Source: Tilletia caries
Taxonomy: Eukaryota; Basidiomycota; Exobasidiomycetes; Tilletiales; Tilletiaceae
Length of the DNA stretch: 64,000 bases
Assembly (NCBI GenBank): GCA_032718865.1
Contig: JALUTQ010000035.1
Location: forward strand, 930,001-994,000
Direction of reading: 5' to 3'
Below are positions 1-64,000 of the stretch, in pieces. The translations under genes and the position numbers were made by a program. Below the pieces are notes generated by a model. The model was not told where the DNA came from. It saw only the letters and a program-made list of their open reading frames with translations, and made no database searches. Within the stretch, counting starts at the first letter, position 1; each line of letters opens with the position of its first letter.

Positions 1-1152
1 TGCAGCAGTTGCTCAACGATGGATGGCTGATCTGGTCTGATGTACTGTGGCATGCCGCGGTACCAATGGGTCCGCGTACTCACACTTGCTCTTTCCCCCT
101 CGGCCCTCCCCCAGGTCGATCTGTAACACTCAACGGTGTCATCTCCCCCTTCTCCCGAACAACTCATTCCCGTGGCCCCGCCCTCCATGATGTCTGGCCC
201 GCCATCTGGCTAGCCACGCCTATTCCTGTATGCCGCACACTCGTTTCGTGGGCCTTCACCACTGCTAACTCTTCTTCTTTTGGCGCACTTTATCAGCTCT
301 CTGCCCCCTCTTCGCACGGATGGGTCCCCATTATTCAAGACCCCCTTGCAGCCGCCTTTCCCTGGCACCTCCTCACTGTTTACGGACAACCTCTCGCCTC
401 CGTGTCCACCTCTCTCGTCCGCCGCCGTCTTCAGGCTGTTTCTGGGCCCCGTATACCCGGATGGCCAAGCCCCCCTGCTCCAACTCCACCCCTCCTATCC
501 CTAGAATGGTCAAAGCTTTGGACTGATCTTTCTCGCCTCCCCCTTCCTTCTACCCTACGTTCTGCCAACCTGCTAGTTTTAAACTGTCACGCCTGGGTAC
601 ACCATATTAGCGGCGACCCAGACACCACCCCGCCCACTATAGCCAGCAGAAAGTGTCCTCGAGGTTGTCCTACTGACGATGGAATTACTCATGGATATAT
701 ATTTTGATTGCCAATCCGCTGTCGAAGTATGGACGACATGCTTACCTCTTCTTACTCTCTTAGGATGTCCTCTCCCCCCTTCCTTCTCGTATTTTGTTCT
801 ACTCAACCCTAAATTTCTCCCTCCAGCCCTCCGACCTCGTTTTTCCCTGTGGCGTTCAGTTGTGATTTACACCCTATATGTTTGCAGACACAAAGCTGGA
901 TCCATTGCTCGTCAAACTGACACTATCCCGTCTTTTTCTTTCCTCCCCATGACTGACGTTCTATCATCATCCACTGCTCTGCTCGCAGATTGCCTCACCC
1001 TCGCCTGGCAACAGGTCCTTCGGCGCGCCGCCCACACCCGCCCCACCGCTGTCGCGACGTACAAAAAGACATGGATTACAGGCGGTTCATTTCTCTTGCT
1101 CGCTGACAATTCTCTCCATTTCGCCCCAGTGTCCGCCAACTCTATCCCATAG
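1..1152 (+). pseudogene. 3' end of a LINE (non-LTR retrotransposon) ORF2, frameshifted
   Basis: The reading frame open to about 707 ends in a zinc-binding segment like the zf-RVT domain that follows fungal LINE reverse transcriptases (CPRGCPTDDGITH). The matching continuation, FDCQSAVEVW then a Trp- and Arg-containing helix region (RPRFSLWRSVVIY, RHKAGSI), lies in a different frame from 679 to 1152. A frameshift near 690-700 therefore separates two halves of one ancestral domain. The reverse transcriptase itself would lie to the left, outside the window. The DNA is very pyrimidine-rich on this strand. The LINE assignment rests on the Cys/His segment followed by the 'FDC...VW' block, which is typical of Tad/L1-like ORF2 tails; the clade cannot be told. 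It is inactive as seen. Confidence 0.55.
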
Positions 1153-1532
1153 GCAAAGAAGACCGGCTTTCATATGACCTCGTCGCGCTTGATACCCTGA
1201 TGGTTAGCCCTCCCGCGAGTTTCGAAAACCCACCTTCCATCGCCGCACCGGATCGACCGCCGACCCCGCTCATCCCTTCCACCCCAAGCATTAGACCATC
1301 GGTCCCTTGTTCCCTTGAAGAGACACCGGGTTGTCTCCGACTCGGACCCGCGGCCACGACGACGATTGAAGGACGACCCCCCATCGGCTCCCAAATCTCC
1401 CGGTCAATGTTTGCGCCATCCCCTTCCCAGATCATCCAGGCTTTTCCTTTCCTTTCTGCTCGCCCTTTTCCTGCCCCTTTTTGTATTTTTAAAAATGGAC
1501 TGGCCTGGCTCTGATCGCTCGCAATTCATAGA
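1153..1532. other. No gene recognised; probable LINE 3' flank
   Basis: Pyrimidine-rich sequence after the LINE remnant. Short open frames exist on both strands, but none shows a domain, intron structure or family resemblance. It may be the 3' untranslated part of the LINE. Confidence 0.3.
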
Positions 1533-1795
1533 AGTTGGAAACCACGGTAGAACCCCTCGTGGAGGTGGTCTCTTCCGTAGTCTCGCCCAGTCTTCGAGCA
1601 CCTCTTTTTCCTTCTCATCTCCTCACTTCGTTCACGATTATCGCATCCCGTATGTACTTCAAGTCCCTCTAAGTACAGTCTACACTCTCCTTGGCGTCGG
1701 ATCCCTCTCGTCTGAAGACGTCTGCTTGCGCAGTCAGTTGGAAGGCTTCGCAGGTTTGAGTCCCGTTCCTCCCGTTTTACGGGAGATATCCAACT
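1533..1795. repeat. 263-bp dispersed repeat, copy 1 (tRNA-like 3' part)
   Basis: This 263-bp block recurs at 6286-6548 in the same orientation and at the same length with only a few substitutions. Both copies start AGTTGGAAACC and end GATATCCAACT, so the outer 7 bases are inverted repeats. Sequence outside the two copies does not match, so the ends are real. Near the 3' end GCGCAGTCAGTTGG resembles a tRNA D-arm/A box, and 20 bases on GGTTTGAGTCCC resembles a B box, followed by a CTCCCGT/ACGGGAG hairpin. This suggests a SINE or a small TIR element of tRNA ancestry. No target-site duplication is visible. Translated frames are open by chance and are not taken as genes. Confidence 0.7.
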
Positions 1796-4700
1796 GGTTA
1801 TGAGCCCAGTAGCTCTCTCCCCGAGCTCCCAGAGCCTTTAGCTCAAGAGCTATACGTCAAGACAAGACTTCGTCAAGGAGCGGCCTTCTCTCCTTCGCCT
1901 TCGGCCGTTCGGAGCCGGTGCGCATCGGTATTCGGTGGCCCTCAGCATTCTCCGGCTCAGCGGAGACTGGCGCGCTGCCGCAGCACACGACTCCGGCCCA
2001 TCAGCGTAGACCCTGATGCGGCGCGCAAGGCACAAGAGACAAGCACGGTGACCACTTAGTGTGGAGACGGCAGCTCATCTGCGAGCGCCGTCACGGAGAC
2101 CTTTCCGCCCGCTTCGTCCTGCGTCAATCGTGACAGCAGACGGGCATGTATTCGGCAACGGACAAGGTCGGGTCGCCCACTCGGACCCCAAGTTCAAGGA
2201 GCGCGAGCAACAGCCAGTAGCTGCTCGACGACTCAGGATTGGCCGACGCCCACCCAGAGATGCGTCTGGGCGCGAGCACAAGGTCGGCGATCTCCCTGGA
2301 GCGGAAAAGACGGAAGCCATCTACTCCGCACTCGTCCGCTCTCTCTCCGGCTCTCAGACACCAGCCACGGACGATAGAAGCACGCGAAAGTCTTCTCTGG
2401 TGGAGCCGGTTGGCGATCTTGGTGCCTGGCAACGCGCCACTCGCAATTCACAGGCACGCAGGACGGCAGAGGTACCAGCCATCGGCGGACCTCATCGTCA
2501 CGTCGTAAGATGCTGTCGGATATCAACCAACACGGATCGAAGCCGACGAGCTCCTTCGGCTGCGCGATTAGCCCGGCCTTACATCGATTCAAGGCAACAC
2601 TCGGATCGCGCTCGATGCGCAGCTATGGCGCACGAGAAACGGAAGCCCTCTCTGACAAGAACAAGTACGGGAGAGGCACTCGCAACACGAGCTTCGACGC
2701 GCGCGTCACGATCATCGATACACAAGGTCAAGGCGCAAGCATCGTTTCCCTTGCGAGATTGGACTGGAGCGGCTGGACCGCAAACGTCACGGGGTACTCC
2801 CGACACCCACCTCAAACGTCTTACGTTTCACAGTCTGGCGCAATAGAGTGATGACCACCTCATTGCTCCCAGGCGACCCCAGCACGGGAAGCGGAGGATA
2901 GGTGCCGCTAATGCTGGGAGGGCTGGCGCTCAAACCGAGCCGGGATGGCACGGCCAGTGCCAGCGATATCGGTGTGGGAGGCGGGCCGGTAACAACCGCC
3001 AACATCGATACGGGCGATATCTGAAGCGGACATTGCAATTGGGCACCGCTGAACTCGACCCGGGCTCTATGCAAAGATGGGTCGACGGGCTCATCGGCGC
3101 TGGCGTCTTTGGACGGCGCGTCGGAATGTCATCTCTTCGACGCACGGACTATTCAACTTGGACGGCCACTAAGGAGCTGTCTGCAGTCTCTCTGAGGTCT
3201 GTGGACATAGGTTGGACGATTGCAATCAGCAGCATCGTCCGGGGAAGCACGTCCGCACGAGCAGCGTGCAGAGTTCCCCAGGCGGCTAGCGACAGCGGTG
3301 GAGGAATGAGGTGGTGCATTCGGCGTACAGCTTCTGGAAAGCGGTGAGGCCCCGCGGCCGAGCCGCATACGAGGTCGCAATATATGCAGGGCGTTTCTGC
3401 ATTTATTCGCGCGACCAGCGTAACGGAACGTTTGCGCAGTCTTCCATTTCACCACCACCATCGCTTCGCGCTGTGCCGGGATGGCGTACTTCATGCGAGC
3501 GGCATGTTTGGTTTACTAGTCATCTCGAGTCCGTTTGATGACCGGACACTGTCCCCACACCCTGCCGGCAAGCCTCGGTTTGCATTCGCTTGGCAGGATA
3601 GGGACGTGTTCTCTCCGGGTGCGTATCTCACATCGCCTCCCTGGAGGAAGGATCAACGCTGACCTCCTTTGCCTTTGCTTCTTTCCTTTTGCTCTCGCTC
3701 CGAGTCACAACTCGAGCGATCAGAACCTCCTTCCCACGACAGTCTCCCCCGCCGACAGTAGGTGGCGCTTACCACAGTGGCGTGCACCTCGGGCATAGGA
3801 TGGCTAGGGAGGAGGAAGGGATTGCGGTCTGGTATTGGGGGTTGGTGGAGATCGAGAACAGGAAGGGGGGGCGCAGCACTGGCCCACTGCAGTGGGGAGG
3901 CCAAGCTGTGTACGGAGCGCGGTTTCGACAGAATCCCTTCATGTAGGAATCTGACTGCTGCATTGGGCTGTCAAATCCACAGGAGGATCATCATCAATCG
4001 GGCGCAGAACGTCGCGCAGGGCCCCCACGACCGTCACAGCACACACTCAATGTGCAGCGTGCGGGAGTCCCCAAGATCCTTCGGTTCCTCCTCGCTCTCT
4101 CCCGTTCTTTCGGCCTCAGGACCGTCAAGCGGTCGGGGCAGCTCCTCACGTGCAGCTCGTAGCGCGTGGAGGATGCAGGATGCTGCAAGCGGTGCATCTT
4201 GGCGGTGCAAGATAGTCGAACCATCATCCATCAGGTGCCAGGGCAGCAGCTCGTTGCCTGCTCTCGGCGTTGTGGAAGCATACGGGACCGGACCAAAGCT
4301 CGCCGTTCGCGCGGCTCTGGCATTCAGTCACAGGTCTCGGCTCTCGGACAGTCCACCTCGGTCACAGAGGTGCGCCTCCTCATATGGTTCGATATCGGCT
4401 TCTTAGCGTCAGCATTCGACAAGCGCACCAGCATCATCGCCGCTCTCATCAGGGCGCACAGTCGCAACAACCCAGCAGCCGCGCTCGGCAGCGGCGTGTT
4501 CGAGCGACGGGGCGTGCAGCACGCATGCAGGTCCAATTAGTTTGGATGGTTGCGAGGAGAGGTGGAGGATATTGGTGTCTCGAGGCAAGAATCGTCATCG
4601 AGACGATGTCGTGTTTGGCAGCCATCGGTAATCACAAACTCCGAGGCAGTCGCGTTCACATCGGGTTGAAAACCCTACCAGACACCATGATCTCCTCGCC

Positions 4701-6285
4701 ACGCACCAAGACACCGTCTCCAAGCAGCACCTCGCCAGCCCCTCATCATAGCACGTACCAGCATGTAGCAATGCTCGGAAGCGACGGGCACACAGAACGA
4801 CTTGCCCAGCATCAGCAGCTCACTCGTCTCGCCATCGTCTTATGCAAGTCACAAGCCACCAGCCCATCAGACCCCTCCATCACCGCGTCGGAATTGACCG
4901 CGAGCAGCTGTCGGTTCTCGTTTGCTCTGCTCTGCTCCATCAGATTCCCCTCTGTCGACCATCGGTGGGAGCATCAAGCCTCAGTCGGAGACTACTCGAC
5001 GAAGCGTTGGACAGCTCGAACGAATGGAGACTGGTCAGAACGATGGATCGCTAGTGGACGCATGTGCGGACGGAGTCCGACACACTCGGATTGCACCAAT
5101 CAGGGCGCTCAACAGAGGCCTTTGAGACAGACGGATGGGCGAGCGCAGACGAGAAGTGCGGGCACTCACTCTCAGAAGATTGAGAGGCGACGTTGTGCAG
5201 TCGCGGGTTTGTTTTGTTTCACATCAAAGCGACGATGTGTTGGAGCGGTGGGAGCCCAACAAATACTTGGTCCAAGATCGACGTCAACGTGGTTCGCCTT
5301 CGGGTCATCGGACCGAAATCGGCGCGTCTGCGGCAGCAGCTGCGGAAGAGTCATCGCGCGTTTGCATTCTCTTTCGCCGACTCAACCACCACGTCAGGAT
5401 CAGCCAGTTCAGGGAATCTCGGGCGTCATCTGTGCCGAGAAGCAACTTCCCTTCGTCAACAGTCGCTCAAGACGCGGTCAGCGGTCCTCTGAGCGCAACA
5501 AACATGGCCAGTGATGCATTGCCTTTTCTCCTGCTGGAACCATTCAACATAGGACGCCACGCACACGCACCAGTCACCCACGTCAAGACATCAGCCCACC
5601 CAGCTCCAGCAAGCATGGCTTAAGGAGATCCCCCCCTTTCACTACGTCTCTCAAGTCTTCGGCATCGGCTTTTGGTCAGCTCTCGGGCACAGCCGGTCGA
5701 AGCGCGTCTCTTTGTCGCCTAGCGAGGCAGCACGAGCAGCAACTCCTAATCGTAGGAGGAGGAAAGGCAGGAGAAGGATGGATTAGTTTGGGGCATAGGT
5801 CGGAGGAGATTGGATTAGGCGGTGTGGCAGTGAGCGGAGATGGTGGAGCAGGAATGCAGTGTGGATTGGGAGCAAGATGATGGCATGGATTGGGATAGGA
5901 TTTGGTTAATGATCGGTGGAGGGACAGCATTGTGCCGCGTGGTACGCGTGCATGGTATGCAAACGCCGACAGTCGACACATGGATGGTGCCTCCGCAAGC
6001 CAATAACATCATTCAACAACCCCCGAATTTCCGACAGGTCACCATCATCCAGCATCAGTACCTGCTCCGCAATCTCGGCGTCAACGGTCTCATCACCATC
6101 GTCGTCATCATGCACAACATCATGAGCATGCTCGGCATCACCAATTCAAAAGCCGGCATCGCAAGCCAAAACAGTCAGGCAACCCATGCTTCCGGCGGCC
6201 ACAGGTACGGAGAGGTAGCACAACCATCGTTTCGTCAATATCGAGGTAGCACCATCAGTTCTGAACAGGATACTCGAGGTGGGAG
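1796..6285. other. 4.5 kb without a recognisable gene
   Basis: GC-rich sequence between the two 263-bp repeats. Long open frames occur (for example 2061-2846 and 4270-5514 on +), but their translations are Arg/Ser/Gln-rich and unlike any family I know, and overlapping frames on both strands are similarly open. No convincing splice pattern or terminal repeat was seen. It may be old transposon DNA or a non-coding unit. Confidence 0.4.
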
Positions 6286-6548
6286 AGTTGGAAACCACGG
6301 TAGAACCCCTCGTGGAGGTGATCTCTTCCGTAGTCTCGCCCAGTCTTTGAGCACCTCTTCTTCCTTCTCATCTCCTCACTTCGTTCACGATTATTGCATC
6401 CCGTATGTACTTCAAGTCCCTCTAAGTACAGTCTACACTCTCCTTGGCGTCGGATCCCTCTCGTCTGAAGACGTCTGCTTGCGCAGTCAGTTGGAAGGCT
6501 TCGCAGGTTTGAGTCCCGTTCCTCCCGTTTCACGGGAGATATCCAACT
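6286..6548. repeat. 263-bp dispersed repeat, copy 2
   Basis: Second copy of the repeat at 1533-1795, same orientation. It carries the same AGTTGGA/TCCAACT ends and the tRNA-like 3' segment. The flanks differ from copy 1 and no target duplication is visible, so the two copies mark two insertions of a mobile family or the edges of a duplication. Confidence 0.7.
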
Positions 6549-7371
6549 ATAGACAAGTAGCAAAAAAAATCAGACGTGACCGGAAGCCCCCAGACAAAGT
6601 GATTTGCGGCCGGGGGAGGCGGGCTTCCGCCTTGTTTGGTGGCGCTCAGGGTGGGCAGATTGCCGCAGCTGTTCCATCGTGAGAACGGCTCGGCGTATGC
6701 TGGCGATGGGGTCCGAACGTGTCGCTAATTATCCGAGTCCAGCCTAAAAACATCGAACTTTGCACATGGGGTCTGGCCAGATCGGGTCTCAGTCAGACCC
6801 CGGTACATATGTATACCACCCTCCCCTTCCTCCCCTGCAATCACGACTGACCACATACATAGCACAAGCCCTTGTCATCTCCGTCAGGACTGGACGTCTG
6901 GAAGCGCATCGCTCATCCTCCCTTCCTATTTACCCTCCTCGACGAGCTTCGCCCGGCGGTTCGTCTAGGCAGGACGTTAAGGGTGCGGACTGCGGAGTGC
7001 CCTGACGTGCCTTGCCTTCCCTCTCAATGGCGGCTTGCGCCGCTCTTCGTTCTGATTACTCGTACAATTCTCATGTCCCTGAGGGCTAACACGCTAACAT
7101 GCTAATGTCTTCTCATTGGCTTCTCAATTTGCCCCTTCTTTTGCTACCTTCTTTCCCGTCTTCACTTATTAGGGGTGCCTTTCCTGTCTACGGATCCCCT
7201 CTGACTTTTCTTCACGCAGTCATTCACCTCCGACCCTCCCTTTTCTCTCCTCTTCTTCCTGGCTTCTCCTGACCTTGCTCTTCGCTCCCTCGCCACCTCT
7301 GTGCCGCTTCCCCTTCTTTCCGAACCCTAGACATCAGTGACCCATATCCACCTACCCAGTACAACACCATA
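6549..7371. other. Intergenic region upstream of the 7372 gene
   Basis: No gene recognised. The last 250 bases are CT-rich, as in many basidiomycete promoters, and lead into the ATG at 7372. Around 7165-7260 a short stretch (translation begins GAFPVYGSPL) faintly resembles the LINE tail at the left edge of the window, so a small LINE scrap may lie here. Confidence 0.35.
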
Positions 7372-8412
7372 ATGGTGTCCATCAAGGACCTCGTCGCCCG
7401 AGCCTTCGCCACCCTTTCCTCGGCCGCCTCCATCCAGACTCGCCAGAGTGGCTATGCCGACCCCAAGAGCTCTGGTGGCTCGTCACTCGCCTTCTTTCCC
7501 GATAAGCCCAATGGAGAACCTCTGAATGTCATCGTCACGGGCATTCCGGCGGCTGAAACGTTCAGCTCCTGGTACAAGGCGATTGGTGAGTCACTGTATT
7601 GACAAGGACGTCCTGGTCAAGCGGGGCTGACAACCTTACGTCTTCCTTCGAATTCGACTTCAATATTGGATTGTTGCAAAATAGGCTACGGTACGTATAT
7701 GCTCCAACGCATGCCCTCCCTACCCTCCGGTATCCTTGCCTGCTATACCTTACGTCTCACACAACGACAAGTTCTCACGATTCGCAGGGAAAGAATGTTT
7801 CGGTATCCACATCGGCGGTATCATGCAGGCTAACATCGACTCGCGCGGTCCGAGGAAACCGGAAGGCGAGATCCGCTTTGGGTACGGGGAGGACCCGGAC
7901 GCAGAAGGCTCCTGTCTAGAGAGCATCATCGGAGGTTCGCATTTCAGGTGAGACGTGAGCGGAAGTGGCAGGGGGAGGACCGAACGAGAGAGTGTAGCGA
8001 AACTGACGTGAGGTCTGGTGTGTCTTTGTTCCCGAACAGATACTGGCAGCAAGAGGGGACACAGGCGTGGTTCCTCGCTGCCAGCCGCGAGAAGGGCATC
8101 GAACACCGCCACGACATTGTCGCCAACGGATATGACCTTGGTGAGTTCCCAAACCCCCTTCATCTCTGCGCGAAGTCATCTTCTTCCTCGGGGGAGCTCT
8201 GGTGCTTATCAACATGCCCCATTATCCGTCAAATCATTTCAGGTCGCGACACTATCGTCAAAGCCGCTACCAAGTTCTCGTCGTACAAGGGCCAGAACTT
8301 CACCGCCACCGTTTCGTACGTGAGCGGTCTGCTTCCCTCCGGCAGCAAGGGCATCAACCATGGCATCGCCCTCGACGGTCGGACCGCCGTCTTGAGCGTG
8401 ACCGTCTCCTGA
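7372..8412 (+). CDS. Conserved basidiomycete protein of unknown function, five exons
   Basis: Proposed CDS join(7372..7585, 7685..7690, 7788..7947, 8040..8140, 8243..8412), 651 nt, 216 aa. All junctions are GT-AG and phases close exactly. The protein starts MVSIKDLVARAFATLSSAAS, which may be a weak secretion signal; segments such as NVIVTGIPA, KECFGIHIGG, GGSHFRYW, AWFLAASRE and NGYDLGRD follow the pattern of a family common in mushrooms and yeasts, for which I know no function. Exon 2 is only 6 nt. Leaving it out keeps the reading frame but deletes two residues, turning IGYGKECF into IGKECF. The start is the first in-frame ATG after a CT-rich leader. The function is not inferred. Confidence 0.8.
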
Positions 8413-8631
8413 ACGACGAGCAGTGAGAATTCTATACCCTTCTCGGACACACATCGCACACGCTGACTGACTCGCTGTCCGCGAGAGGTAGCAGGTGGCC
8501 TAGGACGCCTGCGATATGTATGGCTCCCTATTGATTTCCAGTCAATTTACGTTGATCTGCAGCTGTTCAGACAGCTGACTTCTATTCCATTCGACGCTCT
8601 AAGTGCGCATATGAACGTTTTTACTTGAGTG

Positions 8632-10465
8632 TCACTCCTCGTCGCCGCCCAGCTCAGCCCACCTCCCCTCTAGTTCGTCCAGCTTAGTGCCACACCAGGC
8701 AATGGCCTGGCTGAGAATAGCTTCTTGCCCTGGAATCACATCCGGACGCAACGCGAGACTTACGTCGTGAGAATAAGTGTGTCTGGAAAGACGTCAATGC
8801 AGCGGACTCACCACAGCGGTAGACTTCGGTCATCCTCGCAACTTGCTCCCGTACCGTCTGCTCAGATTCCTGTGAGTCTGCTTCGAAGGAATGCGGTGCC
8901 AGGGAAGGTCCCTCGTGAAAAGTTTGCAGTCGTGCGCGGAGCATCACTTCGAGCGCCTCAAAGACTTCTCCGTCCTCCTCGATCCAATCGAGCTCCGTCA
9001 TGGCAGAGTAGTCCTCCTCGACATCCGCACTTGACCGCAATCGAGCTCGAATATCATCAAGCAGAGCCGCAGGTGGGTCTTCCTTCGCTCCGTACTTCCA
9101 CCAATGGCGTGTGCTGGGCAATGTTGAGCTTTGAGCGGCTGCGGGTCCTGAAGGAGGCCTTGACGAGACGACGAGTCCGACCGCATCGTCCTGTCATGCT
9201 TCAGGGCTTTCAAGGACGGATCCATACGAGCCGAAGAGCTCCTCTACGCTCTTCGCCCCGTAGTTGTTGAACACTTGAGAGTTGGCCGAGGTTGATGAAT
9301 CGAGGATCAGCTTCGTTCTCCCCGTCGTGTCCTGCTCTGGAGGGTCGTATTTCCAGGTGACCGGTCGGCCGCGTTGGTGGAAGCTGTCAAGGCCCGGTAT
9401 AAGAACCGCTCCGAACGCAACCTCTCCTTCCTCGTCACTGAGACCAATGATTCTTGGAGGGAAGGAGCGACTGCTCGCCCGTCAGAATAGGAATGAGACC
9501 ATCAGCTTCTACTCTTGAACAGCGACCAGGCATGAGAACCCTGGAACACTTTCACTGACCTGCCGAAAGACGTGTCTGCCCATCGCCACAGCCGCTTGAT
9601 CTCCTCAGAACCGTCCTCGTTCGAAGTCGCATCCGCAAGTATGGCACCCATCGATCCATGCTGGGTGTCCGTCGCATGGCGTGCCAACCAAGCAAAGAGA
9701 TAGCTGACCATCTGCTCTCCGCGCAGTCTCCGTTCCAGCGTGGCACCGTGCAGCGATGTTCCCCGGAGCAGATTGAGCTCCGTCGCGTTGAAATGAAGAG
9801 GCGTCAGCGCAATCTGAGGGTAAGGGATCGCCTGGATGTACGGTGCATGGCGTGTCAGCCGGGCTAGGGCAGATGCTCCCCCCATCCGCCAGACTGCGAA
9901 GTAGACAAAGCAAAGTCAGCCAGTCCCTCGTCCTCGTGCTCACACGACACCCAAACTCACGACTGTTCTCGTTGGCGTCCTTCATCGACACGTTCGGCCG
10001 TCCGACTGCTGACCTTAACCTCGCCGTCATCGGACACCTCGACGAACTTCCGATCCAGCAAAAGTCGCACGAGGAGAAGGTGGAAGATGACCCAGTCAGA
10101 GGCGGCCATCGACACCTCCGCTTCGACCGCTTTGTCGCCCGTTCCCTCCCGCCGTCGTCTGTGATTCCGACCAGGTCCATGATCGCCGCTCGGGAGAAGG
10201 CAGAGGTGATGGGCAGATCGGCGGGTAGGTCGATGGCACATGCCCCGGTGGGAAGATCTTCCCGGGTGAAGACCGACATCCCGCATGTCGCATCTGTATA
10301 AAAGAGAATGGAGGGAGGGAGAGAGATGAGCGGAGAGATGTTCAACAGCATCAAGGATCCAGTGAGGGACTCACCCCGAGCAAAGTACAAAGCTGGATGA
10401 AAGCGGACGTCGTGCTTCTCCAGCCACTTCTGGAATGGCACAAGGGACACAACCTCCTCCGCCAT
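8632..10465 (-). pseudogene. SET-domain protein methyltransferase (RuBisCO LSMT-like), apparently decayed
   Basis: The likely start is MAEEVVSLVPFQKWLEKHD at 10465. An intron follows ALYFAR, then CGMSVFTREDLPTG (the N-terminal SET block), SDWVIFHLLL, the I-SET-like part, a SRSFP block, VFNNYGAKSVEELFGSYG and RHWWKYGAKEDPPAALLDD (LSMT substrate-binding region), ending ELGGDEE at 8632. This is the order of fungal SETD/Rkm/Set10-type lysine methyltransferases. Several defects are visible. The NHxxN core reads LDSFHQRGRPVTW, lacking the Asn before His. A TGA at 9194-9196 interrupts an otherwise continuous frame between VLESPEA and DDAVGL. The frame also changes twice between about 10190 and 9960 without a clean intron pair. 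A rare intron or sequencing error could explain one of these, but hardly all. Confidence 0.6.
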
Positions 10466-10704
10466 CCTCCCTTTCCGATCCATTGCCTTCGACGCTGAGA
10501 TGGTCGTGGTCAATTGGAAGGATGAGCTCCATCTCAATTCTCATCCATAACCTCGACAGCCTTTCCTCTTATTCCTTCAATCCTTCCGACTATCCACCTT
10601 TTCACCACCATCAGCTCGAGCTTGCTCCCCGCTGACATCCTTCCTCCTGCTGATATCTCGTTCCTATCTCATCAGGGCCACTCGCAGGCAAACCCCCTAA
10701 AAAG

Positions 10705-11316
10705 ATGACTGCGCGGTCCACTCCCTCAACCTCGGACGGAGCTATCAAACCCCTGACGGGCTCCTGCTTCTGCAAGTCCCTTCAATACAAGCTACACCCT
10801 CAAAGTCCAGGCGACTGCACCCTGACAGCGTACTGTCATTGCTCCAAGTGTCAGATCCTCAACGGAGCTCCGTACGTGTGGACGACGCACTGGGTCGAAC
10901 GAGCCGTGACTTGGATCGACGGTTCGACAGACTCAAACGCAGATGCTTCAGTATCCACTCCGCAGGACAAGAACGAGACCCTCCTGCCCAACAAGCCTGA
11001 CCTGCCACGGAGCCTGCAGACCTACAACACCATGCCCGGTCGGAAGTGGAAGATCCGCTGTCGCATCTGCGGGACGCTCCTAGGCAGTTGGAACGAGCAC
11101 AAGCGCGAGTGGACCCTTTAGCCTACGACCCTCGACCGGCCCACCGTCACGACCGAGAAGACGTCGGACAACGGGCAGACGGTCACCCTCACCGAGGTTG
11201 GCAGCGTCAAGGAGGTCACAAACTGGTTTCGACCGACGGCTCATCAGTTCTACGGCAACTGGCGCGCCGTCGACGTTCAGGACAGTCTGCCTCGGTACAT
11301 CGGTTATCCTGGGTAG
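10705..11316 (+). pseudogene. GFA / CENP-V domain zinc enzyme with an in-frame TAG
   Basis: The frame codes GSCFCKSLQYKL, YCHCSKCQ and CRICGTLLGSWNEHK, the Cys pattern (CxC, CHCxxC, CxxCGT) of the glutathione-dependent formaldehyde-activating/CENP-V family, small Mss4-like zinc-binding enzymes. A TAG at 11119-11121 stops it after 138 codons. The same frame continues without another stop for 64 codons to TAG 11314-11316 and still encodes family-like sequence (PTTLDRPTV, WFRPTAHQFYGNWR, DSLPRYIGYPG). Ancestral Trp TGG changed to TAG is the simplest explanation. The truncated product would keep the zinc site but lose the C-terminal strands. Read-through cannot be excluded. It is divergent from the SET gene, with 239 bp between the starts. 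Confidence 0.7.
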
Positions 11317-13060
11317 AGCGAGCGGGTCGAGTGACTGTATGGATCGTTGTATGCCTTGCACCCTTCTCACAACTCAAAGTCGTCCTCTTTCTGGAGAAGG
11401 CAAGCCGGTACTCGCATTTGACGATGTCTTTCTCTGGCGAAGGCTTCGGTCGGCCCGGTCGTTGACAGCGAAAGGTATGGCGGTGAAGATGATTGACTTT
11501 GGAGAGCAAAGAGAATGAGGAAGCAGACTCATGATCGTTTCCACTAACCCTCCTCACATCACCACTACCTCGCTCCTCCCAACTCTTCCTCCCATTCATA
11601 CTCTTTTCCCCGCAGCTCCAGACCATTCCAATGCCACTCTTCAGCACAGCACCGCCACGATCGACGATCAACCAGCATGCTCGGTGATACTTTCAACATC
11701 GCCCCGATCGATCAACCGTGGAATCGAGGTGCCTTCTATGAAGCAAGCCATTTTCTCGTTCTTCACTTCCGTAGAAGGCGTTAAAGGCCAGGCGCCAGCT
11801 TCTCGTTGTCCGTGTGCGTACGAACGTTGGTGCAGTTGATTGAGAACTTTTCGAACTTCGACATTGGACATTCGCCTGTTGCCAATAACGTACGCAGCAA
11901 AAACGTCTTCACCGAGCCGTCGCTTCAGAATCTGATGCGCCATTTGCTTAACGCTGCTCGGATAAAGATGGAAGAAAAAATCAAAGCAGTTCAGAGTTTA
12001 GTCAAAGCGGAAGTCGGAGAAGCAGAAAACGATATTCGATGTAGAGGTTCAGAGATTGAAAGAAAGAGTCGAGAGCGTTAGGATATGAGGGTCGAGGGAC
12101 AACGAGATATTCATCTCAATTGGTCTCTTGCCGCGTCCGACATGGAACTAAATGACAGTAAGCAGCAATGAAAAATAGAAGGGGATACGTTAGTGCTGAG
12201 TGTAACAAGACTGAAGAGTGATGCTTTATGCTTCTGCAATGGATAGCAAGAAACAGCGCGAGGATGCCCAAAAAATTGGTACGTACGGTAATTGGAGTTT
12301 GAGCTCATCTGCAGATAGAAGAAGTAACCGCAATTCCTCTTGGATCATATGCTCGAAGAAAAGCTCTGTCGTAGCTTTAAGACCTTTGATCGTTGCAATA
12401 AGCGGTCGAAGGGCGTGAAAGGTACCCAAAGCTGTCCGCATGGCATTAGTGGAGATGCCCTTCATTCCTACGCGCCCCATAAGAAAAGATGGAGAAAGGT
12501 GGTCGCCGAACACTCGATGACTGTTTTCGATCCTGGCTGGATATATGTTCTGGAATCTGGAATCGCAACGCTGTGGTGCACAGTTCTGATAACTGCATGC
12601 GTTCTGTTGTTGCACGAAACGGGGGAAGGGGAATCTGTGAACATCAGGACGCTGCTGCATGCTGCATTCAACATTCTTTTGTACTTCTTTCACAGCATCG
12701 CCCTTCGGAAAAAGGATAGATCAGTACAAGCAGGTGAAATCTGATTGGTAAAGGTTTTCACTAATTGGTATTGCTGATCATTTTTCAGACTCGGTAACCG
12801 GGCAAACGGGTGACAAGACTCCGGCAGACACAGAGTTTTGCTGACAAGACTCGCCGACATCATCGCCAGTCTTGATGACGAGACTCAGACACGAGACTCT
12901 GGATCGGTGCGATTGGTGTTGCCACCGCAAGTGTGAAGCGTAAATTTTGAAAGTGCAGAAGTTCTACAACATGTAAGCACATATCACGAGGTGACGTGTG
13001 CGCAGTGGCCGGTGCGCCCGTGGCCCGTGCGTGTGCTGCCAAAAACATTGACAGGTTTGC
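11317..13060. other. No gene recognised; lower-GC intergenic sequence
   Basis: The base composition becomes more AT-rich than the flanking genes from about 11700. The longest frame is 12226-12693 on the minus strand (155 codons), which has no domain or splice pattern I recognise. It may be relic transposon DNA. Confidence 0.35.
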
Positions 13061-13061
13061 G

Positions 13062-13070
13062 CGTATAAAA
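13062..13070 (+). promoter_or_regulatory. Probable TATA box
   Basis: GTATAAAAG lies about 115 bases upstream of the ATG at 13180, with no ATG between the likely start site and that codon on this strand other than short upstream possibilities. It supports the gene that follows being a Pol II unit. Confidence 0.4.
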
Positions 13071-13179
13071 GCGTGATCGACAAGCTCATACATGATACAA
13101 CGATCTCCCATTCTGAAGTTTGAGCAATCCCTCTCGCCATCCATCTTACAACGGTTACTTTCCTTCTCCTCAATCATCA

Positions 13180-14819
13180 ATGTCGTCAATGCAGAAAAGC
13201 AAGATGCCTCCCAGATCGGAATCATCATCCAGTTCAACAGCTTCATCCAATATGGACCCGTTGTATGATTGCACGATCTCCGGCCTTGTACAGCTCGATG
13301 CAGTCAAGAAGACGACGGAGCGTTACCACATCGTTGATACACAGGTAGGTTATTTTTCTATTCTATGTGTCTTCCCAATGTCAATGCTGCCCAATTCCTA
13401 CGTCACCCTCCTTAGTCCTTACCTCTTTTATCTTTTTTTTTTTAGGTTTGCCTTGGCTGCAAGCAGAGAGCACGTCATCTTTCCCACAGGGACCGCTTAT
13501 CAAGTCCAAAATTTGACGCAGCCAATGCTCGTTGGCATCATAGCAGGATTCATCCCCCTTCCGGAACCGCGACTTACAATTTTCTCTGCGGTCCCAGCGA
13601 TGATGGCACTCGAAATACCGACAGAATGGGTTCCTCCCACTCCGACCGTGCACACTGCACGTTGTAGGCAAAGTGTCGCGTGTGATCGACAACAAGAATC
13701 TTCGAGTCGCCACGTCCGTGTGGGACAGAGAGGTGAGATGCTTCCCAGCAAACATTGATGTAAGGATGCACTCCACCTCCGCTGTTTTGGCGGAGATTAT
13801 CTCCGCTGCACAAAATCTCCGCGGCCCGGAGATGAGAAAATCTCCGCGGAGATCTCCTTTCCGCCGTGATGTACAGGGTAGGGAGATGAATCACAGCAGG
13901 CCAGAAACGGCGGAGTTGCGGAGTCGAGTTTGAAAATGTGCATCTCCGCGGCATCTACGGCGTAACTCCGCGTCTCCGCCGATGGACAAGAAACCCTGCC
14001 GAGACCCCTTCAGACTACAGGGTCTGAAGGGGTTTCTCTTATGGGATGGAGTCTCAGATCGGTCTCGGATCGCTCAGCAGGGTCTGAAATCAGAAGAAAT
14101 CCACCCAACGCCTTGTCTCGTGCATATCAGCCGCTGTGGACACTTCCTATACTGCTTTGAACTGCTTTTGGAACGTTTGAGCTGTGCAAAGATGTGATTC
14201 TGACCAAATATTTTACCTATCGGCGGAGACGCGGAGTTACGCCATAGATGCCGCGTAGATGGGGCAGGGAGATGCTTTTTCAGAAGCACAAAAATCTTGA
14301 CGGGGTAGGGAGTTTTTCTATTTCGACTGAAGCCAATTTCTGTCATCTCCGAGAAAACGGCACGGAGATGCGGCGGAGACAGCGGAAAGGAGATAATCTC
14401 CGCGGAGATCTCCGTGTGCATCCTTACATTGATGCGACGTTGTAAAAACAAACCTACTCGTCAATCATCATCATCATTATCTTCAACCATTATAGACCAG
14501 CATTCGTCGCTCAGTTGAAGTCATCGCAGTTCGGGACACCGAAATAAAGCACAAGAACAAAGCAGTTCCGACAGAAGGCTGCACAATGCAATTTTCCGCC
14601 AAGATCTTCTCACAGCAAGCGGTGACCAATCTCTTCGTGCTTCACATTGAGGAGTATACCTGGATATCCGCCGCTAGTATATCCCCCTCCCTTCCCGCAG
14701 CTCCATCTTCGCCTACCGACCCAACCACTCCGCAAAAGCGTCCTCAATTGGGAAAGCGGAAGTGGGACACGTCATCCACTGAACCTGGAAGCACTGCACC
14801 GAGCTCTTCCAGTCGCTGA
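13180..14819 (+). CDS. Unrecognised protein gene with a MITE inside an intron
   Basis: Exon 1 (13180-13344) encodes a Ser-rich start, then MDPLYDCTISGLVQLDAV and ERYHIVDTQ. A GTAGGT...TTTTTAG intron leads to an exon from 13446 (VCLGCKQRARHLSHRDRL). An in-frame TAG near 13663 must be removed by a short intron ending GTTGTAG at about 13663-13665; its donor is ambiguous. The next exon (KVSRVIDNKNLRVATSVWDRE) ends at 13732 with GTGAGA. The following intron, 13733-14495, contains a whole 666-bp transposon, and the last exon 14496-14819 continues in phase (SVEVIAVRDTEIKHKNK, FSAKIFSQQAVTNLFVLHIE) to a Pro/Ser-rich tail with an RKRKW-like basic patch. I do not recognise the family. CxxC and repeated beta-like segments hint at a nucleic-acid-binding fold, which is only a guess. 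Confidence 0.45.
13761..14426. mobile_element. TAAGGATG-family MITE 1 (hAT-like, 666 bp)
   Basis: Ends are TAAGGATGCAC and GTGCATCCTTA, flanked on both sides by CATTGATG (13753-13760 and 14427-14434), a perfect 8-bp target duplication. The interior is built from short palindromic TCCGCGGAGA-type units in both orientations and has no transposase. The 8-bp duplication points to the hAT superfamily. It lies wholly inside the intron of the 13180 gene. Confidence 0.85.
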
Positions 14820-15343
14820 TCTTCTCTGTCGGTTACCTGGTGCATAATAGTAGAAATTTGTAGAGCTCAGCTCCGAGTCTGCTATCTTCCTTGCAACAAA
14901 CACAGATTCACAGAACTTCAAACTTGAGTTCAATTCTGAATTGTGCTCGAAGGACGAGTCCACCGCCGAACGTCGACACATAACCGGACTGTTGCTATGT
15001 TGGCGAAGATATGAGAATTTAAAGAAACAGAAAATCATGACAAACAAGGTACCGCGGAGTTCCGAGGTCAGCTTTTATTGAGAGCTCTTGTGCGGATTTT
15101 GCGTACAGGCTCGCGCACCTAACCCCATCAGTTATTCAAAGAACGGTCACAGTCAACAAGGTGAGGGTCACGAGACCGGACACAGTGGTCACCACATAGA
15201 AGGCCTCGATTTCCTTGAAACTAGGACAGTTATTCTGCTAGGGTGAAACGGCGGGGGGAGAGGCTCTTTTCTCACTGATATAACGGCCGAGAAGCAGCCG
15301 TTGCCGCGCGCGCAGCAGTCCGTCCTTTAGACAGACGCGCTAC
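14820..15343. other. Intergenic, no gene recognised
   Basis: About 520 bp between the end of the orphan gene and MITE 2. No open frame of interest and no RNA gene were recognised. Confidence 0.35.
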
Positions 15344-16022
15344 TAAGGATGTCCCCGGAGTTGACGCGGAGCTGGGGTTTTGCGGACTCCGTACTCCTCC
15401 GACGGAGGGCTCCGCCGGAGGCGGAGCGCGGAGCTCACTTTTGGGAAATTTTTGATCTTAAAAAAGCACGGAGTCCGCATGGAGGACTCCGCCGGAATTT
15501 ACGCGGAGCGCGGAGCCCAATCCTGGGCCCACTAGCCAAAAGTACGGAGCGCGGAGTCGTCAAAATTGTGTGAAAAGTCCGGCGGAATTTCCGCGGAATT
15601 CCGAGACAATAGGCATCGTCGAGACACGCGCAGGGGATAAAACAGGCATCATCATCCGTTGAGAGCTTCAGAATAGCACTGGAGTCAATACCGCAACAAT
15701 GTCGGATGGTGAATGTATAGCTGTGATTGTATTACAGTCATTCTGAGAGCAACTTATACCACCACTGCGCTCCGACGGAATTCCGCGGAATTCCGAGCTC
15801 CGCATACACGGAGCACGGAGGAGCATTATGAAAACGCACAGAAAAAACGCGGAGCGCGGAGCTGGGATTTCAACTTTTGTATAATTCCGTCGGAACGCGG
15901 AGCTGGTTTTTTTCAGCTCTGTCTTAGTCTGCAGAGGCGGAGCTCGCCTCAAAAAGTCAAATTCCGGCGGAATTTGGAAGTGCGGAGGCGGAGCCCTCCG
16001 CGTTACTCCGGGGACAACCTTA
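15344..16022. mobile_element. TAAGGATG-family MITE 2 (679 bp)
   Basis: The left end TAAGGATGTCCCCGGAGT and right end ACTCCGGGGACAACCTTA are inverted repeats with one mismatch. CGCGCTAC flanks both sides (15336-15343 and 16023-16030), a perfect 8-bp target duplication. The interior is rich in GGAGCGCGGAGC and GGCGGAATT units in both orientations and is non-coding. It sits about 70 bp upstream of the Crypton 1 start codon, so it may have altered that promoter. Confidence 0.85.
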
Positions 16023-16094
16023 CGCGCTACAGCTTGAAGTCACTCACTCTCATCATCAGCGAAAGCACTCGATCCAGCAATTGTCTTCGCCATT

Positions 16095-19000
16095 ATGGAC
16101 GTCGATCCTCGTGGAATAGCGCAGCTTCTGCCTTCGCCCGCCGCAGCCACCGTCTCTGCTTCAGCGATCGTCATCTCTCCTTCCGCAACTGCGTCGGTCG
16201 CTTCGACCGGAACGCTGGTTACCCACTCGTCTGCGGTCAGCAATATCAGCAGCAACATAGCTCCTTTGCCTGCTGTAGGCGGCAGAGGCGTCAAGCGAAT
16301 ACGGGATGGTGTCATATACACCGACAGCAGGAAGCGATTGGCGGTTTTCTGGTGCTTTGGCCAAGAGCAGGCGGGAAGCGTGGCTTCCAGAGCGAAGAAA
16401 CTCGGCGTTGGTGTTCCCACACTGTACACCTGGAAGAAAACACACGACCAAGGCATTGAGTGAGTTGAGAGTTGGTGTAGTCTGTAGAAGCTTATGCGAT
16501 AATGGGATCGGTTGCTGATCTGACGAATTAATTGCTTGCTTTCCTTTTGATATGTAGCTCAGCACATATCCCGACTCCTGGATCAGCTCTCGCTGAGGAG
16601 CTTGCATCCATGCGATCACGCTCGTCTCCCTCCAATCTCGCCATATTTTTGAAGCCACACGATGCGACCTCGCTGGCCGAAGAGCCCGGCGGTGGCCGTA
16701 GCCTCAGCAGCACTGCCAACACTACGCTGGGGCCGAGATTCGAACGAGCGGATGGACTGGGTCCACACGCAGAAAACGAAGAGACATTTGGAGCTTCCGG
16801 TCCAGGTGTGTTGCCCCCCGAGCTCGTCGAGCAGTTGCGGGTCAGTGGTGCACTGGCCACAGATGCAAAGATTGCTGGCGATACAACTTGATGCCGACAC
16901 CAGACCAGGCGCGCAGACCTTCGTGAACGAGACCATTGATCCCGCGCTTCATCTCAAACAAAGCACACTCGCTCCTGGCACCAAGGCAAACTGGGACAGA
17001 GTGAAGAGCACCTTTCTCGTGAGTTTCTTCCATTCCCCAGCTGCGCACCCTACCCTTCGTCCCCTCTGCAGTCTGACAGTCACCTTTGTCCTCATCCGCT
17101 GGCCGCTGTCGGACATCATACAGACATTTTGGCGCTGTCTGAATCGCATTCGCTCGCAGAGCAGATCAGACACAGCCACAATAGCAGCATCTGCACCTTC
17201 TTCATCAGCATCAGCAGCGCCAGTGCCTTCTTCATCAGCGTCAGTCTCAGTCTCAGCAAGCGGAAACGGAAGCGATGGGATGGAGGTTGACGACGACCGG
17301 GGCGAAGAGGGAAGGGATTCGCAGGGGAACGTCGATGAGGTGCTGGTGTCCGAGCAAAAGCTTGTCACCTACTTGAAGTGAGTACATAATCTCGGACTAG
17401 TGTCGTGGCTTGTCATGCACAAGTATGGCTGTTGTGCTCGAGTGCCTGACTGTAAGGGCTCACTTATTTTACTTCAATCTGTGACGATAGCTGCTTCGTT
17501 CTCCACCGCAACCCAAAGTTCAGCGATGAGGGTCTCGACACACACGTCAAGGCCGTCGTCAACCTTTGGGAGACGCAAGTATTGAAGGGAGTCAACACCT
17601 TCCCCCACCCCCGCAACGGCGCTCTTCTCAAGGCCTTCATGAAGGCAGTACGCCGGCATCGGGTCCAGCACTCTGAACTTCTCGGGGAGGATGCCTGGCG
17701 CCCTTCGCTCAACGATGGCTACACGGAGGACCAGCATCTCGAGATCAGTCAGTGGTACCTGAATCGCATCTCTCCGATACCTTCTGTTGCGAGCATCAAC
17801 CCTTCAGCTGCTGGTGGCGATGATGCCGCCACTTGGAGAGCTCGGTTCGACTTCCTCATGCAGCATGCCATTATGGGAAGATCGGAGGACTTACGCAAGG
17901 CCAAGCTCGCTCGACTTTACACTCGTACCATGAGTAGACTCTTCGCTCTATCCCCCTCCTTCAGCTGCCCCATCGCTTCTCTTCCTTCTTTCCCTCGCGC
18001 TCGTTGCCTCCTTCCTCCGCACGATCCTTCCTTGGCCGTCAGCAGTCGCGTACTCGCGCGCGCTCATGCTACCACCATCATGCGTCCATCTCCCGCACGC
18101 ATACACTCCAACCCTTCTGCCTCCATTGCTGCTGTCGTGACTCGTGTGCTTGAGCTTCGTACGACAGACTCGTTGTTCCTGATGCCGGTGTCGCTAATGC
18201 TCGCCTTCCTTGTCTCTTCCCTCCCCGCGCCGCAATGCAGCTGCCTCTATCCCGACCCCAATCGGCTCCTGCGTTCGTGGTCACCATTCCCCGCAGCAAA
18301 GTCAACACAGAAGGGTGAAAGGAGATTGGCATTGCGGTGCGGCACCGAGACGTAGAGGCCTGTCCGGTCGGTGCTCTGGCTCTCTACCTCTACGAGCGCT
18401 GGCACGTAAGAAGCGAGCCATTCCCCGACTTCTCCAGCCGCACATCATGGTACCATCTCATGCTCCTTACAGACGGTGACGACAACACAGCTGGAAGCGA
18501 CGGCATAACGTGGGGAGATCAGGCTCAGATTCTCAAGAAGGCGTTCAGCGACCTCGACATTGCAACTTCCAAGGTCACGCATGCCATGCGCGGTGGAGGA
18601 GCAAGGATGGCGTTCGAGCGTGGCTGCTCGGAAGACAGCATCCGAAAACAAGGACGCTGGACTGCGGGCGGTGATCAGCTCATAGAGCGATACCTTACGG
18701 GAGTTGCTCTGCAGCCCGTGCGTGCGTTGGCCGGCTTTAGTCCAAGTGGAGGTGACTATTGGCTGCCGCGCACGCTGAAGGAGCCGCCACTCTCCTTGCA
18801 GCAGCAGCTGTGGCCCAGGATCGAAGAGGCGGAGGCAGCAATCTGACAGCGGCATCGTACAGGTGGCGAGACGGACCAGGCCGCACTCAACTTTCTGGCC
18901 ATGATGAAGTGGCTGCGCATCGTGTTGCTCCAAGATGCGGCATGTCTAAGGCCTTTGTACGCGAACCTTCCCCTGTGGTAAATGGCGCCTTTCAACACGC

Positions 19001-20074
19001 GGGCGTTCGAGCAGTTCGTCTCCGAGCTCACGACCACCATCTCCCAATCAGTCAGCCCCATCGAAGTCACCATCACGCAGCTGGTACCAGAGCTTGGCCA
19101 TGCTTTGACCGAGCTTCGCGTCAAGCAGGAGAAGACTTCGACTGCGGTCAACAATGCGGTAGCGGAGGCTCGCACAGAGCGTGCTGAGTTGCGTGCCTAC
19201 CTCGCAGACATGTTCGGTCTTGTGGTCGCAGCACTCGGGGAGAGCGACAACGCGGAGTTGCAGCGCAACAGCACCCGAAGAGCCCTTTCAACCAGCGTTC
19301 GAGCACTGCTTGAAGCTGAACAGGTGATAGCGACGTGATCCCATTCTTTCCGCGAGGGTCTGCTCTATTACTGACGTACTTTCAACCCTTTCCTCTGCAT
19401 TGTCTCCATCCCAGCTCTTGGCTGCTCCGCCATCTTCACCGTTGTCAGCAGCTCCATTCTCTCGAAATACAGCCCTCCTGCAGCTGCAGCAACAGATCCA
19501 GGCTGAGCAGTCGGCAGACGTCCCCCTTGCGCTCAGCAGCAGCAGCTTTTTTTCCGGAATTAGCGACGCAATACGCGACAACCCGACTCGCGACCCATCG
19601 ACCATGCTCATCGCCACCTCCACGACTGCCTCGTCACCTTTGCTGCTTGGGCCCGCTCCCCATGGCACCTCAGTCCCCACAGCCACTCGCGCTCCCACTC
19701 GCGCTCCCCAGCTGTCCCTTGTCCAACTTTCACAGCGCGTGGGATCCGTGGTTCGGCTCGTGCAGGTTTGGCACGAAGGAGATGGCCTCCTCAGTCCCGT
19801 TAAGGAGCGGCTAGAGGCAAAGGATGTTAACCTTGATGCGGGAACTGTTGCGGCGCGCAAGTTGATTAGCCGCTGGCGCAGGGTCGTTGCTCTAGTCGAA
19901 GAGGTCAGCGGTGGGAGAGGAAGGGAAGTTGTGGCAGCTGCGGTGGATGCGAAGCTGAAGTCGTCGGGGAAAATGGGTCTGCGAGCGCTTTCGGACAACG
20001 TGCTTTCCAAGGAGGACACCCGCGCCACCTTCGTTGAGGACGTCAAGCTCAACCTCAACCTCGACTCGCATTGA
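16095..20074 (+). pseudogene. Crypton 1: tyrosine-recombinase transposon gene with GCR1_C-like domain, degraded
   Basis: The N-terminus (from MDVDPRGIAQLL) holds a helix-turn-helix-like stretch (SRKRLAVF...GVPTLYTWKK). After several introns come the recombinase N-domain (KFSDEGLDTHVKAV, GVNTFPHPRNG, FDFLMQHAIMGRSEDLR), the catalytic part (EVRHRDVEACPVGALALYL-type block; THAMRGGGARMAFERG; RKQGRW; ERYLTG with the likely nucleophile Tyr; RALAGF) and a tail with WLRIVLLQDAA. A final segment (VRLVQVWHEGDGLLSPVKERL, ISRWRRVV) resembles the GCR1_C DNA-binding domain of fungal Cryptons. In-frame stops TGA 18316-18318, TGA 18844-18846 and TAA 18979-18981 interrupt conserved sequence, so it is probably dead. 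Catalytic residues remain. Cryptons have no TIRs, so the element ends cannot be set from sequence alone. Confidence 0.75.
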
Positions 20075-21949
20075 TCAGCAGTGAGTAGCATGACGGATCT
20101 ACCGCGCCGATTTGAAGTTGTACTGAATCTAATACACGTTTCGAAGTTGTTGTGAACATTCTACCACTATACTAAAAGGTGAGACCAGTCTCGACCCAAG
20201 TGTCATGGATGATGCATATATCCAACAGAAGTCAGAATTTTACTCCCTCCAACCTTTTTGCCGTGCCGGCCGTGGACCATCTTCGACTCGGCTCAACCCT
20301 TCCCTTGACCGGCCTGCCATTTCGACTAGTTGAGCTGCTTCCGCTTTGGGCCGGCCCTCGGACTGTTGCTTCCCGTCGTCTCTGCTATTGTACCCTTCCT
20401 CCAAATTCCAGCATCGACCTCACCGACTTTCAACTCTTTGTCCATGCGTTTCGGGCGTAGCTACTGGTCGCCCAGTTCCAACCAAGGTTTCTGCGTCTGT
20501 TGGTTGCGTCGGCTACAACCTACGCGTTCTTCCTCCTAATCCCCCGTGCACCGCACGCTCGCATCTCCCTCACCCCTCACCTGTCACCACTCACTTACTG
20601 TAAAGCAAATTCTCGTCGTAACGATTTGAAGTAGATTTTTGTCCCAGCACCATGTTCCTCCGTACTCCGTAGTTCACAATTGAAATCATTGTATCATTGA
20701 TCGATCCGGTTCCTTCGCATCCCTTCCTCGGCTGATAGTCGCCAGTCCCGGCGCATATCGGACTTCGGAGTATCGGACGCATTAAAGTCTCAAAATGAAT
20801 GATGTCGATTACGTGTGCTGCGCTGCGCGTAGAAGGTAGAAGGGAAGGTCTACATGGCTCCATTTGACGTTGAAAGATTGGCGTAGTTGGTGTGTATAAG
20901 CTGAAAGCAGCGCAAAAATCGATCAGCTTCGCCGTTAAGCAAGCGGAAGCGAGTCTCCATTTTGAAAATGACATACCTTCCCCTATTGAAAAGGATCACC
21001 GTGTCCCCCGTCCGTGGCAGAAGGTGCGCTGGTCAGTGGCGACACCTCTGCCGACAAGACTTCCCCTCCCCTTTCCTCCACAGGCTCCGAAACCGAGATT
21101 TGACCATTTGTGCGCGTCTGGAAAAAATGAAAAATGAAGGAGCATATGTCAGCACTCAGTACTGCGGACGACTCGAGTCGTATTCTGGCGTCTGATGTGC
21201 CTTGCCATTACCAAATTGTCCTACCAGACGCCCGCGCCTGAATAAAACTGGAATGTGATCAGTAGAGGGAGAGTTGGGATCAATAGAAGCATGGGTGCCT
21301 GCCTGTGAGCTGTGAGAGTGTACTCACTGAGCAAAACGCAAAGCACCAGCGTGGAGAAGGCGTGGAGGAGAAAACCTGCGGCAAATGGCGGAGGAGGGCC
21401 GAAGGCCGGGAGCGCGCGAAGGTGGTGCAATGACGGGGAGAGATCCGACGGAAGCTGGTGCATGTAGGGGCTGTCAAGAAGAGAGAGAGAGAGAGAGAGA
21501 GAGACGGAGACGAGTGGAGGGAAAAAGAGACGAGGGGAGGGAAAAGACGTGAGCAAGGGAGAGAAGAGATAGTAAGCCATGAGGCGGGCAAGAAGCAGAT
21601 GGGAAGCCAGCACTGCTCACAGTTCTGTGAAGTCACCTTGGTGTCAGTGTGTCTGGGTGTGATGAGTTTTCGTGGAAGTGAGAGTGGCGGTGACCGTTCC
21701 GCCAAACTTGTGTCCGCTTTGTGACCAACACCGCCGAATTCTGTGACCAGCTGTGTCCAGAGAAAAACACCCCTAATTGTTGATTCGGGGAATTCCACGT
21801 GGGAGCAAAACTAGATCACGTGACCCCACTTCCACCTTGGCGGGGAGGCTTTGCCCCCCCCCCCCCCCCCCCAACCAAAAGGACAAACCTGTCCGTCTCC
21901 ATTATTGCTGTCATGTGTAAATGTCTAATCCTGTCCGCTACGCGCTAAC
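20075..21949. other. Intergenic, no gene recognised
   Basis: Nearly 1.9 kb between Crypton 1 and the hAT element. It holds a GA microsatellite (about 21484-21504) and a homopolymer C run of about 18 bases (about 21854-21872). No frame shows a domain or spliced family resemblance. Confidence 0.4.
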
Positions 21950-21957
21950 CAGTGTTT

Positions 21958-22450
21958 CGAAGTATACTTGAAGGACCAGAAAATTTTCAAAACATACTAC
22001 AGTATACAGTATGTTTTTGGTCCGGAAGGTCTGACTACTGCGACAGTATGGAAAAAGTAGTACTGTTTCCTTCAAGTATACTGGCGACATACTGGCAAAT
22101 TTCCGGGTACTTACATTATACTGCAGGAGTACTGCAGTACTACTTAATAATGCTGCAGCAGTACCAGCCGAAACATTTATCCTTCAAGTATACTTTGCGT
22201 AGTACTACAGTATGTTTGCATCATGTTTTCTCGGTTCTTTTTCCCAAAACATACTGCAGGATAGTGCGAGTATATTGCAGTATAGCAAACATCCTGCAAG
22301 TACAGTGTCAGTATCCTGAAAGTATACCAGTGCTTACGTAAGCACGGTCGCTCCTTCGTGCGCATACTGCAGTACTACACGTGACCTACTTCAAGCATGG
22401 AGCGTCCACATTTTCTCGTACGAAAGTATACTTCGAGCAGCACTACAGTA
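21958..22450. repeat. Left subterminal array of GTATACT/CAGTACT motifs
   Basis: Dozens of short, partly palindromic motifs (AGTATACT, CAGTATA, AGTACTGCAGTA) crowd the first 500 bp of the hAT element. hAT transposases usually bind such subterminal repeats, so these are probable binding sites. They also form the upstream region of the transposase gene. Confidence 0.7.
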
Positions 22451-22646
22451 TCAAAAATATTTCTCACACTGACCTCCTGCCTTCACTCGCCGCCACCCAC
22501 GATTTCCCCTCCCTCTCCCTTCTTCTCTTCTCCAACGCTACATCAAGCGGCTCCCACCACTATTGTACACACCCAGTCAGGCACGCGTCCGACACTTCGA
22601 CCGCGGACGCCACCCTCCCCTCTATCGGCAATCACCATACTCCAGG

Positions 22647-25600
22647 ATGCCCCTTTCTCCCGAAGCGGAGGCCGACTTGCTCGGCCTAGTCGCCAAATAC
22701 CACTTCGATGTTATCGGCCACAACGAGTTCGACGCCGCTGTTGACAAGGTCAAAGCTGACCGCACGGCCCAGCGCATATACAAGAGTTTTCGGGTCACCA
22801 TGATGCAGACGGAGCCAGGGGGAAGTTTTTGGGAGCATCTGGTGAGTATCAGAGTATTTCGTCCGTGATTTGCCTTGCATCCGAGTCCCGATGGCTGACT
22901 AGGGACTCTGCTCCTCCGTGTACACCATCCCTCTCGTAGCCTGTCATTCAGCATGCGCAGAATAGGGCCATGGCCGCGCAGCTCAGCGTTCAACCATCCT
23001 ACGCAGAGTGGGTCAACTGGTGCGAATCTCAGCAGACGGAGAGTCGGCTGTTGGGCGCGGCCGGTCCAGCCCCATCCCAGGAACCGGATGCAGCGGCGGA
23101 AGGCGAGCAACCCCAATTCCCCAAGACGGTGGCCCCAGTGCTCAAGCAATCGAAACTGGTCATTCCGACTCGGCACGGTGAACGCCGCAAGTCAAAGAGC
23201 CCTTCGCGTCTCAAGGACTTCGAACTAACGGGTGGTGCTGCTGCGCCGTCCGGCACGAGGCCGCGTGGTCGTCCCCAACGGGAGGAGGAAGATGTTGTGC
23301 CAGATGACTCCGATGAGGAGGAATCTCTTCCGGGTCGTCCCGTAGCCCGGCAGCGCAAGCGCAAGCAGCCTGCCGTTGAGTCTGCAGGCACCGACGCCGA
23401 GGTTGATTCATCTGCCGACAACAGCTTTTCGGAAGACAGCGATGGTACCGATCCCGACGATCCCAAAGGGAAGAAGAAGGCAAAGGGCAAGAGCAAGAAG
23501 AGCCGGAAGGCGGAGAAGCGGAGGAAGAAGAAGGCTCGCAAGGCTCCCCCTCCTCTGAATGCTCAAGAACAGAAGGAGTTCGAGGACGCGGCCGGTCGTC
23601 GGCAACAACCCAATCGACAACCTCATGCCCAGCAGCCTGCCCAGCAGCCTGCCCAGCAGCTCGTTAAAGCCGATCCCAACGAGGCGAACGCCGACGTTGG
23701 CGCGCGTGGTTCGACATCGGTCCCTCCACCGGCAAGGCCTAGCAAGCCTGCCAGAGACTCGCTGGCTGGCCGTACGGATCAGCTTGCCGCTGGATACTTC
23801 GGCTTCAAGTACATCGGCCAGAAGATCTTTCATGGCAATTGGCGCGAGGACTGGATGGACCTCTACTGCTCTGAGCATCTGCTCATCCCCGCCGGCAAGA
23901 ACAACAACTTGGCCGCGCATCGCCTGATCTGTCCGCGAAACGCGGACCCTGTGGATCCCAGCATGCAGCCATACATTCCCGCAAAGCGTACGGTTAGGGG
24001 TCGGAAGACGGAGTCTCTGCTGCCTCCCGAAGGTTCGGAAGGAGGTGCTTCTTCCTATCACGGTCCAGAGGTGCAAGGTTGGCTGTCCGGTCAGCAGTTC
24101 ATCTCTATCGCGCTCACTCGTCGCCTGAGTCTCATCGAGATCCTGTTGAACGGTCTGCCATTCACGCATGCCACTTCTCCCGCTCATATCGCGTTGATCA
24201 AGAGCATCGACAGGAAGGCCCGGAAGGCGCTCGTCGGCCGCGACACCGTTCGCTCCGATCTTGAAGAGTTCAACGCCCTTCAAAAGGAGGAAGTCATTCG
24301 GCAGCTACACAACCATGATTCCCTCGTCACGCTTCAGCACGACGCCTGGACGGTCAAGGGGTATCGATATGCATTCGTCTGCATCCTGGCCACCTTCATT
24401 GATCGAAACTGGCAGTACCAAGAACTGCTGCTGTCATTCAAGGTTCTGGATCAGCGCCATTCCGGCGCCACTTTCGCTGGAGAGTTGGTCGACACCATCG
24501 AGTTCCGGTTGCAGGACAAGTGGTCGGGATTCGTGGTGAGCGACTCTGCATCAACCAACCTGAAGATGGCCAGTCTCCTTGAGCGACAGTTCCTCGACCG
24601 GACCGAGGATGTCGAATCCATCGTCCGCTGCCTTCTGCCCGTGCCTGACGACGACCTATCCTCCCAGCAGCGCCGCGACACACAGGACGAGCGAATGCAA
24701 GGGGATGGCGAGGGTTCCTCTTCGCTTCAACCTCGACCTCCAACAGCAGCAACCCGTCGCGGTCCTCCGCCTCCCAGTTCTCCGTCGTCTTTTCCCTCGG
24801 CATTTCAGCGGACGGGGTTCAAGTGGCAAGCCGAACATTGTGCTGTTCTTTGCTTTGCCCATCATCTCAACATCGCCATCCGAGACGGGTTCAAGGCGAT
24901 GGGGATCAAGTTCGCAGCTCAGATGAAGGTGATTCCGATTCCCAGTATCGTTGAGCCTGCAGGGGCTATCAACCCTCAAACTTTGGACGATGTGTGGCCT
25001 GATACCAAAGACCGTCCAGAGGAGAACAAGAAGGCCACTGCTGTTGCTGGAGGGAAGGATAACGCGGGAGACACGGGAGACGCGGGAGACGATGACGGCG
25101 AAATTGTCTCTGGCCAATTCTTGGGCCAAGCCATTCTGACGACGAGCGCCGAAGAACACGCCCCTCCTTCCGATGAGCGGGGCGAGGATGATGACGACGA
25201 CGAATTGACTTTCCAAACCGCCGACAATCAAGTGCGCTCGATCGATGCACTCGGTAATGGTCCTGTCGCCATCGCATCTTCCGACGGAGCTGTGAGAGGA
25301 ACTGGCGGCGATGATCTCAATCTTCCTCGCACAGGAACCGGCGGGGTGTGGTCCGCGGTTCAGCGAGTGGAGGGGTTTGTGGTTGCAATGCACCGCAGTG
25401 CAGAGAGACAGCATTTGTTCCGGGAGTTGATGCGGAAAGAATACTACAACCAGGAAAACAAAGCCAAAGCAGCGCTCCCCACCAAGCCCAACGATACTCG
25501 ATGGAACTCGCAGCTCTCGACTCTGCGCTCTGCGTTCAACATACGCGAAGCAATCGATGCCGCCATCGCGCAAGAACGGGATCCGACGCACGTTTACAAG

Positions 25601-26596
25601 GCCTTCGCCATGACCGAGGGCGATTGGCGTAACATCGAACAGCTTATCGAATTCCTCGTCCTTTCGGAAAGGATCTCGACCTCGGTACAAGCGTCCGGCT
25701 CGACCCTGGCTGACGTCTTGGAGTACCACGTTTTGATGGTCTCACAGCTCGATGATGCGCTGCGGACGATGGGTGATTGTGACGGGGCTAGGCTGGATGC
25801 GCAGAACAAAGAGGACCGGGCCAAGAAACCAGAAGATGCGCCTCATCAAATGGCTGCAGCACTTCGCGCCATCAAGCTGAAGCTGGGAAAGTTCCGGGAC
25901 CTGGCTGTTCAGAATCGCACCGCCGTCACCGCGGCTTTAATGCATCCCAACCATCGCCTCAAGCTCTTCAAGGACGATTACAGGGAGCGTCAAGATGAAG
26001 CAGAGGAAATGCTGAAGTCTGCTTTGTCGGAACTCTTGAACAGAGGGAAGAGTCCGAGCACACCGGCTATGGCAGCACCGGAGCCCACGGTCGGGGATTC
26101 TCCTCTGAAGGCGGCTCGGATGCAGCGTCTAGCGCGTGTTGAAGCCATGAAGACCCACGACGACGAAGATGTTGACGATCCAGTCGAGGATGAGATCAGG
26201 CGATACATCAGAAACGAAGCGGCCTGGCGAAACACGGACGGAACGCCCGAGACATGGTGGAAGGACAACGAGGTAGAGTTCCCCAATCTCGCCAAACTGG
26301 CGAGGATCTACCTGGCCGTCCCGGGAAGCACGGCATCCGTGGAGCAAGTGTTCTCCGCTGCTGGTTGGATCTGCTCCTCACGCAGAGGTCGACTCAGTGG
26401 AGAGTCACTCGGGCTTTTGGTAACTTCCACTGGATGGATGCGACAGGGATTCGATCGATTGCTGGGCTTGGACCACTCGGGACGGCAGGCTGGAAGACCG
26501 ATTCTGCAGGAGATGGACGAGACCATTGCGGAGACGAAGGCCAAGCGTCGCAAGGCTGACGCAAACCGACGCAAGCGCATGGCCATGGGTCTTTGA
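22647..26596 (+). CDS. hAT-family transposase
   Basis: CDS join(22647..22841, 22940..26596), 3852 nt, 1283 aa; the single intron is GTGAGT...CGTAG. After an N-terminal helical segment comes a long disordered Lys-rich stretch (KKAKGKSKKSRKAEKRRKK, a strong nuclear signal) and a possible zinc-binding region (WMDLYCSEHLL, AAHRLICP). The RNase-H-like core is clear: LVTLQHDAWTVKGYRY with the first acidic residue, DQRHSGATFAGELV, FVVSDSASTN with the second, CFAHHLNIAIRDG, and NDTRWNSQL. The C-terminal hAT dimerisation domain reads WWKDNEVEFPNLAKLARIYL, PGSTASVEQVFSAAG and SSRRGRLSGESL. An acidic insert (EDDDDDELTF) sits within the core insertion domain. No stop or frameshift was seen, so it is probably functional. 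The start is the ATG whose exon joins in phase. Confidence 0.9.
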
Positions 26597-26654
26597 ACAG
26601 CTGTAACCCCTACCCCTACCATCAAAAAAAAAGAAATGAACGCGACTGCCTCCA

Positions 26655-27330
26655 AATTATACTGACATGCCTCCTGCAGTACGTGAAGAGTATACTTGCA
26701 GTATACATATACTACTTTTACGAAGTCAAAGTATGAAGACAGTATTCTTGCAGTATAGTGCCAGTATATTTGAAAGATAATGACAGTATATTGGGAGTAA
26801 ACATACAGTACTACTGTACATTACCATCACATTACCCATGCAGTACTACACTTTACATTACTAAACAAGTAGTACTGCAGTATGTTGGCAGTACTACTGC
26901 AGGATAAATGCAGTACATCAAAAGGATAGTTGAAGTATTGGAGTGGTATACTTTAACTATACTGTCAAACATACTGATGTTACTCCTGTAGCAGTATGGT
27001 TCACGGACATGTTGAAGGGTAATGATAATATACTTCAAGTAGTAAGGCAATATGAACACAGTATACAATAAGGATACTTACAGTTCCTGAGCAGTATAAA
27101 TACAATACACTTGGAGTAGTAATGTACGACCATACTGTAGTACTCCTTTACAGTATGTTACGGTTTGTCCTGAAAGTATACCTGCTGCATACTGCCGATA
27201 TACTGTACATGTACTGACATTATCATGGCAGCATACGGGCAGTATGAAGACAAGATACTGTCAGGACACGGGCAGTATGAAAACATTGCCTTTGCAGTAT
27301 TGGAACAGGATGTCGGGTATGTGGGTTACA
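26655..27330. repeat. Internal array of GTATACT/CAGTACT motifs between transposase and kinase genes
   Basis: The same motif family as at the element ends fills the convergent intergenic space of the hAT element. Internal placement is unusual for hAT subterminal sites and may mark the old end of a smaller element to which the kinase gene was joined, or a shared regulatory region. Confidence 0.65.
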
Positions 27331-29317
27331 ACGGAAACACAAGAGATCGATCTGGAAGGGGACTGGAGTTCCAGAACTGGTGTCGCGAGGCCATACGTGC
27401 GCTTGGACGATCCAACGGCTCTAGCTGCATGAGATACAAGACAAATTGCCGCTTAATGGGACGTAGACCCATGATAGGGCGATGGTCGGCCTGTCGGATC
27501 TTGAACGTTCTGGCTCCTCCGATGCCAGCGTCGGGAGCCGGGTCCCGGAACACCAGCGAGGTGCGTGTGTCGACGAAGCTAATCATGCTTCGAAAGCAGG
27601 CGAGCTCGGAAGAAGCGTCGAACAGGTGACATTCTGTTCTGAGCTCGATGTATACGGTCCCAATTGGCCAGATGTCCATGGACTGGTGGGCGAAATGGTT
27701 TCTAAAGAGTTCTTCAGGTGGCCTGAACCCAAGCGTTCCCGTGGGAGATCCGAGCCGACAGTTGTCCTTGGGCCGAGAGAGACCGAAATCTGTTACCTTG
27801 CAGACGTGTTCGGGGTAAAGCAGAACGTTGTGGGGCTTGAGGTCCAGATGTAGGATGTTGCGCGAGTGCATCCATTGGATCGCCTCGATGATTTGGATGA
27901 CGTAGGTCTTCGCCTGGATCTCTGGGACGTCGCTAGGGTACTGCCGGATCAGCTTGTCCAACGACATGAGAGCGGCCGGCATGATGATGTCTATGTATGG
28001 CTCCGCGACCTGGTCGTTATAGATCACGTCGGAAATCTCGACAATGTTGGTGTGACCCTGCAGTCGCTGTAGGAAGTGGATCTCTCGCCTGAGATATCTC
28101 GAAGGAATCTTATCCGGCTCCCGGATTAGCTGCCGTTTCTTGGCGACCTCCTTGCCGGGGATAAGGAGGTTTACGCAGAGGTAGACCATCCCGAATCCTC
28201 CACGGTCGATTGGACGAGGAGCACCTTTCAACGGATAACGTCCAGTATTCCGCCAAGCCGGAGGCGGAGTCCAGGTCGCAACCGGTTGTTCGTTGACGAC
28301 TGCTTGTGGCCTCGGCGCCAAACCTACGAAGCGTGACTGCTCGATAGCAGCCACGTCGCGGTCGTCGAGATTTGGTGCTGCTGGCGGTGCGGCGGGCGCG
28401 AACGGAGGAGGAGCTTCTTGTGCGTGTGGAGCTGTGTCCACCACGGAGGGTGGTGGGGCTTCTTGCGGTGAGGGCGGGTGGAGGGGCCCTGCGGCAGCAG
28501 GAGGCGCGGGAGTTGTGTGTCTCGATTCCGGCGCTGAGATGACCACCCTAACCTCGAGGTCAATCTCCTGCGCCCGTCCAACGTCCGCCATCACCGCATT
28601 GTTGTCGATGCCGACGCCCTCATCCGCCCGTCCCACGTCCGCCATCTCGTTGGCGACGCGCTCATCCATCACGGCGTCGGACCCATTGTCAGCTACAGCG
28701 GCATTGGGCCGCGACAGGTCGGCTTCGTCATGTGGGCGGTGGCGCGAAGAGTGTTGCGCCGCCGTGCGATTGACGGGGACGGGAGGGTGTTGGCCCGAGT
28801 CGGGGGAGAGAGAAAGTTGTCTTTGGGGAATGAAGGTGCGAGCCAGTGTCGGGGGCGGGTTAGGGCGCTCGTTGACCACGAAGATGGAGGCGGGGAAGGT
28901 CACTAGCCCGTACAGGCGTGATGTTGAGATCAACTGGACGGCGTGGTGGAGTGAACAGGAGGCATCCTCTTGGATGAGGCGAATGAAGAGGAGCGGCAGG
29001 ATTTGTTCGGCGGCGCAGGAGATGGCGATGGGATCTGCGGTAGGAACCGCTGACTTGAGCTTTTCTTGGACCAACTTCGACACCAACATCGCATGATATG
29101 GGCCGTAGTAGCCGGCACCACGCAGGTCTGTCAGGGCGAAGTGCTTGGACTGCTCGAGGAGCTCGGCGGCGAGATCGGCGAGAATAACTTCCGTGTATGA
29201 TTTGTGGTCCTCGAACACACGCTGTGCGACGTCCGTCTCCGGGACGGCAGGCCATGATTGTAGGGAACCATGCGCCCTGATGGAACGGTGCTGTTCGGGT
29301 GAGAGCTCTTGGTCCAT
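27326..29317 (-). CDS. Protein kinase carried inside the hAT element
   Basis: Single exon, 663 aa from MDQELSPEQHRSIRAHG at 29317. Upstream in-frame ATGs fall in the repeat array and are not preferred. The N-terminal half has a helical region, then a Pro/Ala-rich linker with short repeats of a DVGRADE/NAVMADVGRA kind. The C-terminal half is a kinase domain: glycine loop IDRGGFGMVYL, VAKKRQL, YLRREIHFLQRLQGH with the helix-C Glu, catalytic loop HLDLKPHNVLL, DFGLSRP, GTLGFRPPE and DIWPIGTVYIEL. The HRD Arg is Leu and the first loop Gly is Asp; the catalytic Asp, the Asn and the DFG motif remain, so activity is possible. The specificity is unknown. Its position and orientation inside an intact transposon suggest cargo or a second element function. 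Confidence 0.85.
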   Translation of the reverse strand: MDQELSPEQHRSIRAHGSLQSWPAVPETDVAQRVFEDHKSYTEVILADLAAELLEQSKHFALTDLRGAGYYGPYHAMLVSKLVQEKLKSAVPTADPIAISCAAEQILPLLFIRLIQEDASCSLHHAVQLISTSRLYGLVTFPASIFVVNERPNPPPTLARTFIPQRQLSLSPDSGQHPPVPVNRTAAQHSSRHRPHDEADLSRPNAAVADNGSDAVMDERVANEMADVGRADEGVGIDNNAVMADVGRAQEIDLEVRVVISAPESRHTTPAPPAAAGPLHPPSPQEAPPPSVVDTAPHAQEAPPPFAPAAPPAAPNLDDRDVAAIEQSRFVGLAPRPQAVVNEQPVATWTPPPAWRNTGRYPLKGAPRPIDRGGFGMVYLCVNLLIPGKEVAKKRQLIREPDKIPSRYLRREIHFLQRLQGHTNIVEISDVIYNDQVAEPYIDIIMPAALMSLDKLIRQYPSDVPEIQAKTYVIQIIEAIQWMHSRNILHLDLKPHNVLLYPEHVCKVTDFGLSRPKDNCRLGSPTGTLGFRPPEELFRNHFAHQSMDIWPIGTVYIELRTECHLFDASSELACFRSMISFVDTRTSLVFRDPAPDAGIGGARTFKIRQADHRPIMGLRPIKRQFVLYLMQLEPLDRPSARMASRHQFWNSSPLPDRSLVFPL

Positions 29318-29419
29318 GGTGAGCGTTGCCGATGGCGGAGGAAGGCTGAAAGAAATGTTGCCGCGAGAGGTGGATGGCTGTTGACTGGATTCTGGCTGCT
29401 GACTAAGCAGAAGCTCATG

Positions 29420-30000
29420 GCACGTGACAAAAGTATACATACAGTATCCTCCCGGTATACGAACAGTACGTTTTGGCGGCGCGGGTGTTGGGCAAGTAGG
29501 AGAACAGTATGCGTCCAGTAGGTATACAATATACTTCAAATATACCAGGCAGTACATGCACAATAATACTTGCATGACATCGTCGAAGACAGTACTACTG
29601 CAGTACACTTACAGTATGCCAAAAGTATGGATGCAGTATACTCAAGGTATACCGAATGTTTTGATGGAAAGGTGGAGCTGAACATACTGACACTATACTG
29701 TATGGAACGAAGTATGCTGTAAAGGTACTGTGGAGTATACTGCAGTCCTCCTGAAGTATTACTGTAGATAGTGCTCGCGCCAGTATCCTTCAAGCATACT
29801 GCAGTATAAAAACGGTTCGGGGCCGGAATGTCGCCGTTTTTTCCATACTGCAGTATACTGCAGGACCGCGCCGGAGGATCCAAACAGGATACATTACCTT
29901 TTTTGAAACCGTCCAGATTTTCCGACAGGATACAGTATGTTTTTGCAAAAAGTAGTACTGCAACAGTATACTGCGACAGGATACAGTATGTAGTATGTCG
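29420..30000. repeat. Right subterminal array of GTATACT/CAGTACT motifs
   Basis: Same motif set as at the left end, packed between the kinase start and the right terminus of the hAT element. It doubles as the kinase upstream region and could couple kinase expression to transposase binding (inference). Confidence 0.7.
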
Positions 30001-30156
30001 AAACACTGGCGCTAACTCTAACTCGAAAAAAGTGGTGTCCAGCATCTAACTTAGCAACCAAGTAGAAAAAAGGAGGAAAAAGAGAAAAAAGAATGATCTA
30101 AACGGGATTCTAACCGCAGACTTACAGAATCGCAAGCCGCATCACTAACCGCTGAG

Positions 30157-32028
30157 CCTCAGTGAAAAAAATTCAGCAGCATTTCAGGATCTGCGGGGTA
30201 AAAACTGGATCTCTCCCATCTTGAACCTTCTCCGATCCAGGAATGCACTCTTTTTCAGGCACTGTTCAGCGTTGTGGATCAAATCGGGATTGCGGCGGAT
30301 CAAATCAGGATCTTCACTTTTATTTTAATCGGATTGAGTTTTTTTTCTGGATTCAGGCATCCCCTCGTCCCGGGACAGAGATGGAAGGAAGGAGAGTTGA
30401 ACCACACACCCGCAAGAAGATACGATACCACTATTACTACACAAATAAGGACATAGCACTTCGCAGCATGCCATAATACCGTCACCACACGTTGATATTC
30501 TCTCTCTACTGCAATCCCCTGTACTCTTATATCGCTGCAGCTCCGTGTAGGCTTCTCGATCCTGGGTTATAAAAAAAGAGAGAGAGCGATCGATTCGTTA
30601 GAGCTTCGAAGTTCGAACACCCCTCCTTCTTGTAGCCGTATCCGAAAGCTTTACTTCTAGACCTACAGCCTACGAATTGACCAGTATTCGCATTACTGGA
30701 GCTTGATCTGTGCGTGGGACAGGTATACGCAGTAAGGATGGGCGCGGAGGGCCCCTACTCCGGCTGATTTTGAGATGCTTTTTCGCACTCCGTACTCCGC
30801 TCATTTTGAGGCAGTCGCCCCAACTCCACTCCGCGCTCCGCACAAAATCTCCCCATCTCATTGCGCCAGCTCCGTACTCCGGCTAAATTTAGTAAAATTT
30901 CAAAGTCCACTCCGTACTCCGGGATGACGGAGCGCGACTACTCCCCCAAAACTCCGTACTCCGGGGAAAGTTCGCAGAGGTCCTACAAAACTTGAGAAAT
31001 ATGGACCCTTACATTGATTGCCGCTCTTCCATCCATGTGTTTGTTCGACAGAATCATCGTTGGCGGTCGTAGAGCTCAACGTCACACAATTTGAACCTCA
31101 AATGAGAAATCTGAAAAATCATTTTGCCAAATTTTTGAAAATCAGAGCAAAATATGCCCATTTCTGACTGAAATGTTCAAAATTGCGACCTGATTTTGGA
31201 AAAGGCAAGGCTCCGGAGCGCCCCGGAGTTTCGGGGAAATTTCGCACTCCGTCTGGCATTCGAGCTAGTCACTCCGTATTCCGGCGAAAAGTTAGCTCCA
31301 GGCCTTGCCGTACTCCGTACTCCGGGGACATGACAGGCTTGCGCTCCGTACTCCTGCAGAATCCAATCAGCGGGAGTAAATCCTCGAAAATGCACTCCGT
31401 ACTCCGTACTCCCCCGGAGTGAGGCCCCGACTAGTCGGGGAACTCCGGGGCTTACTCCGCGCCCATCCTTAACACGCAGTTTGTACTTTGTGGTGAACTT
31501 AGCAGCACCCGGTGGCAGCTTCCAAGAGGCAAGAATGGGTGAGGAAACTTGTGAGGATTAGTGCCATCAACATAACAAATACCACATATACCAATAAACG
31601 AAAGAACCGATGTGCAAAAATGCGCTGTTAGTTGTGTGGTTTATGTGATGTTTTCGATAGTTACTTATGTTTAGTGTCCCCGTGTCTCCCGTTCGAATCG
31701 CAGCGGCGGCATTAACTGGGGTCTGATTTTTTTTCTTCTGCGCACCTTTATCTCAAGGCAAAGGAGAGGATTAACGATCCTGAATTGATCCAGAAGCAGG
31801 GGAATATGGGATGAATTCAGGTTCATATGGGGATCTGCGCCAAAAAAAGGGATTGAAACTGGACAAAACAAGGTGAAAGGACCGAATCTCATATCCGCAG
31901 GGCGGAAGCGTTGAAGGATCAAATCAGGCGAAAACAGTGAAAACGGGATCGTTTCAGGATAGATCCTGTTTTACTAATAGAAATTTCCCTGGTAATCCTG
32001 AAACGCTGCCGAATTTTTTTCACTGAGG
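30157..32028. mobile_element. Non-coding TIR element with CCTCAGTG ends, split by MITE 3
   Basis: The left end CCTCAGTGAAAAAAATTC reappears inverted at the right end (GAATTTTTTTCACTGAGG). Similarity extends about 35 bases inward with a few mismatches. CTGAG lies outside both ends, a possible 5-bp target duplication, though the end sequence is itself palindromic and the exact border is ambiguous. Apart from MITE 3 (30733-31471) the interior is about 1.1 kb with no transposase frame. Just outside and across the left end a minus-strand stretch (about 30100-30165) loosely resembles a tRNA (CTCAGCGGTTAG, then GGTTAGAATCCC), but it does not fold cleanly. Confidence 0.5.
30733..31471. mobile_element. 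TAAGGATG-family MITE 3 (739 bp), nested in a TIR element
   Basis: Ends TAAGGATGGGCGCGGAG and CTCCGCGCCCATCCTTA are perfect inverted repeats of 17 bp. Flanking octamers ATACGCAG and ACACGCAG match at 7 of 8 positions. The interior is full of TCCGTACTCCG units and a central AT-rich part. It is nearly identical, in reverse orientation, to MITE 4 at 37733-39095. No coding frame is supported. Confidence 0.85.
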
Positions 32029-32265
32029 CTGAGCTATGTGGGAAAGCCGATGCAGAGTGCAGACTATGATCGACTGCGAGTGGGTACAGGAGGTTCCTCG
32101 ATGGCAGCGAGATTGATCCGACGGGGCAGGTGGGTTTCAGGCTTCGGAGTCCATCAGATCTTGAAGTGTTCAACTGAACGTCCGCAGCTGCCTATCAAAA
32201 AAACTCTGGGCACGTGGCAGTAGGACGCGAGCGCGAGACTCCCTTTTTCCTAGGCTGTCTCTCAC

Positions 32266-33295
32266 TTGCCTCCTTTGTCCCACTGTCCATCTGTTGCACC
32301 ACGGTCCACGACCTCCAAACTCAAGCAGCTCCAGTCTTTTCGTCCATCCCTTCGCAATTCTCGCACTATTCCCGCATCTGAGGTCGCCGGCGAGGAAAGA
32401 CTATATTGCTCGGCCTGCAACACGTCTCGCCCGCTGTCGTCCTTCCCGCTGCTTCTTAATGGACGGAGAAGGAAGACGTGCTCGAAGCATCAAAAACGAT
32501 CTCGAGCTTCCAACAAGTGGGACGATGTTGTGCGCCTGCTCCGATCCCACACACAGCGCCATGACCATTCTCTGCAGCTCGACATGGTCATCTCGACTAA
32601 AAAGACTGCCCGACGCATGTAACTTCCTCTTCCAGTATCGAGCAACTCCTTCTCTCCGCGCAGCTGCTGGCTCGGGCGCTTTGGAAGGCGTCAGGCTTCC
32701 GATTCGGGCAGTCCAGTCGTTATGAAGGCCAAGACGGATGCTCGTTTTATCACTACTGCGCCCAAGATCGCCAATGGGACCGATCGTCGCATTCAACCGG
32801 TCAACGTGCACCGACGGACAGCATTGCTTCGCTTGATTGTAACAGCAGACTTTCACTCTCTTCAAACCCACCTCTCAACTCGTCACCATCCGCCTGCAGC
32901 ACAAGTCTCATGCACCATACTGTGATCGGAGTATACCACCAGACGTCATCGAGCATCGAGCAGCGGCTAGACTCCACACCGATGCAAATATACCAAGACC
33001 TCATGAGCCATTCGCAGCTGGGCCCGTCAGCTATCAACGTCACGCAGAGGCAGATCTGGTTCTGGTGGAAGGTAGAATTCGTATGGTGACGGCTGGGACC
33101 GAGATGATCATGATCAAAGTAAAGACGCCCTATACGCCGGTCACCACCGCTTGGTCAACAAAGCAGCACATCACCGTGATTGGATAGCAAAGGAAGTGGT
33201 TACCAAGCTGGGACCAGCTGACAAGCTGATGGTTCCTTTCCTATCCGCTGCCGCAGAATTTAAGGAGGATAGTTGGACAAGCTCTCTGCTGTAGC
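32266..33295 (+). pseudogene. N-terminal remnant of a MULE/FAR1-like fungal transposase (tentative)
   Basis: An N-terminal zinc-ribbon-like segment (ERLYCSACNTSRPLSSF, KTCSKHQKR) is followed, after a frame change near 32620-32635 that ends in a TTCCAG acceptor-like site, by CSFYHYCAQDRQWDR, LDCNSRLSLS and VTQRQIWFWWK. This order (Cys cluster, YYCAQD block, C-x-SRL block, VTQ-x-Q-x-x-x-W block) is the one I associate with DNA-binding N-termini of fungal MULE-like transposases. Further stops follow around 33086 and 33292, and the DDE core is absent. The family assignment is from memory of the pattern and is moderate at best. Confidence 0.4.
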
Positions 33296-34754
33296 TGACG
33301 GCCAATGGGACACTGTAATAGGTGAGTACTCTCCCTCACTCCTTCCAACTGTGCTTCCGCTCCGCGACTACTGATCAAACACCTTTATTCCAACAGCTTC
33401 GCAATCCACACCTCTTCTCTGCCATTCCTGTGCTGTGCGCGTGTCGCGAATCGGCGTCTGACGGCCGACAGTGCGTGTGTTTGGACCATACATGGTGAGT
33501 AAGCGTCCTAACCGTGGCTCAGCGATCTTTCAATGTCACTGATTCTGCTTCCCCTATTTCTCTACTTCAAACAGATCTGCATGCTCGGCTCTCAGGCGCC
33601 CAACGTCCTCAGACTCGTTCTCGTTCGTGAGTGAGCAGAAGTTGTGATTTTTGGCCGCATGTAGTCTGTTGTCTGATGTGTCGGCACTGATCAATTCCAC
33701 ACCACTTCCTCCCGTCTAAACAGTGCGCACACAACAATATCGAAGCTTCAACGTTCAGAAAAACTTTCTATTCAGAGTGCGGATGCTATGAGTGATGACA
33801 GACTGATGTCCTTACTTTCTTGAGGTTGAGCCGTCGAGCAGATTGCATACGTTGTACGCAATATGGTCGACGTTACCCACGTCCCACACGCGGTACACTC
33901 GCATGGCACTATTGATGAATGACGGCTCATTTTCTTCCAGATCACAGCATAGCACCATACATGATCCTTTTGCGCGCCGTCTGCATCTGCTGTGCTGGCT
34001 TTGGCTGACTATTTTTCTGATCCTTTTCCCTCTGATGTCTCCAAGTTCCACTCTCCTCTCTCGACATCGTATTCCCTCAGGGCTTGCCAAATTTAATCAG
34101 GATTCAGGACGCCTAAAGGCCTACGGCACGCGCGAATCTCGATGTTAGAGGATGGGACTATGGGAGAATGTGTCTGCCTCTTTCTTCCAGCATTGTTGAC
34201 CATCTTCTCCCAGCATCCTCACTTCACATCTACTCTCTGGCACTCTGCAGGCTCGGGGCGATCATAATTCATAGCTCAAAGGGCAGTCATGCATTTGGAC
34301 TTGCAAGCTGATGTTACATCCGGCTGTCCGGCATCCCTCTCTTTCCCATCAACCCGCAGCTAGATCTCTGATACCTCTGATCCCGCAACGGCATCCTGGC
34401 AGTCTGACTCCTTTTATCTTCAGCGTGCAAACTCCTTCACGCTCTTCCCTCTCGTTCTCTCCTCCAGATTCCCTATCCCAGATTCCCTATCCCAGAGCGA
34501 CGACTTCTCAAAGGGGAGGTGAGAAAGGGTGAATTTACATGGCATTGCAGGAACGAGGGAGGGACACGTCATGTCACGATTCTGATGTTGCTGCAATGCG
34601 GGACACTGGACCTGGTACATTACGAGACGATGCTGCTGCTGAGGTGAGAGCGGTGCGGGGAGAGCGGGTAACTGCGGGTTGAGAAAAGGCGTGTCGCTGT
34701 AGGAGGGGTCGAGATGTCGCCAATTGGCCTCAAGGCGACCATGTCGAGAGGCGC
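33296..34754. other. No gene recognised
   Basis: About 1.45 kb between the transposase remnant and the LINE gag frame. Short open frames only. It may include the N-terminal part or 5' region of the LINE that follows. Confidence 0.3.
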
Positions 34755-35156
34755 TTGAAGATCACTTCTCGGGCAGGAACAAAGACAGGGACCGCTTTGG
34801 ACCGGGGTCAACTTGGATACAACAAGCAGCCCCGCGTCGTCTCGGAGTACCGGCCCAATCTGCGACTCCAGCAATGCGGGCACTGTCAGCAATTCGGCCA
34901 CGTCGCGCGTCACTGTCGCCGATCCCCTGTCTGTCGGTTGTGCGCGGGAAAACATCCGACAATCAATCACCCTCCCTGCGCAGCATGCAGCAGCAACTCC
35001 TCCTCCTCATGCGCCCTACACAGCCTTCGCTGCTCCAACTGCGGTGAGGCGCACGAGGCAGACGACGAGCAATGTGCGCATCGACGCGCATGGCGAGACG
35101 CGCTCGCCCAAAATGACGCATCGGCGTCCTCTGGCAACCTTCCCTCGGACTTGTAG
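34755..35156 (+). pseudogene. LINE ORF1 (gag-like) zinc-knuckle fragment
   Basis: The frame encodes three consecutive zinc knuckles: CGHCQQFGHVARHC (CX2CX4HX4C), then CRLCAGKHPTINHPPC and CSNCGEAHEADDEQC. Triple knuckles of this spacing are the C-terminus of ORF1 in fungal Tad/Jockey-like LINEs, which bind the element RNA. No ORF2 follows; Crypton 2 begins just downstream on the other strand. It is thus a 5' or internal scrap. It could be related to the LINE tail at the left edge of the window, but they do not overlap and this cannot be tested here. Confidence 0.6.
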
Positions 35157-37907
35157 CTGGTACGCCGGCTACGGCAAATCTCCCACAACGGCAAACAAAC
35201 ATGCAGCATAGAGTACCTTGGTATTTTCATATGATCCCGCTGTGCGCAGCATCCCCACTTACTACAGATCCTACTCTCGCCTTTGGCTGCGACCTCTCCT
35301 CCAACATCGTCCTCACTGTTAACCCCTCCCCCTGTTGTATGATCTTCTCTCTTCCCTGCATAGGCCTTCACGGCCTGGGTCAGCGTATGAATCAAAAAGG
35401 AAAAAAAGACAGGGACCGTGCTAGACGAGGGAGAAGGAGTGATAGCTGAGGGTGTAGATGACGCGTTGACTCTACCCTTCGAGCCAGCCGTTTTGGCCAA
35501 CCAGTCAGAGAGTCCCCGCGCCGTATAGCCCCCAAAACAGGCTTCCATAAATCTGATCGTGTGCTCATGCGTCCAGCTCGGTCGTGATCGGGTGATGTCC
35601 TCCAGGAGATCGATTACCTTCTTTCGTCGGCTCCACCCCTGCTTCATTCCCGGTCCAGACCGCCAACCCGTTCTCCACGTCTCCTACATCATCCTGGTTC
35701 CGAATCGCCCATTCGCCCCCACACTGTATTCCGCCCACGTGTCCCGTACAGACGGGCCTGGTCGGAACTGGTATCTTGGAAAAATGATGTTCTTCTCTGG
35801 GACATATGCCCAGGGCTCGTTGGCAGCTACCTTTCCCTTTCCCCATCGTGCTTCTTCCTTCACCATCAACTCCGAAATCTGCTGCTGTATCTGGGAGCTT
35901 CCCGCAGCAGCAGAAGTCGAAGCTGTGGTTCCAGGAAGATGCGCAATGAAGGTTGGGGTAAGGACGGTCTACTGTGGTGCTGGTGCCATGATCCTGTTGA
36001 GGCAGGCGAGGGCGCGATCAGAGGAGCCGGAGATGTCGAAAGATGGCGCGACCGAGGGCGCGCTTGGCGATGGCGCGGCAGCGAGGGGAAGAGGAAGGAG
36101 AGGGGGCGTGTTGGCGAGAAGGGACGTGCTGTTGGGTAGAGAGAGGAGAGGGAGGGACGTGGAGGATGGTGTGGCAGCTTGAATTTGGAGGGGAGGCAGC
36201 GCCGGTGTTCCAACGAGAGCAGATGCTCGAAGAGGGGTGGGCCATTGAGGATCGGCTGTAATGGAGAAGGAAGAAGCGGAGGCAATCGAAGGAAGGGTAT
36301 CGATGAAGTGTGTGGCTGGAATGGCAGAGGTGTTGAGCGTCGGTATGGTGTTTGCCTGACGCAATATGAGCTCGATGCAGAGGTCAAGCTTCTTGTGCAT
36401 TTCTTCATCGCGCCGCTCTGCATCGGACTTGAAATCCACAAGCGCATTCTTCACGCCCGCTCCTAGCTGCTTGGGCAGCTGAGCAAGCTGCCGCTCCGAC
36501 TCCGAATCGGCCGTCTTCATGATCTTCGCGAGCTCGGCGGCAAACTGGTGGAACTCGGCGCTCGCAAACGTCGCGCATGTCGAAAAGAACTGGAACTCGT
36601 ACCAGTCTGCACGCAGACTGAGCACAGCAGCATCTTGGAGGATGACCTCGCGGAACCACTCGAGGCACGAAAGGAAAGCAGAGAGAGCGAAGTCGCTCGC
36701 GTGTTGGTTTGCCGCCTGCCGCTCCTTGAGCTTCTCTCGCTCTTCCTCTACCCAAGGAAAGAGCTGGCGAAGCAGACTCTGAGGGGGCTCTAGGGACGCA
36801 CAGCAGAATGAAAGGGCCATGAGTGTGGTCAGTTCGTGAGAGATGAGGCAAGGGGACAGAGTAGCGGAAGAGAGGACGTAGGGAAGGCTTCGAATGTGAC
36901 AGACAGCAGACTCACTGGTATGGGATCGTGGGACGTGGTAAGAATCCAAGTCTTGACCGTTGAAGCCGGCAACCACCCAAATGGCATCGAGAGGGAAAGA
37001 ACGATCGTATCATGAGCGGAAAGCACCACCGTCCGACCAGCCCCCTAACGCCTTCGCTCCAGCTACGCTTGCACCATTCTCTCGTGCAGTCATGGCGCTT
37101 GCAGCTCGTCCGGCGTGTGTTGTCTTTCCCACTGAGACGTCGTTGGCTTTGAACATCTTCTTGACTGCGCTGTCGTGTGCTGGTGGGAGATGGAGAAGGT
37201 GCAATTGGAACATCAGTATCGACCCAAATACACAATGTAAGGCTCAGATGCATCCCAGCTAGCGTTCGCCATGCGCATAGCTCTGACCGCAACTCCAATC
37301 TCCATCTCTCCACTTCTCCCCCACCGCGCCGCTCCACATCGCCGAGCCGAGCGCCACATTGGCGCACTGCCCGCACTCATGGTAGAACCCATCTCCACCT
37401 CGCTCGCTGCGCGCCGTACTCATGGAGGAGAGGAAAGCTTGGCACGCATGGCAATTCCGCAGACCATAGACGTGGGCCAGACCAGAGGGCAGGACAGGGA
37501 GAGCGGACAGGGCAAGGGGGAAGGGGGAAGGGGGAAGGGGGAAGGGGAAGAGCACCAGAGACAACTCACTTTTGTATACCATCTCTTGTATCGGAGCTGA
37601 GTGCCGGCCACGAAAGATCACCCATTCCCACCACTGTCTGTGACCGTACTTGCCGTGCTTATTACTCTTGAAGTTGGGCTCGAATGATGGTCGGGAAACG
37701 TTCCCAAGCTGCATGGACCATAGCGCCTGCATTAAGGATGGGCGCGGAGTAAGCCCCGGAGTGGGTTTCCCGGAGTTCCCCGCTAGTCGGGGCCTCACTC
37801 CGGGGGAGTACGGAGTACGGAGTGCATTTTCGAGGATTTACTCCCGCTGATTGGATTCTGCAGGAGTACGGAGCGCAAGCCTGTCATGTCCCCGGAGTAC
37901 GGAGTAC

Positions 37908-38465
37908 ACTGCCAATCGTCCATGGAGAACTGGGGATAGTCCTCAGCACGACACGTGAGGATTATCCTCGACGATATCGTGCGATCATCTTACAACCCTC
38001 GTGGGATCCACGAGATCTGAGGAGGTCCTCAGATAAATGAGCATCGCCTGGCATATTTTTTGTACAACGTTATTTATTTCTGAACACCAGGTCCTAATTG
38101 AGCGCGTCAGCCAGCATTTGAATGATCCCCATGCTCTGGATTCGTGTTTCCAAACTTATGTCACACAATATATTTTAAAACTGGAAGTATCTGTTATGTG
38201 CTACGGCGCTCGTGGTTTAGTGGTAGCACCGCTGGATTCAGAAAAAAAAGTCCCGGGTTCGAATCCGGGTGTGAGTGGTTTTGTTTTTTTCCCTCATTTT
38301 TTTGGATTTCTGAGGATGATCGTTGGCTTAACATCTCGTGCGACTCTCAACGATTGAGCCCAAAATGATCGTGGGAAGTCCTGGGTCGGGTTAGTCTCAC
38401 TTAGCCTCACGATGATCCTGCGAGATCCTCGCGATGGGTGAGGATCCTCGCAGCCGACTGGCAGT
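37908..38465. mobile_element. 558-bp TIR element with a tRNA-like core, nested in MITE 4
   Basis: Comparison with MITE 3 gives the empty site: one GTAC where this copy has GTAC on both sides (37904-37907 and 38466-38469), a 4-bp target duplication. Ends ACTGCCAATCG and CGACTGGCAGT are imperfect inverted repeats (ACTGCCA/TGGCAGT perfect). Inside the ends are repeated TGAGGAT/ATCCTCA motifs in both orientations. The centre holds a tRNA-like sequence. No coding frame is supported. The order of events is Crypton, then MITE, then this element. Confidence 0.85.
38206..38278 (+). tRNA. tRNA-like sequence (pseudo-tRNA) inside the 558-bp element
   Basis: TGGTTTAGTGGTAGCAC is a good D-arm/A box and GGTTCGAATCC a perfect B box, with a TCCCGGG...CCGGG T-arm. 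The acceptor stem pairs at only about 5 of 7 positions, and the anticodon arm is disrupted by an A8 run after CTGGATTCAG, so no anticodon can be assigned. It is probably a tRNA-derived Pol III promoter or pseudogene, not a working tRNA. Confidence 0.6.
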
Positions 38466-40668
38466 GTACGGCAAGGCCTGGAGCTAACTTTTCGCCGGAG
38501 TACGGAGTGACTAGCTCGAATGCCAGACGGAGTGCGAAATTTCCCCGAAACTCCGGGGCGCTCCGGAGCCTTGCCTTTTCCAAAATCAGGTCGAAATTTT
38601 GAACATTTCAGTCAGAAATGGGCATATTTTTGCTCTGATTTTCAAAAATTTGGCAAAATACTTTTTCAGATTTCTCATTTGAGGTTCAAATTGTGTGACG
38701 TTGAGCTCTACGACCGCCAACGATGATTCTGTCGAACAAACACATGGATGGAAGAGCGGCAATCAATGCAAGGGTCCATATTTCTCAAGTTTTGTAGGAC
38801 CTCTGCGAACTTTCCCCGGAGTACGGAGTTTTTGGGGGGGAGTAGTCGCGCTCCGTCATCCCGGAGTACGGAGTGGACTTTGAAATTTTACTAAATTTAG
38901 CCGGAGTACGGAGCTGGCGCAATGAGATGGGGAGATTTTGTGCGGAGCGCGGAGTGGGGTTGGGGCGACTGCCTAAAAATGAGCGGAGTACGGAGTGCGA
39001 AAAAGAATCTCAAAATCAGCCGGAGTCAGCCGGAGTAGGGGCCCCGGAGTACGGAGCACTCCGGGGCACTCCGGGGCCCTCCGCGCCCATCCTTAGCCTG
39101 CATGGCGATGGCGGCGACTGCGCAACGGAGAGGGTCGCTGTGCCGAGCGACGGCAAACTCGTCCAAGCGACCGTTTTGGTTCGTTTTGCTGTTGTCTGCA
39201 CGAAACGCGAGCAGCTGGAAGTTTGGTTCAAGGAGACAATGGACATATGGTGGTGTCAGTAAAGCTGCGTTCCGTTGTCTGCATCTGCAAGTACCCAGAT
39301 GTCCGGATCCAGAACGTGCACCAGTGACCAGAACTATGGCCAGCATGCAGCATACAATCGGAGAGCCATGTACGTTGTGCACGCACCTTGAAACTTTGAA
39401 AGTGTCGTCCTCACCACGACCAGGTACCGTAGCGTAGTGCAAGAACAAATCCGACCACTCCAATTGACGCAATGAGTCTCCTCGAAAGGCACTCGCGACA
39501 GATGCGAGCAGCGTGGCTCTGTCCCTGATCATGGTTCCAATCTTCGCTGGCGTCCTGCCCATCTTCAGCGCCCATATGCTCATCTTGACGAGCTCTTCTT
39601 TCTTCAAGGTAGCTGCCAAATGGCGGACCATCAGAGAAGGAGAATCCATGTGTAGACGCTGTCAGATGTTGGCCCGCTTTTGAGAGCATCATGCGGGTCT
39701 TGTTGAGAGAATGGGCTCGTGGGAAAGGGAATGTGCATACCTGAGGAAGAACCCATAGCTTTCTGCTCTTGCCCAGAGCTCGCCCTGTTGCGCTTGTCCC
39801 TCCGAGAAGTTCCCTCCTGCTGACTGATCGTAGCGTGGTCTCTCAGCTTCACCTGCGTTGCCTGATAGTCCTCGTGGTCGCGCCAATCATCCTCATTGGC
39901 TTTGCGGAACCACTCCAGAGCATTGATCCGCTGCTTGATCGCAGAATGACCCAACTGCGTTCCGGCAATCGTGCGCTTCTTGCCGTCGGCCGATCTTGGT
40001 CCACTCGCGTACTATAGCCCGGGGAGGAGACGCAAGAAAGAAGGTGCATTGTCAGCCTTCAGCGCACAACACTATATTGCCAACACAACAAACATCAGCC
40101 ATCTCAACGCAAAAGAACCAGAGAAGAGGAACCACCGAAACAGGAATGATTGAGCTGGCATACTACAGACTACCTGCTGGCTGCATGGTCACTCTTGGGA
40201 ATGGAGCGACGATGGTCCACAGCTCGCGGAGGGCGGCAGGGGGCAGGCCGCAGGATGATGATGGAGACTCGAGAAAATGAGAAATGGAAGTGGAGTGGGA
40301 ATTGGGGTGTATCATGGAATGTGGATGGCCAGGAAGAGCGGATGGCAGGAAGAGCGACTCACATGCTCCCGCGACATTTCGAAGTCAATGAAAAGCGAAG
40401 CTTTGGCCGCCGTGATCGGGTAAGGGACCACCGGAGGCTCTCGTTCCTGGCAGTACTCTTCGTACTCTTTGAGGTAGCTGTCATAGTCGCTTTTGGTTTG
40501 ATCGAGATGGAGAGAACAAAGTCGTTTTCGCAGCGCAATGGCTCCTTCCTGCGCTTCTGCATTCGTGATGGGAGCCAAACCAGAGCAGGGAGGCTCTCCG
40601 CGCATACCAGGATGCTGCAAAGACGGCGGCGAAGAAGGCGTAGAAAACGTGGAAGAGACAAGAGCCAT

Positions 40669-41309
40669 TTTGCTTGCCCGTCGTGACCTGCGCGGTGGTC
40701 GTGGGACGCGGAGAGCGTGACAGACGCGACTGAGCAGCTAACTTGGCTGTTTTGTATTGCATTGTAATTCCCCACTTCATTTTGTAATGCTGGACGACGC
40801 GTTCTAAGTCCAGCACTCAAATCGGGTACTGCTGGGGGACAGTGGAAGTGGGAACCATCCAGTTCGTCCCACCCCGCAGAATCCGGCGTCCCGCCGGCGT
40901 CACCATATACCGCGCACTTTAACATTATCCATTAGGCAGCTGCATCGTTCGTTCAACTGTTAGAGTCCGTTTGCGAGAGATGACTGACATGGTCTCTTGC
41001 TCTTACCAGTGGGACGGGCGCAAAGTCAACATTTTCTACAGGTATAGTCTCTCAGCACTCCAGGCTTCGTACTTGATGCAGACAGCAGCTCAACACATCA
41101 CTCTTCACCGTACGTTAACCTCGCAGTGCCTCTGTGATCTGGGGTGCTGTAAGTCTGTCACTGGCTGCTCTCAACTCAGAACCGTCCTGCTGGCTGATCG
41201 CTGATCCCTGAACCTGATGCTTTTTCTATCGCTCAAGGTGGGACCTGCGGAGTTTTTCAGCGGAAAGTACCGGCAATGTGAGTGCGCTTTCGTATCCACG
41301 TCACACATA
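40669..41309. other. Intergenic, no gene recognised
   Basis: Upstream side of Crypton 2. No frame with recognisable protein features; its promoter may lie near 40670-40900. Confidence 0.35.
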
Positions 41310-42466
41310 CAGTCAAACAGGAAATGGTTGACCGTAGACCCAAAAATAAAATTGAAGCTTCAAAGTTTCTTTTCGAAAACGCGACGCAATGAAAATGAGG
41401 CAGACCTTCCGATTTTGCTACAGAGACCATGATCAATTGATGAGACCCTCCATTAATTGGTCCTGACATCAACAGACTGTATCATCATGCTTGAATTTCC
41501 GAATGATAGACATCGCACAAGATTTTGCGGAATGCTAGCGCGCTAGCGAATGTCCAGGATACCATCTCTGCCGAGTTTCGAGGTGTTTGAAGCAGTTGTG
41601 ATGGTGTGAGGTGTGTGCGGTCAAGCTGCGCGATGGAAAGAGGAGGAAACTCCCTTACGTAACCGTTGCTGCGTACCACCAACAGCAACAAAACTCAACG
41701 AGTTCTTCACCATTTTGTGCGATTCAACCTGGTAGTAGCGGCATGGTAGCTGATAATGCGCATGCTGAGCATTTCCCTAAGGTCTGTCGGGTGTTTGATC
41801 GCGCTGTGTGCTACAGTTAGTTGTGAACCGAGGGCCACTGGTGCCGAAGAGAAGTCTTGCAGGGTCTTCACAACGAACCTCGCAGACTGTGGGAGACAAG
41901 AGGAAGTTCCAACGCCAAAGAAGAAGTGTAGATTGTACTCAGAAGGGGCTGAAGTACAGGCAGGATTGCTTGATATAACTAGGAAGAAGCTGAGCTTGGG
42001 AAGGAAGAGAAAAGGTGCTCGATACCCTGAGACCACTGAGGGAAAGACCCGTCAATGAGACCCTGCCTTTCAACACAGTTGTGGTGCAATTGCTTCTGTC
42101 TTTTCTTTTCCCCTTACCGTTCTTTCACTTCCATTTTGTCTCATTTCCCTTTCCCTCTCTCTGCCTTTGCCACTCGCTCAGCTCAGCTCTCTCTTTCGTG
42201 TATGATTCCTATACTCTCTCCATCGAATCAGGTGCTCTCTCGTCCTCACTGCGTATGCTGGGTAACTAGCGGTGGTGCGGTCGTTGAGAAAAAGAATCAT
42301 GTCACGCGCAAGTGAGGGCAAACACAGCGTCTGTCGCAAATGTTAGTTGGTCTGGTGACCACACGGGAGTCACCGCAAAATTAGATTTGGTCTTCGCGAA
42401 ATAAATCGGAGGGTGCTGTTGGAAATTACGATGGTCAACCACGGTCAACCATTTCCTGTTTGACTG
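41310..42466. mobile_element. 1157-bp TIR element flanked by TA (Tc1/mariner-like ends)
   Basis: The left end CAGTCAAACAGGAAATGG continuing to TTGACCGT (26 bp) is repeated perfectly inverted at the right end. TA stands on both outer sides (41308-41309 and 42467-42468), as in Tc1/mariner insertions. No DDE transposase frame fits inside, so it is non-autonomous or too decayed. It contains a 100-codon open frame listed separately. Confidence 0.75.
41756..42058 (+). CDS. Small hypothetical protein inside the TA-flanked element
   Basis: A 100-codon frame starting MRMLSISLRSVGCLIALCA, which has the hydrophobic core expected of a secretion signal, followed by a mature part with three spaced Cys and a basic C-terminus (KKLSLGRKRKG). 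It resembles no family I know. It could be a chance frame or a transposase scrap. The antisense strand is also open over much of this stretch, which lowers confidence. Confidence 0.25.
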   Translation: MRMLSISLRSVGCLIALCATVSCEPRATGAEEKSCRVFTTNLADCGRQEEVPTPKKKCRLYSEGAEVQAGLLDITRKKLSLGRKRKGARYPETTEGKTRQ

Positions 42467-43126
42467 TAACAGCATGAGCACTGGCTGCAGTTGTCTTACA
42501 GATTCGTCAATCTTATCTTGGGTTCCATCCGACTGACCACCTATTGCAGCCTTTCACCAAGCACGCCTTGCGTTTGGCGTTCAGGGCGTCACGACCACCA
42601 TCTTCTTGACGAGTTTGCTGCTCATGCGCTGATGAGGCACAGCACGTTGATCAGTCGACGAGCTCGCTGTCTCCAAGCAAGGTGCCGCACGCTGATGAGG
42701 GCTGTTCAGTCTCTTGACCGCAAGCGATAATACGAAGGGGGCTATGACTGGCAAGTAAGATTACACCAGCAACGCGCCCAAGTGCGTGTATGGTGCGAAG
42801 GGGGGTAAAGAATGCGAAGTGGGAATAGCAAGCAGCAGCGATGCGAAGGAGATGCTAAAAAACAAAGAAGGCAGAGAGACAAGTGGGCAGCTGAAAGAAG
42901 TGCTGCTGCGGTACGAAGTGTTGAGTCGAAGCATGCCTGCGTATGAGCTGATCGTGTTAACGTGGCGGTAATGGCGACACCGGCGAGGGAGAGCGCAGCA
43001 GATTGTCCCGTGACCGCAACACCACCATGCGCGAATAGATTAGGCGTCGTGTCAGAATACTGGTGCTGTGGAGGACCAGTGTTAGGAAGCGTGCTAGACA
43101 TCGGTGCCGGCATGGCTAAGGGCGAG
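42467..43126. other. Intergenic, 3' side of the HMG-box gene
   Basis: No gene recognised. It marks the change from transposon-rich DNA to the conserved block and should contain the 3' untranslated region of the minus-strand HMG gene. Confidence 0.35.
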
Positions 43127-43256
43127 TCAAATAAGGCCGCTGTCGCTGCTGGGTGAACATGCAGCTGCTGCTGCTGATGATAGAGCATGCTGCTGTTGCT
43201 GATGAGCATGCTCATGATGCTGGTGCTGATATTGCGCCTCATGCTGCTGATACTGA

Positions 43257-43298
<42 letters not shown>

Positions 43299-45958
43299 TG
43301 TTGTTGTTGTTGTTGTTGTTGTTGTTGGTATTGTTGGTATTGTTGGTATTGTTGGTATTGTTGGTGAAGTTGGTATTGTTGGTATTGTTGGTGTTGTTGG
43401 TGAAGTTGGTGTTGGTGATGATGTTCTTGATGATGTAGAAGTTGTTGTTCTTGATGATGATGATGTTGTTGTTGAGACAGGTTGGTTTGATGTTGGACTA
43501 GTGTGGGTCGGTGTTGAGGTAAGTGTTGATATTGTTGTTGGTGTTGGCGTTGGTGAGCGAAGGAGTCCGTCGTCTGGGAAGGAGCTGGCTTCAAGTGCAC
43601 AGGTGTCAGCGTAGGCAGTAAGCTCGGAGGTTGCTCAACCCAAAGGCTACTACTGGGGTTATCGCTTTCGATGGTGTTGTCTCCCGTAAGACCCGACATC
43701 ATGTTTGGCTCCTGGTGGAACATCAGGGACTGGTCCGGTGCGCTGTTCGCAATGTTGGCTGCGGCCTGCTCGGCTGATATGAACGATCCGAGTAGTAGCG
43801 TCGCCAGGTCGTATTCCTCCATGCTCATACCTAGCCCAGCTGGCACAGGAGCATTAGATGGTGGATGAATCCATACCCCGTTCGTATTTCTTGTTGTTGA
43901 CGACGCTGCTGCTGCGTCTGCGTTGAAAGTCGGATGCAACCACACTTCGTTTGAGGTCGCCGTTGTTGACGGAGCTACTGCTGCTGCTCCTTGGCCGTAA
44001 GCTTGTTGCTGAGCGTGCTGTTGGGCTTGCTGAAAAGCTTGTTGCTGCAGTTGGTGCTGAGCCATCTGAACAGTGTTGGCCATGGGATTGTTTCCTTGGT
44101 CCATCCAGTCGTACAGGGGCCCCATCGAGTGAGCCGCAAACTGGTCCGTTAACGATGACTGAGAGACCAGCGTAAGCAGCAAGGCGGTTTCGATGTCGAC
44201 GAAGCCGGTGGGTAACGAGGTTGCCACCTCAAGTTGAGATGAGGCGTCCATGGCCCCGCTCAACGGAGAGCTCTGAAGCCTACTCGACATGCCTTGAGGA
44301 GGCGGGAAGCCGTCGTCGGTGAACGGTAGAGTGGACGGAGTGTACATAGCGCCCGAGTATGCGGGTACCTGTGAAAGTGTCTGCGAAGATCCTTGCATTG
44401 GCTGGGAAGCTTGGAACGACGTATCATTGAACGGCGGCAAGGGAGGGAAAAAGGTGTGCGGGTGCGGTTCGTACACCCGACCTGTCCGAGGCTGTCCTGC
44501 TTGACTTTGACCAATCGAAGGATTCAATCGTCGAGCCTGACTGGCCAGGACAGGTGCCTCCATGAGCTCCTCGGAGGCATGATCTTGACGGTGGGATGAT
44601 TCGACGTTCCTTTCCGATGAAACCAGACGTGAAGGCGACTGCGAAGTTTCTTTCAAAGTGATACCCAAACCAGGACGCTCTCCCGCATAGCTCGACAGTG
44701 GCGTTGACATAAGATGCTCCAGCTGCTGCTGCTGTTGCTGCTGCTCTCCTGGTGTTGATGTATCTGTATCTGGACAGTGTTGTGATGCGCCCTCCATAGC
44801 GGTGGTGAGGAATGGGTAGCTGGGTCCCTTAGACGGCGACAGGGCTTTCAGTAACACAAGCCGAGAAGGTCTGGGACTGCTTGGAGGATAGGGTCGCGTT
44901 GCGTTCCGACTGGATGAGCTCGTGCCCTCCGACTCGAAGCGGAGCACTCCCACATCGGTGTTGGAGCGAGCGATCCGACGCCGTGGACGTGCTCCAGCAA
45001 CGCTGACCGGACCGTCAAGCAAAGGTGACCCGCCAGAAGCAGCAGCAGCAGCAGCACTAGCGCTTGACTCTGGAAGGACGGATCCTGTCATCAAGCGAAA
45101 TGTCTTGCGACGGGCCATGCGTGCGGCAACGCTCTTTTCCGTCTTTCTCGGCTTGTACTTGTAGCCGGGATGGGTCTCTTCGTGCTCTGTGGACAGCACC
45201 GAAGAAGTGGGATCAGTTAGATGCGGGTTCTGCTTGTGGTTAGGAACGATGCACTTACCTGCGCGCTTTTTCTCTGCAAGCTCATAGTAGAAATCTTTGA
45301 CCTCCTTGGGCTCCGTTCGCCAGAGCTCGCCGAGGTTTTTGCTCATCTCAGCTTGAGGGCTGAGAAGTTTCCCTGTTACGGTCAACGTGGGAGGAGCTGC
45401 TGGCAAGGCGTCCGACGGTTGCATGGTGGGCTCATCTGTCGTCTTTGATGGTGATCTGCTCAAGCTTGAATCAGCTGCTGCATTCGAGCAGCCTGGTGTC
45501 TCTAAGGCCGTGGTGCTTCCCAGATTGCCTCGGAGTTCAGCAACCTTGGCGGATCGATAGAGAATCCATGCGTTTGGTGGTCTGCAAGCGACAAAGGAAG
45601 AACGATCCAGAGATCAGTGACATCGGACGAGGATTGGAACGAGGATGCGACGAGGCAGTACGTCCGTACCTTGGTACGTCGACCTTAGCTGAGCCTGTCA
45701 GGACGAATGAAAACCGAGATGGAGAAGCGTCAGTACTCAGGACACGCTGGACTCATAGGAAGTATACATACGCCTGACAGATGGTCGCCCTGACTGCGAC
45801 TGCGAGGATGTGTCGTGGAGAGGGTTGTGGAGCGCTGGCATGCGCTCGACTGAGACTTGCACAGCCTTCTCGAGGCCACGGACTTCCTTGCGGAAGGATG
45901 TCGCCACCGTGGGCATGGCGACGGGGGTCTGGATGGAGGGGGTGTTAGAGATGGACAT
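43127..45958 (-). CDS. HMG-box (MATA_HMG) transcription factor, Prf1/Ste11-like, Gln-rich
   Basis: CDS complement(join(43127..45186, 45259..45581, 45670..45688, 45772..45958)), 2589 nt, 862 aa; all introns GT-AG and in phase. The HMG box starts PRPPNAWILYRSAKVAEL and resumes QAEMSKNLGELWRTEPKEV, FYYELAEKKRAEHEETHPGY and KYKPRK. Between helix 1 and helix 2 there is an insertion of about 50 Ser/Thr/Pro-rich residues. Exon 2 is 19 nt and encodes the residues just before the box. The last intron is 72 nt without a stop, so it can be mistaken for coding sequence, but removing it restores the EHEETHPGY motif. The tail is Gln-rich, ending in long CAG/CAA runs (about 43259-43420). Such proteins control mating and filament genes in Ustilago-type fungi; that role is inferred. 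Confidence 0.85.
43259..43420. repeat. CAG/CAA microsatellite and 9-bp minisatellite in the HMG gene
   Basis: On + the tract reads (CTG)n then (TTG)n, followed by repeats of TATTGTTGG. It encodes polyglutamine and then QQY repeats. It is likely to vary in length between strains. Confidence 0.85.
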
Positions 45959-48235
45959 ATTTCATAACGAGGTTGGTTGGTGTTGGGTTGGGTTGGATTG
46001 GGTTGGGTTTCTGTTGGATGGGGTTGGTTTGTATGTTGGTAAAGCTGATAGTAGGGTGAATTGTACGGAGTACGGGGGAGGAGAGAGAAAGAGGAAACAG
46101 GAAAGGAATCGAAGGGAGAGGCCTGCTTTTAAGGGGACGTTGAGTGGGAGACCCCCGCGCCCCGACAAGGCGAGACGGCGAGACCCTCGATGCCGAGCCC
46201 GGTTTCTGCCTTTCTAGAGGGAAGTTGAAGTGAAGACCAGTGGAAAGTGAGCAGTATGCATGGCAGGAAAGGGAGAAAGCGTGAGCAGCAGATACGATCC
46301 AGGCGCATGAGGTCGGATAATCGTGTCATGTCAGTAGACTGTCAGTGAGCAAGTGTGCCTACGCAGCCCCGGTCCCTGCAGCGACACCCTCCAACGGCCG
46401 GTAAGCATGAAGGTGCACTCGTGTGTCATCCTTTGCATCCTGGCGCGCTCGGTGTGGGTGTGCACTCTGGGCTCAGGTCGAGGATGATCGTGGTGGAAGC
46501 CTGCAACGAACTACATACGGACCTCCAGGAATGAATATAATGTTTATACTGAGAATCCTCTGCACTGTCGGCGCGCCACCGGCGACAACAACATCAACAA
46601 CTTCCCTTTGTTCGCATGTTCGCATGTTCGCATGTTCGCATGTTCGCATGTTCGCCTCGTTCAGCGTCCCTTCCACGTTCCACCTCAACTGCCAGTCTCA
46701 GGCCGAGAAAGGAACCACCCCCAACACCGCTCAATGTAACCTCTTCTCTCACAGGACGCGGCTGGAAGGGCAAAGGCGCGCCTTTATTCGGACGGAAACA
46801 GAGCCAGATCGGCCTCTCTCCGGTTGTACAACCTCAGCACCTCCCCAGCAGGCCCTGCTTGAATGTGTATCATGCATCATGTGAGATGTGACATCTTGCT
46901 TCCTAACAATCCTTTCGCACATTGACCATGCTTCCGTCCCGGCTGTGTCGAAACCCACTAGCAGGACTCATGCGATAATGGATGAACCTGATCTTTCTGT
47001 CCCTCCTTCTGTTCCCGTCTGTTCAGTATCTTTTCTGCAGCTTTTCCTTCCCCCTTCTCGCTTTCCATTCCTCCCTCCTCTTCTTCTACCGTCCAGAGGT
47101 TTCAGTTCCATGCCCGCCTAGCCCCGGTGCTTTCGCTCCTTCTACCGGCTCCCGCGCCCTGGGTGGTCCCCGCGCGGCTCCCCTGCTGTCCCTCACGCGT
47201 TCCCATTCAATCGTCTGGACTCTGACTTTCTCTCGCCCTGTGGCGTTCTCGGGCCCCTCACGCCTTCCTTGCGTCCTTCCATTCCTTTGCTCCACACATG
47301 CCTACCCGTCTCCATAGCGGCGTCCAGGATGCGGAGGGTAGTGATACTTCTGCTGCTGCCATCATTGCTCCAGACAGCTCCCAAGCTCGTCGCTGTCCGA
47401 GCCACCAGCATCTGGCCTCAGCGACAACGGCCTTCTCCGCCTTCTTCTCTCATGACATCGCCCGACCTCCTCTGCTTCGGCCCGCCACCGCCTTTTCTCT
47501 CGGCGCTTCTCTTCTGTGCTTTGCGCTTTCCGCCCGTGCCATCCAGCATGACCGCGTACGAGCCCATCCCATAGCACCCGACAGGCAGCAGCCATCAAGT
47601 TCTTCGTTGCCCAAGTCGAAGGCAAAGGAAAGGAAAAGAGCAGGTCCAATCCACCACAGCCAAGCCGCACGAAGGAAAATGGCTGGGCGAGACAGTGAAA
47701 GGTTCCCGCAGGAGCAAGAAGTGAGTATCTCTCTGCCTCTGACCACACTGACGAACTGCGCACGCTGCCCCTCCTCGCTACCCTGGCACGTCTCACCGCC
47801 TGTCGTCACAGCTACTTCTCTTCCCTGAACACTTCTGCGGTCATTCTTTCCCTTCTCTCCCTCTCTGAGGGACCTATCCAATCGGCACCTTCGCGCTCTG
47901 CTACGCAGGTATTCGGTCCCACGACACATGCGGCACTCCTGTTACCATCCATGCTCAACCACACACAAGGGTACCTCTCGACTCTCCTCCAGTGGCAGAT
48001 GTAGCATCATGTCAACCAATAAAGTAGCATGGCAGCGGAATGCACACCACTCCGTATACTCATTTGGCGCGAACACCAGGGGTCATCTGAAATCTGAAAG
48101 CAGCTTCGCATCTCTCACAGTGTGTGTCTGAAAGGGATTGCGTTCAATCTCGAATTAGGGCAGATGCGCATCCCGCACAACAACGCACAGCAGGTCCTCC
48201 CCACACCTTCACCCTGCACCTCCCCCTCCATCCCT
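45959..48235. other. Intergenic region between the HMG gene and the BUR1-like gene
   Basis: The first 100 bp read GGTTGG-type repeats on + (CT-rich leader of the minus-strand HMG gene). An 8-bp tandem repeat lies at 46610-46655. A weak possible gene starts at 47298 (MPTRLHSGVQDAEG) with a GTGAGT donor at 47719 and an acceptor at 47810, giving about 160 aa without a recognised domain; I do not call it. Nothing else was recognised. Confidence 0.35.
46610..46655. repeat. Tandem repeat of GTTCGCAT, about 5.7 units
   Basis: Five perfect 8-bp copies and a partial sixth. The unit length is not a multiple of three, so it is unlikely to lie in coding sequence. Confidence 0.9.
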
Positions 48236-51200
48236 TCACATGTCATCGTACGGCGCCGGAGCTCGTCCGTTCCCACGCTGCGATTGCCCCCACCGTGACT
48301 CACCCGAGCCCCAATTTGACGGCGCACCCTGCCCCTGCTGCCCCATCATCCCACCTCCACCAGGGCCACCGACGTTCCCAGCGCCCTGCTGTGGCGAAAC
48401 GGGAGCTTGCCCAAGCCCGCCGCCTCCAGCTTGATTCGGGTCCATCCCCATCCCCATGCCCATATTCGGGGCAGGTCGGTTGTTATAGCCAAATCGTCCA
48501 GCTCCCCCTCCTCCGCCGCCCCCTCCAGGAGGCCCACCCACACCCCCACCGCCGCAGCCGCCATTCGAATACCGAGGTCCCACACCGCGATGCCCGCCAC
48601 CGGGTGGTCCACCAGGTACGAACCCAACACCACCACCACCACCACCGCCCGGCCCGGTCCTCCGTCCAAAGCCACCACCACCGAGTTGTCCGCCCCCGCG
48701 ACCATACGCCTGCCCGAACGGCCGATTTCGGAAACCTTGCGTTTCAGCCGGGTTGATGACCCAATTGGAAGCAGGCATGTCAGCTTGTGATTGTGATTGG
48801 GATTGTGATTGTGACTGGGGATGGGAGGAGTGCATATCGGCACCACCCACACCACCGCCCGACGAAGGCTGTTGCACCCAATTGGAGTACGGCTGTTGTT
48901 GCCCACCAGACACGTTGCTGCTAGAGTCCGCATACATTGGCGCAGGGGGAGGACCCGGTGGAGGAGGTCCTCCCGGCAGTGGCGGTCTCGATCCGGGAAG
49001 CTGACCAAGATTAGGACCGGGGCCGGCGCTGGGACCGTTCGGTCTGCGCGGTGCGCCGTATACGCTGCCCATCGGCCCACCAGCCCCGCCGGACGGACCC
49101 GCGCCCGATCCACCTCCTTGCTGCCCCATCCCCATCCCCATTCCCATCCCTTGCCCCATCCCTGAAACTGAGCCAGAACCTTGTAGTCCCTGCCCAGCAC
49201 CACTCCCACCAGCCCCGTTATTCATCGGAAGGCTCATCCGCGTCGACGGCGCGCCATATGCCATAGGTGCACCACCACCGGGCCCTCCCCCTCCAACAGC
49301 ACCAGGAGGAGGTCCATACCCGGGCGCCATCCCCATCCCAGGCGGCCGCTGCGGCAAACTAGGTCTTCCACCACCCGCGCGATTCATGCCACCCATCCCG
49401 TGCTGGCCCCCACCGACACCGCCTCCGCCGTGCATATGCCCCCCATGTGAATGCTGGTGCTGCATGTGCGGCCGGCCATGGGAGTGGTGCGGGTGCGGGT
49501 GCATACCGCCGTGTGGATGGGCGTGCTGCGGTAGTTGGCCGTGCGGATGTGGATGTTGGTGCGGGTGGTTGTTATAGCCCATCCCCATCATGCCCTGCGG
49601 CATCATGGCCTTCTGCTGTTGCTCCATCAAAGCCAACTGCTTCGCCTCGCGCTTTGCCCTGTCCATCTCCTTGGACGCTTCGTACTTTGGCAGCCTGGGA
49701 GGGGGACAAGAGCAGCAGATGTCAGAGGGAGAAATATCAGAAGGCTTTTCGAGAAGGAATAACTCACTTCTTCGGATCAGCGGGGTACGGCCGGCTCCAG
49801 AACCACCTGTGCGCCAACGCTTCCCGCGCAGAAATCCGTTTCTTCGGATCCAACTCGAGCATCTGCTGCAACAACCCGATCATCTCCAAATCACTGCGAG
49901 GGGTTCGAAAAAGGCGAGAAACGCGCGCGCGAGGACAAAAAGAGGGACGGATCAGCTTTCTCCCCTAGCTTCATCCGCTGATTCCTGCACCTCCCACCTC
50001 CCCATACTCACATCTCAAGCCCATTCCTATAAAAGAACCCCTGCAACGTCGGGTTCGTCTCCGTCACAAACTCCTTCTGACCCGACGTCCTCCCACCAAA
50101 ATCAGGCCGACCAGAAGGGTCCGCGTCCCGGACGCCAACCAGGTTCCACCAGTCCGGGTAGTTCTTCAGCGTAGGCGTGCCCACCGCGTTGACGATGAGT
50201 TGCATCTGGTTGATCTCCGACGAGCCTTTGAACATCGGTCGCTTGAGGTACATCTCGCCGAGGATGCATCTGCGTGGCGGGGCGGGGCGGTCGGGCGGGG
50301 AGAATCGGAAACGAAAATGTGAGCGAGCCGAGTGGGAGAAGCGCCTCCGGGGAAATAAAGGAGGGAGGGAGGAGTAAAAAGACTCACCCAAGACCCCACA
50401 TGTCCACCGCCGGACCGTAATTCTTCATCCCCGCCAAAAGCTCCGGCGGCCGGTACCACCGGGTAACCACCATGCCCGTATAGTCCAACCGACTCGCGCC
50501 ATGCGCTTTCCCCTTCCCCCTCCACGCCGGCCGATCTTCATTATCAGGACCATCGATGCCGCCCTTCCTAATGCCATTTCCGTTGCCGTTGGCGCCGTGT
50601 CTGGAAGAAAAAGTGGTGGGATCCTCTGCCTTGATCCGCGCGTGGGTGCCTGTTTCGTTGGGATCGTTGAAGGGACGGGCGAGACCGAAGTCGGCGATTT
50701 GGAGGGAGCCTTCGTTGTTGATGAGCAGATTGGCTGCTTTCATGTCTCGATGCAGAATACGGTTCTGAAAGAAGAAACCCCAAAAAAAGGAGGGGGGGGG
50801 GGGGGGGATGAGCAAAGGCCACCGCCATTAAAGTTGCGTGAATGAGAAAGAGGGTAGGATAAGCGGACTCACCTTGTGGAGATAGAGGGTTCCTTCTAAG
50901 AGTTGCTTCATGTAGAGCTTGATCTGACTGGGCGGCAGCTTGACTATCTGCTGATTCTCGAGCAGACCGTTGAGATCGTGGTCCATGTAGGGCTCGACCA
51001 TGAATATGGTGCCGCGGGCCGCACCGCCGCTGATCCCACCAGACGCCTGACCCGATATCGAAGCGCTCTCCTTGTCGCGCAGATAGGTGGCAGGATCGAT
51101 CCCCCTCTCGATCAGACTGCGAATCTCGTTGTGGAGCAGAGGTGGAGGCTCGTACACGATGTCGATCACGGGTATGACGGCCGGATGGCGCAGAATCTTG

Positions 51201-52087
51201 AGCAGCTTGATCTCCCGAATCGTAGTTATCGGCATCCCGTCCTTCTCCTCGTGAATGACGACCTTCTTCAAGGCGACGTCGCGCTCGTTGCGCTTGTCGC
51301 GTCCGCGCTGGACGACACCAAAGGTGCCCTGACCGAGCTTCTCCGAGAGCTCGTAGTCGGCCGAGGCGGAGCATCCGACCCAGGTGATCTGCTCTGGGTT
51401 GCCCTTACGCGCGATGCGACTGCGCTTGGCGGCAGCTTGACGGGCGAAGAATCGGCTCCCGCCATTCGTGAGGGCGGATTGCTCCGAGCGCAGTCGGGGC
51501 ACAGGCTTGAGCTGTTGGAAGGAGGCCGTTTGCTCGGCTTTGGCCTGTGCGGGATGAGTGGAGATGGGTAGGCCCACTGCCGATTGGGATGGATTCGCTT
51601 GAGAGACTGGAAGGGCGCCGTTGATGGAGGCCGATCGTGCGAGGGCTGAATGATGGGCAGATCCCCCGGCTGCCGCTGTCCCTGCGCCTCCCCCGTAGGC
51701 TGACCAGCGCGCGTGCGAGCTCTCAGTTCCTATCGCGTGCGCATGAATCGAGCGATCCTGCTTGATGGCTGCAAGATACTGGCTGGTCTTGGCCCCGCCC
51801 GTACCGACCTTGACGGAGGATGACATTGCTGGCGAGGGCACGATGGAGGGATGGAGGGGCGCGCCTGGCTTGATCTCTGGCTTGATCTCGTAGGCGGCGT
51901 CGGTCATGACGGCATCTGAGCCGTACGGATCGGCAGCATAGCGAGGCACCTTGACCGCGGCTGCTCCTGCGAGGTCGTTTGGGCTTGCTGCTCGCTTGAC
52001 CGCGGCGTTTGGTTGTGTGGGCCTGGGTGGTTGTGGAAACCCCGGCGGCGGGGGCGCGTGCGCCTGTCCATTGGATGGGTACGACAT
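48236..52087 (-). CDS. BUR1/CDK9-like cyclin-dependent kinase
   Basis: CDS complement(join(48236..49694, 49768..49893, 50012..50269, 50388..50764, 50873..52087)), 3435 nt, 1144 aa. Long disordered N-terminus, then kinase domain from about residue 245: [36 protein letters not shown] (the cyclin-binding PITALRE-type helix), [44 protein letters not shown] and a C-lobe ending [11 protein letters not shown]. An insert of about 50 residues lies between DFG and the [10 protein letters not shown] segment. The C-terminal 480 residues are His/Gly/Pro-rich ([10 protein letters not shown], repeated GGGG). The family phosphorylates Spt5 and the Pol II tail during elongation in the nucleus. CTK1 is an alternative, but PITTIRE favours the BUR1/CDK9 branch. 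Confidence 0.88.
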
Positions 52088-52660
52088 GCTGGCTTGGGTG
52101 CGGAAGTTGGGTTGCTACTGCTGCTCGTTGAGGACAGTCCTGAGCGCGTTTTCCGCTGCACCTGCTGCCTGCTGTCGCCGCGCCGTACGCGGAGAGAAAC
52201 GCTCGGTTCGAAAACCACGCGGCGCGTCACGCGTCACCGGGCCGACCAGGACCGGGTGAGAGAGTACAGGCAGGGGCGAGGCGGGGCTCGGCTGCCGCGA
52301 TGCTCTGCAGAAGGGAAGAGTAAGAGAGAGAGAGAGAGAGACGAGTCACGGACTGGTGATGGTGGTCCTTGCGGATTCAGTGATTCCAGCTGCGAACTTC
52401 CCGCTCCACTCACTCACAACTCACAAGTCACAGCTTGTCGGGTTCTTGTCGGGCCTGCCTATGCTCGCAGCTGCCCGCCTCAAGCGAGACGATCTTCCAC
52501 CAGCTGACGGAAGCCTTCATACGAACGAACGAATTCACACAGGACGACGTCCATCTTGCTCACTACTCGCTCCCTCTCTCCTCTGCTGTACCCCCCGTGC
52601 ATTGCTCACATCTTCGTCCCCTATCTCTGTGTCTTTGTCTGTGTGTTGATCAAGCCAATA
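52088..52660. promoter_or_regulatory. Divergent promoter region of the BUR1-like and DUF2461 genes
   Basis: 573 bp between two divergent start codons. It contains a (GA)n microsatellite at about 52326-52342 and CT-rich leaders. No discrete factor site is claimed. Confidence 0.5.
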
Positions 52661-54657
52661 ATGCCGCCTCGCGCTCGGAAGTCAGCTGCCTCATCGGTCG
52701 CATCCTCGTCATCGAGCTCCAAGTCAAAGCCATCCTCTGCGGCATCCAACAAGAAGGCAGCGGGTGGACGAGGATCCAGTGCGTCCAAAGCATCCGCCCC
52801 GTCCTCCAAGTCTCGACCCACAGCAGCCGCAAAAGGCCGGAATTCGAATGGTCGATCGAAACAAACTCCCATTTACGTCGAGGAGTCCGATGAGCAATCC
52901 GACGATGTAGACGATGGCCAGGACGACAGTGCAGACGATTTCCAGATTGTCGACGACAAAGACGACGAGCTTGATCCGGACGAGGAGGAGGAAGAAGAAG
53001 CTGCGATCTCGGACGATGACACTAACTATGGCTCGTCGAAGAAGAAGGGCAAGTCAACACCCCTCAAGCGCAAAGCAACTTCAGCCCCCTCAAGCACCAA
53101 CAAGAAACGCAAGACGGCTACGGAAGACGACGACGACGATGACGATGATGATGGTTTCGATGACGACGAGGATGATCCCAAAGCGGACCGGAAGTCCTAC
53201 GGCTTCGTCAAGGCAGGCATCGCCGCACCCACAACCGGCCACGTCCCTCCCAACCAAGTCAGCCCGCACCTCTTCAACCTACTTCGCGACCTCAAAGATC
53301 CCGCCAAGAACGATAGAGAGTGGTTCAAAGCTCGCGACAAACTTTGGCGCGTGAGCGCTCTGTCTCCCTCTCACACACTTTGGGACCCTCTGTCTGCTTG
53401 CTGAATCAGCATATTTGCCTTCATCTGATAGTACTGCGAGAAGACATGGTTGGACTTCATCGAGACGTTGACGGAGAACATTATGGAGAAGGTGAGTGGC
53501 CCCCCATACATTCTCGTGCTACATGACTCCAAGGAGAACCCAGGCCGATTTACTCTCTTCGTGTCTTCAACAGGGCGACGACACCATCCCGTTCTTGCCA
53601 CCCAAGGACATCAACTACCGCATCTAGTGAGTCAGGAATTCCCTTTCCCTCCCGCCGTTACGCTTCGCTGGACCAACACTGATCCCATCACCCATTGTAC
53701 TCGATGATTCAGTCGAGATGTCCGGTGAGTGCCAATCCTTACATCGCACACAAAAGGGGGAGGATGAAACTGGCTTCTAACGATGTCAACTTCCGCATGG
53801 CCAGCTTTTCGGCCTCCAAAGTGCCCTACAAGACCGAGGTGCAGGCGACATTCTCTCGTGCAGGCCGTAAGGGCAACTGGGCGGGGTACCACCTCTCCGT
53901 CTCACCAGGTGGACGAACGTAGTGCGTATTGCCTTCCCTTTTCCGGTACCTTCGTGCTTTTTTGACACCCCATTTTACCACTGCCCTTCTTCAGTGTCGC
54001 TGGTGGGAAGTGGAGTCCGGACAAGGAAGAACTTGGACGGATTCGGCAGAACATCCTGGACGACTCCGCCCTGGGCAAGGAGCTCAAGCAAGTCGTGCGT
54101 TTTCCTCCCTGTTTTTTTTTTCTTGGGACACAGGTCCGATGTACCTCGCCACCTTGTTTTTTTTAACTGATCCCCCTGATGTTCTTTTACTCAAACCAGG
54201 TCAGTGCAAAGGAGTTCGTCAAGATGTTTGGCAAGCCGGTCAAGAACACGGCCGACATTGAGGAAGGGAAGCGCCAGAACATCTGGGGCTTTAGCGACCA
54301 GCTTAAGGTGAGCCCTACTCAAGTTACCAAAGATTGGAAGCTCTCCCCTTCCTTTGACCTTGCCCATGTCTCACCCCTTCCCGCGCGTTCTACCCAGATC
54401 GCACCCAAGATTCCCGGCCTCAAGCCAGACCACAAAGACATGCACTGGCTCCGACTTCGCTCCTTCGTCGCCTCCCACTACTTCACCGACGAGGAGGTGC
54501 TCTCGGCTGGCTTTCAGGATCGGGTGTGTGAGGTTGTGCGGACGATGCGGCCGTTGACGAGCGTGTTGAATCGGATGGTGTTTGGGGAGGATGTTGATGG
54601 GCCTGTTGGGGGTGGGGAGGAGGGGGCGGAGGCGGAGGCGGAGGAGGAAGAGGAGCT

Positions 54658-54690
<33 letters not shown>

Positions 54691-54706
54691 AGATGGAGGA
54701 GACTGA
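52661..54706 (+). CDS. DUF2461 (TIGR02453) family protein with acidic N- and C-termini
   Basis: CDS join(52661..53350, 53432..53491, 53574..53626, 53713..53724, 53805..53921, 53995..54094, 54200..54307, 54398..54706), 1449 nt, 482 aa; every junction is GT-AG and in phase. The first 200 residues are Ser/Lys-rich then strongly acidic with nuclear-signal-like basic patches. The DUF2461 domain follows: LFNLLRDLKDPAKNDREWF, TWLDFIETLTENIM, INYRIYRDVRFS, PYKTEVQATFSR, GYHLSVSPGG, VAGGKWSP, and a helical end with FTDEEVLSAGF. The C-terminus is a run of about 25 acidic residues. Exon 4 is only 12 nt and encodes the conserved RDV. The biochemical role of the family is unknown; a chromatin or nucleolar location is a guess from the acidic tails. 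Confidence 0.88.
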
Positions 54707-54972
54707 GCTCGAGGCATGGAGATACCTTGGCCAGCTTGCCTCATTCGTTTGTGTCTGCTTCTTGTTGTACAACTTGGCCGCTCCGCATCACAAGCACGAA
54801 ATCGTACAACGCAGCCATACATCCTGCCAATCGTAACTACTATGCCTCTCTCCAACGTCCTCAACCTCCGTGGCGACAAAGTGAACAGGGATCAGCAACG
54901 AGCATGTATAGAGAGATTCATTTGCAATGGAAAGTAGAAAGATGAGTCCAAGAAGGGAGAACGGCTGCCTCC

Positions 54973-57900
54973 CTAGTCACTCTCGTCCCCGTCCCCGTCC
55001 TCGTCCGCCGCCGCTGTCTTGACTCCAGCAGCAGGTCGAACAACCGCCCGCCTCGGCAAAATCGCGTCCGAAAAGGCCTCAAACAGCGCAGACATCGGCG
55101 GCAACAGATGTGCTGGCCCCTCGAACAACTTGAAGACATCCTCCATCTGGTTCTTGGGCCCCGTCCCTGCACCAGCCTTGCCGGGGAGGAGGAGGAGGCT
55201 CCTTTTGTTGTTCGATAGGGACAACGCATCCAGCTGTTCGGGGAGGAACGCTTGTCCTCCACCGAGCAAGTCGTCCAAGATCGTCCGAACGCGACGCGAG
55301 CGGACGACATCCTCCGCCCCGTCCCTGAGAATGGCATTCGCCTCACCACCTTCCTGGGCAGCGAACGCCGCGGCGGCACCACCACCTCCGACAGGGAAGC
55401 CAAGCTGGACAGGCTCAAAGTCCGCAGAGAGCGCATATCCACCCATCGCGCCAATCGCCGCGGTGAGCTTCTTGTTCTTGCTACTCTGACTCTTGCCCTT
55501 GTTGCCGTCTCCAGGTGAGCCCGACCGATGAGCAGCAGGCGCAAGCACCAAGCTTCGCACCACGAACGGGATCTCCAGCACACCCACCGCTGCTACCCTC
55601 CCACTCCCACTCGTAGGGCCATCGCTCGACGTCCGCCCGCTGTTGCCGCTACCGCTGCCCAGGTCAAAGATCTCAATCCGCGAACACCGCTTGAGCTCAT
55701 CGACCAAAAGCACGCCAAACATCTCCTCCGCACCCTCGGCCGAGCCAGGCGGGACAGGGATAATTCGCGCGACGCGCAAGTTCGACTGCTGTCGACTACT
55801 CTTCTTCTTCGACTTTTTGTTGTTGTTGCTGTTGTGCTGCTTCTCCGACGCCGCCTCGTCCCCTGCCTGTTGTCGTCGAGGAGGAGGAGGAGGAGGAGAC
55901 GCGTACGACCGAGTCCAAACGACACCCCCACTCAACAGATCCCAACAAACGACAACCTCCTTCGACGCACCGACGACAAAGCGTCCCGCCCTACCCACGA
56001 ACGCGACCTCCCGCGCGCCCTCCGTAAGCCGCTGCTCGCCTCCCTCGTGCGAAGACGAAGACGAAGAGGAACGGGTGGAGGCAGAGGCAGAGGCAGAGAC
56101 GAGCTCAGGCGCACAGAGCGCCAACACGAGCGCATTCGAGGCCGGCTGGAGGGACCAGAGGGTGACGAATGCGCCTTGCGCGACGGCCACGAGTCCGCCG
56201 CCGTTCGTAGCTGTTGACGAAGAAGGGACCGGACTGGGCGCCCACGCGACGGCGTGCGGCACCGTCTGTCGGAAGGTGAACACGGAGCGGGCAACCCAAT
56301 GGTACGTAACCTCCGACGCAGCCTTCTTCGCCTTCTTCCCGCCCTTCTTCGCCTTTGCAACGCCCAACCCCTCGGCACCAAGAACCCGAACAGGCCTCCA
56401 ACTCTTCACCTTCCCGTCCGAGCCCGTACTGACACAGACCAGGTTCTCGAAGGAGGTCGTCTCCCTGCGCTTCTTCTCCTTGCCCACCACCGCAGATGAT
56501 GATGAAGAGGAGGGACCGAGGAAGCCAAAGCTGAGGGCAGAGACGACGCCTTCGTCCCCGTGCGGCCGGTCGATGGACGTCGCAAGGCCGTACCGCCCCT
56601 GCTCGACGTCCCACATCCAGAACTTGAGACAAATCTCCGAGGCGAACCTGCCCCTCCCTCCCCGCCTCGCATCGACAGTGGCCATCCAGTCGGCCACCTC
56701 ACTCGAACTCGACGCAGCAGCGAGCAGGGGGGAGAACGCAACAAGCTCCACACGCGCAGGCTCGATCGGCGCCTCATCCGGCCTCGAGACCCGATTACTG
56801 CCCACAACCTCCAACTCGCCAACAAGGCCATCCTCATCCGGGTCGTAGAACTGGATCGTGGACGGATGTCCCGAGGCAAGGACGAGGTTCGGTTCGCCCT
56901 GCGAGGTGGGCTGGAGCGCGAGTGGCGCGGGCATCCTCGACCGCTGAGCACGCGAGAAGAGCGCACGGGACGCATCAACTTTAAGACGCGCAAAGGTGCG
57001 GCTGACCTTCAGACTGGCCGGGTTCAGGAAGATCACACTCCCATCCATCAAGCCACACACGATCTCCTCCTCCTCGCTCCCCGAGCTGCTGCTGCTGCTG
57101 CTGCTGCCTGCGAGTCCAACACTAGCGATGGCCGCGCCGAGCCGGGGCACGAATTCCTTCTGGACTCGCCCGGAGCCGGCGGACTGGACGTGCCAGAGGA
57201 CTAAGGTGGCTTCTTCGCCGCCGGAGAGGAGGCGGGCGCCGGTGGCTGCGAGGGGGAGGTAGGCGAGCGTGCTGACGGCGTGGGCGTGCCAGTGGAGCAA
57301 CGTACTCGGGGCCCCAAAGAACGACGACGACGACGACGAGGAGGAGGAGCCCTTCTTCTCCTTCTCCTTGTCCTTCTTCGAGGAGGGATTTGCTTCATCT
57401 TCAGCATCGTCGCTGGCACTCCTGCGACGCGCGAGGAAGTCGTCCTCCAAGAGACCGTGGAAGATGCGGATCTTGCCGGTGATGTCGCCAGTCGCGATGG
57501 ACTTCTCGGTCGGGTGGACCGCGAGCGCTGTGAGGGTGTTCGAGGTGGTGAACTTGGCCAGACCGTCTGGACAGGCGATGAGCTCTTCGTCCCGAGCGCC
57601 GTCGACGAGCATCCCCTCCCCTGCTCCTCCTCCCTCGGCGCGGGTGCGTTGGAGAGAGGCGACGTAGATCTGGGTGCCGCCTGCTAGGATCAGATGTTCG
57701 GCGCGTGGACAGAGCCGGATGGCGGCTGGGATGAGCTTGATCTTGCCGAGGCGGGACTGTGTACGCGGGATATAGACTGGCACGCTTCGTTCTTTCGCTC
57801 CCCCTGCTGATGCGGTGATGTGTGTGATTGGCTCGTCGGAGGCGGGATCGGTGGATGATGATGGAGAGCGGGCGAGGGAGAGACGGAGGGCGTAGATGAT

Positions 57901-58650
57901 GGTGCTGTACGTGGTTGGCGAGGAGGAGGAGGAGGAGGAGGAGGAGCGTTTGGGTCTGCGGGCACATACGAACGCCCAGTCTGGGTAATGTTCTGATGCG
58001 ACTAGATGAGTGATGGGCATGCCCGGTACAGCCGCGTCTTCGCTGCTCTTCGTGGTCGCTCGTTCTCCTTCGGCTGAGGTAGAGGAGGACGGGATGGGGA
58101 GGAAGAAGATGCGGAGTAAGGCGGCATCAAGATAGTCCCATACGCAGATGGAACCATTCGTGCTGGCAGAGAGGAGCTGGAGCGGGTTTGCGGGGTGCAA
58201 AGCGAGTGCGGTGATGGAGTGTGAAGCTGGGTTGATGGTGTCGTCGGAGAGTGCGTGTGGGAGCGGTGGTGGTGTCAGGGTGGAGATGGTTGCGCCTGTG
58301 TGTCTTGAGAGGATGCGGACGGCGTGTGCGGTGGGCTGGAAGTAGTATCTGCCGGGGGAGAAGAGTGTGAGTGAGTGAGTGAGTGTGTGAGTGGAGAAAG
58401 TGGAGGGTGAGAGTACTGACTGTCCGTCGGGAGTGAAGAGCGGGTGCTGGTGTGCTGTGATGTGTGTGTCTGCGAGGGAGTGCCAGTGGATGTGGGACTT
58501 GTTCTTGCTGTGTTTTACTGTCTTGAGCGCGTGTCCATTGGCCGTGGCAGTGGTGGTAGCAGCTGGAATGCTCTTGCTGGGCGCGGGCGTGGGAGTGAGA
58601 GCGTCCGGCTGAGGGAGTGCTGCTGCTGATTTGCGTCGCGTGACCGCCAT
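54973..58650 (-). CDS. WD-repeat protein, UTP17/WDR75 (Nan1)-like
   Basis: CDS complement(join(54973..58348, 58421..58650)), 3606 nt, 1201 aa. Start MAVTRRKSAAALPQPD is chosen; 11 codons upstream is another in-frame ATG. The 72-nt intron contains no in-frame stop, but its removal joins FTPDGQ to YYFQPTAHAVRIL. The order of WD-like units (HTGATISTL, ALALHPANPLQLLSAS...ICVWDYLDAALLRIFF, LTALAVHPTEKSIATGDITG, HAHAVSTLAYLPLAATG...LVLWHV) matches WDR75/Nan1, a t-UTP component of the small-subunit processome that supports rRNA transcription and 18S maturation in the nucleolus. Long Ser runs and a Lys-rich segment (KEKEKKG) interrupt the propeller. The second propeller is divergent. It converges on the DUF2461 gene with 266 bp between stops. 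Confidence 0.8.
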   Translation of the reverse strand: MAVTRRKSAAALPQPDALTPTPAPSKSIPAATTTATANGHALKTVKHSKNKSHIHWHSLADTHITAHQHPLFTPDGQSVLSPSTFSTHTLTHSLTLFSPGRYYFQPTAHAVRILSRHTGATISTLTPPPLPHALSDDTINPASHSITALALHPANPLQLLSASTNGSICVWDYLDAALLRIFFLPIPSSSTSAEGERATTKSSEDAAVPGMPITHLVASEHYPDWAFVCARRPKRSSSSSSSSSPTTYSTIIYALRLSLARSPSSSTDPASDEPITHITASAGGAKERSVPVYIPRTQSRLGKIKLIPAAIRLCPRAEHLILAGGTQIYVASLQRTRAEGGGAGEGMLVDGARDEELIACPDGLAKFTTSNTLTALAVHPTEKSIATGDITGKIRIFHGLLEDDFLARRRSASDDAEDEANPSSKKDKEKEKKGSSSSSSSSSFFGAPSTLLHWHAHAVSTLAYLPLAATGARLLSGGEEATLVLWHVQSAGSGRVQKEFVPRLGAAIASVGLAGSSSSSSSSGSEEEEIVCGLMDGSVIFLNPASLKVSRTFARLKVDASRALFSRAQRSRMPAPLALQPTSQGEPNLVLASGHPSTIQFYDPDEDGLVGELEVVGSNRVSRPDEAPIEPARVELVAFSPLLAAASSSSEVADWMATVDARRGGRGRFASEICLKFWMWDVEQGRYGLATSIDRPHGDEGVVSALSFGFLGPSSSSSSAVVGKEKKRRETTSFENLVCVSTGSDGKVKSWRPVRVLGAEGLGVAKAKKGGKKAKKAASEVTYHWVARSVFTFRQTVPHAVAWAPSPVPSSSTATNGGGLVAVAQGAFVTLWSLQPASNALVLALCAPELVSASASASTRSSSSSSSHEGGEQRLTEGAREVAFVGRAGRFVVGASKEVVVCWDLLSGGVVWTRSYASPPPPPPRRQQAGDEAASEKQHNSNNNKKSKKKSSRQQSNLRVARIIPVPPGSAEGAEEMFGVLLVDELKRCSRIEIFDLGSGSGNSGRTSSDGPTSGSGRVAAVGVLEIPFVVRSLVLAPAAHRSGSPGDGNKGKSQSSKNKKLTAAIGAMGGYALSADFEPVQLGFPVGGGGAAAAFAAQEGGEANAILRDGAEDVVRSRRVRTILDDLLGGGQAFLPEQLDALSLSNNKRSLLLLPGKAGAGTGPKNQMEDVFKLFEGPAHLLPPMSALFEAFSDAILPRRAVVRPAAGVKTAAADEDGDGDESD

Positions 58651-59037
58651 GCTCGCTGCTGTCCTCGCTGCTGCCGATGTCAAGATTGATTCGATTCCTT
58701 CGCCTCAGCCAGAAAAAAAGTTGGGAAGGTTGGGTCGGCTTCGTGTCGACACCGTGTTGCGAACTGCACTCGGTACCAGCACGGTACGCACTCGCCAAGA
58801 GTGTGACACTACTCTGGCAACACGGTGTCGCGAGATCAGTCACCTCCTTCTGACGATTCTGCGCTGGGACCAACGACCAAGACCAACCCACGGAAGCACG
58901 CTCGACGCTCGACGCTCCGACCCCCTCCCCATCCTTCCTTCGATCGTCCCCCCCCCACAGCGCGCGCTCTCCCTTCCCACACCCATCCCGCTCCCATACA
59001 GACACAGACACAGACACAGACACAGACACAGAACGCG
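58651..59037. promoter_or_regulatory. Divergent promoter of the WDR75-like and calcineurin A genes
   Basis: 387 bp between start codons. Just before the calcineurin ATG lies a tandem ACAGAC repeat (about 58999-59031), probably in the 5' leader. Confidence 0.5.
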
Positions 59038-62175
<3,138 letters not shown>

Positions 62176-62786
62176 AGTGAGAGATTTGGGTTTCCTCTTT
62201 TTTACTTTGGTTGGAACGGATGCTATCCCCTCGGCTTCGAACCCCCCCCCCCCCCGCCCCCTTCGGACCTCCGTCATGTATTCTCCCCGCTCCAAAACAG
62301 GCCGTTTCAAGATCTCAAGCTTCTCCAAATCCCTTCAAGGCTTCCGAATGCCCAACCCTGGCACTGGGTACCTATTCTCCTTCCAAATCCCTAACCCCTC
62401 TCCCCCCCTTTTCTCCTTCATGGTACATTGGGTTTTCTCGTTATTCTCCAGCGGCTCTCCCTTCTTCATCACGCCCCCTTTCTATCTCATTCCATCACTC
62501 GTTCTCCAATCAAGCTTTCCCTCTCTCCGGTCCTTTCCCCTTCCCTTCCCTTCCCTTCCCTTCCCTTCTCCGGTCTCACTCTCTCTCTCTCTCTTGTCTT
62601 CCATGACTCTACCTCTACTCTCTTTCTCCCCTCGCAAAAGAATGAAGAATTCAACAACCCCCACAAAGCCCAAAGAAGAGTTGGAAATGCGTTCTGGCCA
62701 TGGCCGATCGCAGCGAAGGAGGGGAGAACTTCGGATGACTTCGTATTACGATTCATGAAAGCCCCCGCAACCTATCGCCGCCCATC
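62176..62786. other. Convergent intergenic region
   Basis: 3' sides of calcineurin A (+) and the SCOC-like gene (-). It contains C-runs and a (TTCCC)n microsatellite around 62533-62567. No gene was recognised. Confidence 0.5.
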
Positions 62787-63444
62787 TCACCGCCGCTTGA
62801 CCCCGTTCCCCACCGCTGCTGCCCCAGACGCCGACGCCGACCCCGGCCCCGGCCCACCAGGCGAAGAAGTCGAAGAGGCGACGCTCCTGGTCACGCTCTC
62901 TACGTACGTCTGTAAGGTCTCGTTCTCGGATTCGGCTTTTGTGCAGTCTTCTTTTACGGTTGATACGCGGGTTAGGAGCGCTGTTTTGTGAGGTGTGGAG
63001 AGGGGAAGAAGGGAGGGCGGGATGGAAAGGGGGTGGGCAGAGATAGGGAGAAGAGGGGAAGGCAGAGATAGGGAGAAGAGGGAAGGCAGGAGGAAGATAA
63101 AATTTGTGATGTGAGCATTTTTTCGGCAAGGTCGCCCCTCTGAAAGAAATGGGGAGGAAGGAAGGAAGGATCACACCACATACACACCTCGTAAGCTATC
63201 CTGCATGGAGACGACATCCCTGACCAAGTTCTCCTTCTCGATGACTTCGCCTGCGGTAGGTTCCGTCTCTGCTGTCTGGGTATTTGTAAATTGTTCGGAA
63301 TATTTAATCCAGGAATCTGGGTCAGAAACCGTTGGGCTGCGAGGATGGGAGGGAGAGGGAGAGGGGACGTACCCATGCGATGGACTCTGTGAAGTCTGAG
63401 AGGTTGGCGTCGCTGGGGAGCGAGGGGGAGTCGGTGCTGGACAT
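62787..63444 (-). CDS. Short coiled-coil protein, SCOC/UNC-69 (SCOCO) family
   Basis: CDS complement(join(62787..62980, 63188..63275, 63373..63444)), 354 nt, 117 aa. The start gives MSSTDSPSLPSDANLSDF. The conserved coiled coil is built across the exon 2/3 join: EVIEKENLVRDVVSMQDSLR then ALLTRVSTVKEDCTKAESEN and ETLQTYVESVTRS, with heptad-spaced hydrophobics. Length and layout match SCOC/Slo1, which binds Arl1/Arl3-type GTPases at the Golgi and functions in trafficking or autophagy. The donor of intron 2 is GTGTGT. The acceptor of intron 1 (ATACCCAG) was chosen because it alone keeps the coiled-coil frame. The Ala/Gly/Ser-rich tail is variable. Confidence 0.8.
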
Positions 63445-63708
63445 TGTATCGTATAACCTCCCCTCTCCAGAGAGTGAGGGTGAAGGGAGCGAGCAGAGGC
63501 AAGTCAGTTGCGTTTGGACCATGGTGGGTCGGCGATTGGCTGGTGTGTGGCGAGGGAACGCCGACGGAGAGGAGGTTCGCACGGAGCCCTACTTGGAAAC
63601 ACACTGACTGACTTCGCTCCCCTCTGCCTTGCCTCCGACCCACCATCTCGCACTTCCCTCTATCTACACTCGCATTCACACACACAACTGCACTGCTGAG
63701 TATTCATA
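63445..63708. promoter_or_regulatory. Divergent promoter of the SCOC-like and V-ATPase G genes
   Basis: 264 bp between start codons, CT-rich toward the V-ATPase gene. No specific site is claimed. Confidence 0.45.
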
Positions 63709-64000
63709 ATGGTGCGTATCTTCCCCCCTCGGCCCCCCCATTGCGCGGTCCCTGATTGCTGCAGAGATTTGGCAGAAAAGCTGACGTTCCCTGTGATTTT
63801 GTCTCTCACCCCTTGACTTCCCCACCCGCAGGCCGCCCAACAATCGCAAGGCATTCAGACGCTCCTCGAGGCTGAGAAGGAGGCAGCCAAGATCGTCACC
63901 AAGGCCCGCACATGTGAGCTTCCCCCCTCTGCCCCCCTCACTCGCTTTCATCTTCAAGCGTCCCAGAAAAGTTGGGTCCTGACACACCCTCTTGCAACAA
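63709..64000 (+). CDS. VMA10: V-ATPase subunit G (Vma10), 5' part, runs off the window
   Basis: The ATG at 63709-63711 is the whole first coding exon and is followed directly by GTGCGT. The intron ends CCGCAG at 63831 and exon 2 (63832-63913) reads AAQQSQGIQTLLEAEKEAAK then IVTKAR, the well-conserved N-terminus of subunit G of the vacuolar proton pump stator. The next donor is GTGAGC at 63914 and the following exon lies beyond the window. The split after the start codon is seen in other fungal VMA10 genes as far as I recall. Confidence 0.88.

What the first reader, a model, noticed from the sequence alone, without database searches (positions are those of the whole stretch)
21950..30008. An intact hAT transposon that carries a protein-kinase gene
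Seen: perfect 11-bp terminal inverted repeats (CAGTGTTTCGA), perfect 8-bp target duplications (GCGCTAAC), a full-length hAT transposase with catalytic and dimerisation motifs, and inside the same borders a 663-codon kinase frame with HLDLKPHNVLL and DFG motifs. Both genes lack stops or frameshifts. Known: hAT elements normally encode one transposase. Inference: the kinase is mobile cargo or a partner that modifies the transposase or host, making this an undescribed two-gene transposon. I know of no described hAT with this partner.
Basis: partly seen in the sequence, partly recalled or inferred. Interest (0 to 1): 0.87.

Follow-up and report, generated by a model that had tools for sequence, protein, structure and literature searches.

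The report
Jumping gene carrying a kinase partner
In what appears to be a bunt fungus, a family of hAT-type jumping genes carries, besides its transposase, a second conserved gene for a cyclin-dependent-kinase-like enzyme, and the two genes insert together as one unit, which suggests that a transposon can bring its own signalling enzyme.

Summary
In detail: 8,059 bp (21950-30008) with perfect 11-bp inverted ends, a perfect 8-bp duplication, an intact hAT transposase (one intron) and, convergent to it, an intact 663-aa kinase. The interpretation survives strong tests. In the same genome (protein matches point to Tilletia) I found 8 elements with both genes between matching ends and eight different perfect 8-bp duplications; both genes look unbroken in only 2 of the 8. 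5 of 8 have full-length paralogous empty sites at 98-100%. Of 39 transposase clusters, 28 have the nearest kinase match within 4 kb, 3' and convergent; 0.7 expected. The kinases share a W..P..W...GRY extension, mostly keep catalytic residues and are under purifying selection. They are CDK-like, and kinase halves have moved between element families. The kinase is thus a conserved part of a hAT lineage. Its job is inferred: probably regulating transposition, perhaps through the transposase. Nearest published parallels: IS3EU with alpha-kinase and hAT7 with TET/JBP (PMC12730594). My paper searches listed no kinase-bearing hAT.

The parts
21942..21949 (.). left copy of the 8-bp target-site duplication GCGCTAAC
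21950..21960 (+). left (transposase-side) terminal inverted repeat CAGTGTTTCGA
21950..30008 (.). complete two-gene hAT element, 8,059 bp
   Evidence: second copy at G000:C27:268575-277536, 92-97% identical in its aligned DNA pieces
21961..22470 (.). left subterminal region rich in short AGTAT-type repeats; its outer ~330 bp recur in the short derivatives
22647..22841 (+). transposase exon 1 (65 codons)
   Evidence: same splice in P0073 and P0074
22842..22939 (+). transposase intron, GTGAGT...TAG
22940..26596 (+). transposase exon 2 including the stop; zinc-finger-like region (by eye), catalytic core, hAT C-terminal dimerisation domain
24341..24343 (+). Asp 533, aligned to Hermes D180 (weak stretch)
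24542..24544 (+). Asp 600, aligned to Hermes D248 (weak stretch)
26342..26344 (+). Glu 1200, aligned to Hermes E572
26099..26110 (+). transposase residues 1119-1122 S-P-L-K, invariant in 6 of 6 A-type transposases aligned, within an otherwise variable linker; candidate kinase target
26597..27325 (.). 729-bp region between the two convergent genes, AGTAT-rich; the corresponding region in a C35 element is the switch point between two element families
27326..29317 (-). CDK-like protein kinase gene, 663 aa, one open frame, convergent to the transposase
27368..28273 (-). kinase domain with the preceding W..P..W...GRY motif (residues 349-650)
28901..29155 (-). N-terminal RTC4-like stretch (residues 55-139), under the Pfam cut-off here (22.0 against 23.7), over it in T. 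indica P0005
29420..29997 (.). right subterminal region rich in AGTAT-type repeats; its outer ~240 bp recur in the short derivatives
29998..30008 (-). right (kinase-side) terminal inverted repeat
30009..30016 (.). right copy of the 8-bp target-site duplication GCGCTAAC

Best explanation
The locus is an intact member of a two-gene lineage of hAT cut-and-paste transposons in Tilletia. Each of the eight complete elements that I found encodes a hAT transposase and, convergent to it, a CDK-like protein kinase between the same terminal inverted repeats (I looked for ends only around loci with both genes, plus the short derivatives of the window family); the unit inserts as a whole and makes an 8-bp duplication. 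SHOWN: borders, duplications, paralogous empty sites, co-occurrence, conserved orientation, largely conserved catalytic residues, purifying selection, exchange of kinase halves between element families. INFERRED: the kinase works for the element. The most likely route is that it phosphorylates its own transposase, in the variable linker before the C-terminal dimerisation and catalytic-Glu region (S-P-L-K at residue 1119) and in the basic N-terminus (S-P-S-R at 152), and thereby couples excision or assembly to a permissive cell-cycle or repair state.
Against: No expression, biochemical or mobility data. The S-P site is absent in families F2 and C and not found in G, whose elements still have the kinase; the count of full CDK-type sites in the window transposase is not above shuffled sequence (2 against 1.41, P 0.39), and plain S/T-P counts are not raised in any of 9 transposases tested (P 0.13 or more), so the named substrate is weak. 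10 of 39 transposase clusters have no kinase match within 4 kb; for two of them (C5:1624972, C1:244972) 2.2 kb read on the 3' side showed no kinase frame. Only 2 of the 8 complete elements have both genes unbroken. Several dS values are near saturation, so those ratios are rough; over the whole A kinase dN/dS is 0.37 and over its first 335 residues 0.42. Catalytic oddities: family B has DITP for DLKP, family F a degraded glycine loop, family E His for the Asp of the DVW motif. The C27 copy of the window family has intact ends but no matching duplication.
Confidence: 0.55

Rival explanations
1. Same two-gene transposon, but the kinase acts on host proteins (DNA repair, cell-cycle or silencing machinery, or RNA polymerase II as CDK12/CTK1 are known to do, recalled) rather than on its transposase.
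For: CDK-like fold and a helix-C region resembling the CDK PSTAIRE helix (name recalled), e.g. PSTQLLYEVEAL in family C; kinase halves move between element families whose transposases are 46-72% identical, which is easier if the target is not the cognate transposase; S-P target absent in F2 and C. Precedent for element-encoded enzymes thought to counter silencing: TET/JBP genes in fungal DNA transposons (PMC12730594, discussion part 1 of 2 read).
Against: No host target is indicated by any result; the conserved S-P-L-K site in the A-type transposases would be unexplained.
Confidence: 0.3
2. The kinase is cargo kept because it benefits the fungus (signalling, virulence or stress), with the transposon as its vehicle.
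For: The kinase frame is long and open in several copies and under purifying selection; a fungal hAT carrying a useful cargo is known (ToxhAT with ToxA, PMC12506042, start of abstract in a listing).
Against: The same convergent kinase is found with deeply diverged transposases (25-50% identity to the window's) throughout the lineage, as expected of an element gene; several kinase copies have stops; close relatives were listed only from Tilletia.
Confidence: 0.1
3. Passive passenger: an old capture that hitch-hikes without function.
For: Some copies are broken (stops in C21, C15, C28); catalytic oddities in families B, E and F.
Against: dN/dS 0.08-0.34 over the kinase domain, conserved core residues and retention in diverged families.
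Confidence: 0.04
4. Artefact: two neighbouring elements or nested insertions mistaken for one.
For: The left and right subterminal regions differ beyond the 11-bp repeat.
Against: Short derivatives carry exactly this left-right combination, one with a perfect duplication; eight elements have matching ends and duplications; five have full empty sites.
Confidence: 0.01

Closest known systems
hAT superfamily (Hermes; fungal hATs)
   Same: 8-bp target duplications, CAGTG-type short inverted ends, D, D, E opposite those of Hermes, hAT C-terminal dimerisation domain
   Different: carries a second conserved gene, a CDK-like kinase, in convergent orientation; the transposase is long (1,283 aa)
hAT7 elements of rust fungi with a TET/JBP dioxygenase (PMC12730594; section 12 and discussion part 1 of 2 read)
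   Same: a fungal hAT lineage with a second enzyme gene; that gene moves between transposon lineages
   Different: enzyme is a dioxygenase, 7-bp duplications, Puccinia; here a protein kinase and 8-bp duplications
IS3EU elements with an alpha-kinase gene (PMC12730594; passages, section 13 and discussion part 1 of 2)
   Same: transposase and kinase genes in opposite orientation inside one DNA transposon of a basidiomycete
   Different: different transposon superfamily (6-bp duplications) and a different kinase type (alpha-kinase); looks like a parallel acquisition
hAT elements with captured genes: histone H3 (PMC6710886, abstract) and ToxhAT with ToxA (PMC12506042, listing)
   Same: fungal hATs carrying a non-transposase gene
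   Different: H3 copies were inactivated, and ToxhAT carries an effector; here the second gene is a kinase shared by deeply diverged element families
CDK-type protein kinases
   Same: nearest solved structures by sequence and by fold; helix-C region resembles PSTAIRE (name recalled)
   Different: HLD or HCD in place of HRD, GTxGY/F..PE activation segment, W..P..W...GRY extension

Membership tests
hAT superfamily | 8-bp target-site duplication | tested here: met
   8 of 8 listed two-gene elements and one short derivative have perfect 8-bp duplications (the eight were picked by that criterion); the C27 copy of the window family and a second short derivative lack it
hAT superfamily | short terminal inverted repeats of CAGTG type | tested here: met
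   one end in C27:899382-905844 reads TAGTG
hAT superfamily | hAT C-terminal dimerisation domain | tested here: met
   PF05699 E 1.5e-14; 3 of 4 further transposases over the cut-off, P0078 below it
hAT superfamily | catalytic D, D, E | tested here: met
   D533, D600, E1200 opposite Hermes D180, D248, E572; the stretch with the two D's scores about 1 bit; that these Hermes residues are the catalytic ones is recalled
hAT superfamily | cut-and-paste transposition shown by experiment | not testable with these tools
   only empty sites inside one genome
eukaryotic protein kinase, CDK-like | kinase fold and catalytic residues | tested here: met
eukaryotic protein kinase, CDK-like | groups within CDK/CMGC kinases in a tree | tested here: inconclusive
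   tree with few ordinary kinases, rooted at the midpoint; joined to a group with CDK-type rows at 91/94, not starred
eukaryotic protein kinase, CDK-like | cyclin dependence | not testable with these tools
   needs biochemistry
IS3EU with alpha-kinase | alpha-kinase domain and IS3EU transposase | tested here: not met
   Pfam at E up to 1 lists Pkinase and hAT domains, no alpha-kinase; 8-bp duplications
hAT7 with TET/JBP | TET/JBP gene and 7-bp duplication | tested here: not met
   8-bp duplications; no TET domain among the Pfam matches of either protein

The most novel reading that the evidence does not exclude
A whole branch of hAT transposons encodes its own CDK-like kinase as an obligatory second transposition protein: a selfish element that carries a cell-cycle-type signalling enzyme and uses it, on its transposase or on the host repair and cell-cycle machinery, to time or license its own movement, with kinase modules traded between element families.
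Probability: 0.5. Interest if true: 0.9.

Novelty: new variant of a known kind. Interest (0 to 1): 0.78.

Why it matters
hAT elements are usually described as one-gene transposons regulated by the host. A lineage that has kept a CDK-like kinase, mostly with its catalytic residues, alongside transposases as different as 25-50% identity would be a clear case of a eukaryotic cut-and-paste transposon with its own signalling enzyme. With IS3EU plus alpha-kinase it suggests convergent recruitment of kinases by fungal DNA transposons, and it makes the question of how transposons couple movement to cell cycle or repair directly testable.

Tried and rejected
Single host kinase captured once: rejected. 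Right end from another element: rejected. Relatives outside Tilletia: the kinase searches list Tilletia proteins first (4 of 71 rows; the first 13 rows, of which only the best 120 of 289 were shown) and then ordinary kinases; the best non-Tilletia row, P0094 of Rhodosporidiobolus, reads as an ordinary CDK without the GRY motif; the transposase search gave 8 rows, all Tilletia. These searches need shared 5-residue words, and only about 8,000 candidates were scored in each, so remote relatives may be missed. N-terminal kinase domain: RTC4-like by Pfam, over the cut-off only in P0005 of the four A-clade kinases scanned (P0001, P0002, P0004, P0005); a model of it alone (pLDDT 64) had no PDB match at E 0.001 or better, which says little. 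Enrichment of CDK sites in the window transposase: not found. Complete ends for the C25/C40 99% pair (C25:973497-980090): not found in the sequence held. C34 copy: right end lacks its last two bases and the duplication is 7 of 8 (read by eye). C15 copy: one end truncated. Paper searches on transposase phosphorylation: searches found 0 papers, one search listed 7 with none on the subject by title. One search translated the transposase straight through its intron and is of no use. Tree: the host kinase of the window (no match), P0136 (too short after trimming) and L014 (no open frame) dropped out.
Full report
1. The element. The window lies in an unnamed fungal genome of 38.1 Mb in 40 contigs (G000:C30:930001-994000). 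The nearest proteins are from Tilletia: kinase P0003 of T. controversa 96% and P0002 85%; transposase P0073 of T. laevis 100% over the aligned 56% and P0074 of T. controversa 99% over 62%. The species itself is not established. The element spans 21950-30008, 8,059 bp, with perfect 11-bp ends and a perfect 8-bp duplication GCGCTAAC. It holds a hAT transposase on the plus strand (exon 1 22647-22841, intron, exon 2 22940-26596; 1,283 aa) and a 663-aa kinase on the minus strand, 729 bp further on and convergent. The transposase has the hAT dimerisation domain, and its D533, D600 and E1200 align to D180, D248 and E572 of Hermes, the last in a significant stretch, the two D's in a weak one. The ends are flanked by AGTAT-rich subterminal stretches.

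2. It is one mobile unit. The 11-mer occurs 77 times in the genome, against 13 for the reversed control, and makes 17 inward pairs against 0.46 by chance (largest of 2,000 trials 3): two are two-gene elements (window and C27) and 15 are 632-1,612 bp long. The three short derivatives compared on C1 have the transposase-side end at one side and the kinase-side end at the other; one has a perfect duplication CTATCCGG, a second has none, the third was not checked. So the right border belongs to this element.

3. The same architecture recurs. Protein searches of the genome gave kinase matches (69 and 93 rows) and transposase matches (61 and 64 rows). This gives 39 transposase clusters and 88 kinase clusters; many of the latter must be ordinary host kinases. 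For 29 of 39 the nearest kinase lies within 4 kb; in 28 of these it is 3' and on the opposite strand; 0.72 are expected in any orientation. In the remaining one (C27:533371) another kinase match lies 3' and convergent, 2.6 kb away. Ten of 39 have none within 4 kb; for two of these I read 2.2 kb of 3' flank and saw no kinase frame. The deepest pairs (C9, C33, C40:380830, C25:1182003, C3:620796, C27:530459) rest on weak kinase matches (E 7e-9 to 4e-14) plus position. Match counts are lower bounds, as the tool scores only the best candidates.

4. Complete elements. Eight two-gene elements have both ends and perfect duplications: C30 window GCGCTAAC, C40:285981-292368 CTTCCTTA, C21:45854-52390 TCCTGAAT, C27:899382-905844 GTCGAGGG, C4:1036310-1042676 ACCATGCA, C5:2026424-2032765 TATGTGAC, C3:216566-223412 GATTCAAT, C40:1780097-1789243 GATTGCGG. 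Kinase and transposase matches lie between the ends in all eight, but only the window element and C27:899382 have both genes as unbroken frames; in the others at least one gene is broken or incompletely read (for example the C21 kinase and the C40:285981 transposase are broken). In the last element about 1.6 kb in the middle was not read. The C34 copy, not among the eight, also has both frames open. Joined flanks (110 + 110 nt, duplication once) of these eight and one short derivative were searched in the genome: full-length matches at 98-100% exist for C40:285981, C21, C27, C4 and C40:1780097 and for the short derivative; the window flanks match only partly (130 of 220 nt across the junction, 89%); none was listed for C5 and C3, but only 40 of 324 candidates were scored. 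These are paralogous empty sites in repeats, not orthologous ones. Less perfect copies: C27:268575-277536 (no duplication; transposase interrupted), C34:1734903 (duplication 7 of 8, last two bases of the end missing), C15:724807 (one end lost), and the C25/C40 pair (99% alike, ends not found).

5. The kinase is maintained. In the full-length element kinases the ATP Lys, helix-C Glu, H-x-D, Asn, DFG and (A/P)PE are present; exceptions elsewhere are DITP for DLKP in family B, a degraded glycine loop in F, and His for the Asp of the DVW motif in E; two D-family frames are fragments. A1 (10 kinases) has the W..P..W...GRY motif and the core residues invariant, with the Lys of DLKP nearly so; A3 (18) keeps most. 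The motif is in 13 of 18 Tilletia kinases held (the window's own among them) and in 0 of the other 182 proteins held, of which 8 are transposases; the 5 Tilletia kinases without it (P0083, P0085, P0086, P0091, P0092) were not examined further. dN/dS of the kinase domain: 0.32 (A, two copies), 0.28, 0.20, 0.08, 0.09, 0.13, 0.08, 0.19, 0.34, undefined through saturation in 2 of 11 pairs; over the whole A kinase 0.37, over its first 335 residues 0.42; transposases 0.11-0.53 for 8 pairs. Most between-family dS values are above 1.5 and so rough. In a 28-row tree 15 kinases (8 from this genome, 7 Tilletia database proteins whose surroundings I could not see) form one side of a branch at 96/92, in 96% of bootstrap trees.

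7. Module exchange. In a C35 element the transposase half is 99% like the C27:899382 family, the kinase half 98% like the C40:285981 family, with the switch between the two genes at C35:425351-425355. Family B's transposase is nearest to E (67%) but its kinase to F and F2 (69-71%; 48% to E). F and F2 kinases have dS 0.12 while the compared part of their transposases has dS 2.25; there the alike block also takes in the 3' end of the transposase gene. The kinase thus behaves like a module of the element pool, as TET/JBP genes are reported to do in other fungal transposons (PMC12730594: sections 12 and 13 and part 1 of 2 of the discussion read).

8. Mechanism. That the kinase serves the element follows from conservation and from its presence with very different transposases; what it phosphorylates is not shown. 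One candidate: the transposase linker serine in S-P-L-K (residue 1119, nt 26099-26110), invariant in 6 of 6 A-type transposases aligned (window, C4, P0075-P0078; P0073, P0074, P0079 and P0080 not included), with S-P kept in B, D and E; F2 and C lack it and none was found in G. An N-terminal S-P-x-R is present in the five A-type rows that cover the region. Counts of such full sites are not raised in the window transposase (2 against 1.41 expected, P 0.39) nor clearly in B, D, E and G (P 0.07-0.48), but are in A2, P0075, P0076 and P0078 (P 0.006-0.024); plain S/T-P counts are raised in none of the nine. A host target is the main rival.

9. What is known. hAT elements with extra genes exist: TET/JBP in hAT7, histone H3 capture (PMC6710886, abstract), ToxhAT (PMC12506042, start of abstract in a listing). 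IS3EU elements have an alpha-kinase opposite to the transposase (PMC12730594, passages); the word kinase does not occur in the main text of an earlier paper that discusses IS3EU (PMC10045372, term count and passages). A genome paper on T. caries, T. controversa and T. laevis names hAT among 15 transposon superfamilies; I saw 12 of 17 passages for my terms and none was about a kinase (PMC9172201). My paper searches listed no kinase-bearing hAT; I judged most rows by title and abstract, the library holds open-licence papers only, and Repbase was not searched. I rate it a new variant of a known kind.

Noticed in passing
G000:C25:1020285-1024064; L027, L030, L031, L038: A second, separate clade of CDK-like kinases (support 100/99, outside the element-kinase group), one of which (C25:1020285) is also convergent with a hAT transposase match (C25:1021863): possibly an independent kinase recruitment.
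   Followed up: partly
G000:C35:422004-427375: Chimeric element: transposase half of one family, kinase half of another, switch within a few bases between the genes.
   Followed up: partly
G000:C22:642719-656884: Six copies of the 11-bp end motif in the same orientation, about 2.5-3.1 kb apart: looks like a tandem array.
   Followed up: no
G000:C21:1099115, 1118931, 1138791: Three copies of one element family about 19.8-19.9 kb apart near a contig end, 99.1-99.8% alike in the compared stretches: a larger tandem duplication may carry them.
   Followed up: no
G000:C22:1178737-1179324: The G-family locus on C22 has a second, shorter kinase-like frame next to the full one; similar extra matches lie at C40:618522 and C4:1628195.
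   Followed up: no
window 50828-52114 (-): A frame that looks by eye like an ordinary CDK-like host kinase (KLGQGTFGVV...PITTIREIKLL), outside the element and 20.8 kb away; not searched.
   Followed up: no
L083 796-2106 (+): A 436-aa frame downstream of the kinase-less transposase at C5:1624972 that looks gag-like by eye; not searched.
   Followed up: no
window 21857-21872: A run of C's about 75 bp left of the element.
   Followed up: no
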